Positions 1 through 64,000 of a stretch of 64,000 bases of DNA are shown here, one piece after another (position 1 is the first letter of the stretch; each line of letters begins with the position of its first letter). The DNA lies in contig JAGWFS010000004.1 in assembly GCA_028867785.1 (NCBI GenBank), positions 124,001-188,000 on the forward strand, read 5' to 3'. Made by a program: the position numbers and the translations under genes. The notes below the pieces were generated by a model. The model made no database searches. It worked only from the letters and a program-made list of their open reading frames with translations, and was not told the origin of the DNA. This stretch comes from Nitrososphaerota archaeon. Its GTDB lineage: Archaea; Thermoproteota; Nitrososphaeria; Nitrososphaerales; Nitrosopumilaceae.

Positions 1-1382
1 CCTGTCAATGCTGCAGTAACCATTCTTCTCGTGTAGTTTATGTTCATTCTCTTTCCTATTCCGTATGGACCTCCTGACCATCCCGTATTGACAAGATACA
101 CAGTAGTCCTGTGTTTTGTTATCTTTTCTCCAAGAAGTTTTGCATAAACAGATGCATGTCTTGACATGAATGGTGCTCCAAAGCATTCTGAAAATGTGGC
201 CTTGGGTTCTGTTATTCCTCTCTCAGTACCTGCAAGCTTGCTTGTATAACCAGACATAAAGTGATACATTGCACTTTCTTTTGTCAGCCTAGCAATGGGC
301 GACATTACACCAAATGCATCAGCTGTTAGAAAGATAATGACATTTGGATTTCCCCCTAGACTTGGAATGACTGCGCCTGGAATATAATCAAGGGGATACG
401 CCGCGCGAGTATTTTCTGTCAGGCTGCTATCGTTGAAGTTTGGCGCCATTGTTTCCTTGTCAAGCACTACGTTTTCCAGCACGGTACCAAATCTTATTGC
501 ATCCCAGATCTGCGGTTCGGCATCTTTGTTGAGATTGATGCATTTTGCATAACATCCTCCTTCAAAATTGAATACTCCTCTGTCGGACCAGCCATGTTCG
601 TCGTCACCTATTAGCATCCTGTTGGAATCTGCAGATAGTGTCGTCTTTCCAGTTCCTGAGAGTCCAAAGAACAATGCAGTCTCCCCATTCTTGCCAATAT
701 TAGCAGAGCAGTGCATTGGAAAGACCCCCTTTGATGGAAGAGAATAATTCATGACAGAAAACATTGCTTTTTTTATCTCTCCAGCATACGGAGTACCTCC
801 AATCAGTACAATCTTTTTTGTATAATTGAGTATGATAAAGACATCAGTCCTAGTTCCATCAATTTCAGGAACGGCTTTGAAATCATTTATTGCAAGAAGT
901 GTGTATTCGGGTTTATGCGATTCGAGCTCTGCCGCAGTTGGCCTTATGAACAGCTGTCTTACAAACAAATTTTGCCAAGCATGATCAGTGATTATTCTAA
1001 TTGGCAACCTGTGTTCCTTGTCTGCACCAACAAATCCATCAAAAACAAATATTTCCTTGTTTTCAATGTGTTTTTTCATCTTTGCAAGCAGGTTGTCAAA
1101 TTTGTCACCGGGAAAGGGATGGTTTATCTTTCCCCAGTCTACTGTGCCGTGAGTCTGATCATCATCAACTATGAACCGGTCGTCAGGTGATCTTCCGGTA
1201 TATTTGCCAGTCTTGACAGATATAGATTTATTTGCGGTTAGAATGCCCTCGTTTTTTCCAACAACAAGATCAACCAGATTCTGGACTTGTAAATTTTGCT
1301 GTATCTTTCCTGGTTTGATGCCAATTTGCTCCAATTGAGATACAAGTAGACTAGTACTGGCGGGCTCCAAATCCTCAATCAT
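1..1382 (-). CDS. pckA: Phosphoenolpyruvate carboxykinase (ATP), C-terminus cut off by window edge
   Basis: Reading the minus strand from an ATG at 1382 gives an uninterrupted frame to the left edge, so the C-terminal part is outside the window. It converts oxaloacetate plus ATP to PEP and CO2, the entry to gluconeogenesis. Seen: the kinase P-loop GLSGTGKTTL near residue 240, the following GDDEHGW metal-binding segment, the NFEGGCYAK segment, and the TGWSGG stretch at the last residues visible. These are ATP-type PEPCK signatures. It is divergent from the eL32 gene. A fixer that feeds carbon through the 3-hydroxypropionate/4-hydroxybutyrate cycle would need this step (inference). Confidence 0.95.
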   Translation of the reverse strand, partial: MIEDLEPASTSLLVSQLEQIGIKPGKIQQNLQVQNLVDLVVGKNEGILTANKSISVKTGKYTGRSPDDRFIVDDDQTHGTVDWGKINHPFPGDKFDNLLAKMKKHIENKEIFVFDGFVGADKEHRLPIRIITDHAWQNLFVRQLFIRPTAAELESHKPEYTLLAINDFKAVPEIDGTRTDVFIILNYTKKIVLIGGTPYAGEIKKAMFSVMNYSLPSKGVFPMHCSANIGKNGETALFFGLSGTGKTTLSADSNRMLIGDDEHGWSDRGVFNFEGGCYAKCINLNKDAEPQIWDAIRFGTVLENVVLDKETMAPNFNDSSLTENTRAAYPLDYIPGAVIPSLGGNPNVIIFLTADAFGVMSPIARLTKESAMYHFMSGYTSKLAGTERGITEPKATFSECFGAPFMSRHASVYAKLLGEKITKHRTTVYLVNTGWSGGPYGIGKRMNINYTRRMVTAALT

Positions 1383-1449
1383 TGGATAAACCGTTTCTTT
1401 GGAATTTCCTTATTATCTCTTCGGATCACTCACGGATCAATCAAGAAAC

Positions 1450-1459
1450 GTATTTATTG
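1450..1459 (+). promoter_or_regulatory. TATA box of the eL32-eL19 operon
   Basis: AT-rich GTATTTATTG lies about 29 nt before the ATG at 1484, the spacing expected for an archaeal TATA box driving a leaderless or nearly leaderless mRNA. Confidence 0.55.
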
Positions 1460-1483
1460 TAAAATTCAGGCAGAGACCTCTAC

Positions 1484-1885
1484 ATGCCGATCAACAAAGA
1501 AGCTTTGGAACTTAGAAGAAAAGTGTTACAGAACAAGCCTAGCTTTGTAAGACAGGAAAGCTGGAGATATGCCAGACTTGCTCCATCATGGAGAAAACCA
1601 AAAGGCATAGACAACCACCAAAGAAAACAAAAGAAGGGGTGGCCCTCTCTTGTAAAGGCAGGCTATGGAGGACCAAAGATCGCAAGGGGACTGCACCCAT
1701 CAGGTTATACGGATAACCTAGTTTACAATTTGAAAGATTTGACAAAACTCAATCCTAAGACAGACGGTGTTAGGTTTGGCCATGGCGTAGGAAAGAAAAA
1801 AAGGCTTGAGATCATAGCCAAGGCAAAAGAGATGAACTTTAAAGTTTTCAACGCGAGAGTGTCAACAAGTGGTAGTAAATCTTAA
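1484..1885 (+). CDS. rpl32e: Large-subunit ribosomal protein eL32
   Basis: 133 residues, basic, recognised as eL32 by the central block WRKPKGIDN followed by a lysine-rich run and the GYGGP and HPSGY segments. It binds 23S rRNA in the 50S subunit. A TATA-like element 29 nt upstream fits an ATG start at 1484 with almost no leader. The 3' end overlaps the next gene (eL19) by 17 nt in another frame, so the two are co-transcribed and probably translationally coupled. Confidence 0.96.
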   Translation: MPINKEALELRRKVLQNKPSFVRQESWRYARLAPSWRKPKGIDNHQRKQKKGWPSLVKAGYGGPKIARGLHPSGYTDNLVYNLKDLTKLNPKTDGVRFGHGVGKKKRLEIIAKAKEMNFKVFNARVSTSGSKS

Positions 1886-2318
1886 AACAAAAAGACAGCT
1901 AGTCTCCAGAATTCTTGGAGTTGGCATGGACAGGATTAAGTTTGATCCGACTTACCTAGATGATGTTACAGATGCCATTACGCGTCAAAACATACGAAGT
2001 TTGATAACTGCAAATGTAATTGAGGTAAAGCCAATCAAAGGTACTTCCAAGGGAAGAGCACACTTCAAAAAGGCCCAACATAAAAAACGTAGCAGAAAAC
2101 AAGGATCAAAAAAGGGTCGAAAAGGGGCTAGAATTGGAAAGAAGGAAGTATACGTCAAGAGAATAAGAGCAATGCGCCATCAACTCAAGGTATCCAAATC
2201 AAGAAAAGAGATCACAAACGAATCATACTGGAAACTATACAAGCAGGTGAGTGGGAATCAGGTAAGAAACTTGGCACACCTGAGAAGCTTGATAGAAGAA
2301 GTCCGTTCCAAGAAATAA
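1869..2318 (+). CDS. rpl19e: Large-subunit ribosomal protein eL19
   Basis: 149 residues, very basic. The N-terminus (VNLKTKRQLVSRILGVG) and the middle Lys/Arg-rich segment (residues about 60-95) match eL19, which helps build the 50S subunit near the exit and inter-subunit bridge. The start is a GTG at 1869 inside the end of eL32; no ATG fits as well, and the encoded N-terminus aligns with what is usual for the family. The stop lies 2 nt from the convergent methyltransferase stop at 2321, so the two transcription units almost touch. Confidence 0.95.
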   Translation: MVVNLKTKRQLVSRILGVGMDRIKFDPTYLDDVTDAITRQNIRSLITANVIEVKPIKGTSKGRAHFKKAQHKKRSRKQGSKKGRKGARIGKKEVYVKRIRAMRHQLKVSKSRKEITNESYWKLYKQVSGNQVRNLAHLRSLIEEVRSKK

Positions 2319-2320
2319 AA

Positions 2321-2617
2321 TTAAAACCTGTGAATTATTTTAGAGTCAGTGATTTTACCGTCTTTAATTTTTACGCCTTCTTGTGAGAGCATACTGGTCT
2401 TAATTTTTTCACCCCACGCGTATCCTCCAACCTTACCAGTTGACATTATTACTCTGTGACAGGGAACTATTACCGGGTAGGGATTTTTGTTCATGATCCT
2501 GCCAATTGCGCGTTGTCCATTTTTTAATCCAACGGCTTTTGCAAGTTCGCCATAGGTTGTAACTTGGCCTTTTGGGACTTCCAATAGTTTTTTGTACACT
2601 TTTTCTTCTAGCTTCAA
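2321..2617 (-). CDS. ogt: Methylated-DNA-protein cysteine methyltransferase, short form
   Basis: 98 residues containing only the catalytic domain of O6-alkylguanine-DNA alkyltransferases. The acceptor site PCHRV (Cys53) and the preceding winged-helix recognition segment QRAIGRIMNKNP are both present, so it should transfer an alkyl group from O6-alkylguanine to Cys53. The usual N-terminal domain of Ogt/Ada-C is absent. The same architecture occurs in alkyltransferase-like proteins, but those lack the Cys, so an active enzyme is likely. Its start overlaps the stop of the upstream deacylase gene by 4 nt, implying one operon. Confidence 0.9.
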   Translation of the reverse strand: MKLEEKVYKKLLEVPKGQVTTYGELAKAVGLKNGQRAIGRIMNKNPYPVIVPCHRVIMSTGKVGGYAWGEKIKTSMLSQEGVKIKDGKITDSKIIHRF

Positions 2618-3393
2618 ATCTTGATCATCTCCAGTCCTTCGTTCTGTATAAGACTAACTACCTTTTGTTTATTTTGGCCAAGTCCGTTCCAATCAACTAA
2701 TGCATGCTTGGCTTCCTTGTTCCTGTCCATTATATGCGAAAATAATTCTTCATCCAAACTATCTAGTGCGCGTTTTGGCATGACTGTTCCAAGCGCAAAC
2801 TCGCCTTCAAGCAATTCCTTGTTGAATTTTTTTGGATAGTGCGTGCCTCCAAAACATATTGCAATTTTATGTTTTTTAGGTTCCTTTTTGAATTCTTCTG
2901 CCACGATGCTGGCTACATTCTTACAAAGACTCTTGTCTTCCCATTCTTTCTTGGTTGTACCAATCTCAATGAACAGAGTAGGTTTGCTCAAAGCAGTCGG
3001 GCCGTGATGTGTCGCCTCTATAGTAATCTCAAATTTTGAGAAAACATCTCTTTTTGTCCACAAGTGTTTCATGTATGATTTTTGCAGGTCTGGATGAGGT
3101 ATTGCGACCTGTCGTGCAAGTCCTCCGAATTGCGCTTTAGAAAAGTTGCCAGTACTGTGACAAGTGAGTGCAAGTGTTCCGCTCTCTGCTGCATGTTTTG
3201 ACAAAAATACATATCCATCATACCGATATTTTTCTTCCAACCAGTCAGCAGATATTGCAGGCGTAGGGATCACAGCAAGATCAAAGTATTTTCCGGTGTA
3301 GATACCATCATCGAGTCTTTTCATGTCTTGTGCCATGTAAGATGCCATGTTAAAGCCGGCCGGATCTGACTGATATGCTACAAGTAGTTGCAT
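2614..3393 (-). CDS. dtdA: D-aminoacyl-tRNA deacylase, archaeal DTD2 type
   Basis: 259 residues. Matches the archaeal/plant DTD2 family, which removes D-amino acids from mischarged tRNA. Seen: the N-terminal LLVAYQSDPAG, the FLSKHAAESGTLALTCHSTGNF block, EATHHGPT and CFGGTHYPKKF, which carry the conserved His and Thr residues of the family. ATG start at 3393. It is the first gene of a two-gene operon with the DNA alkyltransferase (4-nt overlap), so the pair couples tRNA and DNA quality control by arrangement, not by a known mechanism. Confidence 0.94.
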   Translation of the reverse strand: MQLLVAYQSDPAGFNMASYMAQDMKRLDDGIYTGKYFDLAVIPTPAISADWLEEKYRYDGYVFLSKHAAESGTLALTCHSTGNFSKAQFGGLARQVAIPHPDLQKSYMKHLWTKRDVFSKFEITIEATHHGPTALSKPTLFIEIGTTKKEWEDKSLCKNVASIVAEEFKKEPKKHKIAICFGGTHYPKKFNKELLEGEFALGTVMPKRALDSLDEELFSHIMDRNKEAKHALVDWNGLGQNKQKVVSLIQNEGLEMIKI

Positions 3394-3533
3394 AAGATAG
3401 GAATTGAAAAAAGACTATTAAAGTGAAATCATTGATACTTTCAAATGTATTTGGACAGAACCGTGTTTTATTTTTTAAACAAACTGGTGTTTATGGTACG
3501 TTGCTTGTAAAATAGAACTATAGATGCATTACG

Positions 3534-4112
3534 TTGTCAAGATATACGATAAGAATAGACAGAACTAGAGAAGAATGCAGAAAAGGAAAATGCGGACATC
3601 CACATGAAATTCCATTTACTTTCAAACAGAAACAAATAGTTTGTTCTGATCTGTCGTGCAAAGAAGATGACGTTTCACGGGTCAGACACATCCTTGTTCC
3701 TTACGATGGTTCGTCATTTTCTAACCGTGCCTTTGAATTTGCCCTTGATTTGGCAAGCAAGTACAATTCTTCCATCACAGTTTGTACTGTCATGTCAAGC
3801 TCGTTTTTCGATAGCTCGTTTATTGATGTCCAAGAACCCGATAAGAGAATTATCGATAAAGAAAAAATAGTGTCAATGGAAAAATATTTTGAGAAGATAC
3901 GGATGCTCTCAAAAAAATTCATGATTCCAATTAAGACTGAAGCATTTGTGTCACATTCAGTAGCTGATTCCCTAGTTGCCTTTGCCAACTCAAACAAGGT
4001 GGACCTCATTGTAATGGGCACCAGGGGAAAAGGTGACAACAGGTTGATGCTTGGCAGTGTCTCAATAGGTGTATCTCAAAAAGCTTCGGCTCCTGTTTTG
4101 CTAATCAAATGA
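3534..4112 (+). CDS. Universal stress protein with Cys-rich N-terminal extension
   Basis: 192 residues. Residues from about 50 onward form a UspA-type domain: HILVPYDGSSFSNRAFEFAL at its start, and near the C-terminus a glycine-rich nucleotide-binding motif (GTRGKGDNRLMLGS) that is one residue shorter between its glycines than the usual spacing. The first 50 residues are extra and contain four cysteines and a His-Pro-His (CRKGKCGHPH and CSDLSC), suggesting a small metal site. The frame requires a TTG start at 3534; the ATG at 3524 is out of frame and soon stops. Function is inferred only as ATP-linked stress response. Confidence 0.85.
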   Translation: MSRYTIRIDRTREECRKGKCGHPHEIPFTFKQKQIVCSDLSCKEDDVSRVRHILVPYDGSSFSNRAFEFALDLASKYNSSITVCTVMSSSFFDSSFIDVQEPDKRIIDKEKIVSMEKYFEKIRMLSKKFMIPIKTEAFVSHSVADSLVAFANSNKVDLIVMGTRGKGDNRLMLGSVSIGVSQKASAPVLLIK

Positions 4113-4160
4113 AATGTCAGGTTAGTTCCGGCCTAAGATCATCGTCTTTGTAAAATAAGA

Positions 4161-4170
4161 ATTATAAGTA
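4161..4170 (+). promoter_or_regulatory. TATA box of secE-spt5-uL11
   Basis: ATTATAAGTA lies about 25 nt before the secE ATG at 4191, which predicts a leaderless mRNA for the secE-spt5 unit. Confidence 0.55.
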
Positions 4171-4190
4171 CACTTTGGCAATATCCCTTA

Positions 4191-4370
4191 ATGGTCAATC
4201 CAAGGCAGATGTTAAAGGACATGGCAAACACCATCAAGCTTGCAAGGAAATCAGATAAGGACGACTATATGCAACATTTGCGACTAGTATTACTGGGAAT
4301 GGCCACCATTGGTGGTATTGGTTTCATAATCCAGTTTGCATTTGCAGTTATCAATTTAGGACACAGATAG
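4191..4370 (+). CDS. secE: Preprotein translocase subunit SecE (Sec61 gamma)
   Basis: A 59-residue frame from ATG 4191 to TAG 4368-4370. It has an N-terminal amphipathic stretch (MLKDMANTIKLARKSDKDDY) followed by one hydrophobic helix of about 20 residues (LLGMATIGGIGFIIQFAFAV), the layout of archaeal SecE, which clamps the SecY channel. It ends 1 nt before the spt5 ATG, the secE-spt5-uL11 order widespread in archaea, and this context makes the call firm despite the small size. Confidence 0.9.
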   Translation: MVNPRQMLKDMANTIKLARKSDKDDYMQHLRLVLLGMATIGGIGFIIQFAFAVINLGHR

Positions 4371-4371
4371 A

Positions 4372-4827
4372 ATGACACAAGAAGTAAAATCTCACTTTTT
4401 TGCAGTTAGGACTACTGGCGGCCAAGAAAAGGTAGTACTGGGCTTGCTGGAAAATCGAATCAAGCTGAAAAAATTGAACCTGCAATCTGTTTTGCTATTA
4501 GAGAACCTAAAGGGATATGTTGTAATTGAGGCAATTGATGCAAATGCCGCATTTGATGCACTGCAAGGAATGAGACACATCAGAGGCCAGCTTAGAGGCG
4601 AATTGCAGTTCAAGGACATAGAAGGATACCTTGTAAAGAAATCTACTGTATCAGAGCTCTCAGTTGATCAGGTGGTCGAGATAATTGGAGGTCCTTTCAA
4701 GGGCATGAAGGCCACAATCACCAGAATTGATCACGATAAAGAAGAAGCAACAGTAATTTTGCTTGATGCCCCGTATCAATTGCCGGTCACAGTAGATGCA
4801 AACTACCTCAAGCCGTCGTCACAGTAG
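4372..4827 (+). CDS. spt5: Transcription elongation factor Spt5 (NusG-like)
   Basis: 151 residues. An N-terminal NGN domain starts with FFAVRTTGGQEKVVLGLLENR and a C-terminal KOW domain (residues about 100-150) contains VEIIGGPFKGMKATITRID. Spt5 binds the RNA polymerase clamp across the DNA cleft and raises processivity. Length and two-domain layout are those of archaeal Spt5. It follows secE with a 1-nt gap and precedes uL11 by 37 nt. Confidence 0.95.
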   Translation: MTQEVKSHFFAVRTTGGQEKVVLGLLENRIKLKKLNLQSVLLLENLKGYVVIEAIDANAAFDALQGMRHIRGQLRGELQFKDIEGYLVKKSTVSELSVDQVVEIIGGPFKGMKATITRIDHDKEEATVILLDAPYQLPVTVDANYLKPSSQ

Positions 4828-4864
4828 CAAGGATTAAATTTACAGGAAAGAGGGAAAAGAAATC

Positions 4865-5347
4865 ATGACAGATGTTCAAACCGTTTCTGCACTAGTGACA
4901 GGAGGGCAAGCAAGTGCTGGCCCCCCATTAGGCCCAACATTAGGTCCATTAGGTGTGAACATTTTACAGATAGTCAATACCATCAACGATAAGACAAAAG
5001 ATTTCGAGGGAATGAAAATTCCAGTAACTGTCACTGTAGACAAAAAGACCAAGCAATGGTCAGTCGAAGTCGGAATTCCCTCTGCAGCAGCCTTGATTTT
5101 AAAAGAGGCGGGGCTTCAGAAAGGTTCAGGAACGTCTGGTGCCACGTGGGTGGGGGATATTACAGTAGATGCTGCAGTAAAAGTAGCAAGATTGAAAATT
5201 GATTCGTCCTATGCTACAGACTTTAAAGCTGCTGCAAAAGAAGTCATAGGCACGTGCCTGTGTCTTGGAATAAAGGTAGACGGAAAGAATCCCAAAGAAG
5301 TAACTGCTGAAATCAATTCCGGCAAATGGGACGACAAATTCAAGTAA
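4865..5347 (+). CDS. rpl11: Large-subunit ribosomal protein uL11
   Basis: 160 residues with the uL11 hallmark near the N-terminus, a glycine/proline run around residues 14-30 (GGQASAGPPLGPTLGPLG), then the RNA-binding C-terminal domain. uL11 forms the GTPase-associated centre with 23S rRNA and the P-stalk. An AGAGGG-type purine stretch precedes the ATG. It is the last gene of the secE-spt5-uL11 unit; its stop is 1 nt from the convergent Lrp gene. Confidence 0.96.
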   Translation: MTDVQTVSALVTGGQASAGPPLGPTLGPLGVNILQIVNTINDKTKDFEGMKIPVTVTVDKKTKQWSVEVGIPSAAALILKEAGLQKGSGTSGATWVGDITVDAAVKVARLKIDSSYATDFKAAAKEVIGTCLCLGIKVDGKNPKEVTAEINSGKWDDKFK

Positions 5348-5348
5348 A

Positions 5349-5804
5349 TTAGTTCATAGCGTACACAGGATCTTTGTCGGTTCTCTGAAGTTCTACAAAA
5401 GTCTCGGTATTTTGTATCCCCTCTATCTTACCAATTTTTTCAATTGCTACAGTGTGTAGCTCTTCCAGGTTCTTTGAACGCAGAGTAATCAGCATATCAA
5501 ACCTACCTGTGACCTCCGATATCTCTATGACTTCGGGGGTTTTCATTAATGCTTTGTGAATCTGGTCCTTTAGTTTTGGATCCCTGTTTATTCCCATTGT
5601 AGCTCGCACACCTATGCCAATGAGAGACTCGTCTACCATGATTGTGAATTTCTTTATCAGTTTCTTTTTGCTCAGCCTCTTTATTCTGCTGTACAATACG
5701 GATGTGTTTATCCCTAATTTTTTTGAAAGGTTTGGTACAGAAATATTACCATCACGAGTAAGTTCGGTAATTATTTTCATGTCCAATTCGTCAAATTTGT
5801 GCAA
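5349..5804 (-). CDS. Lrp/AsnC-family transcriptional regulator
   Basis: 151 residues: an N-terminal winged HTH (DELDMKIITELTRDGNISVPNLSKKL and following recognition helix) and a C-terminal RAM/ligand-binding domain (residues about 65-145, with VTGRFDMLITLRSKNLEEL). These proteins form octamers that bind amino acids or related ligands and control metabolic genes; the ligand here is unknown. The frame starts with TTG at 5804, giving the N-terminus usual for the family. It faces uL11 tail to tail and is divergent from uL1. Confidence 0.92.
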   Translation of the reverse strand: MHKFDELDMKIITELTRDGNISVPNLSKKLGINTSVLYSRIKRLSKKKLIKKFTIMVDESLIGIGVRATMGINRDPKLKDQIHKALMKTPEVIEISEVTGRFDMLITLRSKNLEELHTVAIEKIGKIEGIQNTETFVELQRTDKDPVYAMN

Positions 5805-5938
5805 GTTTGCGACTACTTTTTGTTACTATTTAATAAATGTAAGTTCTATTATCTAAAACTGATGTTCTTACAACTTAAACTCGATAAGATGAAATTTTTA
5901 GATGTAAGCACTCTTCGAATAATTCTGCCAGTAAACGA

Positions 5939-5948
5939 TTTTAAATAG
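5939..5948 (+). promoter_or_regulatory. TATA box of uL1-uL10
   Basis: TTTTAAATAG, a near-ideal archaeal TATA box, lies 23-32 nt before the uL1 ATG at 5971, so the message is expected to be leaderless. Confidence 0.65.
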
Positions 5949-5970
5949 GCTCTCAGAAAGCCCTTTCGTA

Positions 5971-6627
5971 ATGATCAACGAGTCACAAATAGTTCAGATG
6001 ATATCAGAAGCTAAGAAGAACCAAAAGGAAAGAAAATTCAAACAATCTCTAGAGCTAATCATGGTTTTCAAAGATATTGATGTTAAGAAGGGATTTGCCA
6101 TCAATGAGACAGTCCAGCTACCCAAGAAATTAAACCAGCCTGCGTCTGTCTGTGTAATCGCGTCAGGCGATCTAGGACTAAAGGCCAAGACCGCCAATGC
6201 GGACAAGGTAGTAGACGGGACACAGCTTAACCAAATAGGTACAAACAAGAGGGAATCACGCAAGCTGATAAACGGCTATGATTTCTTCCTTGCAGACACT
6301 CAGCTCATGGCAAACGTAGGTAAGACATTGGGTCAGTTCATGGGTCCTAGAGGAAAGATGCCTACCCCTGTTCCATTCAACGCTCCAATAGATTCCATAT
6401 TAGAGAGATTTAGATCTTCAATCAGAGTAAGACTGAGAAATTCCCTTTCTCTTGCATGCAAGATAGGTGACGAATCCATGTCTGATGATGATCTGATTGC
6501 CAATGCAAATGCAGTGATCAGTACTATTGAGAAAAAGCTACCAAGCGGAGACAAGAACATAAAAAAAGTAATGGTAAAAACAACCATGGGTAAAATTATC
6601 AAGCCACAAGCAGCAGGAGTAAAGTAA
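5971..6627 (+). CDS. rpl1: Large-subunit ribosomal protein uL1
   Basis: 218 residues. Recognised by NFKQSLEL-type N-terminus (KFKQSLELIMVFKDIDVKKG), the central FLADTQLMANVGKTLGQFMGPRGKMPTP block and the RVRLRN segment. uL1 forms the L1 stalk that handles deacylated tRNA at the E site, and in several archaea it represses its own operon by binding the mRNA leader; the leaderless promoter here argues that any such site would lie inside the coding region (inference). It is followed after 1 nt by uL10. Confidence 0.96.
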   Translation: MINESQIVQMISEAKKNQKERKFKQSLELIMVFKDIDVKKGFAINETVQLPKKLNQPASVCVIASGDLGLKAKTANADKVVDGTQLNQIGTNKRESRKLINGYDFFLADTQLMANVGKTLGQFMGPRGKMPTPVPFNAPIDSILERFRSSIRVRLRNSLSLACKIGDESMSDDDLIANANAVISTIEKKLPSGDKNIKKVMVKTTMGKIIKPQAAGVK

Positions 6628-6628
6628 G

Positions 6629-7495
6629 ATGCACCAGAACAGGACAAGCTATCCCCAGAAGAAAACACAGATGTACCAGCAGGTTCAGGAGCTTCCAAAA
6701 AAATACAAAGTAATCGCACTGGTAAGAATGGAAAAGGTCAGATCTTCCCAGCTGTTGCCACTAAGAAAGAAGTTCAAAAATGAAGTCGAGATAATCAGCA
6801 TCAAAGATAAAGTAGCTCAAAAGGCACTGTCCTCACTCAAGATGCCAGCTGTTGAAAAAATGATTGACAAGCTGGTTGGCCAGTGTGTCCTGATGTTTAC
6901 AAACATGAGTCCACACAAGCTAAACATCCTGCTTGGAAAGAACAAGATAATGCTGGCGGCCAGGGGCGGAGACAAGGCAAGTATTGATGTAGTCATAAAG
7001 GCAGGCAACACAGGAATTACTCCGGGTCCAATTCTTACTGATTTCAAGGAAGCAGGAGTTGCCACAAAGATTGACCAGGGTACCATTTGGATAACAAAGG
7101 ACTCTACTGCTGCAAAGAAAGGTGATGTAATATCTGCAAAACTTGCGACCCTCCTAAGCAAGCTTGACGTCAAGCCGGTAGAGGCAGGAATCATACTAAA
7201 TGCCGCACTAGAGGAGAGCATTGTCTACAACCAAGAAGAATTGGTGATAGATGTAGAAAAGTACAGAGAAGCGTTTGCCAAGGCACACCAAGAAGCAATG
7301 GCATTGTCCATAGAGATAGGATACGCAACAAAAGAAAACGTCAATGCAATTCTTGCACGGGCAGCACAACATGCCAGATCACTTGCAATAGAATCAGGCT
7401 ATCTCACAGAGGAGACAAAAGAGCAGACACTCCAGAAAGCCAATGCTCAGGCCTCAGCACTTGCAAGGAAACTAAAGAACTACACCCCACAGTAA
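6629..7495 (+). CDS. rpl10: Large-subunit ribosomal protein uL10 (P0)
   Basis: 288 residues. The RNA-binding domain (YKVIALVRMEKVRSSQLLPL onward) and the archaeal insertion domain are followed by long alpha-helical spine segments (residues about 205-285) that carry P1 dimers in archaeal P0. The acidic tail ending in the LFG-type motif common to archaeal and eukaryotic P0 is missing: the protein ends ALARKLKNYTPQ. P1/L12 in this window keeps that tail (SALFG). Here L12 is not downstream; a channel gene in the opposite direction follows 4 nt after the stop. Confidence 0.95.
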   Translation: MHQNRTSYPQKKTQMYQQVQELPKKYKVIALVRMEKVRSSQLLPLRKKFKNEVEIISIKDKVAQKALSSLKMPAVEKMIDKLVGQCVLMFTNMSPHKLNILLGKNKIMLAARGGDKASIDVVIKAGNTGITPGPILTDFKEAGVATKIDQGTIWITKDSTAAKKGDVISAKLATLLSKLDVKPVEAGIILNAALEESIVYNQEELVIDVEKYREAFAKAHQEAMALSIEIGYATKENVNAILARAAQHARSLAIESGYLTEETKEQTLQKANAQASALARKLKNYTPQ

Positions 7496-7499
7496 GGAC

Positions 7500-8135
7500 T
7501 CATCTTTCCCTAGCCTTTGGCAGGTTCCAATTATACTTCATGGCTACAAGCCTGAGCGCGGTCACTATCACTATAGAAGACACGGTTGCAGTTTCTAGAT
7601 TAGAGCCTGCGCTTAGTACTATATAGAATATAACGACTCCCAGGAAACTTGCAGAGGCGTAGAGTTCCTTTACAAAGACCATCGGGACCTCGTTTACAAA
7701 CATGTCACGCAGTATTCCCCCTCCTACTGCAGTCACCATGCCTGCCAAAGCAATTGCAAGGAAATTCATGCCATAGACTTGGTATGCAAACGTTGCACCT
7801 ATCGCAGTAAAGACTCCAAGCCCTATTGCGTCAAATTTTAAAAATAGGTTCCAGTGTTTCTGCATTTTCGGATGCAAAAAGAATATGATTACTGCGGTTG
7901 CCACTGTTATGATTGCATAATAAGGATCAGATATCGAATGCGGTGGAAAGTGTCCCATTACTATGTCGCGCAGGGTTCCCCCAGCCACTCCTGTGATTGT
8001 TGCAAGAATGATTATTCCTACAATGTCAGCCTTGTGTTCTATTGCCTTGAACGCTCCAGTAACAGCAAAGGCCATAGTACCGAAAAGATCCAAAATGAGC
8101 ACGGTTGCCTGAATTGGCAGAGAGAATTCTGTCAA
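7500..8135 (-). CDS. TRIC-type cation channel family membrane protein (YicG/UPF0126)
   Basis: 211 residues with about seven hydrophobic segments arranged as two similar halves. Each half carries the family glycine motif, GGTLRDI near residue 50 and GGGILRDM near residue 140. Prokaryotic TRIC homologues are trimeric, potassium-permeable channels. It sits between uL10 and L12 on the L12 strand; nothing here ties it to the ribosome. ATG start at 8135. Confidence 0.88.
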   Translation of the reverse strand: MTEFSLPIQATVLILDLFGTMAFAVTGAFKAIEHKADIVGIIILATITGVAGGTLRDIVMGHFPPHSISDPYYAIITVATAVIIFFLHPKMQKHWNLFLKFDAIGLGVFTAIGATFAYQVYGMNFLAIALAGMVTAVGGGILRDMFVNEVPMVFVKELYASASFLGVVIFYIVLSAGSNLETATVSSIVIVTALRLVAMKYNWNLPKARER

Positions 8136-8206
8136 ATTACAAGATATTAGACGATATAGTAAATAATCTTTAGATGATTACAAAAAAGGAAATAGAAATA
8201 ACAGAT

Positions 8207-8506
8207 TTAACCGAACAGTGCTGAAAGGCCTTCCATTGCCTGCTCTTCATTCTTTGCAGGTGTCTCAGCCTCTTTCTTGTCTTCCTTTGCACCGCCTGCG
8301 GCTGGTGCTGCTGGGGCTGCGGCCACTGCAACTGGTGCAGCTTTGATTGCCTCTTCAATGTTCACATCAGCTAGTGCTGCAATAAGTGCCTTCACTTGAG
8401 CCTCGTTAACCGTGGCTCCCGAGGCCTTGATTATACTTGTAATGTTTGCCTCATTGATCTCTTTCTTTTCTTTGTGCAAAAGCAATGCAGCATATACGTA
8501 TTCCAT
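8207..8506 (-). CDS. rpl12: Large-subunit ribosomal protein P1 (archaeal L12)
   Basis: 99 residues: a helical dimerisation N-terminus ([22 protein letters not shown]), an Ala/Pro-rich hinge around residues 58-72, an acidic segment and the conserved GLSALFG tail that recruits translational GTPases. Archaeal P1 has no sequence relation to bacterial bL12. It has its own promoter on the strand opposite uL1-uL10, although in most archaea it follows uL10. A T-rich stretch follows the stop on the coding strand. Confidence 0.95.
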
Positions 8507-8528
8507 TGTAAACGGATTTTGCCAGAGC

Positions 8529-8542
8529 CATAATATAAAACT
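8529..8542 (-). promoter_or_regulatory. TATA box of the P1/L12 gene
   Basis: On the minus strand AGTTTTATATTATG is centred about 29 nt before the ATG at 8506, predicting a leaderless monocistronic L12 mRNA separate from uL1-uL10. Confidence 0.55.
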
Positions 8543-8583
8543 ATGGAGATTCGCACTTGCAAAAAAGCAAATGTTTCTTGTAT

Positions 8584-9096
8584 CTAGTGGAGAATTTTTA
8601 GACTTCGACAGACAGAATACATGTATCTCTTGAGATCTTTGTCATACAACGTATCCATCCTTTGTTTCAAGACTCTTTTTGCTTGATCTTTTTCTTGTCC
8701 ATCAGGTAAAGAAAGTACGTTGCCTATCAATTCTGGAATAGATTCCCTAATCCATCCAGTAAGTATGTTGTACAAAGTCTTGTGAAGTTTCTCCACAGGA
8801 TCGGTACTTGTGTCCAAAATTCCTGTAAAGTTATCATATTCTACTCGATAAATCAAGGCAAAGACAATCTCTTTTGGAGTGGGATCTTTCAGTATCTGTT
8901 CGGATTGCGGGCCGGATTTTCCCTGAGAAACTTTGTTCTTTAGGCCAACTGCGTTTACTATGATACCGTTTACCCCTATTTTGGAATTTTCCACTCCGGT
9001 CACAATACCAATAATCATATCCCTATAGTCCCCGTTCTGCTGGGAGGTGAAGACATAGTCTCCTTCTTTCCAGCCTTTCTTTTCGAATAGAAACAT
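8584..9096 (-). CDS. Conserved-looking hypothetical protein, soluble
   Basis: 170 residues, no signal peptide or membrane segment. The N-terminal half ([41 protein letters not shown]) looks like a small beta-barrel; the C-terminal half (from about residue 90) is predicted mostly helical and charged. I do not recognise the family and assign no function. It is divergent from alaS across a 77-bp gap and downstream of it lies the L12 promoter on the same strand. Confidence 0.7.
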
Positions 9097-9141
9097 AAGA
9101 AAATCTCGAAAAAGATCATATTTAATCTGTTGTTTCAGAAT

Positions 9142-9150
9142 GCTTAATAT
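9142..9150 (+). promoter_or_regulatory. TATA box of alaS-leuS
   Basis: GCTTAATAT lies about 28 nt before the alaS ATG at 9174, again fitting a leaderless transcript. Confidence 0.5.
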
Positions 9151-9173
9151 CCTTCAGAACAAAAACCTGTGAA

Positions 9174-11879
9174 ATGGACAAGAGTCAGATTCTTGCCAAG
9201 TTTTCATCAGAGCCAGACAGGTATTACAAGGTCGCTCTTTTTGAAAAGGAGGGATTCAAAAGAAAAACTTGTTCCAAGTGTAAGCGTTATTTCTGGACGT
9301 TAAATGATAACCGAAATGTCTGTCCAGATCATTTGGAGGATAGCTATTCCTTCATAGGCAGTCCGCCGACCAAAAAACGATTTGACTATACACAAGCCTG
9401 GAAGGAAGTAGAGTCTTTTTTTGTAGATAACGGACACAAGTCGGTAAGCAGATATCCAGTGGTATGCAGATGGAGAGATGATCTTTATTTTACAATTGCC
9501 TCGATAGTTGATTTCCAAAGAGTCATGGGTTCAAAAGTTGTCTTTGAGTTTCCAGCAAATCCCTTGATAGTACCTCAGACATGTCTTAGATTCAAAGACA
9601 TTGAAAATGTCGGTGTAACAGGAAGACATTTTTCAAGTTTTTGCATGATTGGGCAACACAGCATACCAAACTCTCAAGGATACTGGAAAGACAGGTGTGT
9701 AGATCTTGACTTTCGACTGCTCACCAATAAATTTGGAATCAGCAAAGAGGAGATAGTTTTTGTTGAAGACGTTTGGGCAGGCGGTGGTTCTTTTGGATCA
9801 TCGCTTGAATATTTTGTACGCGGATTAGAGCTGGGCAATGCAGTATTTACAGAGTTCCAAGGCGAGCTTGAAAACTATTCCGTGTTGGACCAAAAAATAA
9901 TAGACATGGGAGCAGGACTTGAGCGATTTGCATGGATTACCATGGGAACTCCGACTGCCTACGACTGTTGTTTTGGCCCCATAACAGAACACATGATGGA
10001 AAAGATAGGGATAGACACAGGCTCTGATATGATATCAAAGTATTTCAGGGCCATAGCAAAGGCGCTATCCGAGTCTGGCGACCTTTCAATTGCGAGAAAA
10101 AGCGCAGCCACACTGTCAGGAATTGATAGCGCAGGAATGGACAAGATGATCTCCCCCCTAGAGGGAATCTATCTCATAGCAGACCACCTGAGAACTCTGG
10201 TGTTTGCCATCTCCGACGGAGCACTGCCAAGCAACGCGGGGGGAGGATACAACCTTAGAATGATACTGAGGCGCACTCTGGCTACAATGGATAGGTTTGG
10301 CTGGAATTTCGATCTCAATGAACTAATCGACCTTCATGTGGACTATCTAAAATCAACATATCATGAGCTTGAAGTAACACGAAATGATGTCAAGATAATC
10401 ATCGGAATAGAAAAAGAGCGCTACAAGGAATCTCGGGTGAGAATGGCGAACATTGCAAATACGTTAAGATCGCAAAACAAGAAACTATCAGTGGACGACT
10501 TGATTCGGCTGTACGAATCAGATGGAATAACGCCAGACTTTCTAAAAGAGACTCAGATAATTCCAGAGATTCCGTCTACATTTTATGAAAAGCTGTCCGA
10601 ATTACACCAATCAGAAAAAGCCGAAAAAACAGTACAGCTGGACTTGGACAAAGTTCCAGACACTGATCTCCTATACTACAAGGAAGACCCACATGAGTTT
10701 GAGGCCAAGGTGCTCAAAGTGACAGACGGAAAATATGTGGTGCTTGACAGAACGTCATTTTACCCAAGGGGAGGCGGTCAAGAGCCTGACCATGGAAGAA
10801 TTGGCAATTATGACGTCATAGATGCGAATAAACACGGCAATACAGTAGTTCACGAAACAAAAGGCGGAGCTCCAAAAGAAGGAGAGACCGTGAAATGCAA
10901 GATAGACGAGGCAAGACGGTATGGAATTACACGGCATCATACAAGTACGCACGTAGTTAATGCATCGGCAAGGAACATTCTTGGTTCGTGGATTTGGCAG
11001 CATTCGGCGTTTAAAGAACAAGATTACGCAAGACTTGACATAACTCATCACTCGAATCTCACAGAAGAAGAGATAACAAAAATAGAAGACTTTGCAAACC
11101 TTGCTATTCGAAAAGACGTGCCTATCCTCATCAATGAATTTGACCGTGGGGACGCAGAGCAAAGATACGGATTTAGAATATACCAAGGGGGCGTAGTGCC
11201 GGTGAAGATGGTCAGGATTGTAAACATCAATGGTCTTGATGTAGAGGCATGCGGTGGCACGCATGTGAGCAAGACTGGCGAGCTTGGCCTGATCAAAATT
11301 ACAAAGTCAGAACGAATCCAAGACGGTGTCGTAAGACTAGAGTTTGTTGCAGGAGAGGCTGCAATCAAATACACGCAAAACCAAGACAGGAAGATATCTC
11401 AGATTGTCAAGTCACTTGGTTCAAGCAAGGAAAAGATGCTGGAGTCATTTGAGCACGTTGTCAGAGACGGCGAAGATGCAAAAAAGAAGATCAAGCAGAT
11501 AATAAAGAGAACATCAGAATCATCTGCAAAAGCTGCCATAGCACAAGCAAAAAACCTTGGAAATGTCAAGCTGTTTAGTACAATAGAAGAGGATCTAGAC
11601 GACGAGTACCACATTGCAGTTGGCGAGCAGGCAGTAAGCCTTGACAAGTCTCTCATTTACTGCGCCTTGATAATAAAAAATGGCTCAATTCTCATAGTTG
11701 CGTTTTCAGGCTCTGAAGCTGTAAAGACAAAGAAGGCTGGAGACCTGGTCAGGGATGTAGCCAAAGTGCTTGGCGGTTCAGGCGGCGGAAAGGACACATT
11801 TGGGCAGGGAGGAGGAAAGGATGTTCTCAAAATAAAGGATGCATTAATTGCTGCCGAGCAATCCATTCTTGGAAAGTGA
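9174..11879 (+). CDS. alaS: Alanyl-tRNA synthetase
   Basis: 901 residues, full length for the archaeal type. It starts with the archaeal zinc-like segment (CSKCKRYFW and a later Cys/His pair, residues about 33-55), then the class II catalytic domain. The editing domain carries HHTSTH near residue 589 and CGGTH near residue 692, the zinc ligands that hydrolyse Ser- and Gly-tRNA(Ala). The glycine-rich end of C-Ala (GGSGGGKDTFGQGGG) closes the protein. The next gene, leuS, begins 6 nt after the stop, so the two synthetases share a transcript. Confidence 0.97.
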   Translation: MDKSQILAKFSSEPDRYYKVALFEKEGFKRKTCSKCKRYFWTLNDNRNVCPDHLEDSYSFIGSPPTKKRFDYTQAWKEVESFFVDNGHKSVSRYPVVCRWRDDLYFTIASIVDFQRVMGSKVVFEFPANPLIVPQTCLRFKDIENVGVTGRHFSSFCMIGQHSIPNSQGYWKDRCVDLDFRLLTNKFGISKEEIVFVEDVWAGGGSFGSSLEYFVRGLELGNAVFTEFQGELENYSVLDQKIIDMGAGLERFAWITMGTPTAYDCCFGPITEHMMEKIGIDTGSDMISKYFRAIAKALSESGDLSIARKSAATLSGIDSAGMDKMISPLEGIYLIADHLRTLVFAISDGALPSNAGGGYNLRMILRRTLATMDRFGWNFDLNELIDLHVDYLKSTYHELEVTRNDVKIIIGIEKERYKESRVRMANIANTLRSQNKKLSVDDLIRLYESDGITPDFLKETQIIPEIPSTFYEKLSELHQSEKAEKTVQLDLDKVPDTDLLYYKEDPHEFEAKVLKVTDGKYVVLDRTSFYPRGGGQEPDHGRIGNYDVIDANKHGNTVVHETKGGAPKEGETVKCKIDEARRYGITRHHTSTHVVNASARNILGSWIWQHSAFKEQDYARLDITHHSNLTEEEITKIEDFANLAIRKDVPILINEFDRGDAEQRYGFRIYQGGVVPVKMVRIVNINGLDVEACGGTHVSKTGELGLIKITKSERIQDGVVRLEFVAGEAAIKYTQNQDRKISQIVKSLGSSKEKMLESFEHVVRDGEDAKKKIKQIIKRTSESSAKAAIAQAKNLGNVKLFSTIEEDLDDEYHIAVGEQAVSLDKSLIYCALIIKNGSILIVAFSGSEAVKTKKAGDLVRDVAKVLGGSGGGKDTFGQGGGKDVLKIKDALIAAEQSILGK

Positions 11880-11885
11880 TGGAAG

Positions 11886-14756
11886 ATGGATTGGACAGCA
11901 ATTGAGGAGAAATGGAGGCAAAGATGGGAGGATGAGAAGCAGTTTCAAAGCGACCCTGATGAGAGAAAGAAATTCTTTGTCACAGTAGCATATCCTTATC
12001 CCAACTCGCCACAGCACATCGGACATGGCAGGACATACACGCTGGCTGATGTGCATGCAAGGTTCATGCGCATGTCAGGATACAACGTATTATTTCCAAT
12101 GGGATTCCATTATACCGGAACTCCAATTCTTGGCATGGCCAGAAGAGTTCAGGAAAATGATGCAGGTCTAATTGATGCATTTAAAACTCTGTACAAAGTT
12201 CCTGAAGAAAAGATAAAGGAGTTTTCAGAGCCGGTAAAGATTGCGGACTATTTCCACCAAGAGATCAAGGCTGGAATGATAGAGATGGGATACTCGATAG
12301 ACTGGAGAAGAGAATTTACCACAATAGATCCCTTTTACAACAAATTCATCGAGTGGCAATTCAAGAAACTAAAAGAAAAGGGGCTTGTCATACAAGGCAC
12401 GCATCCAGTAGGATGGTGTCCAAAGGACCAGAACCCCGTGTCACAGCATGATACGCTTGGAGACATTGAGCCAAGCTTTACAGAATATACAGTCATCAAA
12501 TTCAAGTACGGCAGCTATGTTTTGCCAACAGCGACACTTCGACCAGAGACAATATTTGGAGTGACCAATCTCTGGGTAAATCCAAATGTCAATTATGAGA
12601 TTGCCAAGGTAGACAGCGAAGAGTGGATAATCAGTTCAGAGTGCGCTACAAAGTTAGGATTTCTCAATAAAAAAATAACAAAGACTGGAAACATTTCAGG
12701 CACCGAACTTGTAGGTAAAAAAGTAAAGGTTCCGGAAAGAAACGACGAGGTCTACATACTGCCTGCCACATTTGTTGAAAGCAACAATGGTACAGGCGTA
12801 GTAATGTCAGTGCCGGCTCATGCCCCATTTGACTATCAGGCATTGGATGACCTCAAAAGAGAGGCATCAGAGTACCACAACATCGCGCCTCTTGCAGAGA
12901 TAAAGCCAATCTCAATAATAGAGACAGAAGGATATGGCGAGATTCCAGCAAAGGATGTAATCGAGAAACTCGGAATCACAAACCAAGAAGATCCAAAACT
13001 CGAAGAGGCCACAAAAGAACTTTACTCAAAGGAATTCTACGGTGGCAGGCTGAAACAGAACACAGGCAGGTTTGCTCACAAAGCAGTTGCGGATGCAAAA
13101 GAAGAGGTCAAGAAACGGATTCTCGACAACTGCAATGCAGACATTTTGTATGAACTAAACGAAGGCGTGGTAAAGTGCAGGTGTGGTGCAGAGTGTGTCG
13201 TGAAACTTTTGGACAACCAATGGTTCCTCAATTATTCAAACCCAGAGTGGAAAGAGAATGTGCATTCCTGGATAAACGAGATGAAGATACTTCCTGAAGA
13301 GATCAGAAACGAGTTCAACCATGTTGTAGACTGGCTAAAAGAGAGGGCTTGCGCAAGGCAGCATGGTCTTGGAACAAAACTTCCATGGGACAAAAACTGG
13401 ATAATAGAGAGTTTGTCAGATTCTGTCATCTACATGTCATACTATACAATAGCAAAATATGTCAACGCAGGAGAAATAAAACCAGACAATATTTCAGATT
13501 CGTTCTTTGATTACATCTTTCTTGAAAAAGGAGACTTGGAAAAAATATCTTCAGAATACAAGATTTCAAAAGAAAAACTTGAGAATGTGAAAAAAGAATT
13601 CCAGTACTATTATCCTGTTAACGCAAGACATTCAGGCAGGGACCTTGTGCCAAACCACCTAACATTTTTCATCTTCAACCATATAGCCATATTCCCAAAA
13701 AAATATTGGCCGGAAGAAATAGTTGTCAACGGCTCAGTCCTGATGGATGGAAAAAAAATGTCAAAATCCATGGGAAACATAATACCGCTCAGAGATGCCA
13801 TCAGGGTACACGGTGCAGATTCCATCAGACTTGCAATTTTGATTTCAGCAGAATTGCTCCAGGATGCAGACTTTAACCAAGAGGCAGTACGCGGAATTAA
13901 AAACAAGCTTGAGAACATGCTTGACGAGTGCTCTAAATACAAGACTGCAAATGAAACATCACTTGCACAAGAAGACAAGTGGATTTACAGTCGCCTGCAG
14001 CAGTTGATTGCAAAGGCAACCGTCTCAATCCAGAAGATGAGACTAAGGGAGGCACTTCACTATGTCTTGTATGAGTTTGACTCGGACATACAGTGGTATC
14101 TCAAGAGAGTTGAGGCGAAAAGCAGATCAGACCAAGCAGGAATATTGCGCAAGGTGTTTTCTACCCGAGTTGCAATGCTTTCCCCGTTTGCGCCACATGC
14201 TGCAGAAGAGGCGTGGTCAAGGCTTGGAAATCAAGGGCTTGCATCAAAATCTTCCTGGCCTGTTCCAGATGACGCAAAGATCGACTTGCTTTCAATCCAG
14301 TCAGAGGATCTTCTAAAGGCAACGTTAGATGATATCAAGAACATAATCAAGGTAACGAAGATCATTCCAAAGAAGATTACAATATACACTGCAGCTGCAT
14401 GGAAGGTAAAGGCATACCAGAAAATACTGGCGCAGGTAGCAGGCGGCGATGTCAACATTGGCACCATCATAAAATCCCTGATAGCAGACAGCGAGACGGT
14501 TGAGATAAAAAAAGATCCGGATTTTGTCAAAAAGACGGTCAATGATATTTTATCGGAATCCCAAGACAGCAGAGACTCGAAAAATAAAGTTGGCGCAGTG
14601 TACGAGACAGAGACGCTGTCAGAACTTGGGTCTTTGATAAAAAGCGAATACGGCGTAGACTTTCAAGTTTTTTCCGAGACTGATCAAGCCAAGTATGATC
14701 CAAAGAACAAGGCAAGGACATCTAGACCATACAAGCCTGCCATCTTGATAGAATAG
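11886..14756 (+). CDS. leuS: Leucyl-tRNA synthetase
   Basis: 956 residues, class I synthetase of the archaeal/eukaryotic LeuRS type. Seen: the HIGH-like signature HIGHGRTY near residue 43, the CP1 editing domain starting around TATLRPETIFGVTN (residues about 215-230), and KMSKSMGN near residue 624. The C-terminal extension used by archaeal LeuRS to contact the long variable arm of tRNA(Leu) is present. It is cotranscribed with alaS. Confidence 0.97.
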   Translation: MDWTAIEEKWRQRWEDEKQFQSDPDERKKFFVTVAYPYPNSPQHIGHGRTYTLADVHARFMRMSGYNVLFPMGFHYTGTPILGMARRVQENDAGLIDAFKTLYKVPEEKIKEFSEPVKIADYFHQEIKAGMIEMGYSIDWRREFTTIDPFYNKFIEWQFKKLKEKGLVIQGTHPVGWCPKDQNPVSQHDTLGDIEPSFTEYTVIKFKYGSYVLPTATLRPETIFGVTNLWVNPNVNYEIAKVDSEEWIISSECATKLGFLNKKITKTGNISGTELVGKKVKVPERNDEVYILPATFVESNNGTGVVMSVPAHAPFDYQALDDLKREASEYHNIAPLAEIKPISIIETEGYGEIPAKDVIEKLGITNQEDPKLEEATKELYSKEFYGGRLKQNTGRFAHKAVADAKEEVKKRILDNCNADILYELNEGVVKCRCGAECVVKLLDNQWFLNYSNPEWKENVHSWINEMKILPEEIRNEFNHVVDWLKERACARQHGLGTKLPWDKNWIIESLSDSVIYMSYYTIAKYVNAGEIKPDNISDSFFDYIFLEKGDLEKISSEYKISKEKLENVKKEFQYYYPVNARHSGRDLVPNHLTFFIFNHIAIFPKKYWPEEIVVNGSVLMDGKKMSKSMGNIIPLRDAIRVHGADSIRLAILISAELLQDADFNQEAVRGIKNKLENMLDECSKYKTANETSLAQEDKWIYSRLQQLIAKATVSIQKMRLREALHYVLYEFDSDIQWYLKRVEAKSRSDQAGILRKVFSTRVAMLSPFAPHAAEEAWSRLGNQGLASKSSWPVPDDAKIDLLSIQSEDLLKATLDDIKNIIKVTKIIPKKITIYTAAAWKVKAYQKILAQVAGGDVNIGTIIKSLIADSETVEIKKDPDFVKKTVNDILSESQDSRDSKNKVGAVYETETLSELGSLIKSEYGVDFQVFSETDQAKYDPKNKARTSRPYKPAILIE

Positions 14757-14800
14757 CTAGCCACATCTTTTTTATTAGGTCATTTTAGGTATAAGCTCGT

Positions 14801-15808
14801 TTGAAGATAGCTGTCGTAGGAGTAGGAGTTGCCGGTGCATACCTTCTTGCAAGATTGAAGAAACAACACGAGGTAGTAGGCTTTGAGAGAAGCACCGTAG
14901 AAAACCACGACTCCATATGCGCCTGGGGTACCACAAGGGGTCCCATGGAGGAGTTTGCAAAAAAGTGTGACCTTGACTTTAATGATTATCTGATACATGA
15001 CGGAAAGAAGATGTACATCAGCATGAACTCTGACCAGTTTACAATCAAGCTGATGGGGCTGTGTACATACAACAAGATAGGTCTGATAAAAGACATGGCA
15101 AAGGACTGCAAGATAAACTACGGCAAGGCTCCAAAGATTGAGGATTTGGAATCCGAATTTGATATCATAATAGATGCCACGGGATTTCACAGGTCTTATC
15201 TGCCAAGGCTTCCGCAAGATTTCCACCTGCCCACATATCAATACAAAGTGGAATATGAGAACGGTGTTCCTTTTGACGACTTTTATCTCAAGCCATTCTC
15301 ATCGATGAGCGGCTATTTCTGGTATTTCCCTCTTGGAAAAAACATTGCACATATTGGTGCCGGCGACAAGAACAGAAACCACATTGTGGAGACTGATGCA
15401 TTCTTGAAAAAACATGGCGGCAAGATAATCAAGACGGTTGGAAGGCCGATTCGACTTGCAACACCTGACATGTGCGAGCCATTTTACCATGGCAAAGTGG
15501 TTGGAGTCGGAGAATCAATAGGTACCGTATATCCGCTTCTTGGAGAGGGAATCATTCCAAGCATGACATGCGCAGACATATTTGTAGACAACCTTGGAAA
15601 CAACGAGAAATACAGGAAAAAGGTGTTGGAAAAGTTTGCAATATACTCCAGGGTTCTGTCTTTTGTAAGAAGCAAGATGGACAGCAAGTTTGGCATGCTG
15701 AAAAACTTTGCAGATCTGATAGCAATTTACAGATACATGAAGAAGAACGAGTGGAGATTCGGGATGGAAATTAGAATGGCCGACATGATGAAGGTAGCTA
15801 AGGCCTAA
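14801..15808 (+). CDS. FAD-dependent geranylgeranyl-reductase family protein
   Basis: 335 residues. The N-terminus is a Rossmann FAD motif (VVGVGVAGAYLL, then an acidic end of strand 2) and a late segment, VGVGESIGTVYPLLGEGI, is the second FAD-binding motif of the geranylgeranyl reductase/p-hydroxybenzoate hydroxylase fold. Family members saturate isoprenoid chains of archaeal lipids or quinones, or hydroxylate rings; the substrate here cannot be assigned. Start is TTG at 14801, which puts the FAD strand at the very N-terminus as usual. It overlaps the convergent Cys-cluster gene by 4 nt. Confidence 0.85.
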   Translation: MKIAVVGVGVAGAYLLARLKKQHEVVGFERSTVENHDSICAWGTTRGPMEEFAKKCDLDFNDYLIHDGKKMYISMNSDQFTIKLMGLCTYNKIGLIKDMAKDCKINYGKAPKIEDLESEFDIIIDATGFHRSYLPRLPQDFHLPTYQYKVEYENGVPFDDFYLKPFSSMSGYFWYFPLGKNIAHIGAGDKNRNHIVETDAFLKKHGGKIIKTVGRPIRLATPDMCEPFYHGKVVGVGESIGTVYPLLGEGIIPSMTCADIFVDNLGNNEKYRKKVLEKFAIYSRVLSFVRSKMDSKFGMLKNFADLIAIYRYMKKNEWRFGMEIRMADMMKVAKA

Positions 15809-16512
15809 AAGCTCATACTTACATAGCCAAAATTTTCACGATTTGTCCTGTTTGAGCTCATCGTATAGTCGTAAATGATCTTTGAATATTCTGCAAGGAC
15901 TCCTCTCATCTCATCAATTGACTTTGCAAAATAAAATCCAGGACAGTCGCCTGTAAACTGGAATGCTGCGTGCACGCGTGCCTTTCCTTTCTCGTTTTCA
16001 AGCCATGACGAGAACGGATACAGATAGCAGACCCCCGGCCTTGACGGGTGGAGACCACAGTAGCCCTTGTCATCAAGAAACCTGCATCTGATGTGTGTGC
16101 CGTCTTCTGCCTCAGCCTCATCGGGTTTTCGCTTGAGGTTGATCATTGTCATGATTATAGAATCTCCTGCAGGTCCTCTTTCCTCCCACGTGTTCACATT
16201 GGTTTCTTTTTTTACAAAATCAGATACCCTGTCATACCTGAGATTCTTGCTGATTGTTATCAGATCACCCGAGGTGAGAGGAAGCCTACCCTGCCTGTTG
16301 CAGCAGTTGTGACAGTCAGGCCAGTAGCACTTCCATATGACATATCCGCTATCTGCTTGCAGGTACGGTATGTGAAATATCACGTCATTTACTTTGATCT
16401 GAAAATCTGATGCGTCAGTTCTTTTTCCCAAGATGAAATCACGAATCACGGGTTCAATCTTCCAGTCCTTTGATAACATTTCAAGCGATTCTTCAATTTT
16501 GCTTTGCATCAA
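15805..16512 (-). CDS. YkgJ-like cysteine-cluster protein
   Basis: 235 residues. Cysteines fall in two groups: CYWPDCHNCC near residue 60 and CRFLDDKGYCGLHPSRPGVC around residues 135-155. This CxxxxCxxCC plus CxnCxHxxRPxxC pattern is that of the YkgJ/FliB-like zinc or iron-sulfur cluster family, whose biochemical role is mostly unknown. ATG start at 16512; divergent from the next small gene across 36 bp, and its 3' end overlaps the flavoprotein gene on the other strand. Confidence 0.82.
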   Translation of the reverse strand: MMQSKIEESLEMLSKDWKIEPVIRDFILGKRTDASDFQIKVNDVIFHIPYLQADSGYVIWKCYWPDCHNCCNRQGRLPLTSGDLITISKNLRYDRVSDFVKKETNVNTWEERGPAGDSIIMTMINLKRKPDEAEAEDGTHIRCRFLDDKGYCGLHPSRPGVCYLYPFSSWLENEKGKARVHAAFQFTGDCPGFYFAKSIDEMRGVLAEYSKIIYDYTMSSNRTNRENFGYVSMSF

Positions 16513-16548
16513 CCAATAAATTTATGACAATACTTTTGAACGTTATCA

Positions 16549-16869
16549 ATGTCGAATGAAAAGGGAAAATATGCTTCAGCGACCCAGAACAGACGACTGG
16601 TTTGGGAGAAAGTCATGTGGCCCCTGATCTTGGAGATAAACAACATCAGCTTCACCATGGAGCAATACAAGAAAAAACGCGACGAAGTGTGCAAGGAACT
16701 TGACATTCCATCATCCAGGATAGCCGGGGGATTTGTCTCACTCTTGATCAAGGGAATACTGTACAAGGAAAAGAAGATCTATTCCATTCATTACAGGTTG
16801 ATTCCATATATGAGGCTCAGGGCAGACTGCGACTATGCAACCGCGGTCCGTGAAGCAAGTACGAAATAG
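16549..16869 (+). CDS. Hypothetical protein, winged-helix-like
   Basis: 106 residues, basic, no membrane segment. The central part (ISFTMEQYKKKRDEVCKELDIPSSRIAGGFVSLLIKGILYKEKKIYSIHYRLIP) has the helix-turn-helix then wing rhythm seen in small archaeal DNA-binding proteins, but I cannot place it in a known family. ATG start at 16549, well separated from the divergent Cys-cluster gene. A role as a regulator is inference only. Confidence 0.65.
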   Translation: MSNEKGKYASATQNRRLVWEKVMWPLILEINNISFTMEQYKKKRDEVCKELDIPSSRIAGGFVSLLIKGILYKEKKIYSIHYRLIPYMRLRADCDYATAVREASTK

Positions 16870-16955
16870 ATACTCCAATTCCAACCAAACATTCCTGAAA
16901 TTCATGCGAGAATCTTTCATTAGATTTTATTATGTCATTTTTTGACTGTACTTAG

Positions 16956-17594
16956 ATGAAGTATTACATTGCGGGTATTGTTTTGTTTGCAATATTTGCC
17001 GCTCTTGCGTCGTTTATAGGACATGACAACTCTCTGACAAAACTGGATTATTCTGCATTTACGTCAATAAATAATCCCCAAGGTAAGATAATCAACGAGA
17101 TAATGATTACCCTCACAAAATATGGAAGAGAAGTCGTATGGATAGCTGCTACTGCATTGCTTTTCATATTTGGCGGTAAGGAAGGAAGAAGGGCTGCAGT
17201 CCTGCTTGTCATGGCATTCATCATACTGATACCTCTTGGAACAGCTCTAAAAGATGAGATTGACAGGCCAAGACCAGTTCCAGTGTCACCTGACAACATG
17301 TTGATAAAAGCAGATAACGATCCATCTTTTCCCTCAGGTCATGCGCTGATTGTTTCTGCAGGTGCATTCATCATGCTTGCAAGATTCAACCGGGGAAGAC
17401 AGATCATACCCTCACTGATACTTGCTGTTGAGGCATTCCTTGTTATTTATTCAAGAGTCTATGTTGGAAACCACTATCCTCTTGACGTAATAGGAGGAAC
17501 ACTTGTTGGAACAGGTGTAAGCTCTATCGTAGTAGGATTTAGCAGGCACCTCAATCCAATATTTTCACGCCTTGATTCAATACGCAAAAAGTAA
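16956..17594 (+). CDS. PAP2-superfamily membrane phosphatase
   Basis: 212 residues, about five to six TM helices. The three catalytic motifs of the superfamily are intact: KDEIDRPRP near residues 99-107, PSGH near 125-128, and SRVYVGNHYPLD near 166-177, containing the nucleophilic His, the helper His and Asp. Such enzymes remove phosphate from lipid or isoprenyl pyrophosphates at the membrane surface; in archaea an undecaprenol- or dolichol-phosphate recycling or lipid-remodelling role is plausible. Start at ATG 16956. Confidence 0.9.
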   Translation: MKYYIAGIVLFAIFAALASFIGHDNSLTKLDYSAFTSINNPQGKIINEIMITLTKYGREVVWIAATALLFIFGGKEGRRAAVLLVMAFIILIPLGTALKDEIDRPRPVPVSPDNMLIKADNDPSFPSGHALIVSAGAFIMLARFNRGRQIIPSLILAVEAFLVIYSRVYVGNHYPLDVIGGTLVGTGVSSIVVGFSRHLNPIFSRLDSIRKK

Positions 17595-17616
17595 CTTGCA
17601 ACCTCAGATGCATAGA

Positions 17617-18651
17617 TTACCGATACTCGTCACCACAATCTCCAATTCTTGCAAACAAGTCTCGAGACCGAGATGTGATTCTCTTGACAGATTCGCTGTC
17701 ATCCTTGTCCAGCTTTAGACCAAACGTATATACGTTATCTGACTTGTGCTCTGAGATTCCAAGTCTTACTCCAATTATCACGCCTGCAACTGCAGGCTTG
17801 TCCAGGATGTATCGAGTAGCAACATTTGCTATGCTTGTATGATGCTTCTTTGCAATGTTATCAAGCGTTTCAAGTAATTCCTGAAACAGGCTCCATCCTC
17901 CCCATGCATCAATCATCTGCTTGTATTTTTGCAAGCTTGGTGTGTCAAGATTAGACCGCAAAGGTTCGGATTTGTACAGGTACTTTTCAGACAAGAATCC
18001 TCCCAAAAGCGTTCCATAGGTCAGCAACTTGATTCCACGTTTTTTACAGAAAGGAACCATCTTGACTTCAGGTCTCTGGTCTATGATTGAATATTGCACC
18101 TGGTTTGAGACGGGCTGAAAACCAGTCTCCACTATGGTCTCTACCCTTTCAGTATCAAAGTTTGTCAGTGCCAAGTGTCTTATCTTTCCCTCGTCACGCA
18201 GTCTTGACAGATGATGCAAGGCGTCAAGGTATCTTGTATCATTGTAATCCCACCAATGAAACTGTACTGCGTCGATTGTCTTTACGTTCATCCTGCGTAT
18301 TGATTTATCGATATAATGCTCCACAATGGTTCTAGTCATGGGACCCGGGTTTGGGACAAACTTTGTCAGCGCCTGCATGTTGTCAAGTTCCCTTTCATTC
18401 TTTTTTGCAAGCCTTCGCCTGAATTCCCCGAGATATTCTTCGGCAGGCCCGTAAATGTCTGCCATATCCCAGGTAGTAAATCCAGCGTCATGATACAATT
18501 CCATCTCAGAGACTGCAGCATCTGGATTTATTGCGCCGTGGCCTCCCGCTGTCTGCCACATGCCGTTTAGTATGCGACAGATCCTCAGGTCGGGTGCCAA
18601 TTGTATTGTATCAAGTTTTTTGTTTTCCATGTTTTCTTGTTGTTTTTCCAA
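17617..18651 (-). CDS. Aldo/keto reductase
   Basis: 344 residues with the TIM-barrel AKR pattern: DMADIYGPAEEYLG (catalytic Asp and Tyr) near residue 60, a Lys in ALTKFVP near 94, and HWWDY near 131 as the fourth catalytic residue. The C-terminal NADPH site (SRSRDLFARIG region) is recognisable though divergent. It would reduce aldehydes or ketones. It lies in one direction with a small unknown gene and a zinc alcohol dehydrogenase, so an aldehyde-handling operon is possible. ATG start at 18651 is spaced 6 nt from the upstream gene's stop. Confidence 0.9.
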   Translation of the reverse strand: MEKQQENMENKKLDTIQLAPDLRICRILNGMWQTAGGHGAINPDAAVSEMELYHDAGFTTWDMADIYGPAEEYLGEFRRRLAKKNERELDNMQALTKFVPNPGPMTRTIVEHYIDKSIRRMNVKTIDAVQFHWWDYNDTRYLDALHHLSRLRDEGKIRHLALTNFDTERVETIVETGFQPVSNQVQYSIIDQRPEVKMVPFCKKRGIKLLTYGTLLGGFLSEKYLYKSEPLRSNLDTPSLQKYKQMIDAWGGWSLFQELLETLDNIAKKHHTSIANVATRYILDKPAVAGVIIGVRLGISEHKSDNVYTFGLKLDKDDSESVKRITSRSRDLFARIGDCGDEYR

Positions 18652-18657
18652 TTACAA

Positions 18658-18918
18658 TCAGATATAGTCTTTTTTTGAGACCAGACTATTGGTTCTTTTC
18701 ACAATTCTTTGAAATGTCGGATTTGCATCACTGCCCTGGATCTCAAGTGTTCCATCCTTGTAATAGTAAACTGAAACCTTGCCATCAATTGATACAATCT
18801 CGAATGATTCCAGCATGGAATCATGATATGCAGGATACTGCGACAGAATGAAATCTTCTGTAAGTGATCTCTTTATTGAACAATACACGTCTGGTGGAAG
18901 CTTTTTGTAGTTTACCAA
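18658..18918 (-). CDS. Small protein with RNase HIII N-domain-like pattern
   Basis: 86 residues. The stretch VSVYYYKDGTLEIQGSDANPTFQRIVKR is reminiscent of the TBP-like N-terminal domain of RNase HIII (DUF3378-type), where a strand ending in a tyrosine/lysine pair is followed by LxIQGxDA. There is no nuclease domain here. It sits between the alcohol dehydrogenase and the aldo/keto reductase genes with gaps of 2 and 6 nt, so it is read in the same operon. Nucleic-acid binding is a guess from pattern similarity. Confidence 0.6.
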   Translation of the reverse strand: MVNYKKLPPDVYCSIKRSLTEDFILSQYPAYHDSMLESFEIVSIDGKVSVYYYKDGTLEIQGSDANPTFQRIVKRTNSLVSKKDYI

Positions 18919-18920
18919 AG

Positions 18921-19964
18921 CTAGAGCGAGTTTGCATCAATCACAAATCTGTATCTTACATCGCTTTTGAGAATCCTCTTGTATGCCTCGTTTACCTTCT
19001 GTATTGGTATCAGTTCAATGTCGCATGCAATGTTGTGTTTGCTACAAAAGTCGAGCATGTCCTGAGTTTCCCTGATTCCTCCAATCAGCGATCCTGCAAG
19101 AGTTCGCCTGGCACCGGCAAGAAGAAATGCTCCTACAGAGGTCTCTGTCTCTGGCATTCCAACTAGTACCATTGCTCCATCAAGCGTGAGCAGGTCAAGA
19201 TATGCGTTTAGATCAATGCCAGACGATACTGTGTTGATTATCAGGTCAAAGTAACCCTTCAGGTTTGCAAAGGTTTGAGGATCAGACGTGGCATAGAACT
19301 TGTCTGCTCCAAGTTTTTTTGCATCGTCTTGTTTTGCAAGCGAATGGGAAAGCACAGTCACTTCGGCACCAAGGGCATGCGATATCTTTACTCCGATGTG
19401 TCCTAGCCCTCCCAGTCCCACTATACCCACCTTCTTTCCCGGCCCTGCCTTCCAGTGTGAAAGTGGAGAATAGAGGGTTATTCCCGCACAGAGAAGTGGT
19501 GCTGCACGATCAAGTGGAATGTTTTCAGGCATTTTAAGAACATAATTTTCATCTACGACTATTTTGGTAGAATACCCTCCCTGGGTCTGGGTTTTCCCAT
19601 CTCTTTCAAATCCGTTATAGGTCGTAGTCATCCCCTCCTGGCAGTATTGTTCAAGCCCACGCTGGCACGGCCCGCACTTGCGACACGAGTCCACAAAACA
19701 TCCAACCCCAACCTTGTCTCCCACCTTGTAGCGGATAACCTTTGGACCTATCTGAGATACAACGCCCGTAATCTCATGGCCTGGGACCATCGGGTAGACA
19801 GAGCCGCCCCAGCCGTCAGTTACCTGATGTATGTCAGTATGGCATATTCCACAGTACTTGATGTCTATTACAACATCGTGTTCACCTGGTTGACGCCTTT
19901 GAAACGAATATGGTTCCAGAGGTGCGCTTGCCTTTTGCGCTGCGTATCCCTTGACTTGGATCAT
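18921..19964 (-). CDS. Zinc-dependent alcohol dehydrogenase (YahK/cinnamyl type)
   Basis: 347 residues. Catalytic zinc ligands are in CGICHTD (Cys, residue about 38) and GHE (residue about 62); the structural zinc loop is CRKCGPCQRGLEQYC around residues 94-108. The nucleotide-binding motif GLGGLGHIG is near residue 180. Members are NADP-dependent aldehyde reductases. A GGGAGAGG purine run lies a few nt before the ATG at 19964, an apparent Shine-Dalgarno site. It heads the three-gene minus-strand operon with the small protein and the aldo/keto reductase. Confidence 0.93.
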   Translation of the reverse strand: MIQVKGYAAQKASAPLEPYSFQRRQPGEHDVVIDIKYCGICHTDIHQVTDGWGGSVYPMVPGHEITGVVSQIGPKVIRYKVGDKVGVGCFVDSCRKCGPCQRGLEQYCQEGMTTTYNGFERDGKTQTQGGYSTKIVVDENYVLKMPENIPLDRAAPLLCAGITLYSPLSHWKAGPGKKVGIVGLGGLGHIGVKISHALGAEVTVLSHSLAKQDDAKKLGADKFYATSDPQTFANLKGYFDLIINTVSSGIDLNAYLDLLTLDGAMVLVGMPETETSVGAFLLAGARRTLAGSLIGGIRETQDMLDFCSKHNIACDIELIPIQKVNEAYKRILKSDVRYRFVIDANSL

Positions 19965-20101
19965 TTTTCCTCTCCCGCAATGCAGATATTTTTATTTTGT
20001 AAAATATTTGGCGTGATTTTCAATGTACGGTCATCTCTTTGAAGATGCATTAATGAAAAATACAATATTCTGTTATTTAAGATGAAGCGTTTTATATGGT
20101 G

Positions 20102-20887
20102 TCAGAAATTTTCTTTTTTTACTTTAATGAGCCGCATGATTATTTCCATTGACAGTCCGGCTGCAAGAACAGAGAGTGCGATTACCAGCGGCCAGAAAAA
20201 CTCTGGAGTGCCGGAACCCGGAGTGAAAAACGGAGTTCCAGAGCCTGCATGGGGATTGTGCAATACCGTAGTCACTCTCTCCCTTGCAAGTTTTAGCATC
20301 TCTTCAAGTGTTGCACCAGAGCCAATTCCCCCGTCTCCCGAATATGGACCTCCTACTCCGTTGTAAAATGGATTGTAGCTTGTAGACCCAGCACTAGTTG
20401 GAATCTTTTGCAATTCTTGACCAAGATCTGGCGTACTGATGCCAGTCCCCTGCAGTGCTCCTGTTGCAAACCATGAACCAATTGCGGCAATCCCAACTGC
20501 CCCAAATCGATAAATCGACTTGAAAGATCTGACAAGCGACTTGCTTGACTTGGTTTTCTCCGAGAACTTGGAAGGCACGATGACAATTGCAAATTTTGTC
20601 GCAGTATAGTATTTCATGTCGTGTGATTTTGTATTTTTTCCTATCTTTGATATGTCAACCAATCCAACGTCCTGCATCTTTTTTAGATGGTATCGCACAA
20701 GCTGCAACGAGAATCCGGTCTTTGTAGCAATCTCGTTTGCGGTAAGTGCTTCGTCAAACAATAATTTCAATACCGTTCTGCTTGCATCAGTTATCAAGAC
20801 TTCTCCCAGCGTTCTCAATCGTTCATCATCTGTGTCATAAATGCCAACTCTCTCCGGTACTGGCTGTCTTGTTTTTTCTAAAGTCAT
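20102..20887 (-). CDS. Membrane-anchored winged-helix (ArsR-like) regulator
   Basis: 261 residues. Residues about 20-110 form a winged HTH (SRTVLKLLFDEALTANEIATKTGFS and following LVRYHLKKMQDVGLVD). One hydrophobic segment sits near residues 131-148 and a second near 230-250, so the C-terminal 100-residue loop between them should lie outside the cytoplasm. That loop holds ATLEEMLKLARERVTTV and SGTPFFTPG, which recur almost identically in the divergent gene at 20987. The arrangement suggests a one-component sensor that binds DNA from the membrane. Function and ligand unknown. Confidence 0.75.
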   Translation of the reverse strand: MTLEKTRQPVPERVGIYDTDDERLRTLGEVLITDASRTVLKLLFDEALTANEIATKTGFSLQLVRYHLKKMQDVGLVDISKIGKNTKSHDMKYYTATKFAIVIVPSKFSEKTKSSKSLVRSFKSIYRFGAVGIAAIGSWFATGALQGTGISTPDLGQELQKIPTSAGSTSYNPFYNGVGGPYSGDGGIGSGATLEEMLKLARERVTTVLHNPHAGSGTPFFTPGSGTPEFFWPLVIALSVLAAGLSMEIIMRLIKVKKENF

Positions 20888-20986
20888 ATCAAAACGTACA
20901 GTAGTTTGGTCATGATACTATGTAAAACTTTTGATGAAATTCTACTTTCATCAAACGCTAAATCCAAAATTCTCGTATTGTATATC

Positions 20987-21310
20987 ATGAAACAAAACAA
21001 AATTCTTTCCACAACATTGCTTGGATTTGTTGTGGCAAGTACACTGATGCCACTGGCATTTGCACAGACATATTACCCGTCCCCAAGCAGTGGGATGACC
21101 CTTGAGGAACAATTGAAGCTTGCAAGAGAGCGCATCGAGGTAGTCAGGGCTCATCCAGGCGACGGTTCTGGTACTCCATACCTGAATCCAGAAGGAGTGG
21201 TCGGGGCCACAATAATATGCGGTGCAGTTTTCGGAGGCATATTTGTCGCATTTGTAGTGCGTGCAAAACAGATAGAAAAGAAATTGGCAGCAAAGAAACT
21301 GCTCCAATAA
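20987..21310 (+). CDS. Small secreted/membrane partner of the divergent regulator
   Basis: 107 residues from the ATG at 20987; a longer frame begins at 20906 but the extra 27 residues precede an obvious signal peptide (KQNKILSTTLLGFVVASTLMPLAFA, cleavage after AFA), so the later start is right. The mature part has MTLEEQLKLARERIEVV and GSGTPYLNPEG, then one TM helix near residues 73-93 and a basic tail. The shared motif with the regulator at 20102-20887 points to a co-evolved pair. I know no named family for it. Confidence 0.75.
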   Translation: MKQNKILSTTLLGFVVASTLMPLAFAQTYYPSPSSGMTLEEQLKLARERIEVVRAHPGDGSGTPYLNPEGVVGATIICGAVFGGIFVAFVVRAKQIEKKLAAKKLLQ

Positions 21311-21426
21311 CTTTTTTTCATTTTTATCACACACATGACACGGTATAATTTCAAACTACTTGCAATACGATCCATTTAGAAAGCTAACAGCCTTATTGCA
21401 CTAGAACGATTTTAGATAACGTCTAA

Positions 21427-21437
21427 CCTATAAATAC
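21427..21437 (+). promoter_or_regulatory. TATA box of the methyltransferase gene
   Basis: CCTATAAATAC is 26-36 nt upstream of the TTG start at 21463, giving a leaderless transcript and supporting that TTG as the true start. Confidence 0.6.
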
Positions 21438-21462
21438 TCAAAATCAATCAATAAGAGAAATC

Positions 21463-22248
21463 TTGCCTGCAGACAGATCAGCTGTCCATACTGAATCAAT
21501 CATAGATCAATTTACAAAACAGGCAGATCCCTTTGCAAGAAAATTGGGTCATTCAGACGAACGCGCGTTCAAGCTAATGCGCGAGATAACCAAGATAGAC
21601 GGCAGTGACGTGGTATTGGATGTGGCCTGCGGCCCGGGTCTTGTATCATGTGCATTTGCCAGAATTGCAAAACATGTAACTGGAATAGACATAACACCAG
21701 CAATGATAAACCGTGCAAAGATTCTGCAAAAAGAAAAATCATTGGGCAATTTAACATGGAAGCTTGGTGATGCCTCTCCTCTTGATTTTCAAGACGAGTC
21801 TTTTTCCCTAGTGATGACAAGATACAGCTTTCATCATTTTTTGAAGCCTGAAAAAGTTCTCTCTGAGATGGTTCGAGTATGCAAACAAGGAGGCAGGATT
21901 GCAGTAATAGATGTGACCCCGTTGCCTGAAAAAGCATCGGCGTATGACCGTATTGAAAAATTACGTGATCCATCGCATGTCAAGGCAATTCCGTTTGATG
22001 ACCTGCTTGGCATGGTAAAAAAAGTAGGGCTGACAGACATTTCCGCTGCATTTTACAGGCTAGAAACAGAGCTTGAAGAGCAAATTGCTGCATCATTTCC
22101 AGATCCCGGAGACGAGGACAAGATTCGCAAATTAATTGAAAACGATGTTTCAGACAGCATGGATCTCAAAAGTCACAGAAAAGGCGGCAGGATATACTTT
22201 TCATATCCTACCTCGATCATAGTTGGATACAAATCTCTTCAGAGGTAG
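21463..22248 (+). CDS. Class I SAM-dependent methyltransferase (UbiE/Methyltransf_11 type)
   Basis: 261 residues. The SAM-binding motif I is VLDVACGPGLVSCAFA near residues 47-62, followed by the acidic end of strand 2 (VTGIDITPAM) and motif with WKLGDASPLDFQDESF. The overall pattern is that of small-molecule methyltransferases such as UbiE/MenG and arsenite or lipid methylases; the substrate is not evident. The TTG start at 21463 is supported by a TATA box 26 nt upstream. Confidence 0.88.
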   Translation: MPADRSAVHTESIIDQFTKQADPFARKLGHSDERAFKLMREITKIDGSDVVLDVACGPGLVSCAFARIAKHVTGIDITPAMINRAKILQKEKSLGNLTWKLGDASPLDFQDESFSLVMTRYSFHHFLKPEKVLSEMVRVCKQGGRIAVIDVTPLPEKASAYDRIEKLRDPSHVKAIPFDDLLGMVKKVGLTDISAAFYRLETELEEQIAASFPDPGDEDKIRKLIENDVSDSMDLKSHRKGGRIYFSYPTSIIVGYKSLQR

Positions 22249-22337
22249 CTTTGTTCCAATAATGTCTCATTACGACACAATAATTATATTCTCAACGCAT
22301 ACCACCCGATTCGGTAGCCCGATAGTCTAGTGGCCAA

Positions 22338-22353
22338 ACAATTTTTGGGCTAG
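22338..22353 (+). other. Non-canonical D-loop intron of tRNA-Gln
   Basis: Removing these 16 nt restores the D arm. A bulge-helix-bulge forms: GGCC (22332-22335) pairs with GGCT (22348-22351), flanked by three-base bulges AAA and AGG. Inside, CAA-TTT-TTG makes a perfect three-pair hairpin. Cuts after the second base of each bulge give the expected exons. Confidence 0.75.
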
Positions 22354-22369
22354 GGATTCCAGGCTCTGG

Positions 22370-22384
22370 ATCATACGAGAGGAC
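22370..22384 (+). other. Anticodon-loop intron (37/38) of tRNA-Gln
   Basis: These 15 nt interrupt the anticodon loop at the canonical position between residues 37 and 38. Removal gives the seven-base loop CTCTGGA. The exon-intron helix is weaker than in the other intron (contains a mismatch), so exact cut sites could shift, but other choices give an implausible base 37 or another anticodon. Confidence 0.65.
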
Positions 22385-22424
22385 ACCTGGAGACGGCAGT
22401 TCGAATCTGCCTCGGGCTATCCTA

Positions 22425-22440
22425 AAATTTTTTTAAAAAA
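22425..22440. terminator. Shared A/T-run terminator between tRNA-Gln and uS7
   Basis: AAAATTTTTTTAAAAAA separates the convergent tRNA and uS7 genes. It supplies a T run on both strands, the usual archaeal terminator signal for transcription coming from either side. Confidence 0.55.
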
Positions 22441-22450
22441 CGCCTAAAGA

Positions 22451-23050
22451 CTATCTTGAGGCCATTGCGATTCTTTCAAGCTCGTTCTTCTTCTTGACAG
22501 AGGGTGCGCTCATGTCGTTTGAAGCAGCAAGAATCAGGTGTTCTGCCAAGTTTTCTTCTATTGCCTTTGGATTTGAAAATGTTGCGTCCCTTACTCCTTC
22601 TGCAATAAACCTCAGTGCAAGGTCCACTCTACGAAGCGGGGCAACGTCTACTGATACGTGATATACGGTTCCACCGTAAACTATTCTGGTGGTGTCCTCG
22701 TTTGGAGCCGAGTGCTCTACTGCCCTTATCAATACCTCAACCGGGTTTTTACCAGTCTTGAGGTGGATTATCTCAAGTGCTGCCTTTGCAGTGTTTACCG
22801 CATGAACCTTTTTTCCGCCCATTCTGCCGGTGTTCTTGGCATATTTCTTTCCAAAGTGAGATAGCTTGTTTACCAGCCTTTCAACAATGTTCACCTCTGC
22901 CTTGTTGAACCTCTTTAGTGCAGAGCGTCCAAAGGACATTGGTATTATCTCTTTTTTTAGCGATATCACGTTTTTCAGGCCGGGATCTTTAATCTCAAGT
23001 TTTGACGTATCCCATTTTCTGAAAAGCAAAAGGTTCTGTGTCTCTGTCAT
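22451..23050 (-). CDS. rps7: Small-subunit ribosomal protein uS7
   Basis: 199 residues, archaeal length. Diagnostic blocks: GRMGGKKVHAVNTAKAALEI (here with the archaeal long N-terminus before it), RIVYGGTVYHVSVDVAPLRRVDLALRFI in shorter pieces, and the C-terminal AIEENLAEHLILAASND segment. uS7 nucleates the 30S head. It is the last gene of the eL30-nusA-uS12-uS7 unit; an EF-1 alpha gene, which often follows in archaea, is not here because a tRNA on the other strand comes next. Confidence 0.96.
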   Translation of the reverse strand: MTETQNLLLFRKWDTSKLEIKDPGLKNVISLKKEIIPMSFGRSALKRFNKAEVNIVERLVNKLSHFGKKYAKNTGRMGGKKVHAVNTAKAALEIIHLKTGKNPVEVLIRAVEHSAPNEDTTRIVYGGTVYHVSVDVAPLRRVDLALRFIAEGVRDATFSNPKAIEENLAEHLILAASNDMSAPSVKKKNELERIAMASR

Positions 23051-23053
23051 GTT

Positions 23054-23491
23054 CTATCTCCTAGGTTTTTCTTTCTTGCCGTAGACCAGTTCCTTAAGGG
23101 ATGTGCCGTTTACCTTGAATACCTTCCATCTTACTCCAGGAATATCTCCCATTGCTCCTCCCATTGATGCTCCCATTCCTTCCACGTGAACCTCGTCATG
23201 CTCGTCAACAAAGTTTAGTGCACCGTCCTTTGGAAGGAAGGCAGTTACCGTCTTACCATTCTTTATCAATTGAACGCGAACACATTTTCTTACGGCAGAG
23301 TTTGGCTGCTTTGCCTCAATTCCCACCTTTTCAAGTACAATGCCTCTGGCCTGTGGCGCGCCTCCAAGAGGGCTTGCCTTTTTGTCAAGGCCCAGTTGTC
23401 TTCTCTTGTAGGTTCCAATAGACCATTTCTGTCTCTTTCTTTTGTCTCTTAGGACTCTACCTGCAAATAGACCAAGGGGGGATTTTGCCAT
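23054..23491 (-). CDS. rps12: Small-subunit ribosomal protein uS12
   Basis: 145 residues with the decoding-centre loop KQPNSAVRK and the [17 protein letters not shown] and [10 protein letters not shown] segments typical of archaeal/eukaryotic uS12. It sits at the A site and monitors codon-anticodon pairing. The gene is 3 nt upstream of uS7 and 7 nt downstream of nusA. ATG start at 23491. Confidence 0.97.
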
Positions 23492-23498
23492 TATATCA

Positions 23499-23990
23499 TT
23501 ACTCCATTATTTTTTCCGGACTTTGTATCAATACGCTGGAAATTTGAAAGTATCTTTTTGCAAGCAATCTTGCCTTTTCGGCGTTTCTTCCCTCTCTGCC
23601 TACAACTATGCCTTTCTTCTTTGCGTCAACTAGAACAATTGCTTGAAGAGAACCGTCTAATCTTTTGTTTAGTTTAACCTCTGATACCAATTTTGGATTT
23701 AGCATGTTTTTTAGAAATTCTGCCGGGTCTTCTGAATACTCCACCAGCTCGACGTTTCTTTTTACAACGTTTTGCAGGTTTCTTATTGTAGAGCCTCCCT
23801 TTCCGATTGCAAGGCCCATCTTTCCCTGGTTTACCACAAAAATTACCCTGTCTTGTCTCTCATCTTCGATGCAGTCGCGTGCTGTTGCACCAGTCACATT
23901 TTGAAAAAGTGACATTAGTTTTATTTGGTCTGTTGTAAGTTTGATTGTCTCGGTCATGCCTTTTTTAAACTCGATCTCTTTGGGGGCCAT
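23499..23990 (-). CDS. nusA: NusA-like transcription termination/antitermination factor
   Basis: 163 residues made of two KH domains only. The first has [18 protein letters not shown], the second the [22 protein letters not shown] loop, both RNA-binding GxxG types. Archaeal NusA lacks the polymerase-binding and S1 domains of the bacterial protein. An internal ATG (residue 12) offers an alternative start, and the N-terminal eleven residues are poorly conserved in type. It stands in the classic eL30-nusA-uS12-uS7 order. Confidence 0.93.
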
Positions 23991-24027
23991 TTAAATCTTG
24001 ATGGGCAGTTTGGAAAAAACAAGACAT

Positions 24028-24348
24028 TTATGATGACTTCTCTGTTTCCGCATCTTTTATAATCGCTTTAAGATTGGTATCGCTCAAAGTTTTCAGCGAT
24101 ACTGCCGAAATTCGAAACTGTGTTCCGCAAAGCCTTCCAAGCTCCACTGACGACCCCCTGTAGTTCAGGGTTGGCACCTTTGCACCCTTGGCAGCTTCAG
24201 ATATTTTTTGTGACACAGATGACGGTACAGAGTGCGACAGCACAACCAGTTTTGAGTTCTTGATTGAGCCGAGAACTTCTTTTGTGCCAAATGAGCACTT
24301 GTTGTCCTCCACTGCGTCCTTGATTGCTTTTTCTAGGAGCTTAGCCAT
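24028..24348 (-). CDS. rpl30e: Large-subunit ribosomal protein eL30
   Basis: 106 residues: LEKAIKDAVEDNKCSFGTKEVLGSIKNSKLVVLSHS is the eL30/eL8 (L7Ae-like) fold N-terminus, and RLCGTQFRISAVSL marks its RNA-contact end. In most archaea this gene directly follows rpoA; here 7.7 kb intervenes. Its ATG sits inside the last codons of a short frame (24341-24400) whose tail copies the RpoA C-terminus. A TATA-like CTTATATTG lies about 105 nt upstream on the minus strand (24448-24456). Confidence 0.92.
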   Translation of the reverse strand: MAKLLEKAIKDAVEDNKCSFGTKEVLGSIKNSKLVVLSHSVPSSVSQKISEAAKGAKVPTLNYRGSSVELGRLCGTQFRISAVSLKTLSDTNLKAIIKDAETEKSS

Positions 24349-24400
24349 CTTCCACCACTTTCATGTAGAGTTCTGCGAAATTCGTAGACCTAGATGCCAT
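24341..24400 (-). pseudogene. Short frame ending in an RpoA C-terminal tail
   Basis: ATG 24400 to TAA 24341-24343 encodes 19 residues, MASRSTNFAELYMKVVEDG. The last part, LYMKVVED preceded by Glu, is the same as the end of RpoA in this window (LYMKVVED preceded by Asp, then Gln). The corresponding DNA (24347-24370 against the end of rpoA) differs mostly at third codon positions. The stop overlaps the eL30 ATG. I read it as a displaced 3' fragment of rpoA; it could instead be a real leader peptide coupled to eL30. The frame stays open further upstream to about 24480. Confidence 0.5.
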
Positions 24401-24642
24401 TTTTTGACTTTTTGATTGCAACATTTGGTAAAACTTGGAATTTTCAATATAAGCCTTTCAATAGAGTTTTTTACTAAATGTTATGTCATAAAATCACTTA
24501 GTAAATCATTTTTACCCTTTCTTGATTTCAGAAATGAAGTTTAAAATTTCTCTCGATCATAGAAGATATCCGTTTCGTGTACAATATCAATAAGACAAAC
24601 TAGAACTAGTTTTGTACAAAAAGATGACAAATTAATTACGGT
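24401..24642. other. Intergenic segment at the left edge of the island
   Basis: No convincing gene. It holds the presumed eL30 promoter (TATA-like at 24448-24456, minus strand) and, near the island gene, a nested palindromic patch: TGTACAA at 24579-24585, AAACTAG-AA-CTAGTTT at 24597-24612, and TTGTACA directly after. The loop of the inner palindrome is only 2 nt, so a protein-binding or recombination site fits better than an RNA hairpin. Confidence 0.4.
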
Positions 24643-26223
24643 TTATGAAAACCAGTCTTCGTCATGGTTTCTATAAAATTTATCTCTTAATCCGAAATCA
24701 AGCATGTGTAACAGTTTTTTGCGTTCTCCAGAAAACACACGATCAGTTTGTACAGCATTCTTAAAGCTATGTATAATACCGATCCCCTTTTTTTCAAGTT
24801 TCAATGATCTTTCCTCTAACACTGGATGATAAACAACTAGTTTTGAAACTATTTTTTTATACGGATATGCCTTTTTAACTACATTAGAGATATTGTTGAG
24901 TTGTTCGACATATTCTTGTATATTGTCATGAATCTGTAATTTACATTCAAAAACATACACTATATCATCCTCAATGCACATACAATCAATTTGTTGGCCT
25001 AACAACGAAGAATCACCTTTTACTTCATTGTATTTCTTATCATCCATACAATACTTTAGAAATACATATTCGAAGAGCTTTCCTTTAGCTTGGGAAATGT
25101 AATCTGCCATATCTTTGTATACTTCTGACAAATTATTATCAGGAACTGAAATTTTTCTAGATTGAAGATATTGTTGAAATGTTTTTTTGTCTACAATGAT
25201 TTCCTTAAGTTCTACTCTTGATTGTCTTTTGAATTTATTAATACAATCAAAACACATGTCGCGATAATATCCTCCCGTTCCCGGAGAATCAATTAAAGAA
25301 TCATAAAACACAATCCAACCTGATGAATCAGAAAACATACCGTGGGACCCCAACAAAACTGCAACGGAATAATAATTATGATTCATCATAGGGTCAGGAT
25401 GAACTATCTTCAAAACTTTGATTTTACCTTCACTTTTTTGTTCATCAAGAAGAGTTACATAACCTGTAATCAATGCATTAAATGCAAAAACACCATTGAA
25501 TTCCCTGTTTCCCCCACGTGCATCAAGCATGTCGATATCGTACCAAAGAAATTCTACGTCTAGTCTTTTTTTTCTAGATTCCAAGTCATCCTTGATCATG
25601 TAGGTAGGTTCTGTAAGATTTGTCTTATCCAGCAATGTGCCTAGAATACCTTTTTCAAAACAGACCAATCTAACAAGACCATCTCCAAATGACCCAAACC
25701 TATGCCCAATACAAGTTTCAAGTGGCCAAATTATTTCAGATCTAATTACTCGAAAGAATTGATCAATCGAATCCCATTTGTTTATGACATGTGTCCAAAA
25801 TTCTTGCTTCTTTTTTTCTTCTAAAGTTAAATCAGGTTCAGATATTTCAAAAACTTCGCCTAGATCTATTGTTATTTGATCCTCATTTTGAATTTTAATG
25901 TCCTGGCAACGATGCAAGTCCTTAAGAGATGAACTAACAAAAACATCATTTCCTAACATTTGGGACCAAAGGAACTGCAGTGAATATAGATAGCCTTCAA
26001 ATGCTTTGTCAAGATGTTTTGGATTCCTTTCGATAGTAAAAAATGGGTGATAGTATCCTTTTGGTCTTCCAAGATGTGTGTCTACAAGAAACAAATAAGA
26101 GTAAAACTCACTAAGATAAGTCAGAGCATTGGTTTCATCGATATTTTTTGTAGATTTGAGATGGCTCTGTTTGATTTTGTTGAAAAGTTCTAAGAGTGTA
26201 AATAAATCATTTTTTACATCCAA
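24643..26223 (-). CDS. Unknown large protein with C-terminal PD-(D/E)XK nuclease-like motif
   Basis: 526 residues, no signal peptide. Near the C-terminus, Asp413 in QQIDCM followed by E426-C-K428 in YVFECKLQ on two adjacent beta strands matches the D...ExK core of the restriction-endonuclease-like fold. The N-terminal 400 residues are of no family I recognise; they include a paired CFDC-type Cys motif (MCFDCINKF). The gene is clearly more AT-rich than its ribosomal neighbours and starts with TTG at 26223, both signs of recent acquisition. A role in defence or mobile-element biology is inference. Confidence 0.7.
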   Translation of the reverse strand: MDVKNDLFTLLELFNKIKQSHLKSTKNIDETNALTYLSEFYSYLFLVDTHLGRPKGYYHPFFTIERNPKHLDKAFEGYLYSLQFLWSQMLGNDVFVSSSLKDLHRCQDIKIQNEDQITIDLGEVFEISEPDLTLEEKKKQEFWTHVINKWDSIDQFFRVIRSEIIWPLETCIGHRFGSFGDGLVRLVCFEKGILGTLLDKTNLTEPTYMIKDDLESRKKRLDVEFLWYDIDMLDARGGNREFNGVFAFNALITGYVTLLDEQKSEGKIKVLKIVHPDPMMNHNYYSVAVLLGSHGMFSDSSGWIVFYDSLIDSPGTGGYYRDMCFDCINKFKRQSRVELKEIIVDKKTFQQYLQSRKISVPDNNLSEVYKDMADYISQAKGKLFEYVFLKYCMDDKKYNEVKGDSSLLGQQIDCMCIEDDIVYVFECKLQIHDNIQEYVEQLNNISNVVKKAYPYKKIVSKLVVYHPVLEERSLKLEKKGIGIIHSFKNAVQTDRVFSGERKKLLHMLDFGLRDKFYRNHDEDWFS

Positions 26224-26367
26224 GCTTTTCCAATCATTCGCTTTCTAACAATTTTTTTCTCTTTTTATTATAAATTTAAACCCGTAAAAGGAAATCGTTT
26301 TTTAAAATTAGTCTTTAAGAATGTACAGAGACAAAAATAAGCAGAGTTATTGCTTCAATGCATAAAA

Positions 26368-28743
26368 TCAAATTTTTACTATTCCAAGTCTAACTAGATA
26401 CTCGATTCCTTTGAGAAAGTCATTATCTGATACCTTTCCGCTTGCCCACCAACCTGCACTGGTCTTCACCCATGTAGGTATTGTCTGAGCAGACGAAGAA
26501 CCAGAATGCAGGTTTGGAACTTTTAGTATCCCTTGCTCTATGAGATACTGTATGCCCTTGACAAAATCTTGGTCTCCGACTTGTCCCTGCGACCACCACT
26601 TGGCGTTGTTTCTTATCCAGTTAGGAATTTGCGTGGCATTAGCTGGAGTTGATCCAGTTGCATTGGCTGTCAATGTAGGTTGAACTTCTAATGCCGATAT
26701 CTCTACTTGAGATTGATTTTCAGACTTGCTCAGATAATAGTTGCATATTACCTTCATGTAGGATGCTTCTGTATAATACGCAGAATCCGGTGGAACCTTT
26801 TTTGCATATTCCAGCGCCTTGCCAAAGTCCATAAGAAAATGGTAATACATACGAGCCTTTAGTACGTCTAGATTCACTGCTGAAAGACCCCCATCGTTCA
26901 AGGCCAACTGAGAATATTCGTTAGCCATGTCCTGCTTTCCCATCTTTTCATAGATTAGTGATTTTTCAAAGTTGTCTAGATCTTCTGAATGCTGTGTACC
27001 ACCGCCAAGCTGTTTGTAAAACTCGTCAACGTAAAGAATCGCCTCGTCATATTTTCCGTTGCTGTACAGTATGCCGATTTTTAATTGATAATCCAGAGGA
27101 TACAAAATAGCATTATCAATTGATTGCAGTGCGTCAGAGTATCTTCCCATAAAGAACAGTGTTGTTGCCTTGACCCTCAGTTCCTCACTGTCTGACGGAT
27201 CCATCTGTAAGACCTTGTTTTCATAAACAAGCGAATCATTATACCTTCCAAGGCCCACCAAGGCAGATGCTTTTGTAGCCAATTCAGCTTCATCGTTTGG
27301 ATGGGCATTCAGAGAGTCATCAGCCTGAACAATGTTTGATACTATCTGCGTCATGTTGCTGTATGCATAGTCTTTATCATTCTGGGCATCAGCATTTTGT
27401 GGTTCAAGCTGTAAGTCCCTGTCACAATATTCATAGGCCTCAACCCATATTTGGGAGGCAAAAAACGCTTTGCATTTGAGTGCAATGCTGCTTGCATTGT
27501 CCGAACTGAAATCCTCAGGCGTTGTGGAAATGATTTGTTTTGTAAGATCAACCACGGTGTTGCTTGATGGCAGGAAGTTTGGTACGTTGTAGTTAACTGT
27601 AAAGGGAAGATTGACGCTGGCACCGGTTGAACCATATTGAAGGAAATAATGATATGTTCCATTTTTAGTCCAAAGAGGGCCCAGAATTCGCATCCCACCT
27701 GTGAATGAACCATCAACATTTACAGGTCCTTCACCTTTGTACACAATCTCATTACTTGGACCTGTAATGACTGATGAAAGAATAGTTCCTACTACGGCAT
27801 GTTGTATGTTTACTGAAACTGTAATTGTATCTCCATAGTTGTACAAAGTCTTGTCAGTTGATGCGGTGATTATCGGGATTTCTTGTACTGGGTTTTGCGG
27901 ACCTCCTACAGAAAAGGAAAATGTTGCAGTTTGAGTAGATATGGGCTGGAATACTATGCCTTCAACTCCGACTTTTACCTGATAGGTACCGTCTGCCGGA
28001 AATTGTATCGGTATGTCAACAGAGCCTTTTGCTGTGTGAAGAGGCGTGTCTGGCGACCCACTCCCCAGAATTTGTTGGTCTCCCCGCGTTACAATTACAT
28101 AATAATCAATGTGAGGTTGTATCGCCCGAGTGTATTTGCCGATGAAGCTTACATGAAGAACTGCCTGACTTCCAGGAGTCGGGTTTGCTGGAGTTACCGA
28201 AAATTCGACATAAATAAGACCTCCATCGGTGAGTTTGACCTGTTGTTGAGATGAGGTGGCTGCAACAGAAGATGATGTTGGTGTTAACATAGTCTGTTGA
28301 GATGACTGTCCTGGCGAGACAGACGCACCTGTACCAACATTATGAATAACCGTGTATCCACTCGAGGATTGTTGGACTGTAATTATTCCTGTCATCCATT
28401 GATATGACTCGTCATAAAAACGAATTGTACCAGAATCAGATTGGGTAATAGTATAAGAAAAGTATTGACCGGGTTTCATTATACCACTATCAAATTTTCC
28501 ATCAGGTCCGGAACTTGGAATTCCCGATATTATCTCGTGTGGGACCGTATCTCCGTTTCCAAAAAGTATGATCTGACCAACAAATGCTGATATTGAAGAT
28601 GGATAAAATGTCAAATGTTGACTCGGATCAGAAGATCCTGTGTGAATGTCAATTTCAACAGGCTCTGAAGTACTATCTGCAAAAACTGGTGTTTGGATTA
28701 TGAAATCACAAATTGCCATAATTAATACAACGTACAATGACAT
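26368..28743 (-). CDS. Large secreted protein: cupredoxin-like, Ig-like, TPR and C-terminal repeats
   Basis: 791 residues with an N-terminal signal (cleavage near PVFA). Residues about 25-128 form a cupredoxin-like domain that keeps PHE and WM but has Asp and Tyr where the copper Cys and second His should be. Two Ig-like beta domains follow; the second (STDKTLYNYGDTITVSVNI onward) is related to the domain in the PEFG proteins at 40-43 kb. Residues about 415-670 are helical TPR-like repeats. The end has two copies of a roughly 40-residue W-rich repeat (WIRNNAKWWSQG and WVKTSAGWWASG). No C-terminal anchor. Probably a cell-surface scaffold. Confidence 0.75.
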   Translation of the reverse strand: MSLYVVLIMAICDFIIQTPVFADSTSEPVEIDIHTGSSDPSQHLTFYPSSISAFVGQIILFGNGDTVPHEIISGIPSSGPDGKFDSGIMKPGQYFSYTITQSDSGTIRFYDESYQWMTGIITVQQSSSGYTVIHNVGTGASVSPGQSSQQTMLTPTSSSVAATSSQQQVKLTDGGLIYVEFSVTPANPTPGSQAVLHVSFIGKYTRAIQPHIDYYVIVTRGDQQILGSGSPDTPLHTAKGSVDIPIQFPADGTYQVKVGVEGIVFQPISTQTATFSFSVGGPQNPVQEIPIITASTDKTLYNYGDTITVSVNIQHAVVGTILSSVITGPSNEIVYKGEGPVNVDGSFTGGMRILGPLWTKNGTYHYFLQYGSTGASVNLPFTVNYNVPNFLPSSNTVVDLTKQIISTTPEDFSSDNASSIALKCKAFFASQIWVEAYEYCDRDLQLEPQNADAQNDKDYAYSNMTQIVSNIVQADDSLNAHPNDEAELATKASALVGLGRYNDSLVYENKVLQMDPSDSEELRVKATTLFFMGRYSDALQSIDNAILYPLDYQLKIGILYSNGKYDEAILYVDEFYKQLGGGTQHSEDLDNFEKSLIYEKMGKQDMANEYSQLALNDGGLSAVNLDVLKARMYYHFLMDFGKALEYAKKVPPDSAYYTEASYMKVICNYYLSKSENQSQVEISALEVQPTLTANATGSTPANATQIPNWIRNNAKWWSQGQVGDQDFVKGIQYLIEQGILKVPNLHSGSSSAQTIPTWVKTSAGWWASGKVSDNDFLKGIEYLVRLGIVKI

Positions 28744-28822
28744 TTGAAAAATGTAATTTCTACAACAGAATACTTTCTTGTTTCTGTTGATGTGGTTATT
28801 ACAATTTAGAATTGATAAAGCA

Positions 28823-28874
28823 ATCTCACCCAGTAGGATATTATCTCACCCTTAGTTAAATGGCTATCCTACTG
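28823..28874. promoter_or_regulatory. Candidate operator of the RHH gene: direct and inverted repeats
   Basis: ATCTCACCC occurs twice (28823-28831, 28843-28851), 20 bp apart. CAGTAGGATA (28831-28840) and TATCCTACTG (28865-28874) are a perfect 10-bp inverted repeat. The inverted arms flank a TATA-like AGTTAAATGG (28854-28863) placed about 25 nt before the TTG start at 28885, so a bound dimer would block initiation. The site is also in the upstream region of the divergent 791-residue protein gene. Confidence 0.55.
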
Positions 28875-28884
28875 AGTCATACTA

Positions 28885-29019
28885 TTGGCAAAAACAAAAC
28901 TTAGCATTACAGTGGATGATGAACTTGTCAAGTGGTTAGATCTTCAGATAAAGCGAAAAAGATTTGCAAATCGTTCTCATGGTTTTGAATATGCATTATC
29001 AGAATTAAAGGAAAGATAG
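28885..29019 (+). CDS. Ribbon-helix-helix (CopG/Arc-type) DNA-binding protein
   Basis: A 44-residue protein from TTG 28885 to TAG 29017-29019: a beta strand KLSITVDDELVKWLD followed by two helices, with FANRSHGFEYALSEL as the second. This is the complete ribbon-helix-helix fold; the NRSHGFEYAL segment is typical of archaeal CopG-like regulators and antitoxins. Repeats placed across its promoter suggest autoregulation. It is convergent with the HEPN gene (33-bp gap) and divergent from the large secreted-protein gene. Confidence 0.78.
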   Translation: MAKTKLSITVDDELVKWLDLQIKRKRFANRSHGFEYALSELKER

Positions 29020-29051
29020 GATTTCCAAGTACAGTCAACTGCAATAAAGAA

Positions 29052-29492
29052 CTAGAGTTGTAGTTCATTCTTTACTGCATTTACAAAAATTTCTGCCTGT
29101 GCTATCAGGTACTCGGCCTGGGACTTTGACACCACGCCTGTCCTGTCATAGGACGCCTCGTGCCTGTTGAGCCGCGCAGTCCCAAATGCAGTCAGTGCAT
29201 CAGGCGGAATGACACCGGTACACTCTGATTTTAAAAACTGCTCTACTGCCCAGTGGTGTTTTCCACTTTTTGTCGGGCGGTATCCCATGCTGTACATCAC
29301 GGCATAGCCTGCCTGCAGCATTGCGTTGTATGCTTGGTTGTATGCCCAGTCGATGCTCCTTCCGGTTCCCTGGATGGAAACCTTTGCAGTCTCAACGTCC
29401 TGTACGGCAATATCCATCTTCTGCCTTGTCTCCAAAGGGTTGCCTGGATGCTCTTCAACCAGTCCGTCATTTACCAGATCTTGTAAATTCAT
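29052..29492 (-). CDS. HEPN-domain protein (toxin of a HEPN-MNT pair)
   Basis: 146 residues. The helical HEPN domain is clear: SIDWAYNQAYNAMLQAGYAV, YRPTKSGKHHWAVEQFL, and ARLNRHEASYD near residue 106. The last holds the R...H ribonuclease motif, though here the Arg and His are three residues apart (RLNRH), one less than the usual Rx4-6H. HEPN proteins cleave RNA or are modified by an MNT nucleotidyltransferase partner. Its start lies inside the end of the upstream MNT gene (26-nt overlap), so both are made from one message. Confidence 0.85.
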   Translation of the reverse strand: MNLQDLVNDGLVEEHPGNPLETRQKMDIAVQDVETAKVSIQGTGRSIDWAYNQAYNAMLQAGYAVMYSMGYRPTKSGKHHWAVEQFLKSECTGVIPPDALTAFGTARLNRHEASYDRTGVVSKSQAEYLIAQAEIFVNAVKNELQL

Positions 29493-30465
29493 CCCTGTCT
29501 CCTGTTATCATTATTACTGGATTTTTAACAATTTCCTCGACCAGTGCAATACCGTTCTTTGCCTTTTGGTAAAACTCTTCCTCGCGCCACACTATGGCAT
29601 TTATCTCGCGCCCTATGCTGCCTTCAATGTCAGATACGGCCCCCAGTACAAGGTTTTGCGGAGCATCTCCGACTATCAACAGGTCCACATCGCTTGATTC
29701 TGTCTCCGCGCCGCGCGCAAACGAGCCAAAAATCAGTGCAAACTTTATGTCAAACCCAGCAAGGTCTTTTGCAACAAGCTGGTCGACAAACTCGAACTTG
29801 ACAAATATCTGGCGCAGTTCGTTGTATATCACACTCTGGCTGTTTATCTGGTACAGTACAAGGTTTCCCCGGGTCGTTTTTAGGACAAGACCGAGTGATA
29901 AAATGTTGTGAAGCTCTTTTGATACGGTAGAAGGCGACAGGCCTGTTCTTCTTGATATGTCGTTAGAGTGAAAGGAGGCAGTAGAGTGCCAGAACAACAG
30001 TTTTAGAATCAGAATCAGGTTCTCAGATCTGAACAATCGTCCAAGCGATGCCCTGATCTGGACCTCCGGTTTTTCCATCTTCTTTTTGGAAAAGATGCGG
30101 TTTTTTACAGATTCAAGCGCTTCGGATTCCTCAGGCTCGACAAGTGTCTTGACCTCTTCGCCCACCGACAGGAGGCCTATCCCGAGGCTGCGGCACAGTG
30201 ATGGTAGTTTTTTTGTGACTGCACCTTCTGGCAGGGCAAGATACGAATAGTCTGCCGAATTTTTAAAATGCATTGCCTGCTCCAACCCCAGGTCGATATT
30301 GCCTTTTGACCCCTTTGCTTCTATCATTGCTATCTTACCGTTCCTGCTTGCTACCAGATCAGGATACAGCCCGCGGACCTTGGTCAGGGCATGTACCTTC
30401 CAGCCGGACCTGGTAAAATGATGCGCCAGTCTGTCTTCCAGTGTTGATATCATATAATAAACCAT
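29467..30465 (-). CDS. Fusion protein: PD-(D/E)XK nuclease-like, winged helix, MNT nucleotidyltransferase
   Basis: 332 residues with three recognisable parts. Residues 1-110: nuclease-like fold with P35-D36 and E49-A-K51 (LYPDLVAS and MIEAKG). Residues about 150-215: winged HTH (FHSNDISRRTGLSPSTVSKELHNI). Residues about 225-332: minimal nucleotidyltransferase with the complete GSx10DxD motif in GSFARGAETESSDVDLL. MNT proteins neutralise HEPN toxins by adding AMP. The nuclease part may only bind DNA. Start is ATG 30465 or ATG 30453 (residue 5). A large inverted repeat covers the first ATG and the promoter, suggesting autoregulation through the HTH. Confidence 0.82.
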   Translation of the reverse strand: MVYYMISTLEDRLAHHFTRSGWKVHALTKVRGLYPDLVASRNGKIAMIEAKGSKGNIDLGLEQAMHFKNSADYSYLALPEGAVTKKLPSLCRSLGIGLLSVGEEVKTLVEPEESEALESVKNRIFSKKKMEKPEVQIRASLGRLFRSENLILILKLLFWHSTASFHSNDISRRTGLSPSTVSKELHNILSLGLVLKTTRGNLVLYQINSQSVIYNELRQIFVKFEFVDQLVAKDLAGFDIKFALIFGSFARGAETESSDVDLLIVGDAPQNLVLGAVSDIEGSIGREINAIVWREEEFYQKAKNGIALVEEIVKNPVIMITGDRDEFTRSGK

Positions 30466-30509
30466 ATTTCCTGTATAGGAATGATTGTTTCCATATAAGA
30501 AATATGGTT
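30460..30509. promoter_or_regulatory. Candidate operator of the HEPN-MNT operon: 11-bp inverted repeat
   Basis: AACCATATTTC (30460-30470) and GAAATATGGTT (30499-30509) are perfect inverted arms with 28 nt between. Inside, CCATAT recurs as smaller palindromic pieces. The right arm lies just downstream of a minus-strand TATA-like TTTTAATATT (30513-30523) and the left arm covers the ATG at 30465, so binding here would close the promoter. Confidence 0.6.
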
Positions 30510-30530
30510 TTTGTAATATTAAAATATTCT

Positions 30531-31097
30531 CTAGGCTGGCCCTGTCTTCCCGAAGACATCATGATCAGAGATGCCTGTTGCGCCGGCAGTTTTTTGCTGG
30601 TTTTCATTTCTTCGTACCATCTCTTCAAGCATTTCCTTCTCGGCCTTTATCTTTTGGAATTCCTTTAGCATCAGCGCGGTTGCCGTATTGATGACATCCC
30701 CTTCAAGCGCATCAAACATTATCTTGCAGGCCTTGGACATGATATCTAAAGCCTTCAGGTGTGGTCCTGCTATCTCTTCTGTTTTTACTGTCTCCTCTAT
30801 TACAGTCTCCTCTTCTCCTGAATGGATTATCTTTCTTACTATTTTGGAGTTGGTCCACTTTTTTTCGTGCATGTCTCGGGCCTCGCTGATCACGTATTTC
30901 ATTATGTCAAAGAGGCTTTCCATCGTTTCAGAATAGTTGTAGGTTGCCATATCAATGACGAACGTATTATTGCCATTGAGTGCAGTAAGATCTCTGTTCA
31001 GGGTATTGTTTGAATAACTGTATCCGTGTTTTTCCTTCAAGACTTGGATAAGTTTTTTTCTTGTTATGAATCCGTCTTCAGTCCTTATCTCATCCAT
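30531..31097 (-). CDS. HTH protein with charged C-terminal helix, function unknown
   Basis: 188 residues. The N-terminal 40 residues (ITRKKLIQVLKEKHGYSYSNNTLNRDLTAL) look like a helix-turn-helix with recognition helix SNNTLNRDL, similar in style to the KfrA-type N-domain of plasmid proteins. The rest is strongly helical, and residues about 140-170 (LKEFQKIKAEKEMLEEMVRRN) should form a coiled coil. Two genes upstream of the HEPN-MNT pair in the same direction, 65 bp apart. ATG at 31097 has an upstream minus-strand TATA-like CAATATATG. No firm family assignment. Confidence 0.6.
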   Translation of the reverse strand: MDEIRTEDGFITRKKLIQVLKEKHGYSYSNNTLNRDLTALNGNNTFVIDMATYNYSETMESLFDIMKYVISEARDMHEKKWTNSKIVRKIIHSGEEETVIEETVKTEEIAGPHLKALDIMSKACKIMFDALEGDVINTATALMLKEFQKIKAEKEMLEEMVRRNENQQKTAGATGISDHDVFGKTGPA

Positions 31098-31236
31098 TGC
31101 GGCCTCTACCTTTGCTCTTCTTTCATATATTGTCGTATCACTAGAGGATCTTTTTTGTATACTTTAATTGGATTTTCTTGCGTCAATTATTGCCACAATC
31201 CCTTGAACAGTTTGTTTTCTTCAATGTAACAGATGG

Positions 31237-31262
31237 TTGTCATACATTTAAGAAGATGACAA
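31237..31262. promoter_or_regulatory. 7-bp inverted repeat over the promoter of the 31287 gene
   Basis: TTGTCAT (31237-31243) and ATGACAA (31256-31262) bracket a TATA-like ACATTTAAG (31244-31252). Transcription would begin near 31275. A dimeric repressor bound to both arms would hide the TATA box. Confidence 0.45.
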
Positions 31263-31286
31263 ACTAAATTAGGTTGGTCCCCGTAA

Positions 31287-31991
31287 TTGAGAAAAAATCT
31301 TCACAAATCAAAGAGAACTCAAAGATACGGGCTGCTTACCGGTAAACAAAGGAAAGCAGTCCAAGAAAACACGATTGACAAGAAAATGAAATACAAACTG
31401 ACTAATCCTAAAACGGGTGATTTGTTACGTTTTTTAGAAATGTTTGTACAAGATTTATCTCGAGTATTAGAAAATGGAGAACTCGATAGATGGTCAGAGG
31501 ATTACAGAACGAGGCAATTATTGCAAAAACTTGGAGCTATTGCAGACAAGTCTCTTCAACAATATCCCTTGCCTAGTTTCAGATTGGCTGCCACAAACAC
31601 CGAGGGAAGAAGAAGATACCATCTAAAGAAGGCAGACTATCTGGATTTTTCCGAAAGGGATTTGAAGACACCCAGCTTCATGTTTAACATATTTACTAGA
31701 GGGCTAAAACAGAACGAAAAATCCCTCATTGATGAATATGTTAAAAAAGTTGGATACGAGATGCCATTGAAGGAAGAAATGGAGTATACTTGGAATGAAC
31801 TGAAAAAATTACTAACCCAAAAAATGTACCAACCTGCACCGCCTATTCCCATTGAAACTAAAGAGAAGATAAATAGAAACATAGAAACGGCGTGGAAAAT
31901 GATATTCGAAAAACTCAGTGCTGAAGACATCAGAGAGATAATAATGAAAACAGGATTCGGGATACGACTTATTTCATATAGTTCGCTCTGA
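31287..31991 (+). CDS. Hypothetical basic protein, island gene
   Basis: 234 residues, strongly basic at the N-terminus (RKNLHKSKRTQRYGLLTGKQRKAVQ) and helical through the remainder, with no signal peptide or TM segment. I do not recognise the family. It is the only plus-strand gene of its size in the island, convergent with rpoA. The TTG start at 31287 is the longest option; ATG codons further in (for example residue 34) are possible. Nucleic-acid binding is plausible only from charge. Confidence 0.55.
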   Translation: MRKNLHKSKRTQRYGLLTGKQRKAVQENTIDKKMKYKLTNPKTGDLLRFLEMFVQDLSRVLENGELDRWSEDYRTRQLLQKLGAIADKSLQQYPLPSFRLAATNTEGRRRYHLKKADYLDFSERDLKTPSFMFNIFTRGLKQNEKSLIDEYVKKVGYEMPLKEEMEYTWNELKKLLTQKMYQPAPPIPIETKEKINRNIETAWKMIFEKLSAEDIREIIMKTGFGIRLISYSSL

Positions 31992-32107
31992 AAATAAACA
32001 CGCATCAAGTGTCAGCATACACCGACTTTTCAATCTTTAGTTTGGCATTTTGGATAGAAACTTGGTTGCAAGTTCCACGTTATTGGTAGATCTTGTATTT
32101 TACGTAT

Positions 32108-32113
32108 AAAAAA
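32108..32113 (-). terminator. T run after rpoA
   Basis: On the minus strand GTAATTTTTTATACG follows the rpoA stop by about 11 nt, a six-T terminator. It suggests that the island behind rpoA is not simply read through from the polymerase operon. Confidence 0.45.
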
Positions 32114-32124
32114 TTACTGCAAGG

Positions 32125-35100
32125 TCACTGATCTTCGACGACCTTCATGTAGAGATCCACTGTTCCGGTTCCTATCGGAATGTTTGCGCCAACTATGACA
32201 TTTTCTGTTACTCCCTTGAGTTCTTCGACCTCTCCTGCCAGTGCGGCTTCTGCAATGGTTGGAACTGTAATCTCAAACGCGGCTCTTGCCAGAACACTTG
32301 TCTTGGTTCCTGCAATTCCATGTCTTCCAATTTGCTGCAGGTATCCCCTTGAGCACATTAGGTCTGCAACAAGCATGATGTATCTGACATCAACTTCCAG
32401 CCCCTGGTCTTCCAGGGTAGAGCTTAGCTCGTTTATCAGTGCGTTGCGTGCAGCTTCTATTCCAAGCGTATTTGCAATCTCAAAGACATTGTTTGTCCTC
32501 ATGTTCTTCTTGTCAATGCCGTCAACTTCCATCACTTTGGCAATGTTAGAGCCAGATGTCTGTATGACCCATTCTTCTCCCTGCTGTACGATTGTTACGC
32601 GTTCCACGTCAGTTACTCCCTTGACTGTTGCCGACAAGACTTTGTTTCGAAGTCCAAGGATGGTCTGCGCGTCAGACTCTTCAGGAAGTGTAAGTGTGAT
32701 AGAGTGCCCGCTTGTTTCAATCTCAAACTTTTTCTTGGACGATTGTAGCGCCGCAACAACGTCTTCTACGGTACAGGCCCTTTCTTTGAGTCGGTCCTGG
32801 TTCAGGTTTAGCTTTATCTTTGTTGAATAGTCAGTCTCTGTGCTTGTTATCAATGCGCTGATCTTTGTGTGCAGGATCTCTCGTGCAACCTTGATTGCCT
32901 TTTCTTTTGACTTTTTGTGGTGCTCCTCAAGGTAGATATCCATTGTTGGTGTGACAGGTTTCTTTCTTGCGTCAACAAGTTCAATTAGCCTTGGCAGTCC
33001 AAGTGTGACGTTTCTTTCCCTGATACCTGCAAAGTGGAAGGTTCTCAGGGTCATCTGTGTACCGGGCTCTCCTATTGATTGTGCAGTAACTACACCCACT
33101 GCCTGTCCGGGTTCTACCTTGGCGTTGTCATAGAGATCTAGTGCTTTCTTTAGCACTTTTTCTACACTGTCCCTGCTCAGTTTGGATTCTGCCAAGGCGT
33201 CATGTACCGTTTGTGCCAGACGCGGGTTGAATGTCTTTGTGTATTTCTTGGCAAGTTCTGAGACATCTTCTTTTGTAGCCTTTTTACCGGAATCAATTAT
33301 GCTCTCAGATTCTATCAATCGTAAAATCCTAAATGCCTCTCCGTGGTCGCTTTTTGAGACGTCGATTCCGTCTTCACCATACAGGAACTGGATGATGTGT
33401 CCGTGTGGATCCCGTACGGTCTGATCGTATTCCAGCTTCAGATGCTCTAGTGCATTTATCAGCCTTCTCTGCATGTATCCACTCTGCTGGGTTCTTACTG
33501 CAGTGTCTACAAGACCTTCTCTTCCACCCATTGCATGGAAGAAAAATTCCAGCGTGGATAATCCGTCCCTATAGTTTGATTTTACAAATCCCCTCGAGTC
33601 AGGGTTTGTGTCATTTTCTTTAAAGTGCGGTAGAGCCCTGTTGCTGTATCCCTTGTGAATTCTTCTGCCGCGAATTGACTGCTGGCCAAGTGCTCCTGCC
33701 ATCTGGCCAATGTTTAGTGAAGACCCTCTTGCTCCAGTTGTTGCCATTATTCTTCCTGCGTTTGTTTCGTCAAATGACTTGTCTGCAGTGCTTCCTGCCC
33801 TGTCTCTTGCCTTTGACAACTCGTTTACGATATAGGCTTCCAGTGCTTCTTCTGCAGAGAGTCCCCTGCTAAGCTGCAGTGTTCCCTTTTTGGCCTGCGA
33901 TATGAAATCATAGACCTTGTCATAAGACTCGTGGATGTCAGTAAGTATGGATTCCTTGGTCTTTGTCGAGAGCTCCAAGTCAGCATATCCATAGCTGAAT
34001 CCATATCCAGTGATGAACTGCTTTAGCATGACAAGTATGGAATTTAGGAAGCGTTTTGCAGTGTCATAATCATAGTCTTTTGCAATCCTGTGCAGTACGC
34101 TGTCTGGTTCTTCCGCGCCAATTGATGCCTTGTCGATTACTCCGCTTACAAGTTGCCCGTTTTTGATTACAACATCTTTTGTCGGTCCCTTGGTCCCCTT
34201 TGACCACTTGGATGTGATCACATAGTTAAAGTCCTTTGGCAGAAAGAGCGAGAACAGTTGCTTGCCAGTAAACAGCTGGCCTCCCTTTCCTTTTACTTGA
34301 GGATCTGGGAATGTTCCCTGGTATCCACCAAGCATTGCCAAGTTTGCAAATTCTTGTGGAGTTAGAGTCGTGTCATCTTTTGTAAGCAAATATGCGCCGG
34401 TGATAAAGTCACGCAGCGCTCCAATTATCGGTCCACCATATCTTGGAGAGATTATTTGATCCTGTACTCTCATCAAAAGTATCGCCTCGGCTCTTGCCTC
34501 TTCGCTTTGTGGCACGTGAAGATTCATCTCATCCCCATCAAAGTCTGCGTTGTATGGAGGACAGACCGAAGGATGCAGTCTAAATGTCTTGTTTGGCAAT
34601 ACCCTGACATAGTGCCCCATAATAGACATTTGGTGCAGCGATGGCTGTCTGTTAAACATTACAATATCTCCATTTGAGAGGTGCCTTTCAACAAGATACC
34701 CAATCTCAATGTTGTTGGCAATTGTTTCCCTGTCTTCTACAAAGTCCAGTCTTATCTTTACACCGTCTGGTCTTACGATATAGTTTGCACCGGGGAACTT
34801 CATTGGTCCATTGATGACAAGCTTCTTCAGCCTTTCAATGTTCCATTCCGTGACAACCTCAGGAATTGTAAGTTTTATTGCAACAGATTCCGGTACTCCA
34901 ACCTCAGAGATCTCAAGGCTCGGGTCAGGCGAGATTACTGTTCTGCTTGAAAAGTCGACTCTCTTGCCAGAAAGCGAGCCTCTGAACCTTCCTTCCTTTC
35001 CTTTCAGTCTTTGGGTCAGTGTCTTGAGAGGCCTGCCAGACCTGTGGTGAGCCTGCGGTATTCCAGACACTTCATTGTCAAAGTACGTAGTTACATGGTA

Positions 35101-35919
35101 TTGCAGCAAGTCTACAAGGTCTTGCACGATAAGGGGCGGGGTACCTGCCTCCTTGCTTTCCTTTAGTCTCTGGTTTACCCTTATGATATCGACAAGTTTG
35201 TGTGTAAGGTCGTCTTCAGACCTGATTCCAGTCTCCAGAATTATTGAAGGTCTCACAGTTACAGGAGGTACAGGCAAGACTTGGAGTACAAACCATTCCG
35301 GTCTTGCAGTTGTCGGGTCATATCCAAGAAGTTTCAGGTCATCGTCTATCATGTGAGAGAATCTTTCACGGATTGTAATTGGAAGCAACCTGTTTTCTCC
35401 AAGTTCTGTGCGCTCGATGAAAATTGTAGGCTTGGTAAATATCATCTCGTATTGAGACTTGCCGCAGTGTGGACATGTCTTCTCTTTCTTTGCCCTTTCA
35501 ATTATTTCGTCTGGAATGTGTTTGATCGAGATTACACTGTATGCAGCTTCTTTTTGCATTACTTGGTGGTATTCCTCCAGTTCCTCTTGCGGTATCTTGA
35601 GTCTTGCACACGACCTGCAGGTTGTCAGCAAAAGCTTGTAGATATTATCAATGAATGCAATGTGCAGAACAGGCTCTGCAAGCTCAATATGTCCAAAGTG
35701 TCCAGGACATCGCGCTGCGGTGTTTCCGCATGTAAGACATTTCTGTCCAGGCTCCAGCGTTCCAAGTCTTCCGTCCATAAGTCCACCCTGAACAGACATG
35801 CCATCTTCATCATATGTTTCAGGTGCTGTTATCTCGGCAACAGAGTATTTTCTTATCTCAGTCGGAGACCAGACAGAGAACTTGATTCCATCGATTACTT
35901 TGATTGTCTCAGATGACAT
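32125..35919 (-). CDS. rpoA: DNA-directed RNA polymerase largest subunit, undivided A'+A''
   Basis: 1264 residues, equal to the sum of the A' and A'' subunits that most archaea encode as two genes. The catalytic Asp triad is in NADFDGDEMNLH near residue 458; N-terminal clamp zinc motif CLTCGNTAARCPGHFGH is near residue 60, and CPHCGK near 150. The bridge-helix and trigger-loop part and the A''-type C-terminus (ending DLYMKVVEDQ) are continuous. An undivided rpoA is a known feature of Thaumarchaeota. It starts 1 nt after the rpoB stop. Confidence 0.97.
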   Translation of the reverse strand: MSSETIKVIDGIKFSVWSPTEIRKYSVAEITAPETYDEDGMSVQGGLMDGRLGTLEPGQKCLTCGNTAARCPGHFGHIELAEPVLHIAFIDNIYKLLLTTCRSCARLKIPQEELEEYHQVMQKEAAYSVISIKHIPDEIIERAKKEKTCPHCGKSQYEMIFTKPTIFIERTELGENRLLPITIRERFSHMIDDDLKLLGYDPTTARPEWFVLQVLPVPPVTVRPSIILETGIRSEDDLTHKLVDIIRVNQRLKESKEAGTPPLIVQDLVDLLQYHVTTYFDNEVSGIPQAHHRSGRPLKTLTQRLKGKEGRFRGSLSGKRVDFSSRTVISPDPSLEISEVGVPESVAIKLTIPEVVTEWNIERLKKLVINGPMKFPGANYIVRPDGVKIRLDFVEDRETIANNIEIGYLVERHLSNGDIVMFNRQPSLHQMSIMGHYVRVLPNKTFRLHPSVCPPYNADFDGDEMNLHVPQSEEARAEAILLMRVQDQIISPRYGGPIIGALRDFITGAYLLTKDDTTLTPQEFANLAMLGGYQGTFPDPQVKGKGGQLFTGKQLFSLFLPKDFNYVITSKWSKGTKGPTKDVVIKNGQLVSGVIDKASIGAEEPDSVLHRIAKDYDYDTAKRFLNSILVMLKQFITGYGFSYGYADLELSTKTKESILTDIHESYDKVYDFISQAKKGTLQLSRGLSAEEALEAYIVNELSKARDRAGSTADKSFDETNAGRIMATTGARGSSLNIGQMAGALGQQSIRGRRIHKGYSNRALPHFKENDTNPDSRGFVKSNYRDGLSTLEFFFHAMGGREGLVDTAVRTQQSGYMQRRLINALEHLKLEYDQTVRDPHGHIIQFLYGEDGIDVSKSDHGEAFRILRLIESESIIDSGKKATKEDVSELAKKYTKTFNPRLAQTVHDALAESKLSRDSVEKVLKKALDLYDNAKVEPGQAVGVVTAQSIGEPGTQMTLRTFHFAGIRERNVTLGLPRLIELVDARKKPVTPTMDIYLEEHHKKSKEKAIKVAREILHTKISALITSTETDYSTKIKLNLNQDRLKERACTVEDVVAALQSSKKKFEIETSGHSITLTLPEESDAQTILGLRNKVLSATVKGVTDVERVTIVQQGEEWVIQTSGSNIAKVMEVDGIDKKNMRTNNVFEIANTLGIEAARNALINELSSTLEDQGLEVDVRYIMLVADLMCSRGYLQQIGRHGIAGTKTSVLARAAFEITVPTIAEAALAGEVEELKGVTENVIVGANIPIGTGTVDLYMKVVEDQ

Positions 35920-35920
35920 T

Positions 35921-38900
35921 TTACACTCTCTCCTTTATCAAAAGTCGCGGAGCAACATCAAGGCTCATCATTTCCTGCAGCAATAGTTTGAATGCATATG
36001 CAACTGATACCGATGTAACTTTTGCCTTGTCTCCGCATACCCTGCAGACAAATCGTCTTTGTTTTATATCATAATATGATACCAAGCCGCATCTCTCGCA
36101 GACATAGATTTCAGCCTTGTCAGATTCCTCAAGAAGCCTGTCCTTTAGCATCATGGATGCACCATATGCAATAAGGCAGTCTCTTTCCATTTCACCGAAC
36201 CTCAGACCACCACCCCTCGCACGTCCTTCTGTTGGTTGCTTTGTCAGCATCTGCACCTGGCCTCTTGCTCTTGCGTGTATCTTGTCTGCAACCATGTGGT
36301 GCAGTTTTTGATAGTATACAACTCCTAGGAAAACGTCAACAGGAAATGCCTTTCCAGTTCTGCCGTCATACATTGTCTCTTTTCCAGAATACTTGAATCC
36401 TGCGGCTTCCAGGACGCCCTTGATATCCTCCAGTTTTTCTCCGACAAATGCAGAGCCGTCCATCTTTGATCCCCGCAGAGCTGCAGCCTTTCCTGTCACA
36501 GATTCAAGGAACATTCCCACTGTCATTCTTGATGGGAAGGCATGAGGATTAATCATGACATCTGGCACTACACCATCAGCTGTATATGGCAGGTCTTCAT
36601 GGTTTACAAGCAGGCCTACGACTCCTTTCTGCCCGTGACGTGATGCAAACTTGTCTCCAATCTCAGGAATTCTCAAGTCTCTTACTCTAATTTTGTACAT
36701 TCTTCCACCATCATGAGATTGTGTCATGACAACGGTATCAACAACTCCATTCTCGGATGGCCTGACGCCAATTGATGTATCTCTTCGATAAGGTCCTTTT
36801 ACTTCAAACTCGCGATATTCTTCCATGAATCTTGGAGGACTGGTCTTTCCAATTAGTATGTCTCCGCCCTGTACAGTAGATTCGGTAGCAATTACCCCGT
36901 CTTCTTCAAGCAATCGGTATGCCTTGTCACCTCGGAAGCCTCTGATGTTTCCGTCTGCAGTCGGAATCTCAAAGTTATCCCTCATTCCTCCAGGATATTG
37001 CTTGGCTTCTGCCTCATAGATCCTATAGAAGAAGGTTCTTCCAAGTCCTCTTTCTACAGATGACTTGCTCAATACTATTGCATCCTCAATATTGTAACCG
37101 TCAAAAGGCAGCACTGCAACAACACAGTTTTGTCCAGCAGGTCTGTCTTCAAGTCCCAAAAGTCCCATTGCTTTGGTTGTAACAATCGGGGTTTGCGGAT
37201 AAAGCATTAGATGTTGCCTTACGTATGTGCTTGCATTCATCAGCGGGGTTGAAAATCCAAGGCTCTGCTTTGCCATTGCAGACTCGTATGTATTTCTTGG
37301 AGACTGGTTGTGCTCCGGATATGGAATGATTGATGCGCCTGCCCCAAGAATTGCAGACGGAAATATTTCCATGTGAGTGTGCTTTTTCATGTCAGTCTCA
37401 TCTATTGCAATGTAGCAGTTTTCCTCTTCGTTTGCATCAACTAGCTCAATTACTCCCATGTGCAACAGATCTGTCCAAGAAAGGAATTTTTTGCTGACTT
37501 TGTCTATGAGTTCTTGTGTTAGAAGCAACTTGCTTTCTTTGATCACAATCAGAGGTCGCAAAACTCTGCCTGCGTTGCAGTTTACATAGAGCCTCTTTGT
37601 AGAACCCTCTACGCTAGACTGGTACAGAAATATTCCAACGTGTGGATGAATCTTAAAGTTCCTCCTAAGATCTCGCAGTGAGTCTACGAGTTTCTGGCCA
37701 TCTCTATAGTATCCAATCAGTCTCCCGTCTACAAAGACTCTCGTTCCCTCTTTTTTCAGATCATCTTTTGCGTCTGAAACATAAGTTACTCCCAGATCGT
37801 AAAGTTTCTCAATGATATCCTCTGATGCCACGTTTACTGATATGATGGCTGACAGTGCCAAGTTCTTTACCAGTCCACAGTTAGATCCTTCCGGAGTCTC
37901 GCTTGGACATATTCTTCCAAAGTGGGTTGCATGAAGATCTCTTGCCTCAAAGTTTGGCTGGCTTCTGCTAAGTGGGGACTGGATTCTTCTAAGATGGCTG
38001 ATTGTTGACAGATAGTTTGTCCTATCCAAAAGTTGTGTCACACCTACACGGCCTCGCCCCCAGTTTCCAGTTGCAATTGCATTGTTTAGCTTGTCTGTAA
38101 CTATACCTGGCCTGACTGCTGCTGCAACCGCGTTTATTCCTCTTTTTTGTCCTGATCTCTCAAGCTGATACTTCATGTCTCGAACTAGGTTTCTGAAGGC
38201 AGTTCTGAAGAGGTCTGCAAGCATCTGGCCTGCGAATTTTATGACCTTGTTTCCATAATGGTCCTTGTCATCAGGTGTAATCCATCCAAGTTTTAATTCG
38301 ATTAGTTTGCAAGTGGCCTCTCCAAGAAACAGGGATTTTTCCTTCCTGTTGTCGGGATGTTTCCCAAGGTGTGGCAGGAGCCCCCAGTCAAGCAGAGTCT
38401 CTGCTCTCTTTATCTGGAATTCTTCTAGCATACCTGGTGCAATTCTCTTGCTGATGTACACAATGGCATCCTTTGCTGTTGGTACATCTCCTGATTTTTC
38501 AAATGAAGCTTCAAGATCGTCTTGAATCTCATCAACTAGAGATACTGCCGCTGCAATTTCTCTGTCGGACTCAAGTCCAAGTGCGCGCATCAAAGTAACT
38601 ACAGGAATGTCAACAGGAGAGCCCGGAATCTTGGCAACAATCAGTCCGTCATTTTTCATGACAAGTTCCAGTTTTGCCCTATAACCAACAATTGATGAGT
38701 ACACCTTTGCCTTGAAGACGGTATTTCCGCCGACAGTTTCTTTGTCAACTATAATTTTGTTGTAAGAAAGATCCTCCAGTCCGACAATCACGCGTTCAGA
38801 TCCGTTGATGATAAAGTATCCCCCTGGATCGTTTGGATCCTCGCCATATTCCACAAGTTTTTGTTCAGAAAGATTGTGCAGTATGCAAGCATTAGATCGC

Positions 38901-39268
38901 ACCATGACCGGCATGTCTCCAATGTGGACGTATCTTGATTCAAGAATTTTTCCATCTTCTACAACACTTGCTTCAAGCATTATAGGAGAAGCATACGTGA
39001 CATTTCTTAGTCGAGCTTCCATCGGAGCAATGTGTGTGATCGATCCGTCAAGCTCCATCATGCGAGGCTGTTGAAGTTTTACTTTGCCAAGCTGAATTTT
39101 ATACGGATATTCTGCACTTTCAATTTCAATTTGTCCTACCTCATCGATGATGCTTTGTAGCCCTCTTTCAAGAAACTCATCATAAGAATTGAGGTGCTGT
39201 CTTGCAATTCCCTCTCTTTTTAAAATATCCTGAACTATTGGCCATCGTTTATGTGAAATGTTTGTCAT
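35921..39268 (-). CDS. rpoB: DNA-directed RNA polymerase second-largest subunit B, undivided
   Basis: 1115 residues. Seen are the fork-loop/rudder region with GRICPSETPEGSNCGLVKNLAL, the catalytic-site lysines in PRDTSIG-type and KFASRHGQKGVVG segments, and the C-terminal zinc motif (CERCG and CRVCG) near residues 1050-1075. It forms the active centre with RpoA. Unlike euryarchaea with split B'/B'', the subunit is whole. Its ATG overlaps the rpoH stop by 1 nt (TAATG). Confidence 0.97.
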   Translation of the reverse strand: MTNISHKRWPIVQDILKREGIARQHLNSYDEFLERGLQSIIDEVGQIEIESAEYPYKIQLGKVKLQQPRMMELDGSITHIAPMEARLRNVTYASPIMLEASVVEDGKILESRYVHIGDMPVMVRSNACILHNLSEQKLVEYGEDPNDPGGYFIINGSERVIVGLEDLSYNKIIVDKETVGGNTVFKAKVYSSIVGYRAKLELVMKNDGLIVAKIPGSPVDIPVVTLMRALGLESDREIAAAVSLVDEIQDDLEASFEKSGDVPTAKDAIVYISKRIAPGMLEEFQIKRAETLLDWGLLPHLGKHPDNRKEKSLFLGEATCKLIELKLGWITPDDKDHYGNKVIKFAGQMLADLFRTAFRNLVRDMKYQLERSGQKRGINAVAAAVRPGIVTDKLNNAIATGNWGRGRVGVTQLLDRTNYLSTISHLRRIQSPLSRSQPNFEARDLHATHFGRICPSETPEGSNCGLVKNLALSAIISVNVASEDIIEKLYDLGVTYVSDAKDDLKKEGTRVFVDGRLIGYYRDGQKLVDSLRDLRRNFKIHPHVGIFLYQSSVEGSTKRLYVNCNAGRVLRPLIVIKESKLLLTQELIDKVSKKFLSWTDLLHMGVIELVDANEEENCYIAIDETDMKKHTHMEIFPSAILGAGASIIPYPEHNQSPRNTYESAMAKQSLGFSTPLMNASTYVRQHLMLYPQTPIVTTKAMGLLGLEDRPAGQNCVVAVLPFDGYNIEDAIVLSKSSVERGLGRTFFYRIYEAEAKQYPGGMRDNFEIPTADGNIRGFRGDKAYRLLEEDGVIATESTVQGGDILIGKTSPPRFMEEYREFEVKGPYRRDTSIGVRPSENGVVDTVVMTQSHDGGRMYKIRVRDLRIPEIGDKFASRHGQKGVVGLLVNHEDLPYTADGVVPDVMINPHAFPSRMTVGMFLESVTGKAAALRGSKMDGSAFVGEKLEDIKGVLEAAGFKYSGKETMYDGRTGKAFPVDVFLGVVYYQKLHHMVADKIHARARGQVQMLTKQPTEGRARGGGLRFGEMERDCLIAYGASMMLKDRLLEESDKAEIYVCERCGLVSYYDIKQRRFVCRVCGDKAKVTSVSVAYAFKLLLQEMMSLDVAPRLLIKERV

Positions 39269-39519
39269 TACTCTTCCACCACGTACCTATAGTAGATGCT
39301 CTGACCTGCTGTGTGACTTTTCCTTGTTATCTTTATCATGTCTCCCGGTTTTACTCCCAAGCCACGGATTGCAGGATCGCTGACATATATCAAAGGCATC
39401 TCGGTTGGCTTGGTATGGTATTTTTCTAACACTTTTTCTGCTTCTTCTTTTGTCATTATTTCATGTTTTGGAACATAGATATGATCTGGAATGAGAATTT
39501 TTTCTTTCTTACCCGACAT
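39268..39519 (-). CDS. rpoH: DNA-directed RNA polymerase subunit H (Rpb5)
   Basis: 83 residues from ATG 39519, covering the Rpb5 C-terminal assembly domain: HIYVPKHEIMTKEEAEKVLE and YVSDPAIRGLGVKPGDMIKITR. Subunit H binds A' near the jaw. A longer frame begins at 39540, but its extra codons contain a perfect GGAGG 7 nt before the ATG at 39519, so the shorter start is favoured. First gene of rpoH-rpoB-rpoA. Confidence 0.94.
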   Translation of the reverse strand: MSGKKEKILIPDHIYVPKHEIMTKEEAEKVLEKYHTKPTEMPLIYVSDPAIRGLGVKPGDMIKITRKSHTAGQSIYYRYVVEE

Positions 39520-39526
39520 GTTAAAA

Positions 39527-39531
39527 CCTCC
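39527..39531 (-). promoter_or_regulatory. Shine-Dalgarno site of rpoH
   Basis: GGAGG on the minus strand, 7 nt before the ATG at 39519. It decides the rpoH start against the in-frame ATG 21 nt upstream. Confidence 0.7.
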
Positions 39532-39540
39532 TTCGAACAT

Positions 39541-39905
39541 TAGCTGTAAATAGATAATTAATCCACAAACTACGATGCTTCTACCGAGAGGTTAATATAT
39601 ATCTAATCTGCGGCATTTCCGCTCGAATTGTATTTTATCTGCAATTCTTCCGAACTTTAAATAGTGAAAGATTACGTGATTCGAATATTTTCAGATAACA
39701 TTCGTTTCTTCATTCTAATTGTTCTATCTTCTGATCTGCCCCATAGGCATGTGCCAGTACAGCGCAGATTCAACTTTGGGTGCTACAAATGTCAAAGTCA
39801 CCATCTCAGTTTCATTTGAAAATAGTATGAAATAGATGAGATCAAATCCTAGCTTGGTATTTTTTAAATATACATAAATACCCATTCTACTTAATCGCAG
39901 GCAAG
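39541..39905. other. Intergenic region between rpoH and the PEFG array
   Basis: Toward rpoH there is a minus-strand AT-rich element (39593-39605) that could be its TATA box with a leader of about 45 nt. In the middle a strong plus-strand TATA box CTTTAAATAG (39655-39664) has no obvious gene behind it. Starting near 39689, it would transcribe a 38-residue frame (TTG 39719 to TAG 39833-39835) with a hydrophobic start and a strand-like end, or a non-coding RNA. The right end contains the promoter of the first PEFG gene within the 148-bp repeat. Confidence 0.4.
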
Positions 39906-39996
39906 ATGAGTACTCATAAAGAATACGCGTTGATCGCTATTCTTGCAACGGCAGCCATTGTAGGCGTTGGCCCTGCATTTGGATTCTGCCCACCAA
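39849..39996 (+). repeat. 148-bp direct repeat, copy 1
   Basis: Identical to 40533-40680. It contains promoter, leader and the coding sequence for the signal peptide through CPP. The TATA element TTTTTAAATA is at 39861-39870. Confidence 0.95.
39870..39886 (+). promoter_or_regulatory. Promoter-proximal motif shared in the PEFG array
   Basis: ATACATAAATACCCATT occurs 36 nt before the ATG here and at copy 2; an almost identical version with TCATT occurs at 42492-42508, 38 nt before the fourth gene. A common TATA/initiator element or regulator site is likely. Confidence 0.5.
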
Positions 39997-40499
39997 CGTG
40001 TGCACCGAGGGCTGATTACACTGCGGCAATGATGAGCGGTAATACGTCAGGTCTTGCGACAACTCAACAGTCAGTTGATGTAATTCCCATTACAGTGTCG
40101 GTAGACAATTCAACGTATAATCACAGCTCAGTCATCATGGTGAGCGGTCATGTGTTACACCCATATCCAGGCCAGGATGTGGCCATGAAGGTAACAAGTC
40201 CATCAGGAAATGTCGTATTTGCATCCCAATTAGCATTAGACAACAACGGGGACTTTGCCACTAAAATAAACACAGCTAGTTCACTCATGGCAGAAAATGG
40301 TCAATACACCTTGTATGTACAACAAGGCGATGAACAGGCAAGAACTAACCAAATACAGTTCCAACTTACTGGACAACCACCAACACCAGTAATAGTTCCA
40401 GAATTTGGTCCGATCGCAGCTCTGGTACTTGCGATTGCAATTGTATCAATAATTGCAGTATCTGCAAAGACCGGACTAAGATTGATGCCAAAATACTAG
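39906..40499 (+). CDS. PEFG-CTERM surface protein, array gene 1
   Basis: 197 residues. Signal peptide MSTHKEYALIAILATAAI with cleavage near AFGFC; one Ig-like beta domain (ITVSVDNSTYNHSSVIMVSGHV to TLYVQQG, residues about 58-150). C-terminus: PEFG, a hydrophobic helix and the basic tail, the PEFG-CTERM signal that archaeosortase is thought to process before anchoring. It lacks the second beta domain of the other array members. Likely exposed on the cell surface or part of a biofilm or envelope layer. Confidence 0.88.
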   Translation: MSTHKEYALIAILATAAIVGVGPAFGFCPPTCAPRADYTAAMMSGNTSGLATTQQSVDVIPITVSVDNSTYNHSSVIMVSGHVLHPYPGQDVAMKVTSPSGNVVFASQLALDNNGDFATKINTASSLMAENGQYTLYVQQGDEQARTNQIQFQLTGQPPTPVIVPEFGPIAALVLAIAIVSIIAVSAKTGLRLMPKY

Positions 40500-40502
40500 A
40501 AC
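40395..40502 (+). repeat. 108-bp repeat encoding the PEFG-CTERM tail, copy 1
   Basis: Codes for the last 34 residues plus stop and three further bases. Identical copies are at 41409-41516, 42360-42467 and 43721-43828, including third codon positions. Confidence 0.95.
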
Positions 40503-40532
40503 ACTCTACTTTTTCATTTTTTAAGACATGCT

Positions 40533-40680
40533 CTAGCTTGGTATTTTTTAAATATACATAAATACCCATTCTACTTAATCGCAGGCAAGATGAGTACTCA
40601 TAAAGAATACGCGTTGATCGCTATTCTTGCAACGGCAGCCATTGTAGGCGTTGGCCCTGCATTTGGATTCTGCCCACCAA
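40533..40680 (+). repeat. 148-bp direct repeat, copy 2
   Basis: Perfect copy of 39849-39996, offset 684 bp. TATA element at 40545-40554. Confidence 0.95.
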
Positions 40681-41513
40681 ATTGTACTACAAGAGCAGAT
40701 TACACTGCGGGTTTGATGGCAGGTAGTAATACAACAACTATTCAGCCGATCATGATTCCGGCAACGTTGCCACTTAGCGTGTCAACAGACAAGACAACAT
40801 ATGATCGACAATCAGTGATAGATGTTACAGGTCATGTTCAGAATGCGATACCTGCACTACCAGTCACATTACGAGTTTCAGATTCGTTGGGAGATGTCGT
40901 ACAAGTCAGTCAGTTAACAATAGACAACAATGGAAATTTTGAAACAAAGATCAATACATCGAGCCCTCTTTGGATAAGAGGTGGAACATATACCATCTAT
41001 GCTCAATATGGAGTACAACAAGGTATGCGCATGGCACAAACACAATTTAGCATCGGCGGTGGCGGAGCATCAAGCTGCCAACCAGATCAGCTCACAGCTA
41101 CGGTAAATAGCGAACTGTACTGTATCGATTATAGTATCAATGGAGGAACAGCTACAGGGGCAACTCTTAGCACTTCATCTAAAGCGCTCACTGTAAGCAT
41201 ACAATCAACCAGTGATGGCCAGATAACTCTCAAAATACCAAGATCAGTACTAGATGCAAAAAATGGTGTCGCGGATGACAGCTTCTTTGTCACAGTAGAC
41301 GGACAAGAACAAGACAGTTTCACAGACACACCAAGTGCCGACACAAGAACATTAACAATACCATTTGGGGCAGGAGCTGCACAAATAGAGATCATAGGTA
41401 CACAGGTAGTTCCAGAATTTGGTCCGATCGCAGCTCTGGTACTTGCGATTGCAATTGTATCAATAATTGCAGTATCTGCAAAGACCGGACTAAGATTGAT
41501 GCCAAAATACTAG
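40590..41513 (+). CDS. PEFG-CTERM surface protein, array gene 2
   Basis: 307 residues. The signal peptide region is the same as in gene 1, from the 148-bp repeat. Two beta domains follow: the first (LSVSTDKTTYDRQSVIDVTGHV to TIYAQYG) and a second with SINGGTATGATLSTSSKALTV and LKIPRSVLDAK, ending RTLTIPFGAGAAQIEI. Then the PEFG-CTERM tail. A CxCID pair (Cys near residue 155 and 170) could form a disulfide. ATG at 40590. Confidence 0.88.
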   Translation: MSTHKEYALIAILATAAIVGVGPAFGFCPPNCTTRADYTAGLMAGSNTTTIQPIMIPATLPLSVSTDKTTYDRQSVIDVTGHVQNAIPALPVTLRVSDSLGDVVQVSQLTIDNNGNFETKINTSSPLWIRGGTYTIYAQYGVQQGMRMAQTQFSIGGGGASSCQPDQLTATVNSELYCIDYSINGGTATGATLSTSSKALTVSIQSTSDGQITLKIPRSVLDAKNGVADDSFFVTVDGQEQDSFTDTPSADTRTLTIPFGAGAAQIEIIGTQVVPEFGPIAALVLAIAIVSIIAVSAKTGLRLMPKY

Positions 41514-41516
41514 AAC
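41409..41516 (+). repeat. 108-bp PEFG-CTERM repeat, copy 2
   Basis: Same as 40395-40502. Identity with copy 3 continues upstream for about 20 bp (TAGGTACACAGGTA). Confidence 0.95.
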
Positions 41517-41582
41517 ACTCTACTTTTTCATTTTTTTACATGCCATAGCAAAGGAAATATACGACATAAAGACAAACCGACT

Positions 41583-42464
41583 ATGCGTACAGGGGCATTA
41601 TTGTCGATTTCTTTTTTCGCATTATCTTTGTTTTCAGTACAAGTATTTGCCCAAACAACCACATCTGCCAGCAACACTATCACACCCACTGCACCTACAA
41701 CGCCATCAATCACAGTCAGTACAGACAGAGGGTCTTATTTAATAGGAGATACAATAGTCATCTCAGGTCAGGTCCAAGCAGTCGTACCTGGAACGCCACT
41801 AACAATTCAGATTTTGAACCCAAACAACAATCTGGTACACGTTGATCAGATTGTTGTCTCTTCAGATGGCAAGTATACAGATGGCACCATTAAAGCATCA
41901 TGTTCTCCAGATCAATCATGCCTATGGACAACAAGTGGCACCTACACGGTCAAAGTTCAATACGGACTACCCAATGTGACAGCGCAGACCACATTCACTT
42001 TCCAGAGCTCAGTTACTCCCATAAGCAATATTTTCCAGGTGAAAGATCCTAACAGCCAGCAAACCTTCAGTGTAAACTATACAATATCGGGTGGAAATGT
42101 AAAAGATATGACAATAGACGCCCAAAGCATATCGCTTGTTGTCTCCGTCAATTCCACAAGCGACGGTACCATCAAGTTACAGATGCCAAGAACTTTGATT
42201 GATGCCAAAACCAGCACTGGACAAGATGACTCTTTTATAATTCTGATAGATGGGGCAGAGGTCAAGTCCCAAAGTGAATCATCCGATTCGCAATACAGAA
42301 CATTGACAATACCATTTTTGCAAGGCGATCAAGACATAGAGATCGTAGGTACACAGGTAGTTCCAGAATTTGGTCCGATCGCAGCTCTGGTACTTGCGAT
42401 TGCAATTGTATCAATAATTGCAGTATCTGCAAAGACCGGACTAAGATTGATGCCAAAATACTAG
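41583..42464 (+). CDS. PEFG-CTERM surface protein, array gene 3
   Basis: 293 residues. Its own signal peptide (ALLSISFFALSLFSVQVFA), a Thr/Ser-rich linker, then the same two domains as gene 2: ITVSTDRGSYLIGDTIVISGQV and YTISGGNVKDMTIDAQSISLVV with LQMPRTLIDAK. It ends in the identical PEFG-CTERM tail. A TATA-like GAAATATACG at 41552-41561 lies 22-31 nt before the ATG, so it can be transcribed separately. Confidence 0.88.
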   Translation: MRTGALLSISFFALSLFSVQVFAQTTTSASNTITPTAPTTPSITVSTDRGSYLIGDTIVISGQVQAVVPGTPLTIQILNPNNNLVHVDQIVVSSDGKYTDGTIKASCSPDQSCLWTTSGTYTVKVQYGLPNVTAQTTFTFQSSVTPISNIFQVKDPNSQQTFSVNYTISGGNVKDMTIDAQSISLVVSVNSTSDGTIKLQMPRTLIDAKTSTGQDDSFIILIDGAEVKSQSESSDSQYRTLTIPFLQGDQDIEIVGTQVVPEFGPIAALVLAIAIVSIIAVSAKTGLRLMPKY

Positions 42465-42467
42465 AAC
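42360..42467 (+). repeat. 108-bp PEFG-CTERM repeat, copy 3
   Basis: Same as 40395-40502; 3' identity with the other copies ends soon after the stop. Confidence 0.95.
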
Positions 42468-42529
42468 TAGAAGTCAAATTTTCTTTTATCAATACATAAA
42501 TACTCATTATCCTTGAGATGGACTAGCAA

Positions 42530-43825
42530 ATGAGAGCATCGAGTGTCTTTTATGCAGTGTTAGTATCAATTATTACCGTTTTTGTATCATCTTTTCTCAT
42601 TCTAACTCCTGTACATGGTGCAAGTTGTCCTTCCACGGGATGCGTGCAAGGCGGTGGCACATTAAATGTCAATGTGACTCCAACTACTGGTTCGTCGCCA
42701 TTGCAAATTAGTTACAAGGTTTCGCTTACCGGTAGCAGTGCAATAAAAACCATAGTTTTGAATTTTGGAGACGGTAGTTCAGTAAACAGTGTCGCCAATG
42801 GAACACACACATATCAATCAGCTGGAAACTACACGGGCACTGTCGATGTCGATGCTAAGGACGGAACTAGTTATACCCAAACATTTTCAGTCACAGTCAC
42901 AGGATCAATAGGGGCTAATGTATTCAATGCCACAATACCCAATCCAGACAATGGTACGATGAATGCATACAAATACTTCCTCCAGAAACACAACAATACC
43001 CTGGCAGCAACAAGTCAGGTACCCCTCGCAGTACAGACAGATGCGCCTTCTTATTCACAAGGAGACACAGTGATCATTCGTGGCACAGTCAAAGATGTGT
43101 CAAATCAAACTGCAGTGACGCTCAGGGTATTCAATACTCTAAAGAACATGGTTTCAATAGCACAGCTTATTCCTGCTTCGGATGGAAGCTTTTCTACCAA
43201 AGTACTGGCTACCGGTCCACTATGGACCAAGGCAGGCAACTATACTATAATTGCCCAGTATGGTCCAGCTACAAATTCCACTACTAGCTTCCAATATGGT
43301 GGTGGCGATGGCTCATCAAAGATATCCGCACCGCCAACAAACAGCAGATTTGCATTACAGACCAGCGCAGGAACGTTCAACATACCGTACACAATACGAG
43401 GTGGAACAGTACAAAACATGCAGCTTGACGGAAAGAGTCACGTACTAACCATCACTATCAATGCACCTTCAGACGGATCCATAAACGTAGACATTCCAAG
43501 AGCATTCATGGATTCCAAACAACAAATATCTATACCAACTGGGCCCAACAGTACGTCAACCACACAGGTGAACCAAGCAGAACTGCCAGATCAGCCATTC
43601 ACAGTACAAGTGGGCGGACAGAGTGCACAAGTTACAGAGATAAAAACACCAACCACAAGAACGCTCGGCATATCATTCCACAAGGGAGACACCACAATCG
43701 ACATATTGGGAACAGTCTCGGTTCCAGAATTTGGTCCGATCGCAGCTCTGGTACTTGCGATTGCAATTGTATCAATAATTGCAGTATCTGCAAAGACCGG
43801 ACTAAGATTGATGCCAAAATACTAG
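42530..43825 (+). CDS. PEFG-CTERM surface protein with PKD domain, array gene 4
   Basis: 431 residues. After the signal peptide (VSIITVFVSSFLILTPVHGA) comes a PKD domain, residues about 45-125, with FGDGSSVN and HTYQSAGNYTGTVDV. The two array domains follow (LAVQTDAPSYSQGDTVIIRGTV and YTIRGGTVQNMQLDGKSHVL with VDIPRAFMDSK), the latter holding an extra Ser/Thr/Pro insertion, then the PEFG-CTERM tail. PKD domains serve in protein-protein or sugar binding outside the cell. Confidence 0.88.
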   Translation: MRASSVFYAVLVSIITVFVSSFLILTPVHGASCPSTGCVQGGGTLNVNVTPTTGSSPLQISYKVSLTGSSAIKTIVLNFGDGSSVNSVANGTHTYQSAGNYTGTVDVDAKDGTSYTQTFSVTVTGSIGANVFNATIPNPDNGTMNAYKYFLQKHNNTLAATSQVPLAVQTDAPSYSQGDTVIIRGTVKDVSNQTAVTLRVFNTLKNMVSIAQLIPASDGSFSTKVLATGPLWTKAGNYTIIAQYGPATNSTTSFQYGGGDGSSKISAPPTNSRFALQTSAGTFNIPYTIRGGTVQNMQLDGKSHVLTITINAPSDGSINVDIPRAFMDSKQQISIPTGPNSTSTTQVNQAELPDQPFTVQVGGQSAQVTEIKTPTTRTLGISFHKGDTTIDILGTVSVPEFGPIAALVLAIAIVSIIAVSAKTGLRLMPKY

Positions 43826-43828
43826 AAC
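43721..43828 (+). repeat. 108-bp PEFG-CTERM repeat, copy 4
   Basis: Same as 40395-40502; also shares the downstream CACTCTACTTTTTCA with copies 1 and 2. Confidence 0.95.
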
Positions 43829-43948
43829 ACTCTACTTTTTCAAATCAACACACAAGAAAGCAAAGTACATCAGGCAGACACCATCTTACAAACATATCAC
43901 AGTACAATCTTACTTAGATTATTATACAACCAGAGGAAGAGTCAATTG

Positions 43949-44284
43949 ATGCATTTCGAATTTGAGGAATTCGAATCTCCGGAGGACATATTTGTATACA
44001 TGTCAACCATGGCGCCTCCAATGAAAAGCATGTTACCGATAAATTCCTACAGGGGATATATTTTTTCCATGATCCCTCTAAATCCCACAACAGGAGATTC
44101 TTATCTTATCATATACACCAAAGGCAAAATCGGCGAGAAACTGCTTGAATTTGACATGAACATGAAAAAATACAGACCAGTAGAGACAGCAGATAGGGCT
44201 GACAAGATATATTTTGTCGTACTTACGCCAAAAAGAAACACGATTGCTGACGCTGCAATAAAGGAATTAGAAAAATCTACATAG
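43949..44284 (+). CDS. Hypothetical small soluble protein
   Basis: 111 residues from ATG 43949; a TTG directly before it is in frame, but ATG with the purine-rich AGAGGAAGAG upstream is preferred. Acidic N-terminus (HFEFEEFESPEDIF), then alternating strands and a KKYRPVETADRADKIYFVVL segment. No family recognised. It overlaps the convergent radical SAM gene by 8 nt. Confidence 0.65.
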   Translation: MHFEFEEFESPEDIFVYMSTMAPPMKSMLPINSYRGYIFSMIPLNPTTGDSYLIIYTKGKIGEKLLEFDMNMKKYRPVETADRADKIYFVVLTPKRNTIADAAIKELEKST

Positions 44285-45842
44285 TATATGCAGGAGCATT
44301 AACAGACTTGCTTCTGGCATACTTTTCCATCATTTCTTCAGGAAGCTTGCCGTTGAACAGTTCCTTGCACAAGCCCCTCAGATAGCGCATTATTGCCCAC
44401 GTTCCGGCCTTTATCATACTGTACATCACCGGCTTCATAAGAGGTCCATATGTCTTGTTTCTAAGAATTATAGGAATGATATCATTAATCACTCGCAGGT
44501 TGTGTTCCCAGCATTTCCAGAACAGAGTAAACTGAGCCTCATTCAGGTTACCAAAATGCATCGAGTTTTTCTCGTTAAAGTCCTGATAGAGCAATGGAGC
44601 TACAATGCCCCTCATGTTCATGCGCTTGAAATCATCAATAAGGTCTATCGTATACTGCGTCTCATCAGGGGTTTCATCAGGCCAGCCTATGATCAGCGTT
44701 GCAGCTGGGAACCAGTGGTTCTGGTTCATTATCTTTGCTCCCTCTCGGACAACCCATCCCCATTCATCAGTTGAAAATGGTTTTGTCTTCACTCCAAGAT
44801 GTTTCTTGACCATCCTTGGTGCTACAGTTTCTATTCCAAGATTTGTTGCAAGCCATTTTTCATTGCTCATTCCGTTTATCTCGGATATATCATGGAATAA
44901 TTTTGGATCGGCACATACGGCAGAGAATGTCATGTGGGTAGTTCCGACAAATCTAGCGCCAAGCGACTTGAGTCCCTTCCACAATTCAGTTATTGCGTCA
45001 TAGTTTGGTCTAAACTCACGATTATCACATCCGTAGAGCAGCATTTCGTCTGAATGCAACCAGATAGAATCGAAACCATAGTCCAGATTGATTTTTGCTT
45101 CCTGCCGCAGTCTTTCAAGCGGTAGATCCTTCTTTGATCTTTTATTGACATCACAAAAGTCACAGCCCCTTCCGCATCCTCGCATGGCTTCAATAAGCGA
45201 GTTTACAGTAGGACCTTGAATCATCGGTATATTCTGAATATTTTTTACAAAACAATGCATCAACTCCGGGGCATCGCCTTTTTCCAGATCATTGAACAAG
45301 TCCAGTGCAAGCTCATCAGCCTCTCCTACTACAACGGTATCAAGGCCGTGAATCTTCATTCTTTCAGTTTTTGCAAGTTCCCATGCACCGTTTCCACCAA
45401 CGGCCACATGGAAATTGTATTTTTTCTTGAGCTGAATAATTTTAGCACACATTCTTTTGAATTTCATGGCAACATACGAGAGTTTTTCAGGAGACATGGT
45501 AGTAGTAACCGGAGCCATACCGAGCGGATCCATTACGTTTATTCCTACAACCTTGGTATCCGGTCCTATACATTTTTCAAGATAATCAGGATTTGCAATA
45601 AAGACCTCGTCGCGCTTGTAACCTTGCAACAGCGAAGCTTCTACTCTGCGCAAACCAACTTGAGCTACTTTTGCCTCGCCAGTAACTACATTGGTCTCTA
45701 CTGGAGGACAAAACACCTTGTCAAAAACCCATTCTGGAATAACCTCATAGGGACCGCATGCGATAAAGCCATAGAGAAAGTTTCCACGATAATTAGTCAT
45801 CAGGCTACGATCTGCGGTGAGAACTATTCTCTTGCCTGCCAT
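44277..45842 (-). CDS. Radical SAM protein with B12-binding-like N-terminal domain
   Basis: 521 residues. The 4Fe-4S motif is CGRGCDFC near residue 225, after MRG. Before it, residues about 95-200 have the Rossmann-like pattern of B12-binding radical SAM enzymes (VVGINVMDPLG, VAVGGNGAWE, TVVVGEADE), without a clear DxHxxG cobalamin-histidine motif. The C-terminal 100 residues are helical and basic. B12-type radical SAM enzymes in archaea include tetraether lipid (Tes/Grs) and tRNA-modifying enzymes; this one resembles them only in general outline. ATG at 45842. Confidence 0.82.
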   Translation of the reverse strand: MAGKRIVLTADRSLMTNYRGNFLYGFIACGPYEVIPEWVFDKVFCPPVETNVVTGEAKVAQVGLRRVEASLLQGYKRDEVFIANPDYLEKCIGPDTKVVGINVMDPLGMAPVTTTMSPEKLSYVAMKFKRMCAKIIQLKKKYNFHVAVGGNGAWELAKTERMKIHGLDTVVVGEADELALDLFNDLEKGDAPELMHCFVKNIQNIPMIQGPTVNSLIEAMRGCGRGCDFCDVNKRSKKDLPLERLRQEAKINLDYGFDSIWLHSDEMLLYGCDNREFRPNYDAITELWKGLKSLGARFVGTTHMTFSAVCADPKLFHDISEINGMSNEKWLATNLGIETVAPRMVKKHLGVKTKPFSTDEWGWVVREGAKIMNQNHWFPAATLIIGWPDETPDETQYTIDLIDDFKRMNMRGIVAPLLYQDFNEKNSMHFGNLNEAQFTLFWKCWEHNLRVINDIIPIILRNKTYGPLMKPVMYSMIKAGTWAIMRYLRGLCKELFNGKLPEEMMEKYARSKSVNAPAYTM

Positions 45843-45915
45843 TCTTCTAGTTCTTTTTTACTACGATATAAATCGTTTACCACATAGTCGCGTTTTGAGA
45901 AAATTCCACTTTTGA

Positions 45916-45924
45916 CATATAAAT
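45916..45924 (+). promoter_or_regulatory. TATA box of the VIT1/CCC1 gene
   Basis: CATATAAAT lies 24-32 nt before the ATG at 45948 and overlaps the region of an upstream in-frame TTG (45912), which therefore cannot be the start. Confidence 0.6.
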
Positions 45925-45947
45925 TGGCGATATACAATCTACAGCAT

Positions 45948-46667
45948 ATGGGCATATCAGAACCAAGACATGTTGAGAGACACCAGAAAGAGAGTAGCTC
46001 GATAAGGGACTTTGTATTTGGTTTTGGGGACGGGATAAACACATCGTTGGGGCTTGTGGCAGGGGTTGGAGGAGCTGATCAGGCCTCAAGTGTAATCATA
46101 TTGGCTGCAATAGTAGCAATGTTTACCGGTGCAAAAGCAATGGCAGTCCAGAATTATTTGGCAGTAAGATCACAGAGGCAAATACTACAATCTGAGATTG
46201 AACGAGAAAAATGGGAGATGGAAAACGTCCCAGAAGCAGAAAGGTCTGAAATAAGGGAGATTTACAAAGCAAAGGGATTTTCTGGAACCGAGCTTGAAAA
46301 CATAGTTAGCAGGATTACTTCGGATAAAAAAGTATGGCTTGACACTATGCTTGCAGAAGAATTGAAAATGAATATGGAAATAGTAGGCAGCCCGCTGAAG
46401 AGCGCATTCCGCATGTTTGGCGCGTTTCTGGTAGGAGGCATTTTGCCAATAATCCCATATTTCTTTTCAAGCGGATACGAACCGCTAGCAATAGCTGTTG
46501 GTACAAGCCTGTCTGCATCATTTGTTATTGGGGCAATCAAGTCGAAGATGGCAAATTTGAACATAGTGTGGGGCGGATTTGAAATGGCAGGACTTGGTAC
46601 CGGTATTGCGCTGATAGGATATGGAATAGGTTCGGAGCTAGGCCACATCGGCATAATCAAGACATAG
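45948..46667 (+). CDS. VIT1/CCC1-family metal transporter
   Basis: 239 residues from ATG 45948. The family start RDFVFGFGDGINTSLGLVAGV is at TM1, followed by the cytoplasmic metal-binding helical domain (EREKWEMENVPEAERSEIREIY region, residues about 80-140) rich in Glu, and three further TM helices. The family moves Fe2+ or Mn2+ out of the cytosol, by proton exchange in plant VIT1. A TTG 36 nt upstream is in frame but lies in the TATA box. The 3' end overlaps larB on the other strand by 11 nt. Confidence 0.92.
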   Translation: MGISEPRHVERHQKESSSIRDFVFGFGDGINTSLGLVAGVGGADQASSVIILAAIVAMFTGAKAMAVQNYLAVRSQRQILQSEIEREKWEMENVPEAERSEIREIYKAKGFSGTELENIVSRITSDKKVWLDTMLAEELKMNMEIVGSPLKSAFRMFGAFLVGGILPIIPYFFSSGYEPLAIAVGTSLSASFVIGAIKSKMANLNIVWGGFEMAGLGTGIALIGYGIGSELGHIGIIKT

Positions 46668-47439
46668 TTTTACTCATGGCAATTCTATTTGCAACGTTTG
46701 CTGCAAAAGCTCCTGCGCCTATCCCGTTATCTATATTCACAACAGAAAGCCCCAGTGTGCAGCTTTGGAGCATTGAGGCAAGTGCAGCAACGCCTTTTGC
46801 CCCATACCCGTACCCCACAGATGACGGAACTCCAATCACCGGTATGTCAACTAGTGACGAGACAACAGATGCAAGCGCGCCTTCCATTCCGGCTACAACA
46901 ATAATTACGTCCACTTCTTCGCTTATCATTTTCTTAATTATTGGAAAGACCCTGTGCAGACCTGCTATGCCTACATCGTAGCTTGTGATGCATTTACAGC
47001 CCATTGCCTCACACATTAGTCTGGCCTCCTCTGCCACGCCGATATCAGAAGTGCCAGCTGTCAATACTCCTATCTTGCCACCTGATGACGGCAATTTCTT
47101 ATAGAATAGAATAGACGTGGTATTTCTTCCTACATGTATCTTGAGTTTATTTTTTTTAGAAAAAGAGACAATTTTTTTGTAATGGTCTTTGTTAATTCTT
47201 GAAGCTAGTACACAGTCTGATCTAGCCATCGTTACAAGCACTATCTTTTTCAGATCTGCAAGTTGCTTGCTTTGGGCAAATACCACTTCTGGAACTCCCC
47301 TTCGGATCTTTCTTCCTACATCAAATTTTGCAAAGTCTTCTATTTTTTCTACGGAATGAAGGGAGAGCAGTTTTTTCGCCTTGGCTGTGCTAATCTTTCC
47401 CAGTTCAAGCGATTTGAGTATCTCTAAAAGTTCCAACAA
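46657..47439 (-). CDS. larB: Pyridinium-3,5-biscarboxylic acid mononucleotide synthase LarB
   Basis: 260 residues. The C-terminal half is a PurE-like carboxylase domain: LTAGTSDIGVAEEARL, VGIAGLHR, VVAGMEGALASVVSSLVDIPVIGVPSSVGYG in shorter pieces, as in LarB. It carboxylates and hydrolyses nicotinic acid adenine dinucleotide, the first step of the nickel-pincer cofactor. It follows mdh (33-nt gap) on the minus strand and is divergent from larC-larE. Confidence 0.93.
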   Translation of the reverse strand: MLELLEILKSLELGKISTAKAKKLLSLHSVEKIEDFAKFDVGRKIRRGVPEVVFAQSKQLADLKKIVLVTMARSDCVLASRINKDHYKKIVSFSKKNKLKIHVGRNTTSILFYKKLPSSGGKIGVLTAGTSDIGVAEEARLMCEAMGCKCITSYDVGIAGLHRVFPIIKKMISEEVDVIIVVAGMEGALASVVSSLVDIPVIGVPSSVGYGYGAKGVAALASMLQSCTLGLSVVNIDNGIGAGAFAANVANRIAMSKTMS

Positions 47440-47472
47440 TATTCATGTTTGCTTGTGGGGTTAAAAATTTGA

Positions 47473-48387
47473 TCAGAGTTCAAGGCCAGAAATGGCGGTT
47501 TTGACGCTTTCTACCCCATTCTTGAACCATTCCTTTTCACTAGAATCTAGATCCAGTTCTATGACTTTTTCTACGCCATTTTTGCCAAGTACTGCAGGAA
47601 CCCCGATTGAAACATCAGAATATCCATATTCTCCGTCAAGATAAGTCGCTACAGGTATGACCTGCTTTGTATCCCTCACTACTGCTTCAACAATTGCAGA
47701 AATTGCATTTCCCGGTGCGTGAACGGTAGCCCCTTTGAGTTCAATTACTTTTGCTGCAACCTGTCTTGTATTTTGCACAAGTTCATCAGTTTTCTGCTTT
47801 GGCAACAACGAAGTAAGAGGAACTCCTGAGACTGTGGAATATCTAGGTAGAGGCAACATGTTCTCTCCATGTTCCCCTATGACCAAACCACGAATTGAGT
47901 TACGAGAATAGCCTGTAGACTCGTGAATAAACTGGACAAATCTTGACAAGTCAAGCATGTTACCCATTCCAAATACCCTATTTTTTTGAAATCCTGAGAC
48001 TTTGTATGTGAGATACGCCATTGGATCCAGAGGGTTTGTCACTGGAATTATCATGGTATCTTTTGCAAATTTCTTTATGTTTTCCACCACGCCTTTTACA
48101 ATTGACGTATTAATTTTCAGCAGATCCATTCTTGTCATTCCTGGTTTTCTTCCTGAACCGGCTACAACGACCACTATGTCTGATCCTTTCATCTCAGAGT
48201 AATCATTTGAGCCTCGGATGTTCACATCTATTCCCTTTTCAGACAACATATGGTTGAGGTCCATGGCTTCTCCTTGCGGAAGACCTTGTACCACATCAAG
48301 TAGAAGAATTTCATCGGTCACTTTACGTAGTGCAGTGAAAAGTGCAGCTGCTCCTCCCACCTTGCCAGAACCGATAATTGTGATCAC
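47473..48387 (-). CDS. mdh: Malate dehydrogenase (LDH/MDH family)
   Basis: 304 residues. The NAD-binding motif [10 protein letters not shown] begins at residue 6, the substrate loop is [11 protein letters not shown] (Arg residues for the second carboxylate of malate), TNPLD at about 118 and the catalytic His in GEHGEN near 168. Interconverts malate and oxaloacetate. Placement in front of larB, in the same direction, is unexpected; it may only share the promoter. Confidence 0.92.
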
Positions 48388-48448
48388 AGTGTGGCCTCCA
48401 TTTATTCACTAATTAAATCTCACTATTTTTTCAAGATCAACACAAAAA

Positions 48449-48497
48449 AACTGCTTACAATAAAATTATAATTTATATGCATTCACAACTGCTTACA
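48449..48497. promoter_or_regulatory. Divergent mdh/larC promoter with 11-bp direct repeat
   Basis: AACTGCTTACA occurs at 48449-48459 and 48487-48497, 38 bp apart, one on each side of the plus-strand TATA-like AATTATAATTTATATG (48464-48479) that precedes the larC ATG (48503). The two copies suggest binding of one regulator to both faces of the larC TATA box. Confidence 0.5.
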
Positions 48498-48502
48498 GGA
48501 TC

Positions 48503-49732
48503 ATGGTCCTTGTGATTGATGCGCAGGTAGCAGGCATTTCTGGTGACATGTTGCTTTCTGCTCTTGTAAACATGGGAGCCAACAAATCTAAAATCATAGA
48601 CGGAGTACACATGGCAGAAAATTATCTCAAGGGTTCCAAGATTCAGAATATGGATTTTGAAAAAGTAACAAAGCATGGAACCGAAGCCACTAGATTGTCT
48701 TTAGACATAAAGGAAGAACACCATGAAAGGAGGGGAATCGATATTCAAGATTGCATACTACAGACATCAGACAAAATAGGACTGTCTGAAAAAGCAAAAG
48801 TCTTTTCAAAAGAGAGCATCAGATCCCTAATCAGAGCAGAATCCAGAATTCATGGGGAGCCTGTAGAGTCTGTTCACTTCCACGAGGCATCAAGCATAGA
48901 CACTGTAGTGGACATCATTGGCTCAGCAATAGCTCTTGATGACTTGGGGTTTTTCTCTGAGGAGACCATCTCCACACATGTTGCAGTGGGAGGAGGAACT
49001 TTGGACTTTTCACATGGCACTACATCAAATCCTGCAAGCGCAATCTTGGAAATATTTCGCAATTCTGACATAGCAATTAGCGGGGGCAGAATCAGGGAGG
49101 AGCTAACCACGCCTACGGGGGCAAGTTTGCTAGTCAATCTTGCAAAGAGATGTTCAGAGTTTTACCCCGCAATGAAAGTCAAATCAATTGGATATGGTGC
49201 AGGTAGCAAAGACTTTGAGGGATTTCCAAATGTGCTCAAAATAGTCAGGGGGGAGAGCATTGACAAGTGGGAGCAAGACTCGGTTCAGATCATTGAGACA
49301 AACGTTGACGATGTTTCAGGAGAAGCGATAGGACACATGGTTGACAAATTGATTTCAAATGGGGCAAGGGATGTCACTGTAACCCCAGCCATTACAAAAA
49401 AGGGCAGGCCGACCAGTATCATCTCTGTCATATGCGATTCCTCAAATCTCAATGACATGATTAGCACAATCATCTCAGAGACCGGCACTCTTGGTGTAAG
49501 GGTCAGAACATCGAATCGCTATGTTGTTCCAAGATCTACTGTCTCAGTACCAATTACAATACATGGTAAGAATTTTACCGTTCAATGCAAAGTGGCAAAA
49601 AATAACGAAGGAACAAGCTTCAAGGTAGAAGCAGACAACATCAAACTGGTTTCAGAAACACTTGGAATCTCCTTCAGGGATGCAAACGTATTGATTATTA
49701 CTGAAGTAAGACAAAAGTTACACCTGAAATGA
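48503..49732 (+). CDS. larC: Nickel insertion protein LarC
   Basis: 409 residues, one continuous LarC rather than the LarC1/LarC2 frameshift form of Lactobacillus. Seen: GISGDM at residues 11-16, VHFHEASSIDTVVDIIG near 126-143, and the C-terminal ferredoxin-like half with ETNVDDVSGEAIGHM. It inserts nickel into the bis-thiocarboxylate pyridinium nucleotide with CTP. It overlaps the larE start by 4 nt. Confidence 0.94.
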   Translation: MVLVIDAQVAGISGDMLLSALVNMGANKSKIIDGVHMAENYLKGSKIQNMDFEKVTKHGTEATRLSLDIKEEHHERRGIDIQDCILQTSDKIGLSEKAKVFSKESIRSLIRAESRIHGEPVESVHFHEASSIDTVVDIIGSAIALDDLGFFSEETISTHVAVGGGTLDFSHGTTSNPASAILEIFRNSDIAISGGRIREELTTPTGASLLVNLAKRCSEFYPAMKVKSIGYGAGSKDFEGFPNVLKIVRGESIDKWEQDSVQIIETNVDDVSGEAIGHMVDKLISNGARDVTVTPAITKKGRPTSIISVICDSSNLNDMISTIISETGTLGVRVRTSNRYVVPRSTVSVPITIHGKNFTVQCKVAKNNEGTSFKVEADNIKLVSETLGISFRDANVLIITEVRQKLHLK

Positions 49733-50529
49733 ACAAATTAGAATCTCTGGTCAGATGGTTTGACGGTAAGAACAAGGTCATAGTAGCATTATCAGGCGGT
49801 GTCGATAGCGCATTGGTAGCATATGCAGCACACAAATCGCTTGGAGATCTGGCAGTAGCTGTTACTGCAGATTATAAGACTCTGGCCCTAGAAGAATTGA
49901 ATTCTGCAAAGAAGATCTGCTCTGAGATTGGAATAAGACACATCATAACGGAATACAACGAACTTGAAAATCCAGATTTTGTCAAAAATGACAAGAATAG
50001 ATGCTTTCATTGCAGGACACAGTTAGCTGCTCATCTAACAGAACTATCAAAAAATCTCGGCGTTGATACAATAGTAGACGGAACCAACCTAGACGACCTT
50101 GGAGAATACCGACCTGGAATAGCTGCATTACGAGAAAACGGTGTTCGCAGCCCTCTAGTAGAGGCAGGTCTGACCAAGACAGAAGTAAGGGAATTTGCAA
50201 GAGAATCAGGCCTTTCAGTTTACGACAGACCATCAAATTCATGCCTTGCATCACGCATCCCATGGGGCCATGAGGTTACAGCAGAGAAACTGGCAAGAAT
50301 AGAAAAGAGTGAGAACATAGTGAAGCATCTTTTTGGTGCAAAACAGGTCAGAGTACGGGATTTTGGAACAAAGGCAAGAATCGAGGTGGGACAAAATGAG
50401 ACATACTTGCTCACAGATTTGCAAAAGATTTCCATATTGACTGAGCGTCTAAAGGAACTTGGGTTTGAATCTATAATGATAGACCCCGAAGGATACCGTC
50501 CCGGCAAGCTAAATGTGATAGTGGATTGA
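49729..50529 (+). CDS. larE: Pyridinium dinucleotide sulfur transferase LarE
   Basis: 266 residues. PP-loop ATPase motif SGGVDS at residues 22-27. Three cysteines stand out: C92 and C95 (CFHC) and C172 (SCLASR). LarE from Lactobacillus uses the last one and sacrifices its sulfur; the CxxC plus Cys arrangement is the type proposed to hold a 4Fe-4S cluster and recycle sulfur catalytically. Starts 4 nt before the larC stop and overlaps the next gene by 4 nt. Confidence 0.94.
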   Translation: MNKLESLVRWFDGKNKVIVALSGGVDSALVAYAAHKSLGDLAVAVTADYKTLALEELNSAKKICSEIGIRHIITEYNELENPDFVKNDKNRCFHCRTQLAAHLTELSKNLGVDTIVDGTNLDDLGEYRPGIAALRENGVRSPLVEAGLTKTEVREFARESGLSVYDRPSNSCLASRIPWGHEVTAEKLARIEKSENIVKHLFGAKQVRVRDFGTKARIEVGQNETYLLTDLQKISILTERLKELGFESIMIDPEGYRPGKLNVIVD

Positions 50530-51683
50530 TCTACCTAGACAACGCGGCATCGACTCCTGTTCATCAAAAGGTAGTAGACGAAATGATTCCGTACTTTGGG
50601 GAACAGTATGGAAATCCATCGTCCATACACAAGCTTGGCAGGGCTGCCAATACTGCTATTCAAAATTCCAGAAAAAGAATAGCAGAATTGATCAGTGCAG
50701 ACAGCAAAGAAATTCTTTTGACATCTGGCGGTACAGAATCAAACAATACTGCAATTTACGGAGTGGCATCAGAAGGGAAAGGCAGGCATATCATAACATC
50801 GTCCATAGAACACGATGCAATACTAGAACCCTGCAAGCGCCTTGAAAAAGAGGGATACAAAATATCATACCTTCCAGTGGATAAGCACGGTCTTGTGGAT
50901 GTAAATGACGTACAAAAGGAGATTTCGCATGATACGTGTCTTATTACCATAATGTTTGCAAATAATGAAGTTGGAACAGTTCAGCCAATAAAAGAGATTG
51001 CGTACATGGCACACAAAAATAACATAATTTTTCATACAGATGCAGTACAGGCAGTTGGCAAGATTCCAATCAATGTCAATGACATTGGAATCGACTTGCT
51101 TTCCATATCCTCACACAAAATAAACGGCCCAAAAGGAGTCGGTGCGCTGTACATAAGAAAGGGAATTAGTGTGGCTCCTCTCATACTTGGAGGCGGGCAG
51201 GAAAACGGGCTGAGATCTGGCACTGAAAATGTTGCAAGCATCGTAGGATTTGGAATGGCATGCAAGTTAGCAAAGGAGAACATGGGGCAGAACACCGTAC
51301 ATTTCAAGAGTCTGACTTCTAAGCTGACTGCAAGAATTCTGTCTGAGATACCACAAACTAATCTTAATGGACATCTTGAAAAGAGGATTCCAAATAATGC
51401 ACACTTTACGTTTCTCGGGGTCAATGGGGAGGACTTGATAATCAAACTTGACGAAAATAAAATTGCAGCATCCACAGGTTCTGCGTGCTCAGTACGAATC
51501 CAAAAAGCATCGCATGTACTTAGGGCAATGGGTTTTTCACATGAACAGATAACTGGTTCGCTTCGTTTGACCGTTGGAACCACAAACACGGAAGAAGAGA
51601 TGAATCAGACTGTGGACATACTGAAAAAAGTAGTACAGGAATTACGCGCAGTATCACCCTACAAATCAAAATACAACTTCTAA
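50526..51683 (+). CDS. Cysteine desulfurase (IscS/NifS class V aminotransferase)
   Basis: 385 residues. PLP-lysine is K198 in SSHKINGPKG; the active-site loop STGSACS holds the sulfur-accepting Cys near residue 320. MIYLDNAASTPV is the usual N-terminus. It releases sulfur from cysteine as a persulfide. TTG start at 50526 overlaps the larE stop (TTGA), so it is in the larC-larE transcript and is a reasonable sulfur source for LarE. Confidence 0.93.
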   Translation: MIYLDNAASTPVHQKVVDEMIPYFGEQYGNPSSIHKLGRAANTAIQNSRKRIAELISADSKEILLTSGGTESNNTAIYGVASEGKGRHIITSSIEHDAILEPCKRLEKEGYKISYLPVDKHGLVDVNDVQKEISHDTCLITIMFANNEVGTVQPIKEIAYMAHKNNIIFHTDAVQAVGKIPINVNDIGIDLLSISSHKINGPKGVGALYIRKGISVAPLILGGGQENGLRSGTENVASIVGFGMACKLAKENMGQNTVHFKSLTSKLTARILSEIPQTNLNGHLEKRIPNNAHFTFLGVNGEDLIIKLDENKIAASTGSACSVRIQKASHVLRAMGFSHEQITGSLRLTVGTTNTEEEMNQTVDILKKVVQELRAVSPYKSKYNF

Positions 51684-51692
51684 GCTATTGGC

Positions 51693-54600
51693 CTACTGCG
51701 GCAGCACCTGAAATTGGTATCCGTTTTTCACAGTCAGCGGCACTAACGAATCCATGCCGTTCCAAACATAGATTTCAGCAGAATAGATCCCAGTACTGGT
51801 AGGAGTCCATGACAGTTTCTCTGTTGATTCGTTTGACGCTCCTATCGTATCGTCTATCCATTTCAAGTAGACAACTTTGCCTTGACTGTCTTTTACTTGA
51901 ACAATATAGGAGATCTTTTGATCATGTTGATAGTCGCCATTTGAAATTATATCATTGAAGGTTATTGCCTGGCCAACCTTAGGGTTTTGAAGCAGAGGCA
52001 ATCCATCCTCGGTGCCGATTTGTGTCATATGAGTAATCTTTGAGGCATGTACTGGCATGTTGGACGCAAAAGACTGAGACGTGGCAGGCTGCGTAGATGA
52101 CTGAGATGTAGACTGGGGTGTTTGAGAAGCAACTGTTGATCCTATTATAACTGATCTTCCTGATGCATCCATATAGTCATGATACCAAGCTTGCACTATT
52201 CCTCCAACAGGCGATATTAGAGAGGTTCCATCCTCGCTGCAAATCCAAGAGGGCATTTTGAATATTCCTCGAAATGTGCCCGAGCCTGGAGATGTCTCGG
52301 TAAGCGTAAAGCCAGAAGCAGCAAGCCCGCCATGAAATACTCCGTTTACAGTACATTGATGGTATCGGAAGCCCTTTATCCATACTTCAAGCAGTATGTT
52401 TCCATTGGCATCTCCTACGGTATCTGCCGCAGGAGAAGTGGGATCACTTATCGTAGTAAATGATTGTATGGCATCTGGAGATGAGGCAAGATCTGGGTCA
52501 TTTACTGTTATTGTTACAGGCGAGCCTAATCTATAATTTTCTGAATCAAGCGTTACGGTTCCTGTGTGTGTTGGAAGGCTATTTTTCGAGGTGACGGTAG
52601 TTGGCCTACCTGCAGTAGATGACCCCATGGTGGAGAAATTTATTCCGTTTTGATCTACCATCTGGCCGTTTACAAAAAATACAATGTTGTTGCCAAATGT
52701 TTGCAGTGTTTTTATGAAGTTCGGATCAAACTGGTTCAGTTGGTTTGCCACTACGTACCCTATTGTACCCGTGAAGACTCCAGAACCTGCTGCTGTTTCT
52801 TGAAGTTCAGCTCGATAGACAGCATTATTGACGGTTTTACCATTTTGCATCCCAAAGGAAAACAGATCAAATACCATGGGCTGTGTGTCTATCTCTTGTG
52901 AGATGGCTCCATTTGAGCTTCCAAAGTTTATCTCCAGATACACAGGAGACGACGAATCTTGCGATTCAATTGAGGATACTGCAGAATTACTTATTTGTAC
53001 AAGACCATTGCCTGAGAAGACACTCCCTTGCCGTAGTATCTGAACAGATGAACTGCTAGATGCGCTGCCAAAATGTAGTGTCATGCTAGTAGTTGAGAAT
53101 GAGTTGAGTCCAAGCTGTTGTTGAAATGATCTAAGATCATAGTTGATCCAGTTTGTGCCGCCAGAGTTTGGTTGTGTAGTGTCTATTAACAAACCTTTGA
53201 GAGTACCGGCAGTGACACCAAGATTGAGCGTCATCTCATAAAAGTTTGTAGATGCAGTAGATCTTGTGTCTATCATCAGTCTTGCTGAATTAGAGTCAGT
53301 GACACTTGAAGGAGCAGGGATTGGGTTTGATAGGGTGTTTGGCGTAGAGTAAAAATTCACGTCCGAGGCACTGGTTAGCGTAACTGGATTGCCAATCTTT
53401 AGAGTCGGCACCATGGCTGAGCTTCTAAATACGTTTAGAGTTTCTATGATTCCAGAATTTAGTACCTGGTTGTTATCAGTCAGTGTGATTACCTCCCTCT
53501 GCCCAGGTCCAAATTGGCTTTGTCCAGTACCAAGTACAAGGCCTGTGTTTGTGTTACCAGAAACAATAGATGCGGAACGAAGGTTATACTCGATTGCGCC
53601 AGACTGGGATCTTGGGGCGTTTTGTGCTATACCGATTGTTGAGACACTTGCATAATCGCTTTCAAAGACACCTGTGTTTGGCCCGGTTTCTACAAATGTA
53701 ACCAGCTTGTTGTAGGTTACTCCATTTGCATTTATTGAGGAACTTGATTGTAGACTGTTTGTTTTCAAACTGATGACGCTGCCCAGATTCATCTCCATCT
53801 TCCCATTATCCTTGAAACCCAAGCTGCTCAGATACGGAAAGAGATTTACGAGTCCCGACGTGCCGCCTCTACCAGACTCTGGGAATGCTTGATAGAAGGT
53901 TGCTTCGGGGCTGTTTACGTTAAACGTCCAAGAATCTACCGAGGTTGGATCCTCGTTTAATTGAATATCATTTATGGTTGCAAAGACCTCAGAGCCCGCA
54001 GGATATACAGATCTGTCAAGGTTTATCGAGATATTTTGAATGTCAGAATAGGTAAGATCGACACTTTGCGTTCCTGTCGCCCCGTCATATTCTATGTTAA
54101 CATCGTTAGTAAATGAGAAAAGCTGTATCACAGGCCAAATGTTTGGATTTATTCCAGTCTGACCTGGAGGTATGTTTGAATTTGTATTCAATGAAGGAGC
54201 GTTTTTGACTACATTGTCTTGATCTACAGCAGGAGGCTTTGGAGTACCACTACATACTCCAAACGATGCCAGCCCTTGAGTCGTACCTGCAAGCCCACTG
54301 GAATCTGGAATTGCAATGCCGTCAGTTTGCGAAAAATCAGCTCCAAGCACAGACGATGGGGTAGAAGAGGAACAAAAAACTCCAAAGTCCATGTTCTGAC
54401 CCGCAGTGCCAGACAGTGATGCCTGATCTGCTTGTTTTGCAGCATTGGTGTTTGCAAAAAATGCATACCAGTATCCATCGGATGTCTGTGCCATACGTAG
54501 TGTTCTTCCGTTTACATTGACGTTTGGTTCACCTTGGGCCTGATCTGTTTGTACATTATTCCCTTTGATTATTATCTCAACCACCATTGCCCCCGCAAAA

Positions 54601-54791
54601 TGGTTTTGAAAGACGCTGTTTTCTGCTGATACAAACAAGTTTGGATGTGGAGATATTTGTGCATGTGCTACAGGCGCAGTGTTTGACATCATCTGTGAAA
54701 AAACAAGAAATACCAGCAACAAAATAGCATGTGTCTTGTACAATGGTCTACAGTGATTTCCTCTTAGAATTAACCTTGTCGAAGGAATCAT
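51693..54791 (-). CDS. Large S-layer-like secreted protein
   Basis: 1032 residues. The signal sequence is at residues about 18-45 (HAILLLVFLVFSQMMSNTAPVAHA). The long extracellular part is Ser/Thr/Asn-rich and beta-rich, with repeated TGVFES-, GSGVFTGTI- and GSGTFRGIF-type motifs that are frequent in thaumarchaeal S-layer-like proteins, and a Ser/Gln/Thr-rich linker at residues about 880-910. The final domain (from about 910) is Ig-like. There is no PEFG or other C-terminal anchor. S-layer membership is a pattern-based guess. Confidence 0.72.
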   Translation of the reverse strand: MIPSTRLILRGNHCRPLYKTHAILLLVFLVFSQMMSNTAPVAHAQISPHPNLFVSAENSVFQNHFAGAMVVEIIIKGNNVQTDQAQGEPNVNVNGRTLRMAQTSDGYWYAFFANTNAAKQADQASLSGTAGQNMDFGVFCSSSTPSSVLGADFSQTDGIAIPDSSGLAGTTQGLASFGVCSGTPKPPAVDQDNVVKNAPSLNTNSNIPPGQTGINPNIWPVIQLFSFTNDVNIEYDGATGTQSVDLTYSDIQNISINLDRSVYPAGSEVFATINDIQLNEDPTSVDSWTFNVNSPEATFYQAFPESGRGGTSGLVNLFPYLSSLGFKDNGKMEMNLGSVISLKTNSLQSSSSINANGVTYNKLVTFVETGPNTGVFESDYASVSTIGIAQNAPRSQSGAIEYNLRSASIVSGNTNTGLVLGTGQSQFGPGQREVITLTDNNQVLNSGIIETLNVFRSSAMVPTLKIGNPVTLTSASDVNFYSTPNTLSNPIPAPSSVTDSNSARLMIDTRSTASTNFYEMTLNLGVTAGTLKGLLIDTTQPNSGGTNWINYDLRSFQQQLGLNSFSTTSMTLHFGSASSSSSVQILRQGSVFSGNGLVQISNSAVSSIESQDSSSPVYLEINFGSSNGAISQEIDTQPMVFDLFSFGMQNGKTVNNAVYRAELQETAAGSGVFTGTIGYVVANQLNQFDPNFIKTLQTFGNNIVFFVNGQMVDQNGINFSTMGSSTAGRPTTVTSKNSLPTHTGTVTLDSENYRLGSPVTITVNDPDLASSPDAIQSFTTISDPTSPAADTVGDANGNILLEVWIKGFRYHQCTVNGVFHGGLAASGFTLTETSPGSGTFRGIFKMPSWICSEDGTSLISPVGGIVQAWYHDYMDASGRSVIIGSTVASQTPQSTSQSSTQPATSQSFASNMPVHASKITHMTQIGTEDGLPLLQNPKVGQAITFNDIISNGDYQHDQKISYIVQVKDSQGKVVYLKWIDDTIGASNESTEKLSWTPTSTGIYSAEIYVWNGMDSLVPLTVKNGYQFQVLPQ

Positions 54792-54866
54792 CTCCGCAAT
54801 CTCAAGTAGATTGCAGGGTTGGAAGCCAGCGAAATTTTAACTAAGGGGTTTACAGGAGCTCAGAGC

Positions 54867-55376
54867 ATGACAAGCCCAAAAGCTATACTCGTCATTAGTG
54901 GAATACTTGTAATTGTGGGCATGCTGATTTCATTTTCCCAGTCAGAGACTGAAGTGAATGATCTTGCTACATCACAGCAGGATTTGCCACCTGGTGCTCC
55001 CATGAATGTCACTAAAATTTTAGATCCAACACAGAGTAAAGATGGGGTCTATTCCATCCAGATATCAGATTTTAAGAATGGAGATATCGCGAGTGCCAGT
55101 GTTGTTGGTCCCAATGGAGATTCCATCATTACAAGATCAATAACAAAGAGTCCATTTCAGGAAAATTTTACAATTTCATCAAACGGTACATATGAATTAA
55201 AAATACAAAATACCTCTCAGGAAGAGATGCAAGTTCTTGGAATTATAGGATATTATCCGAAAGGTCCAGCTTTGATTGACTTGGTCAGCATCATACTTCT
55301 GGTAATTGGCTTGAGTGGTCTTGCTATAGGTATGATGTATTTTATAAAAAGACGCGGTAAGGTTGGCACTAGTTAA
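54867..55376 (+). CDS. Two-TM membrane protein with extracellular beta domain
   Basis: 169 residues from ATG 54867, preceded by CAGGAGC (Shine-Dalgarno-like, 8 nt away); a longer TTG start at 54819 is less likely. One TM helix is near residues 5-25, a second near 135-158, with an Asn/Ser-rich extracellular domain between. Tail KRRGKVG is cytoplasmic. No family recognised. Divergent from the S-layer-like gene; the 3' end overlaps the winged-helix gene by 8 nt. Confidence 0.68.
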   Translation: MTSPKAILVISGILVIVGMLISFSQSETEVNDLATSQQDLPPGAPMNVTKILDPTQSKDGVYSIQISDFKNGDIASASVVGPNGDSIITRSITKSPFQENFTISSNGTYELKIQNTSQEEMQVLGIIGYYPKGPALIDLVSIILLVIGLSGLAIGMMYFIKRRGKVGTS

Positions 55377-55689
55377 GGAATTGATCTAGTTCGGTCAGTC
55401 CGCTAACAACACCGTCAAAATTTTCATCAGATTCCATGATTTTATTGAGTTTGTCCTTGTCCACGCTAAAGGTAGTACTAGATCCATTTTGTATTACAAT
55501 AACAAACCCATGTTCAATAGCATAGGAGAGACGATCTTTGATCTCTTCTTCTGATATCTGCAGTTTTTCAGCAATGTGAGCAGAGTCTTTCTTGCCATCC
55601 TCCAGCTCAGCTAGAATCACAGAGATGCTTGGATCCATGAGGACTTCAAGCATTTTTTGTTTGTCAAAATTGTTTTCCATATCTACCAA
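55369..55689 (-). CDS. Small winged-helix protein
   Basis: 106 residues. Residues about 15-65 are ArsR-like HTH (ISVILAELEDGKKDSAHIAEKLQISEEEIKDRLSYAIEHG), the rest a short wing and a helix. Start at ATG 55689 or the ATG three codons later. It overlaps the end of the VWA gene by 7 nt, so it belongs to the MoxR-VWA transcript and may regulate it. Confidence 0.72.
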   Translation of the reverse strand: MVDMENNFDKQKMLEVLMDPSISVILAELEDGKKDSAHIAEKLQISEEEIKDRLSYAIEHGFVIVIQNGSSTTFSVDKDKLNKIMESDENFDGVVSGLTELDQFLN

Positions 55690-57026
55690 CCATGTTTTGA
55701 GCTAAGTATCTTCTTCTTGTTTGATATGAAGTCACTTATGAGTATTTTATCAATTTTTTCAGGATTGATATAGTATGCCCTGCCCTTTAGGTTCTTTTCC
55801 AAGTTTTCTACGTAGGTCAATAGTTCGTCTTCCTCACTTATCATTATGGTGTCAATATCAATTCCCTCGCGCCTGCATTTTTTTGCCTCATGTAGCGTTC
55901 TGTCGTCAATGGCAGGATCTACTTGCTTGTACCTGTAACATAGGTACACCATTTCATTTTGGATATCAAATCGGATCTCTCTTTCAGTTTTCATTTTGGC
56001 AAGAGTTGTGTCATCTGGCTTGTAAAAATGAGAATATGGTTTGTCTGATAAGATTGCTGCTTTTTGAGATTCGTCGTCAACAAAACATGCAGAGGGCTGT
56101 CCATCAGTAATCAGAACTATTCTTTTATTGTGCGCGCCATCTTTTTTTAGTATCTTCAATGCAAGCCGAAGTGCGGCCTGATAATTCGTATAGTGCAAAA
56201 AGTTGTCATTTGCATCATAAGTCTTAAGATATGGTATATCGCGTGGTTTAACTTCTGACGCCAAGGAGGCAAAACCTACAACGTAGATTGAATCATTAGG
56301 GAAGAATTTCTTGTTCAACACATACAATGCCCATAGGGCTTTCTTTGCAGCCTCTATCCTGCTTCCCTCGCCAGAATTCAGAGAATATTTCATCGTTGAA
56401 CTAAGATCAATGCAGTAGACTACTCCTACCTTCACCTCATCGCATGTCTCAAACTTTTCAAAATCATCAAATTCCAGACGAATTGGGAAACCTGATTCAG
56501 AGTTCTTGTTTTTGGGTCTTTGTACAGCATTCAGTATTGTTTTTGGAATGTCTAAATTTTTGAGATCTTCTCCAATTTCCAGCTTTTTTGTAGTATCAAG
56601 TATGGCGCTTCCAGAGCCAATGTTTTTTGTCTCATGGAGTCCAAATCCTCCTTCATTTATTGCCTTTATGATATCCTCAAGCATTCTCTGCCCGATTTCA
56701 AAAAATCCTTTTTTGGTGAGCCATTTCTTTTCATCTTTTAGATAGCCTTTCCTCTGCAGATATTTTGTTATCGGTTCATTATTCCCGTGGAGGTCAAGTT
56801 CATTTTTTTCTTCCTCAGTTTGGGACTGGGAAGACTCTTCTTGTGATATTCCCTCAAGTATTTTCTCTAAATCCTGTACTGACGGAGTTTTTTCTTTTAG
56901 TATCTGTTTTGCCATTGTTTTTAGGACTTTGTTCAGATGTTTATTTGATACATCAGAGTTTTCTGGGTTTTTTTTATTTTTCTCTTCACTTAGAAAATAG
57001 ACAAAGTTTGTTGTGCTATGCGGCAA
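55683..57026 (-). CDS. VWA-domain protein (partner of MoxR ATPase)
   Basis: 447 residues. The von Willebrand A domain spans residues about 195-400 and has a complete MIDAS: DLSSTMK near 210, the Thr in HYTNY near 285, and the Asp in ITDGQ near 315. The N-terminal 180 residues are helical and acidic, as in CoxE/BchD-like subunits. MoxR-VWA pairs act as metal-insertion or complex-remodelling chaperones. It overlaps the ATPase gene by 11 nt. Confidence 0.88.
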   Translation of the reverse strand: MPHSTTNFVYFLSEEKNKKNPENSDVSNKHLNKVLKTMAKQILKEKTPSVQDLEKILEGISQEESSQSQTEEEKNELDLHGNNEPITKYLQRKGYLKDEKKWLTKKGFFEIGQRMLEDIIKAINEGGFGLHETKNIGSGSAILDTTKKLEIGEDLKNLDIPKTILNAVQRPKNKNSESGFPIRLEFDDFEKFETCDEVKVGVVYCIDLSSTMKYSLNSGEGSRIEAAKKALWALYVLNKKFFPNDSIYVVGFASLASEVKPRDIPYLKTYDANDNFLHYTNYQAALRLALKILKKDGAHNKRIVLITDGQPSACFVDDESQKAAILSDKPYSHFYKPDDTTLAKMKTEREIRFDIQNEMVYLCYRYKQVDPAIDDRTLHEAKKCRREGIDIDTIMISEEDELLTYVENLEKNLKGRAYYINPEKIDKILISDFISNKKKILSSKHGW

Positions 57027-58650
57027 CGTATGTGCCCTCTTTCTTATTCAAGACACTAGGTTCTACAGAACAGAGACCCTCAAGAGCAAGTTCAAGTGTT
57101 GCAGACCTAAGCTCGTGACTTGCAGTTTCAGAAAACTCCAAAGAACCGTACGAGATGCCATATTTTTTGGCTTGGTTAACAAATTCAGTTTGTTCCAACA
57201 ATACCTTTTGGTAGACTTTGTCGACCAAGTCTGACAAGGACTTGAAATTTTGGAGTTGTTTTTCATATGAGTTTTCCATGCCGTTAGAACCCAGAATTTC
57301 TTGTGATATTAGGAAATTTTTACCCGCAAATTCCTGCTTTATTGTTTCAAAAATATTTTGCTCCACATCTTTGACATATTCCAAGGACGTATCTTTCATA
57401 GCAACATCAATCAGCGTCTTTAGAGTCTTTTGACGATTATCTGCAGTATCATCCAATTCAGCAAGTTCAAACTTGGCACACTGCCCAATACAGAATATAT
57501 CATCTGGTCGGGGAACTGGCAACACATCATGAGATAATGCCCGGATTCTTTCTGCTTCTCCAACTAGTAGCTCAAGCCCATGTATACCTGTTCGTACACT
57601 AACACCTTTGTCCTGATTGATTTCCTGGCTTGAACGCGCATGCTGTGCTATCCTTACCAGTATTTTGAGCATGAAAATTGGGATGAACGATTTTGGTATC
57701 TTGGATTCTTGAGCTACAATGAGCATTTCGTCCTGTAGTGTCTTAGGATAACGCGTATGGATGTGACTCTTTAGCCTATCATAGAGAGGTTCAATTATTT
57801 TGCCTGCATGTGTGTAATCGATAGGATTTGCAGTGGCAAAAAATACAGTCTTTGGTTCAAAAATCACAGGATAGGATCCCGTGGTGAATCTGCCCTCCTG
57901 TAATACTGAGAGAAGTGCCACTTGTTTTCTTGTGTCAAGAACTGGAAGCTCATCAATGCAAAACAATCCATGCTTTGCCTGCATCAACTGACCAGGAGAG
58001 TAAGATTCAATTTCGTACATCTCGGTTCCTTTTTTTGTTACTTTTATTGCATCAATCTGACCCACTAGATCTTTTACGGAAATATCAGGCGTTGCAAGAA
58101 CATATTTGAATCTATTCTTGCCAGACACCCATTCTATTGGCGTTTCAAGTTTGTTGTTACGAATCTTTTCCATGCTGTCAGAATCAATGTAAAACGTCGG
58201 ATTTGACATGGAATTTTCCTTGTCTTGTAGTAGCAGGATAAGGTTGCTGGCAGGCAGATCCATAGGACAATCATTTGTAATGCTTCCCCTTATCACAGGA
58301 ATTGGAGAAAGCAGATTTTCTGCAATTGTCTGAGCGATCTTTGTTTTGGCCTGGCCAATTTGTCCAACCAATATGACATCATGACGGGATAAAATGGCGC
58401 GGTCTAATGCCGGTACAACATCATCATCAAATCCTATTATGCCAGGATATTTTGTGCTGTTAGCCTTTATCTTCGATATAAGATTTTGACGTAACTGTTC
58501 TTTAGCTCCTACTATTTTGTAATTTATTTCCAGAAGGGCTCCCAGTGTCTTTATCTGTTTGTAGTCTTCAGGAACTCCCGCGGTTATTTCAGTATATTTT
58601 GGCCTCAAAGTGTAACTTTGATTAACAAAATTTTCAAAATCCTGTGCCAT
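57016..58650 (-). CDS. MoxR-family AAA+ ATPase
   Basis: 544 residues. Walker A is degenerate at VGQIGQAKTKIAQ near residues 97-109, Walker B GLFCIDELP near 228, sensor 1 FFATANPID near 277. The C-terminal 200 residues are helical. Chaperone-type AAA+ that works with VWA proteins on metallo-enzymes or membrane complexes; the client here is not indicated. ATG start at 58650, divergent from uS13. Confidence 0.9.
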   Translation of the reverse strand: MAQDFENFVNQSYTLRPKYTEITAGVPEDYKQIKTLGALLEINYKIVGAKEQLRQNLISKIKANSTKYPGIIGFDDDVVPALDRAILSRHDVILVGQIGQAKTKIAQTIAENLLSPIPVIRGSITNDCPMDLPASNLILLLQDKENSMSNPTFYIDSDSMEKIRNNKLETPIEWVSGKNRFKYVLATPDISVKDLVGQIDAIKVTKKGTEMYEIESYSPGQLMQAKHGLFCIDELPVLDTRKQVALLSVLQEGRFTTGSYPVIFEPKTVFFATANPIDYTHAGKIIEPLYDRLKSHIHTRYPKTLQDEMLIVAQESKIPKSFIPIFMLKILVRIAQHARSSQEINQDKGVSVRTGIHGLELLVGEAERIRALSHDVLPVPRPDDIFCIGQCAKFELAELDDTADNRQKTLKTLIDVAMKDTSLEYVKDVEQNIFETIKQEFAGKNFLISQEILGSNGMENSYEKQLQNFKSLSDLVDKVYQKVLLEQTEFVNQAKKYGISYGSLEFSETASHELRSATLELALEGLCSVEPSVLNKKEGTYVAA

Positions 58651-58698
58651 GATGCTAAATACAATCTAATTCCGATTTAAAGTATTATTTGCTTTAGC

Positions 58699-59370
58699 AT
58701 GGTTTTTATCGGGGATAAAGTGGTTTTTCAATGCTTGTCTGCACAGGAATTTAGACACATTGTTAGGATTGCGGGTAAAGACATACCCGGTACTAAAAAG
58801 ACGATAATAGGCATAAGCCAAGTAAAGGGCATGGGCTACAATTTTGCAAAGTCCATTTTAGACATATTGAAAATAAATCCCAATAGCAACGTAGGTTTTC
58901 TCACCGAATCTCAAGTTGAAGAAATTGAAAAGGCGATGAGGAATCCATCTTCAGTCAACATACCCTCATGGTTTCTCAACAGAAGAAAAGATATTGATTC
59001 GGGAAGCGATCTTCATTTGATTACCTCTGACATAGATTTCAATGTGAGAAACGATATAGAAAGAGAAAAAGGAATGAGCAGTTGGAGGGGATTTCGTCAC
59101 ACTTATGGATTAAAGGTAAGAGGGCAGAGAACCAGAACTACCGGCAGAAAAGGCGGTGCTGTTGGAGTTAGAAAAGGCGGCAAGGTGTTACCAGCCGGTG
59201 CTCCAGCTGAAGGCGCAGCAGCCCCGGCAGCTACTACAGCGGCTCCTGCAGCTGCTTCAGCTGACAAAGGCGCAGCAGCCCCGGCAGCTACTGCAAAAGG
59301 TGCTGCACCTCCCGCAAAAGACACAAAGGCGCCCCCTGCAAAACCAGCAGCGGAAAAGAAAGCAAAATAG
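58699..59370 (+). CDS. rps13: Small-subunit ribosomal protein uS13 with Ala/Pro-rich tail
   Basis: 223 residues from ATG 58699. The uS13 core runs from [15 protein letters not shown] to [12 protein letters not shown]. The last 65 residues are a low-complexity Ala/Pro/Lys extension. TATA box (TTTAAAG, 58676-58682) is too close to the ATG; a TTG at 58735 (giving SAQEFRHIV as N-terminus) is better placed and may be the real start. It leads the uS13-uS4 operon. Confidence 0.92.
59210..59292 (+). repeat. Tandem 26-bp direct repeat in the uS13 tail
   Basis: Two perfect 26-bp copies at 59210-59235 and 59267-59292, offset 57 bp (19 codons), encode the GAAAPAAT segment twice. Confidence 0.9.
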
Positions 59371-59379
59371 GTGAAATAG

Positions 59380-59919
59380 ATGGGAGATCATCCAAAGAAT
59401 TCGCGCAAAATGTGGAGAAAACCAAAACGACCTCTGAATTATGATTTACTAAATGAAGAATTGTATGTTCTAGGTACTTATGGACTCAAGAATAAGAGAG
59501 AACTCTGGAAGGCGCACACTGAACTTTCTAGAATAAGAAATCAAGCCAGATCTCTTTTGGCTTTGACACAAGATGTTCGAAGTCAGAAAGAGCCAACCCT
59601 TATGAAATCATTGACAAGAGTAGGATTGGTAAAAGAAAACTCAACCTTAGATGACGTTTTGAATCTCAAAGTAACTGATTTGTTGGCACGCAGATTACAG
59701 ACGGTAATTCAGAAAAGAGCCAACATCAAGAGTCCATATCTTGCAAGACAGACCGTTGTACACGGGCATGTCATGATAGGAGAAAGAATAGTAAACATTC
59801 CGTCATATACCGTCACGGTAGAAGAAGAAAGTCAAGTGAATCTATCACCAGAGATTGAACTTGGTAAAACCAAACAGCAACCTCCCGTTGAAGCCCAGCC
59901 TGAGCAGCCAGCAGAATAA
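59380..59919 (+). CDS. rps4: Small-subunit ribosomal protein uS4
   Basis: 179 residues. Core from WRKPKRPLNYDLLNEELYVLGTYGLKNKRELW; the S4 RNA-binding domain LARRLQTVIQK is near residue 107 and ITVEEESQVNL-like end follows. The C-terminus adds a short Pro/Glu/Gln-rich tail (PPVEAQPEQPAE). uS4 starts 30S assembly with 16S rRNA. It follows uS13 by 9 nt; in many archaea uS11 and rpoD come next, but glmS does here. Confidence 0.95.
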   Translation: MGDHPKNSRKMWRKPKRPLNYDLLNEELYVLGTYGLKNKRELWKAHTELSRIRNQARSLLALTQDVRSQKEPTLMKSLTRVGLVKENSTLDDVLNLKVTDLLARRLQTVIQKRANIKSPYLARQTVVHGHVMIGERIVNIPSYTVTVEEESQVNLSPEIELGKTKQQPPVEAQPEQPAE

Positions 59920-59929
59920 AGACACGCAA

Positions 59930-59940
59930 TTATTATTTAT
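59930..59940 (+). promoter_or_regulatory. TATA box of glmS
   Basis: TTATTATTTAT lies about 21-31 nt before the glmS ATG at 59961, and the leader would be nearly absent. Confidence 0.5.
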
Positions 59941-59960
59941 CCAGAGGTACATAGAATAGC

Positions 59961-61727
59961 ATGTGCTCGATTATAGGATATCTCGGCCTAAATCAGGCTG
60001 CGCCTATAATAGTGAAGGGATTGAAGAGGATGGAATACCGCGGTTATGATAGTGTTGGAGTTGCTACATTTTCTAACAATCAGATTCTGGTAAGAAAAGG
60101 CGTTGGCAAAGTAATAGAAGTAAACAAGATGGTAAGACTTGACGAGCTTTCCGGAACTGTTGGAATAGGGCATACCAGATGGGCTACGCATGGAACAGTC
60201 ACTGATACAAATGCTCATCCTCATCCATCCAGTACTGGAGAGGTAGCCATCGTACATAATGGAATAATAGAAAATCACGAGGAACTGAAAAAGGATCTTC
60301 AGCAGAAAGGATATACTTTCAAGAGTCAGACAGATAGCGAAGTAATCGCAAATCTTCTCCAGTATCACTACGACAAGATGAGGAACATAAAGCAGTCAAT
60401 GATTGATACTGTTGCCGATCTCAGAGGAGATTATGCTTTTGTTGCAGTTTTTGAGGATGGAACATTATCTGCTGCAAGATTTCACGAGCCCCTCATAATT
60501 GGGATTGGAAAACAAGGGTATTTCATTTCCAGTGATGTTCTAGGGTTTGTAGAACATACGGATGAAGTCATCTATTTGGACAATAGAGAATTTGTCATTA
60601 TTGGCAGTTCAGAAATACAGATTTTTGATTTTGACGCAAACCCAGTACAGCACCACATTACAAAGGTATCAAAGGAATTTGCGGACGTATACAAAGGCGA
60701 GTACGCTCATTTTACTCTCAAGGAAATATCAGAGCAGCCAGTTACCATTCTAAATGCTGGAAGCAATACAAAACTTGAGCTTGATTTGGCAACAGATTTT
60801 ATTCGACACGCCAAGGCTCTTTACATAACTGGAAGCGGAACCAGCTATAATGCAGCCCTTGTAGCTAAGTTTCTTTTTTCAAAATATGCCAAGATCAAGA
60901 TAGAGCCAATGATATCAAGCGAGGTGCATTTTTCACCAGATGTTTTTGAACAACAGTCCATTCTAATAGCGTTATCTCAGAGTGGGGAAAGTGCAGACGT
61001 GTTGGAAGCCGTAAACATTGCAAAAAAATCAGGAGCTAAAATTATTTCAATTGTAAACATAATGACATCATCTCTTTCCCATCTGTCATCCATATCCATA
61101 GGGTTAGGATGCGGTCCTGAAATAGGAGTAGCTGCAACGAAGAGCTTTACTGCACAACTCGCAATACTGTACAAAATGGTAGATAAAATATGCGAGGGCG
61201 GTTTAGGCCTAGATCTTGCCAAGGTTTCAGAAGCAATAAAGAGAAATCTTTCAGATGATTTCAAGTCCAAGATTCAGGAAATAGCAAAAAAACTCAAAGA
61301 CGTGTCAGACATATACGTACTAGGCAGAGGAATCCACTATCCCATCGCATTAGAATCTTCATTGAAGCTCAAAGAACTCACATACATACATGCAGAGGGC
61401 CTTCCTGGAGGGGAATTAAAACATGGTCCACTTGCCTTAATGGACGCCAATACACATGTGATTATGATCAATCCAGACGACTCGACTTACTCAGATACGC
61501 TAACTAGTGCACGTGAAATAAAGGCAAGAGGCGCCAAAGTCATAGGAATTTCAGACAAGCCCAGTGACGTCTACGATTATTGGATAGAGGTACCAAAAGT
61601 AGACGAATCAATGTACCCATTAGTGGAAATTGTACCCATTCAGCTTTTGGCGTATTATGCAGCTGTTGAAAAAGATACAGACCCCGATTATCCAAGAAAC
61701 TTGGCAAAATCGGTAACAGTCAAGTGA
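59961..61727 (+). CDS. glmS: Glutamine-fructose-6-phosphate aminotransferase
   Basis: 588 residues. The N-terminal nucleophile is C2 (MCSIIGYLG); the glutaminase domain contains RMEYRGYDS and GHTRWATHG. Two SIS isomerase domains follow, with TGSGTSYNAALVAKF near residue 292 and SGESADVL near 338. It makes glucosamine-6-phosphate for UDP-GlcNAc, needed for N-glycans of surface proteins. The end overlaps the CobT gene by 8 nt on the other strand. Confidence 0.96.
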   Translation: MCSIIGYLGLNQAAPIIVKGLKRMEYRGYDSVGVATFSNNQILVRKGVGKVIEVNKMVRLDELSGTVGIGHTRWATHGTVTDTNAHPHPSSTGEVAIVHNGIIENHEELKKDLQQKGYTFKSQTDSEVIANLLQYHYDKMRNIKQSMIDTVADLRGDYAFVAVFEDGTLSAARFHEPLIIGIGKQGYFISSDVLGFVEHTDEVIYLDNREFVIIGSSEIQIFDFDANPVQHHITKVSKEFADVYKGEYAHFTLKEISEQPVTILNAGSNTKLELDLATDFIRHAKALYITGSGTSYNAALVAKFLFSKYAKIKIEPMISSEVHFSPDVFEQQSILIALSQSGESADVLEAVNIAKKSGAKIISIVNIMTSSLSHLSSISIGLGCGPEIGVAATKSFTAQLAILYKMVDKICEGGLGLDLAKVSEAIKRNLSDDFKSKIQEIAKKLKDVSDIYVLGRGIHYPIALESSLKLKELTYIHAEGLPGGELKHGPLALMDANTHVIMINPDDSTYSDTLTSAREIKARGAKVIGISDKPSDVYDYWIEVPKVDESMYPLVEIVPIQLLAYYAAVEKDTDPDYPRNLAKSVTVK

Positions 61728-62775
61728 TTCGCAGATATTCTTTTTCCGTAAGAGAGAGCAATTTTTCTGTCCCTATACCAGTTTTTAACATACATGCAAT
61801 CGAGGCTCCCCCTGCGCCAGCTCCTTCTTTAACAAATCCTTCAGCATATGAGCGAAGACCCGAAATCTTGGATTGACCAAGCCTGAGTTTAGCAACAAGT
61901 ATAGGAAGATCAAATATTTGTGCAATCGTATCTTCCAGATTTGCAGATTTGTCATCTGCTACATAAGAGGTGGTGCCTACAGCAGTATTTTTGCCACCAA
62001 ACCCTATGCTTTTTGCAAAACACAAGACAGCTGCCATTTGTGTTCCCCCCGCCAATAGCACATTGGTTATTTCAGAGCAAGTGCTGAGTATTCCTGCCAC
62101 TGTTGGTATCATGGGATCACCAAGCTGTGCAACAATGTCAAATGGATCATTTGATTGTACTCGTTTCAACGCATTTTTTACAATTTCAGACTTGAGATGA
62201 AAGGGATTGTCCGGCATGCTGCTGCTTACCAACGCCTTTAGACCAAAACCTTCGAGTACTCCAAGTGCTGTCGTGGTTCCTCCCGGAATACTTTCTCCGA
62301 TTACAAGGCAGTCGGTAGAAGCTCCAAGAAACCTGCCAATTATTCTGCCATATTCTACTGCTTTTCGTATATCTTCCTGACTTAGTGCTGGTTCATCTGA
62401 GATATTTTTCCCATACTCAAGTTTCATATCTATGAATGGAAGTTTCGGTTGGATTTTGCTTCCCGCGTTAATTATTATGCTTGGTATGCTTGCAGCTTCG
62501 AGAGCTGTTTTCGTCAAGAGTGCTGGAGTAGGTTTTCCATCCGGAGTCATTGGTATTACGGATATACTTTTACAGTGGCCATAGTGAATGAACTCGGCAT
62601 CTGCAGGTCCCGTATATTTTATCAGATCAGGATGTTCTCCTGCAACAGTAATGCCTGGAGTTTCCGAAGTTGCAGTATACGATATTACTAGGGAAAAGGC
62701 GAATCTTTTTTGTTTTGTTTTATCTATAAAATCCAATCCTGCTTTTCTGTTTCCCAAGATTTCTATGTCTTGCAA
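61720..62775 (-). CDS. cobT: Nicotinate-nucleotide-dimethylbenzimidazole phosphoribosyltransferase family (archaeal CobT)
   Basis: 351 residues. Archaeal UPF0284/CobT-type: segments TGPADAEFIHYG near residue 55, GESIPGGTTTALGVLEGFG near 160, GDPMIPTVAGIL near 215, and the C-terminal GAGAGGASIA. CobT makes the lower-ligand riboside phosphate for cobamides, essential in B12-producing ammonia oxidisers. It lies 3 nt after the MBL gene in the same direction. Confidence 0.88.
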   Translation of the reverse strand: MQDIEILGNRKAGLDFIDKTKQKRFAFSLVISYTATSETPGITVAGEHPDLIKYTGPADAEFIHYGHCKSISVIPMTPDGKPTPALLTKTALEAASIPSIIINAGSKIQPKLPFIDMKLEYGKNISDEPALSQEDIRKAVEYGRIIGRFLGASTDCLVIGESIPGGTTTALGVLEGFGLKALVSSSMPDNPFHLKSEIVKNALKRVQSNDPFDIVAQLGDPMIPTVAGILSTCSEITNVLLAGGTQMAAVLCFAKSIGFGGKNTAVGTTSYVADDKSANLEDTIAQIFDLPILVAKLRLGQSKISGLRSYAEGFVKEGAGAGGASIACMLKTGIGTEKLLSLTEKEYLRIT

Positions 62776-62778
62776 AAC

Positions 62779-63393
62779 CTAATCACTACTCATGAATTCT
62801 AGAAATTCTTTTTCTGTGCGAGGTTGAAGTACAAAATTGGTTTTCTTTTCTCGCCCCATAGTAGAGGTTAACGAGCTGCCATAATTATGTCCGGGATAAA
62901 GAACGAGGTTGTCATCCATCTCGGATACAATATCAAACAAGCTATGATAAAGCTCTTTTGCACTACCGCCGGGAAGATCTACCCTGCCACAATTTCCCAC
63001 AAACAATGTATCACCGGAGAAAATCTTTCCATCCCCAATCAAACACATGCTGTCTTTTGAGTGTCCCGGAGTGTGAACGACAACAAGTTCCGAATTTCCA
63101 AACTTTATTTTGTCTCCCTCAGATACAGTAGCGTCATTTTGTAGGGTTGAGAATTCGTGTTGTAAGATCTTGGCACCAGTCTTCTTTGCCATAGCCTCAT
63201 TACCAACAGTATGATCAAAGTGATGGTGAGTATTTACTATGTATTTTACTTTCAAGCTATTTTTTTCAATTATGTCCAATACAAGATCTAGATCCCATGA
63301 GGGATCTAAAATTATGGCTTCGCTTGTTTGTTCATCCTCAAGTATGTAGGTAAAATTTTGCATGTTCCCTACCTCGAGTTGGTATACTTTCAT
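62779..63393 (-). CDS. Metallo-beta-lactamase-fold hydrolase (glyoxalase II-like)
   Basis: 204 residues with the zinc-binding THHHFDH motif at residues about 55-61, second His in HTPGHS (near 110), Asp in SGDTLF (near 130) and YPGHNYG (near 168). The family includes hydroxyacylglutathione hydrolases and persulfide dioxygenases; which of them is open. It overlaps the epimerase gene by 4 nt and is followed by cobT after 3 nt. Confidence 0.92.
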   Translation of the reverse strand: MKVYQLEVGNMQNFTYILEDEQTSEAIILDPSWDLDLVLDIIEKNSLKVKYIVNTHHHFDHTVGNEAMAKKTGAKILQHEFSTLQNDATVSEGDKIKFGNSELVVVHTPGHSKDSMCLIGDGKIFSGDTLFVGNCGRVDLPGGSAKELYHSLFDIVSEMDDNLVLYPGHNYGSSLTSTMGREKKTNFVLQPRTEKEFLEFMSSD

Positions 63394-64000
63394 AGTACTC
63401 CCACCTCAGATTCTGGAGGAATGCCTATTTTTTCAACAAGTATTTTTCCACACATGTCCATCCTTTTTGGCATTCCAATCTTCATTTTGTGATATGTTAT
63501 GGTTGCATCTGCTTTTACGCATTTATCCATCGCAGTACCAGAATCAGGATCTAGCCCGGAGGGCACATCTACTGCAAGTTTGAAGGATTTGCTTTTATTT
63601 ATCAAATCAATTGCTGTAGAATAGGGCTCCCTTATCTTTCCTGAAATTCCAGTTCCTAGAATACCATCAATTATAATGTCTGCATCAAGGTCCACTTGGT
63701 TGGAATCAGAGGTTATGATAAGGTTCACAGAAGTCATTCTCTCCAAAAGATTCCAATTGGATGCAGCCTCCTTGGTTTTTATTTTGTCTGGATTTCCAAG
63801 TAGGACTACGGTTGGCCTGCATCCAAAGCCTGCAAGATGTCTTGCAACGACAAATGCATCTCCCCCATTATTTCCCAATCCCGCAAATACGGTTACTTTC
63901 TTTTCTTGCAGATTTTCAAATTTTTCAAGTATATATCTGGCAGTTGCCGCACCTGCATTTTCCATCATTAGTTTTCTAAAAAATCCCATTTGATGACCGT
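63390..64000 (-). CDS. nnrE: NAD(P)H-hydrate epimerase, N-terminus probably beyond the window
   Basis: YjeF_N domain: MENAGAATARYI, GLGNNGGDAFVVARHLAGFG (substrate-binding glycine motif) and DGILGTG, then VDVPSGLDPDSG. It interconverts the R and S forms of damaged NAD(P)H hydrate. An ATG at 63989 would give 199 residues, but the frame stays open to the right edge and the residues before it (GHQ) continue the helix that normally precedes MENAG, so the true start probably lies outside. No NnrD domain is fused. Confidence 0.88.
   Translation of the reverse strand, partial: GHQMGFFRKLMMENAGAATARYILEKFENLQEKKVTVFAGLGNNGGDAFVVARHLAGFGCRPTVVLLGNPDKIKTKEAASNWNLLERMTSVNLIITSDSNQVDLDADIIIDGILGTGISGKIREPYSTAIDLINKSKSFKLAVDVPSGLDPDSGTAMDKCVKADATITYHKMKIGMPKRMDMCGKILVEKIGIPPESEVGVL

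What the first reader, a model, noticed from the sequence alone, without database searches (positions are those of the whole stretch)
20102..21310. Membrane-anchored winged-helix regulator and a divergent membrane protein sharing the same extracellular motif
The regulator has a cytoplasmic ArsR-like HTH and two TM helices with a loop containing LEEMLKLARERV and SGTPFFTPG. The divergent small protein, exported and with one TM, has LEEQLKLARERI and GSGTPYLNPEG. The repeated motif across two genes with a common promoter region suggests the pair interact or compete outside the membrane, with the small protein tuning the regulator: a one-component signalling unit of a kind I do not know from the literature.
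Basis: partly seen in the sequence, partly recalled or inferred. Interest (0 to 1): 0.65.

Follow-up and report, generated by a model that had tools for sequence, protein, structure and literature searches.

The report
AmoZ-copying membrane regulator beside AmoZ paralogue
In ammonia-oxidizing archaea a gene switch anchored in the membrane wears on its outer face a copy of a piece of the ammonia-oxidizing enzyme, and sits next to a spare copy of that enzyme subunit which it very probably controls, so these cells may read the state of their key enzyme directly.

Summary
The shared motif is the outer part of AmoZ, a recently described subunit of archaeal ammonia monooxygenase (AMO). The small protein (20987-21310) is a second AmoZ ('AmoZ2', 59% identical to the AmoZ encoded beside amoY in the same genome). 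The regulator (20102-20887) is a winged-helix protein with two membrane helices and an AmoZ-like ectodomain.

The pairing is a conserved module. Among 79 related regulator ORFs, all 32 assessable loci with the AmoZ-like domain have an adjacent AmoZ2 gene; none of 44 domain-free regulators does. A perfect palindrome, TTTGATGAAA-N6-TTTCATCAAA, lies between the divergent genes. It occurs only twice in the 2.5-Mb genome. The second site precedes an exported beta-sandwich gene that in five relatives lies directly behind the regulator gene, so the operator follows that gene. In the genus the operator is present in 17 of 18 genomes with the regulator and 0 of 19 without. AmoZ2 tracks each lineage's own AmoZ; a single AmoZ2 clade is rejected (p=0.006).

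Best reading: the regulator uses an AmoZ-like ectodomain to sense AMO (or AmoZ2) and controls AmoZ2, itself and the beta-sandwich protein. Partner, signal and sign of control are inferred. No held paper describes this.

The parts
20102..20887 (-). Membrane-anchored winged-helix regulator (261 aa) with AmoZ-like ectodomain
   Evidence: (PF12840 28.6 bits, PF01022 25.3 bits, both above cut-off)
20600..20827 (-). Cytoplasmic ArsR-like winged-helix domain (residues 21-96)
   Evidence: pLDDT about 90; PH1932, Phr, SmtB, CzrA folds
20441..20536 (-). Predicted first membrane helix of the regulator (residues 118-149)
   Evidence: hydropathy across 30 relatives
20219..20320 (-). AmoZ-like ectodomain motif of the regulator (residues 190-223, SGATLEEMLKLARERV...NPHAGSGTPFFTP)
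20135..20197 (-). Second membrane helix of the regulator (about residues 231-251), followed by a basic cytoplasmic tail
20919..20929 (.). Conserved TATGTAAAACT on the regulator side of the operator, probable core promoter element of the regulator gene
   Evidence: assignment as promoter inferred
20930..20955 (.). Perfect palindromic operator TTTGATGAAA-TTCTAC-TTTCATCAAA
20956..20971 (+). Conserved CGCTAAATCCAAAATT, probable core promoter element of amoZ2
   Evidence: assignment as promoter inferred
20987..21310 (+). AmoZ2: exported single-TM paralogue of ammonia monooxygenase subunit AmoZ (107 aa)
   Evidence: (59% identity to AmoZ at G000:C316)
20987..21064 (+). Signal peptide of AmoZ2
21089..21190 (+). 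Ectodomain motif of AmoZ2 (SGMTLEEQLKLARERI...GDGSGTPYLNP)
21194..21262 (+). Membrane helix of AmoZ2 (GVVGATIICGAVFGGIFVAF), basic cytoplasmic tail after it

Best explanation
The locus is a two-gene module of ammonia-oxidizing archaea: amoZ2, a paralogue of the AMO subunit gene amoZ, and a divergent one-component regulator made of an ArsR-like winged helix, a membrane helix, an AmoZ-like ectodomain and a second membrane helix. A regulator dimer binds the palindrome between the two core promoters and controls amoZ2, its own gene and, elsewhere in the genome, an exported beta-sandwich (PEFG-CTERM-like) gene. Outside the membrane the AmoZ-like segment probably occupies the same docking site as AmoZ/AmoZ2 on the AMO complex (most likely the AmoB/AmoY side), so that free, incomplete or damaged AMO changes the regulator's state and adjusts the supply of the alternative subunit AmoZ2. 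Shown: homology, module linkage, operator and shared operator of three genes. Inferred: AMO as docking partner, the signal, and whether binding activates or represses.
For: AmoZ identity. The 59%-identical paralogue lies directly 5' of an AmoY-like gene, with amt and amoB on the same contig a few genes on, as published for Nitrosotalea (amoYZ 11-12 genes from amoABCX; PMC10030591). In other genera the same pair sits 1-2 genes from amoB/amoC/amoX/amoA. More distant homologues occur one or a few per genome in three further families of the order, and several carry the two ectodomain cysteines reported for Nitrososphaera and Nitrosocaldaceae AmoZ. Linkage. 29/29 domain-bearing regulators against 0/44 domain-free ones in the strict count, Fisher p=5e-21; three further loci were resolved by reading the sequence (for L172). 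Domain-bearing regulators fall in three separate clades. In L177 the neighbour is gone and GSGTP has decayed to VSGSP. Operator. A perfect palindrome at a fixed distance from amoZ2 in the genus, with half-site TTTCATCAAA kept in the other genera; 2 sites in 2.5 Mb at <=2 mismatches, 0 in the reversed control; present (<=1 mismatch) in 17/18 genomes with the regulator, 0/19 without. Third gene. The beta-sandwich gene lies directly 3' of the regulator in five genomes and in trans, with a perfect operator, in G000 and G208. AMO link. AmoZ2 tracks lineage-specific AmoZ, one AmoZ2 clade rejected, p=0.0057. In one clade the regulator's TM2 also looks like AmoZ's (IFGGLAAFFFIKS). In two Nitrosopumilus genomes an extra amoC lies 1.5-5.3 kb away.
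Against: No contact of either protein with AMO was tested, and no complex could be modelled here. The operator is absent upstream of the canonical amoZ and of all amoC copies examined, so the regulator does not seem to control AMO itself. Most Nitrosopumilaceae genomes, including about half of the genus, live without the module. The AlphaFold model of the regulator is poor outside the winged helix (mean pLDDT 60.6, pTM 0.33). The AmoZ tree has only 105 columns and weak deep forks. The copper P-ATPase cluster beside the second operator in G000 is not seen in the part of G208 that was read.
Confidence: 0.55

Rival explanations
1. Homotypic feedback: the regulator's AmoZ-like helix pairs directly with AmoZ2 (or AmoZ) in the membrane, so the regulator counts free AmoZ-type subunits and shuts or opens the shared promoter; AMO is not contacted.
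For: Near-perfect one-to-one gene linkage and common operator; both proteins keep the same helix plus GSGTP loop; a lost AmoZ2 goes with a decayed motif in L177.
Against: In the window's genome the regulator's motif is no closer to AmoZ2 (17/26 identical) than to canonical AmoZ (19/26); AmoZ2 evolves with lineage AmoZ, as expected if both face the same AMO partner.
Confidence: 0.27
2. The AmoZ-like segment is only an address label that keeps the regulator in AMO-rich membrane; the signal is something else, for example copper or envelope stress, read through the membrane helices.
For: The second operator in G000 lies in a copper-handling cluster: CopA-type ATPase, CsoR-like and TRASH-like proteins by sequence. 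Relatives of the regulator without the AmoZ part keep two TM helices and similar palindromes.
Against: The regulator has no cysteine and only four histidines; the copper neighbourhood is not seen in the part of G208 read; the label is kept only together with AmoZ2.
Confidence: 0.13
3. The motif is a chance or common membrane-protein sequence and the pairing is a neighbour effect.
For: The motif is short (about 34 residues), and closely related genomes are not independent.
Against: E=1e-11 for the pair; all 32 assessable loci against 0/44; three separate regulator clades; AmoZ-profile matches confined, within the genomes looked at closely, to AmoZ-type proteins, the regulators and one VWA protein.
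Confidence: 0.01

Closest known systems
AmoZ, subunit of archaeal ammonia monooxygenase (Hodgskiss et al. 2023, PMC10030591)
   Same: AmoZ2 has the whole layout: signal peptide, ectodomain helix, GSGTP loop, G-rich TM (FGGI), lineage-specific cytoplasmic tail; 59% identity to the genome's own AmoZ.
   Different: AmoZ2 is not beside amoY, has its own operator, is linked to a regulator and is present in a minority of genomes; membership of the AMO complex untested.
ArsR/SmtB winged-helix regulators (PF01022, PF12840; PH1932, Phr, SmtB, CzrA)
   Same: DNA-binding domain above the curated Pfam cut-offs and same fold; palindromic AT-rich operator.
   Different: No cysteine metal site; two membrane helices and an extracytoplasmic AmoZ-like segment.
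ToxR/CadC-type membrane-bound one-component regulators (own knowledge)
   Same: Cytoplasmic winged helix tethered to the membrane with an outside sensor part.
   Different: ArsR-type instead of OmpR-type winged helix; two TM helices; sensor part copied from an enzyme subunit.
BlaR1/MecR1 receptors (own knowledge)
   Same: Works alike in principle: the outside sensor domain is a paralogue of the exported protein whose divergent gene it controls.
   Different: BlaR1 has a protease and a separate repressor BlaI and senses a drug; here one polypeptide carries the DNA-binding domain and no ligand is known.
Divergent AmoC3 of ammonia-oxidizing bacteria, part of a stress response (cited in PMC10030591)
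   Same: A spare AMO subunit under its own control.
   Different: Different subunit, bacteria, no subunit-copying regulator.

Membership tests
AmoZ | Signal peptide, short helical ectodomain, one TM, basic C-terminus | tested here: met
AmoZ | Sequence homology to AmoZ of AOA | tested here: met
   59% to own AmoZ, E=1.2e-30; AmoZ profile finds both
AmoZ | Gene next to amoY and near amoABCX | tested here: not met
   Canonical AmoZ meets it; AmoZ2 at the window locus does not
AmoZ | Physical part of the AMO complex | not testable with these tools
   Needs proteomics; published only for canonical AmoZ
ArsR/SmtB family | Winged-helix domain of the family | tested here: met
   PF12840 28.6/27 bits, PF01022 25.3/22 bits; Foldseek; but below the NCBIfam cut-off
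ArsR/SmtB family | Metal-binding cysteine/histidine site | tested here: not met
   No Cys; His 67, 89, 210, 213 only
ArsR/SmtB family | Soluble homodimer | tested here: not met
   Two predicted TM helices
ToxR/CadC-type one-component regulators | Membrane-tethered DNA-binding domain with outside sensor | tested here: met
   Predicted topology
ToxR/CadC-type one-component regulators | OmpR/PhoB-type winged helix and a single TM | tested here: not met
   ArsR-type fold, two TMs
BlaR1/MecR1 receptors | Sensor domain homologous to the exported protein of the linked gene | tested here: met
BlaR1/MecR1 receptors | Zinc metalloprotease domain and separate repressor | tested here: not met
   Not present in the 261-aa protein

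The most novel reading that the evidence does not exclude
The regulator physically inserts into, or docks on, the ammonia monooxygenase as a surrogate AmoZ and so reads AMO assembly or damage directly at the membrane, switching the cell to an alternative AMO subunit (AmoZ2): a transcription factor fused to a copy of an enzyme subunit, evolved or re-matched several times in ammonia-oxidizing archaea.
Probability: 0.35. Interest if true: 0.9.

Novelty: new variant of a known kind. Interest (0 to 1): 0.74.

Why it matters
AMO is the key enzyme of archaeal nitrification; its subunits Y and Z were described only in 2023, and no dedicated regulator tied to an AMO subunit was found in the held literature. 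A gene module that pairs a spare AmoZ with a transcription factor displaying an AmoZ-like ectodomain, with a defined operator and regulon, makes the question 'how do these archaea sense the state of AMO?' directly testable. It also gives independent evolutionary evidence that the AmoZ ectodomain (helix plus GSGTP loop) is a docking element.

Tried and rejected
(1) Chance similarity of the two motifs: rejected. (2) General rule that this regulator family copies its neighbour: no domain-free relative shares its loop with an unrelated neighbour, so the copying is specific to AmoZ. (3) Control of canonical amo genes through the same operator: no site upstream of amoZ or any amoC copy examined; only two sites in the genome. 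(4) A whole second AMO: AmoY was single in every genome where found; extra amoC occurs in a few genomes, mostly with its own small HTH gene and no shared operator. (5) Known Cu-limitation motif of N. viennensis (TTCSGSMTTTGWACYANT, PMC7785015): different from this operator. (6) PDB sequence search with AmoZ2, AmoZ or AmoY: no solved relative. (7) Literature: 'AmoZ' papers mention no paralogue or AmoZ-bearing regulator; 'amo genes' plus transcription-factor terms: no paper. (9) Weak (2-mismatch) operator matches in G188, G189, G205, G211 and the 1-mismatch one in G198 lie inside or at the end of unrelated genes and were not counted as regulon sites.

Full report
What was checked. The two ORFs are present at the stated coordinates. 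The regulator (261 aa, minus strand) has an ArsR-like winged helix above two Pfam cut-offs and, by AlphaFold, a confident winged helix, a helix at 118-149, a short ectodomain helix at 194-210 and a helix at 231-260. The small protein has a signal peptide, a helix at 39-55 and one TM. Their shared segment is 21/34 identical, E=1e-11.

What the motif is. In the window's own genome (G000, 2.5 Mb, 327 contigs) the small protein has one full-length paralogue, 59% identical, on contig C316. That gene is followed by a 90-aa one-TM gene; a ribosomal-protein-S15-like gene diverges upstream, and an ammonium transporter and amoB follow a few genes on, at the contig end. Hodgskiss et al. 2023 (PMC10030591) describe AmoY and AmoZ as new AMO subunits, amoZ directly upstream of amoY, both 11-12 genes from amoABCX in Nitrosotalea and 1-2 genes away in other Nitrosopumilaceae. 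In five genomes of other genera the homologous pair sits exactly so, with amoA, amoX, amoC and amoB close by. Homologues in three other families of the order occur one or a few per genome, and several carry the two ectodomain cysteines that the paper reports for Nitrososphaera and Nitrosocaldaceae. So C316 encodes AmoZ, the window's small protein is an AmoZ paralogue (AmoZ2), and the regulator carries an AmoZ-like ectodomain.

The pair is a module. In 250 genomes of the family, hits to AmoZ2 and full-length hits to the regulator lie side by side. In the named GTDB collection, 79 regulator ORFs of this family were examined. In the strict count 29 domain-bearing regulators have an AmoZ-like gene next to them. 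Two more are cut by contig ends; reading the sequence shows AmoZ2 beginning in one of these (L172), and the other (L157) cannot be assessed. Four apparent exceptions on the other side are a frameshifted domain (L156), two fragments of one broken gene (L180) and a GSGTS variant missed by the search expression (L193). That leaves 32 of 32 assessable domain-bearing loci against 0 of 44 domain-free regulators (Fisher p=5e-21 for 29/29 against 0/44; loci are not fully independent). Domain-bearing regulators fall into three clades separated by domain-free ones, divergent from AmoZ2 in two and codirectional in the third. In L177 the neighbour is missing and the motif has decayed from GSGTP to VSGSP. 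No domain-free relative copies an unrelated neighbour, so the rule concerns AmoZ alone.

Operator and regulon. Between the two genes lies a perfect palindrome, TTTGATGAAA-TTCTAC-TTTCATCAAA (20930-20955), flanked by conserved probable core promoter elements. It is the only match in the window even at three mismatches, 0.02 expected. In the genus it stands at a nearly fixed distance from the amoZ2 start; in other genera the right half TTTCATCAAA stays at the same place and the left half becomes TTAGTGAAA or TTGGTAAAA-like. In the codirectional arrangement the operator still precedes amoZ2. In G000 there are two sites with two mismatches or fewer, both perfect, and none for the reversed control. 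In the genus 17 of 18 genomes with the regulator have it and 0 of 19 without (p=1e-9); the exception, G199, is cut by a contig end. The second site in G000 precedes a gene for a 187-aa exported beta-sandwich protein with a weak PEFG-CTERM match. The same family lies directly behind the regulator gene in five other genomes, with the right half-site before it in four of these (a fuller palindrome in three), and in trans with a perfect operator in G208. An operator that follows the gene to new places is strong evidence for a three-gene regulon: amoZ2, the regulator itself and the beta-sandwich gene. Canonical amoZ and all amoC copies examined lack the site.

How it probably works. The regulator displays an AmoZ-type helix and GSGTP loop outside the membrane; in one clade its second TM also looks like AmoZ's. 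AmoZ's ectodomain is modelled on the AmoB soluble domain and its TM near AmoY or AmoB/AmoA (PMC10030591). The simplest mechanism is that the regulator docks where AmoZ or AmoZ2 docks and so reports free, incomplete or altered AMO to the promoter. AmoZ2 resembles the AmoZ of its own lineage, including the cytoplasmic tail, and a single AmoZ2 clade is rejected; this means repeated duplication or concerted evolution and suggests that both face the same partner. In two Nitrosopumilus genomes an extra amoC with its own small HTH gene lies 1.5-5.3 kb away. The direct partner, the signal and the sign of control are inferences. The main rival is direct pairing of the regulator with AmoZ2.

Known or new. 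Each part belongs to a known kind (AmoZ; ArsR-type winged helix; membrane-bound one-component regulator), and the logic resembles BlaR1, whose sensor domain is a paralogue of the enzyme it controls. The combination was not found in the held literature. It is therefore graded a new variant of a known kind. Identity of the parts and the module linkage are held at about 0.9; the full mechanism at about 0.55.

Noticed in passing
L120 (G000:C11:1-14000), operator at 4626-4651: The second operator site lies in a copper-handling neighbourhood: CopA-type P-ATPase with HMA domains, CsoR-like 85-aa protein, Lrp/TRASH-like protein (by sequence), and an exported 1253-aa BNR/propeller-like protein. Not reproduced in the part of G208 that was read.
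   Followed up: partly
L322 (G118:C1:1441000-1447500): A second, partly broken module: split HTH-TM regulator, an AmoZ2 gene with operator-like palindrome, and a 603-aa VWA-domain protein whose N-terminal part carries another AmoZ-like ectodomain (GGYMGNVGTEGQTDSYTLEEALELQSRRIESAETNPASGSGTPYQN).
   Followed up: partly
L338:1637-2773, L335:2667-3807, L336:2671-3821, L181:1-710: Extra amoC copies (95-96% identical to the canonical one where complete), each divergent from a 103-129 aa HTH gene: possibly a second subunit-plus-regulator module. Two lie near the amoZ2 module.
   Followed up: partly
L313, L317, L319, L324, L325, L326, L329 (Nitrosopumilus-like genomes): Related palindromes (TTGGTAAAA or TTAGTAAAA-N6-TTTCATCAAA and near variants) stand 31 nt before start codons of exported proteins (a 246-aa and a 624-627-aa family among them), in L326 right behind a multicopper oxidase gene; and TTAGTGAAA-N6-TTTTACCAAA-type sites precede domain-free paralogues of the regulator, which suggests a wider family of membrane-tethered regulators with similar operators.
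   Followed up: partly
window 26368-28743 (-): 791-aa exported protein with a cupredoxin-like start by eye, a stretch about 37% identical to the beta-sandwich regulon protein, and TPR-like repeats, 6 kb from the module.
   Followed up: no
L156, L163/L145, L180 (Candidatus Nitrosotalea sp. TS and FS): The regulator genes are frameshifted, stopped or truncated in strains TS (two copies of the pair, one at a contig end) and FS, while AmoZ2 is intact.
   Followed up: no
window 22316-22421 (+): A stretch that looks by eye like an intron-containing tRNA gene beside a ribosomal protein gene; ARAGORN found nothing there.
   Followed up: partly
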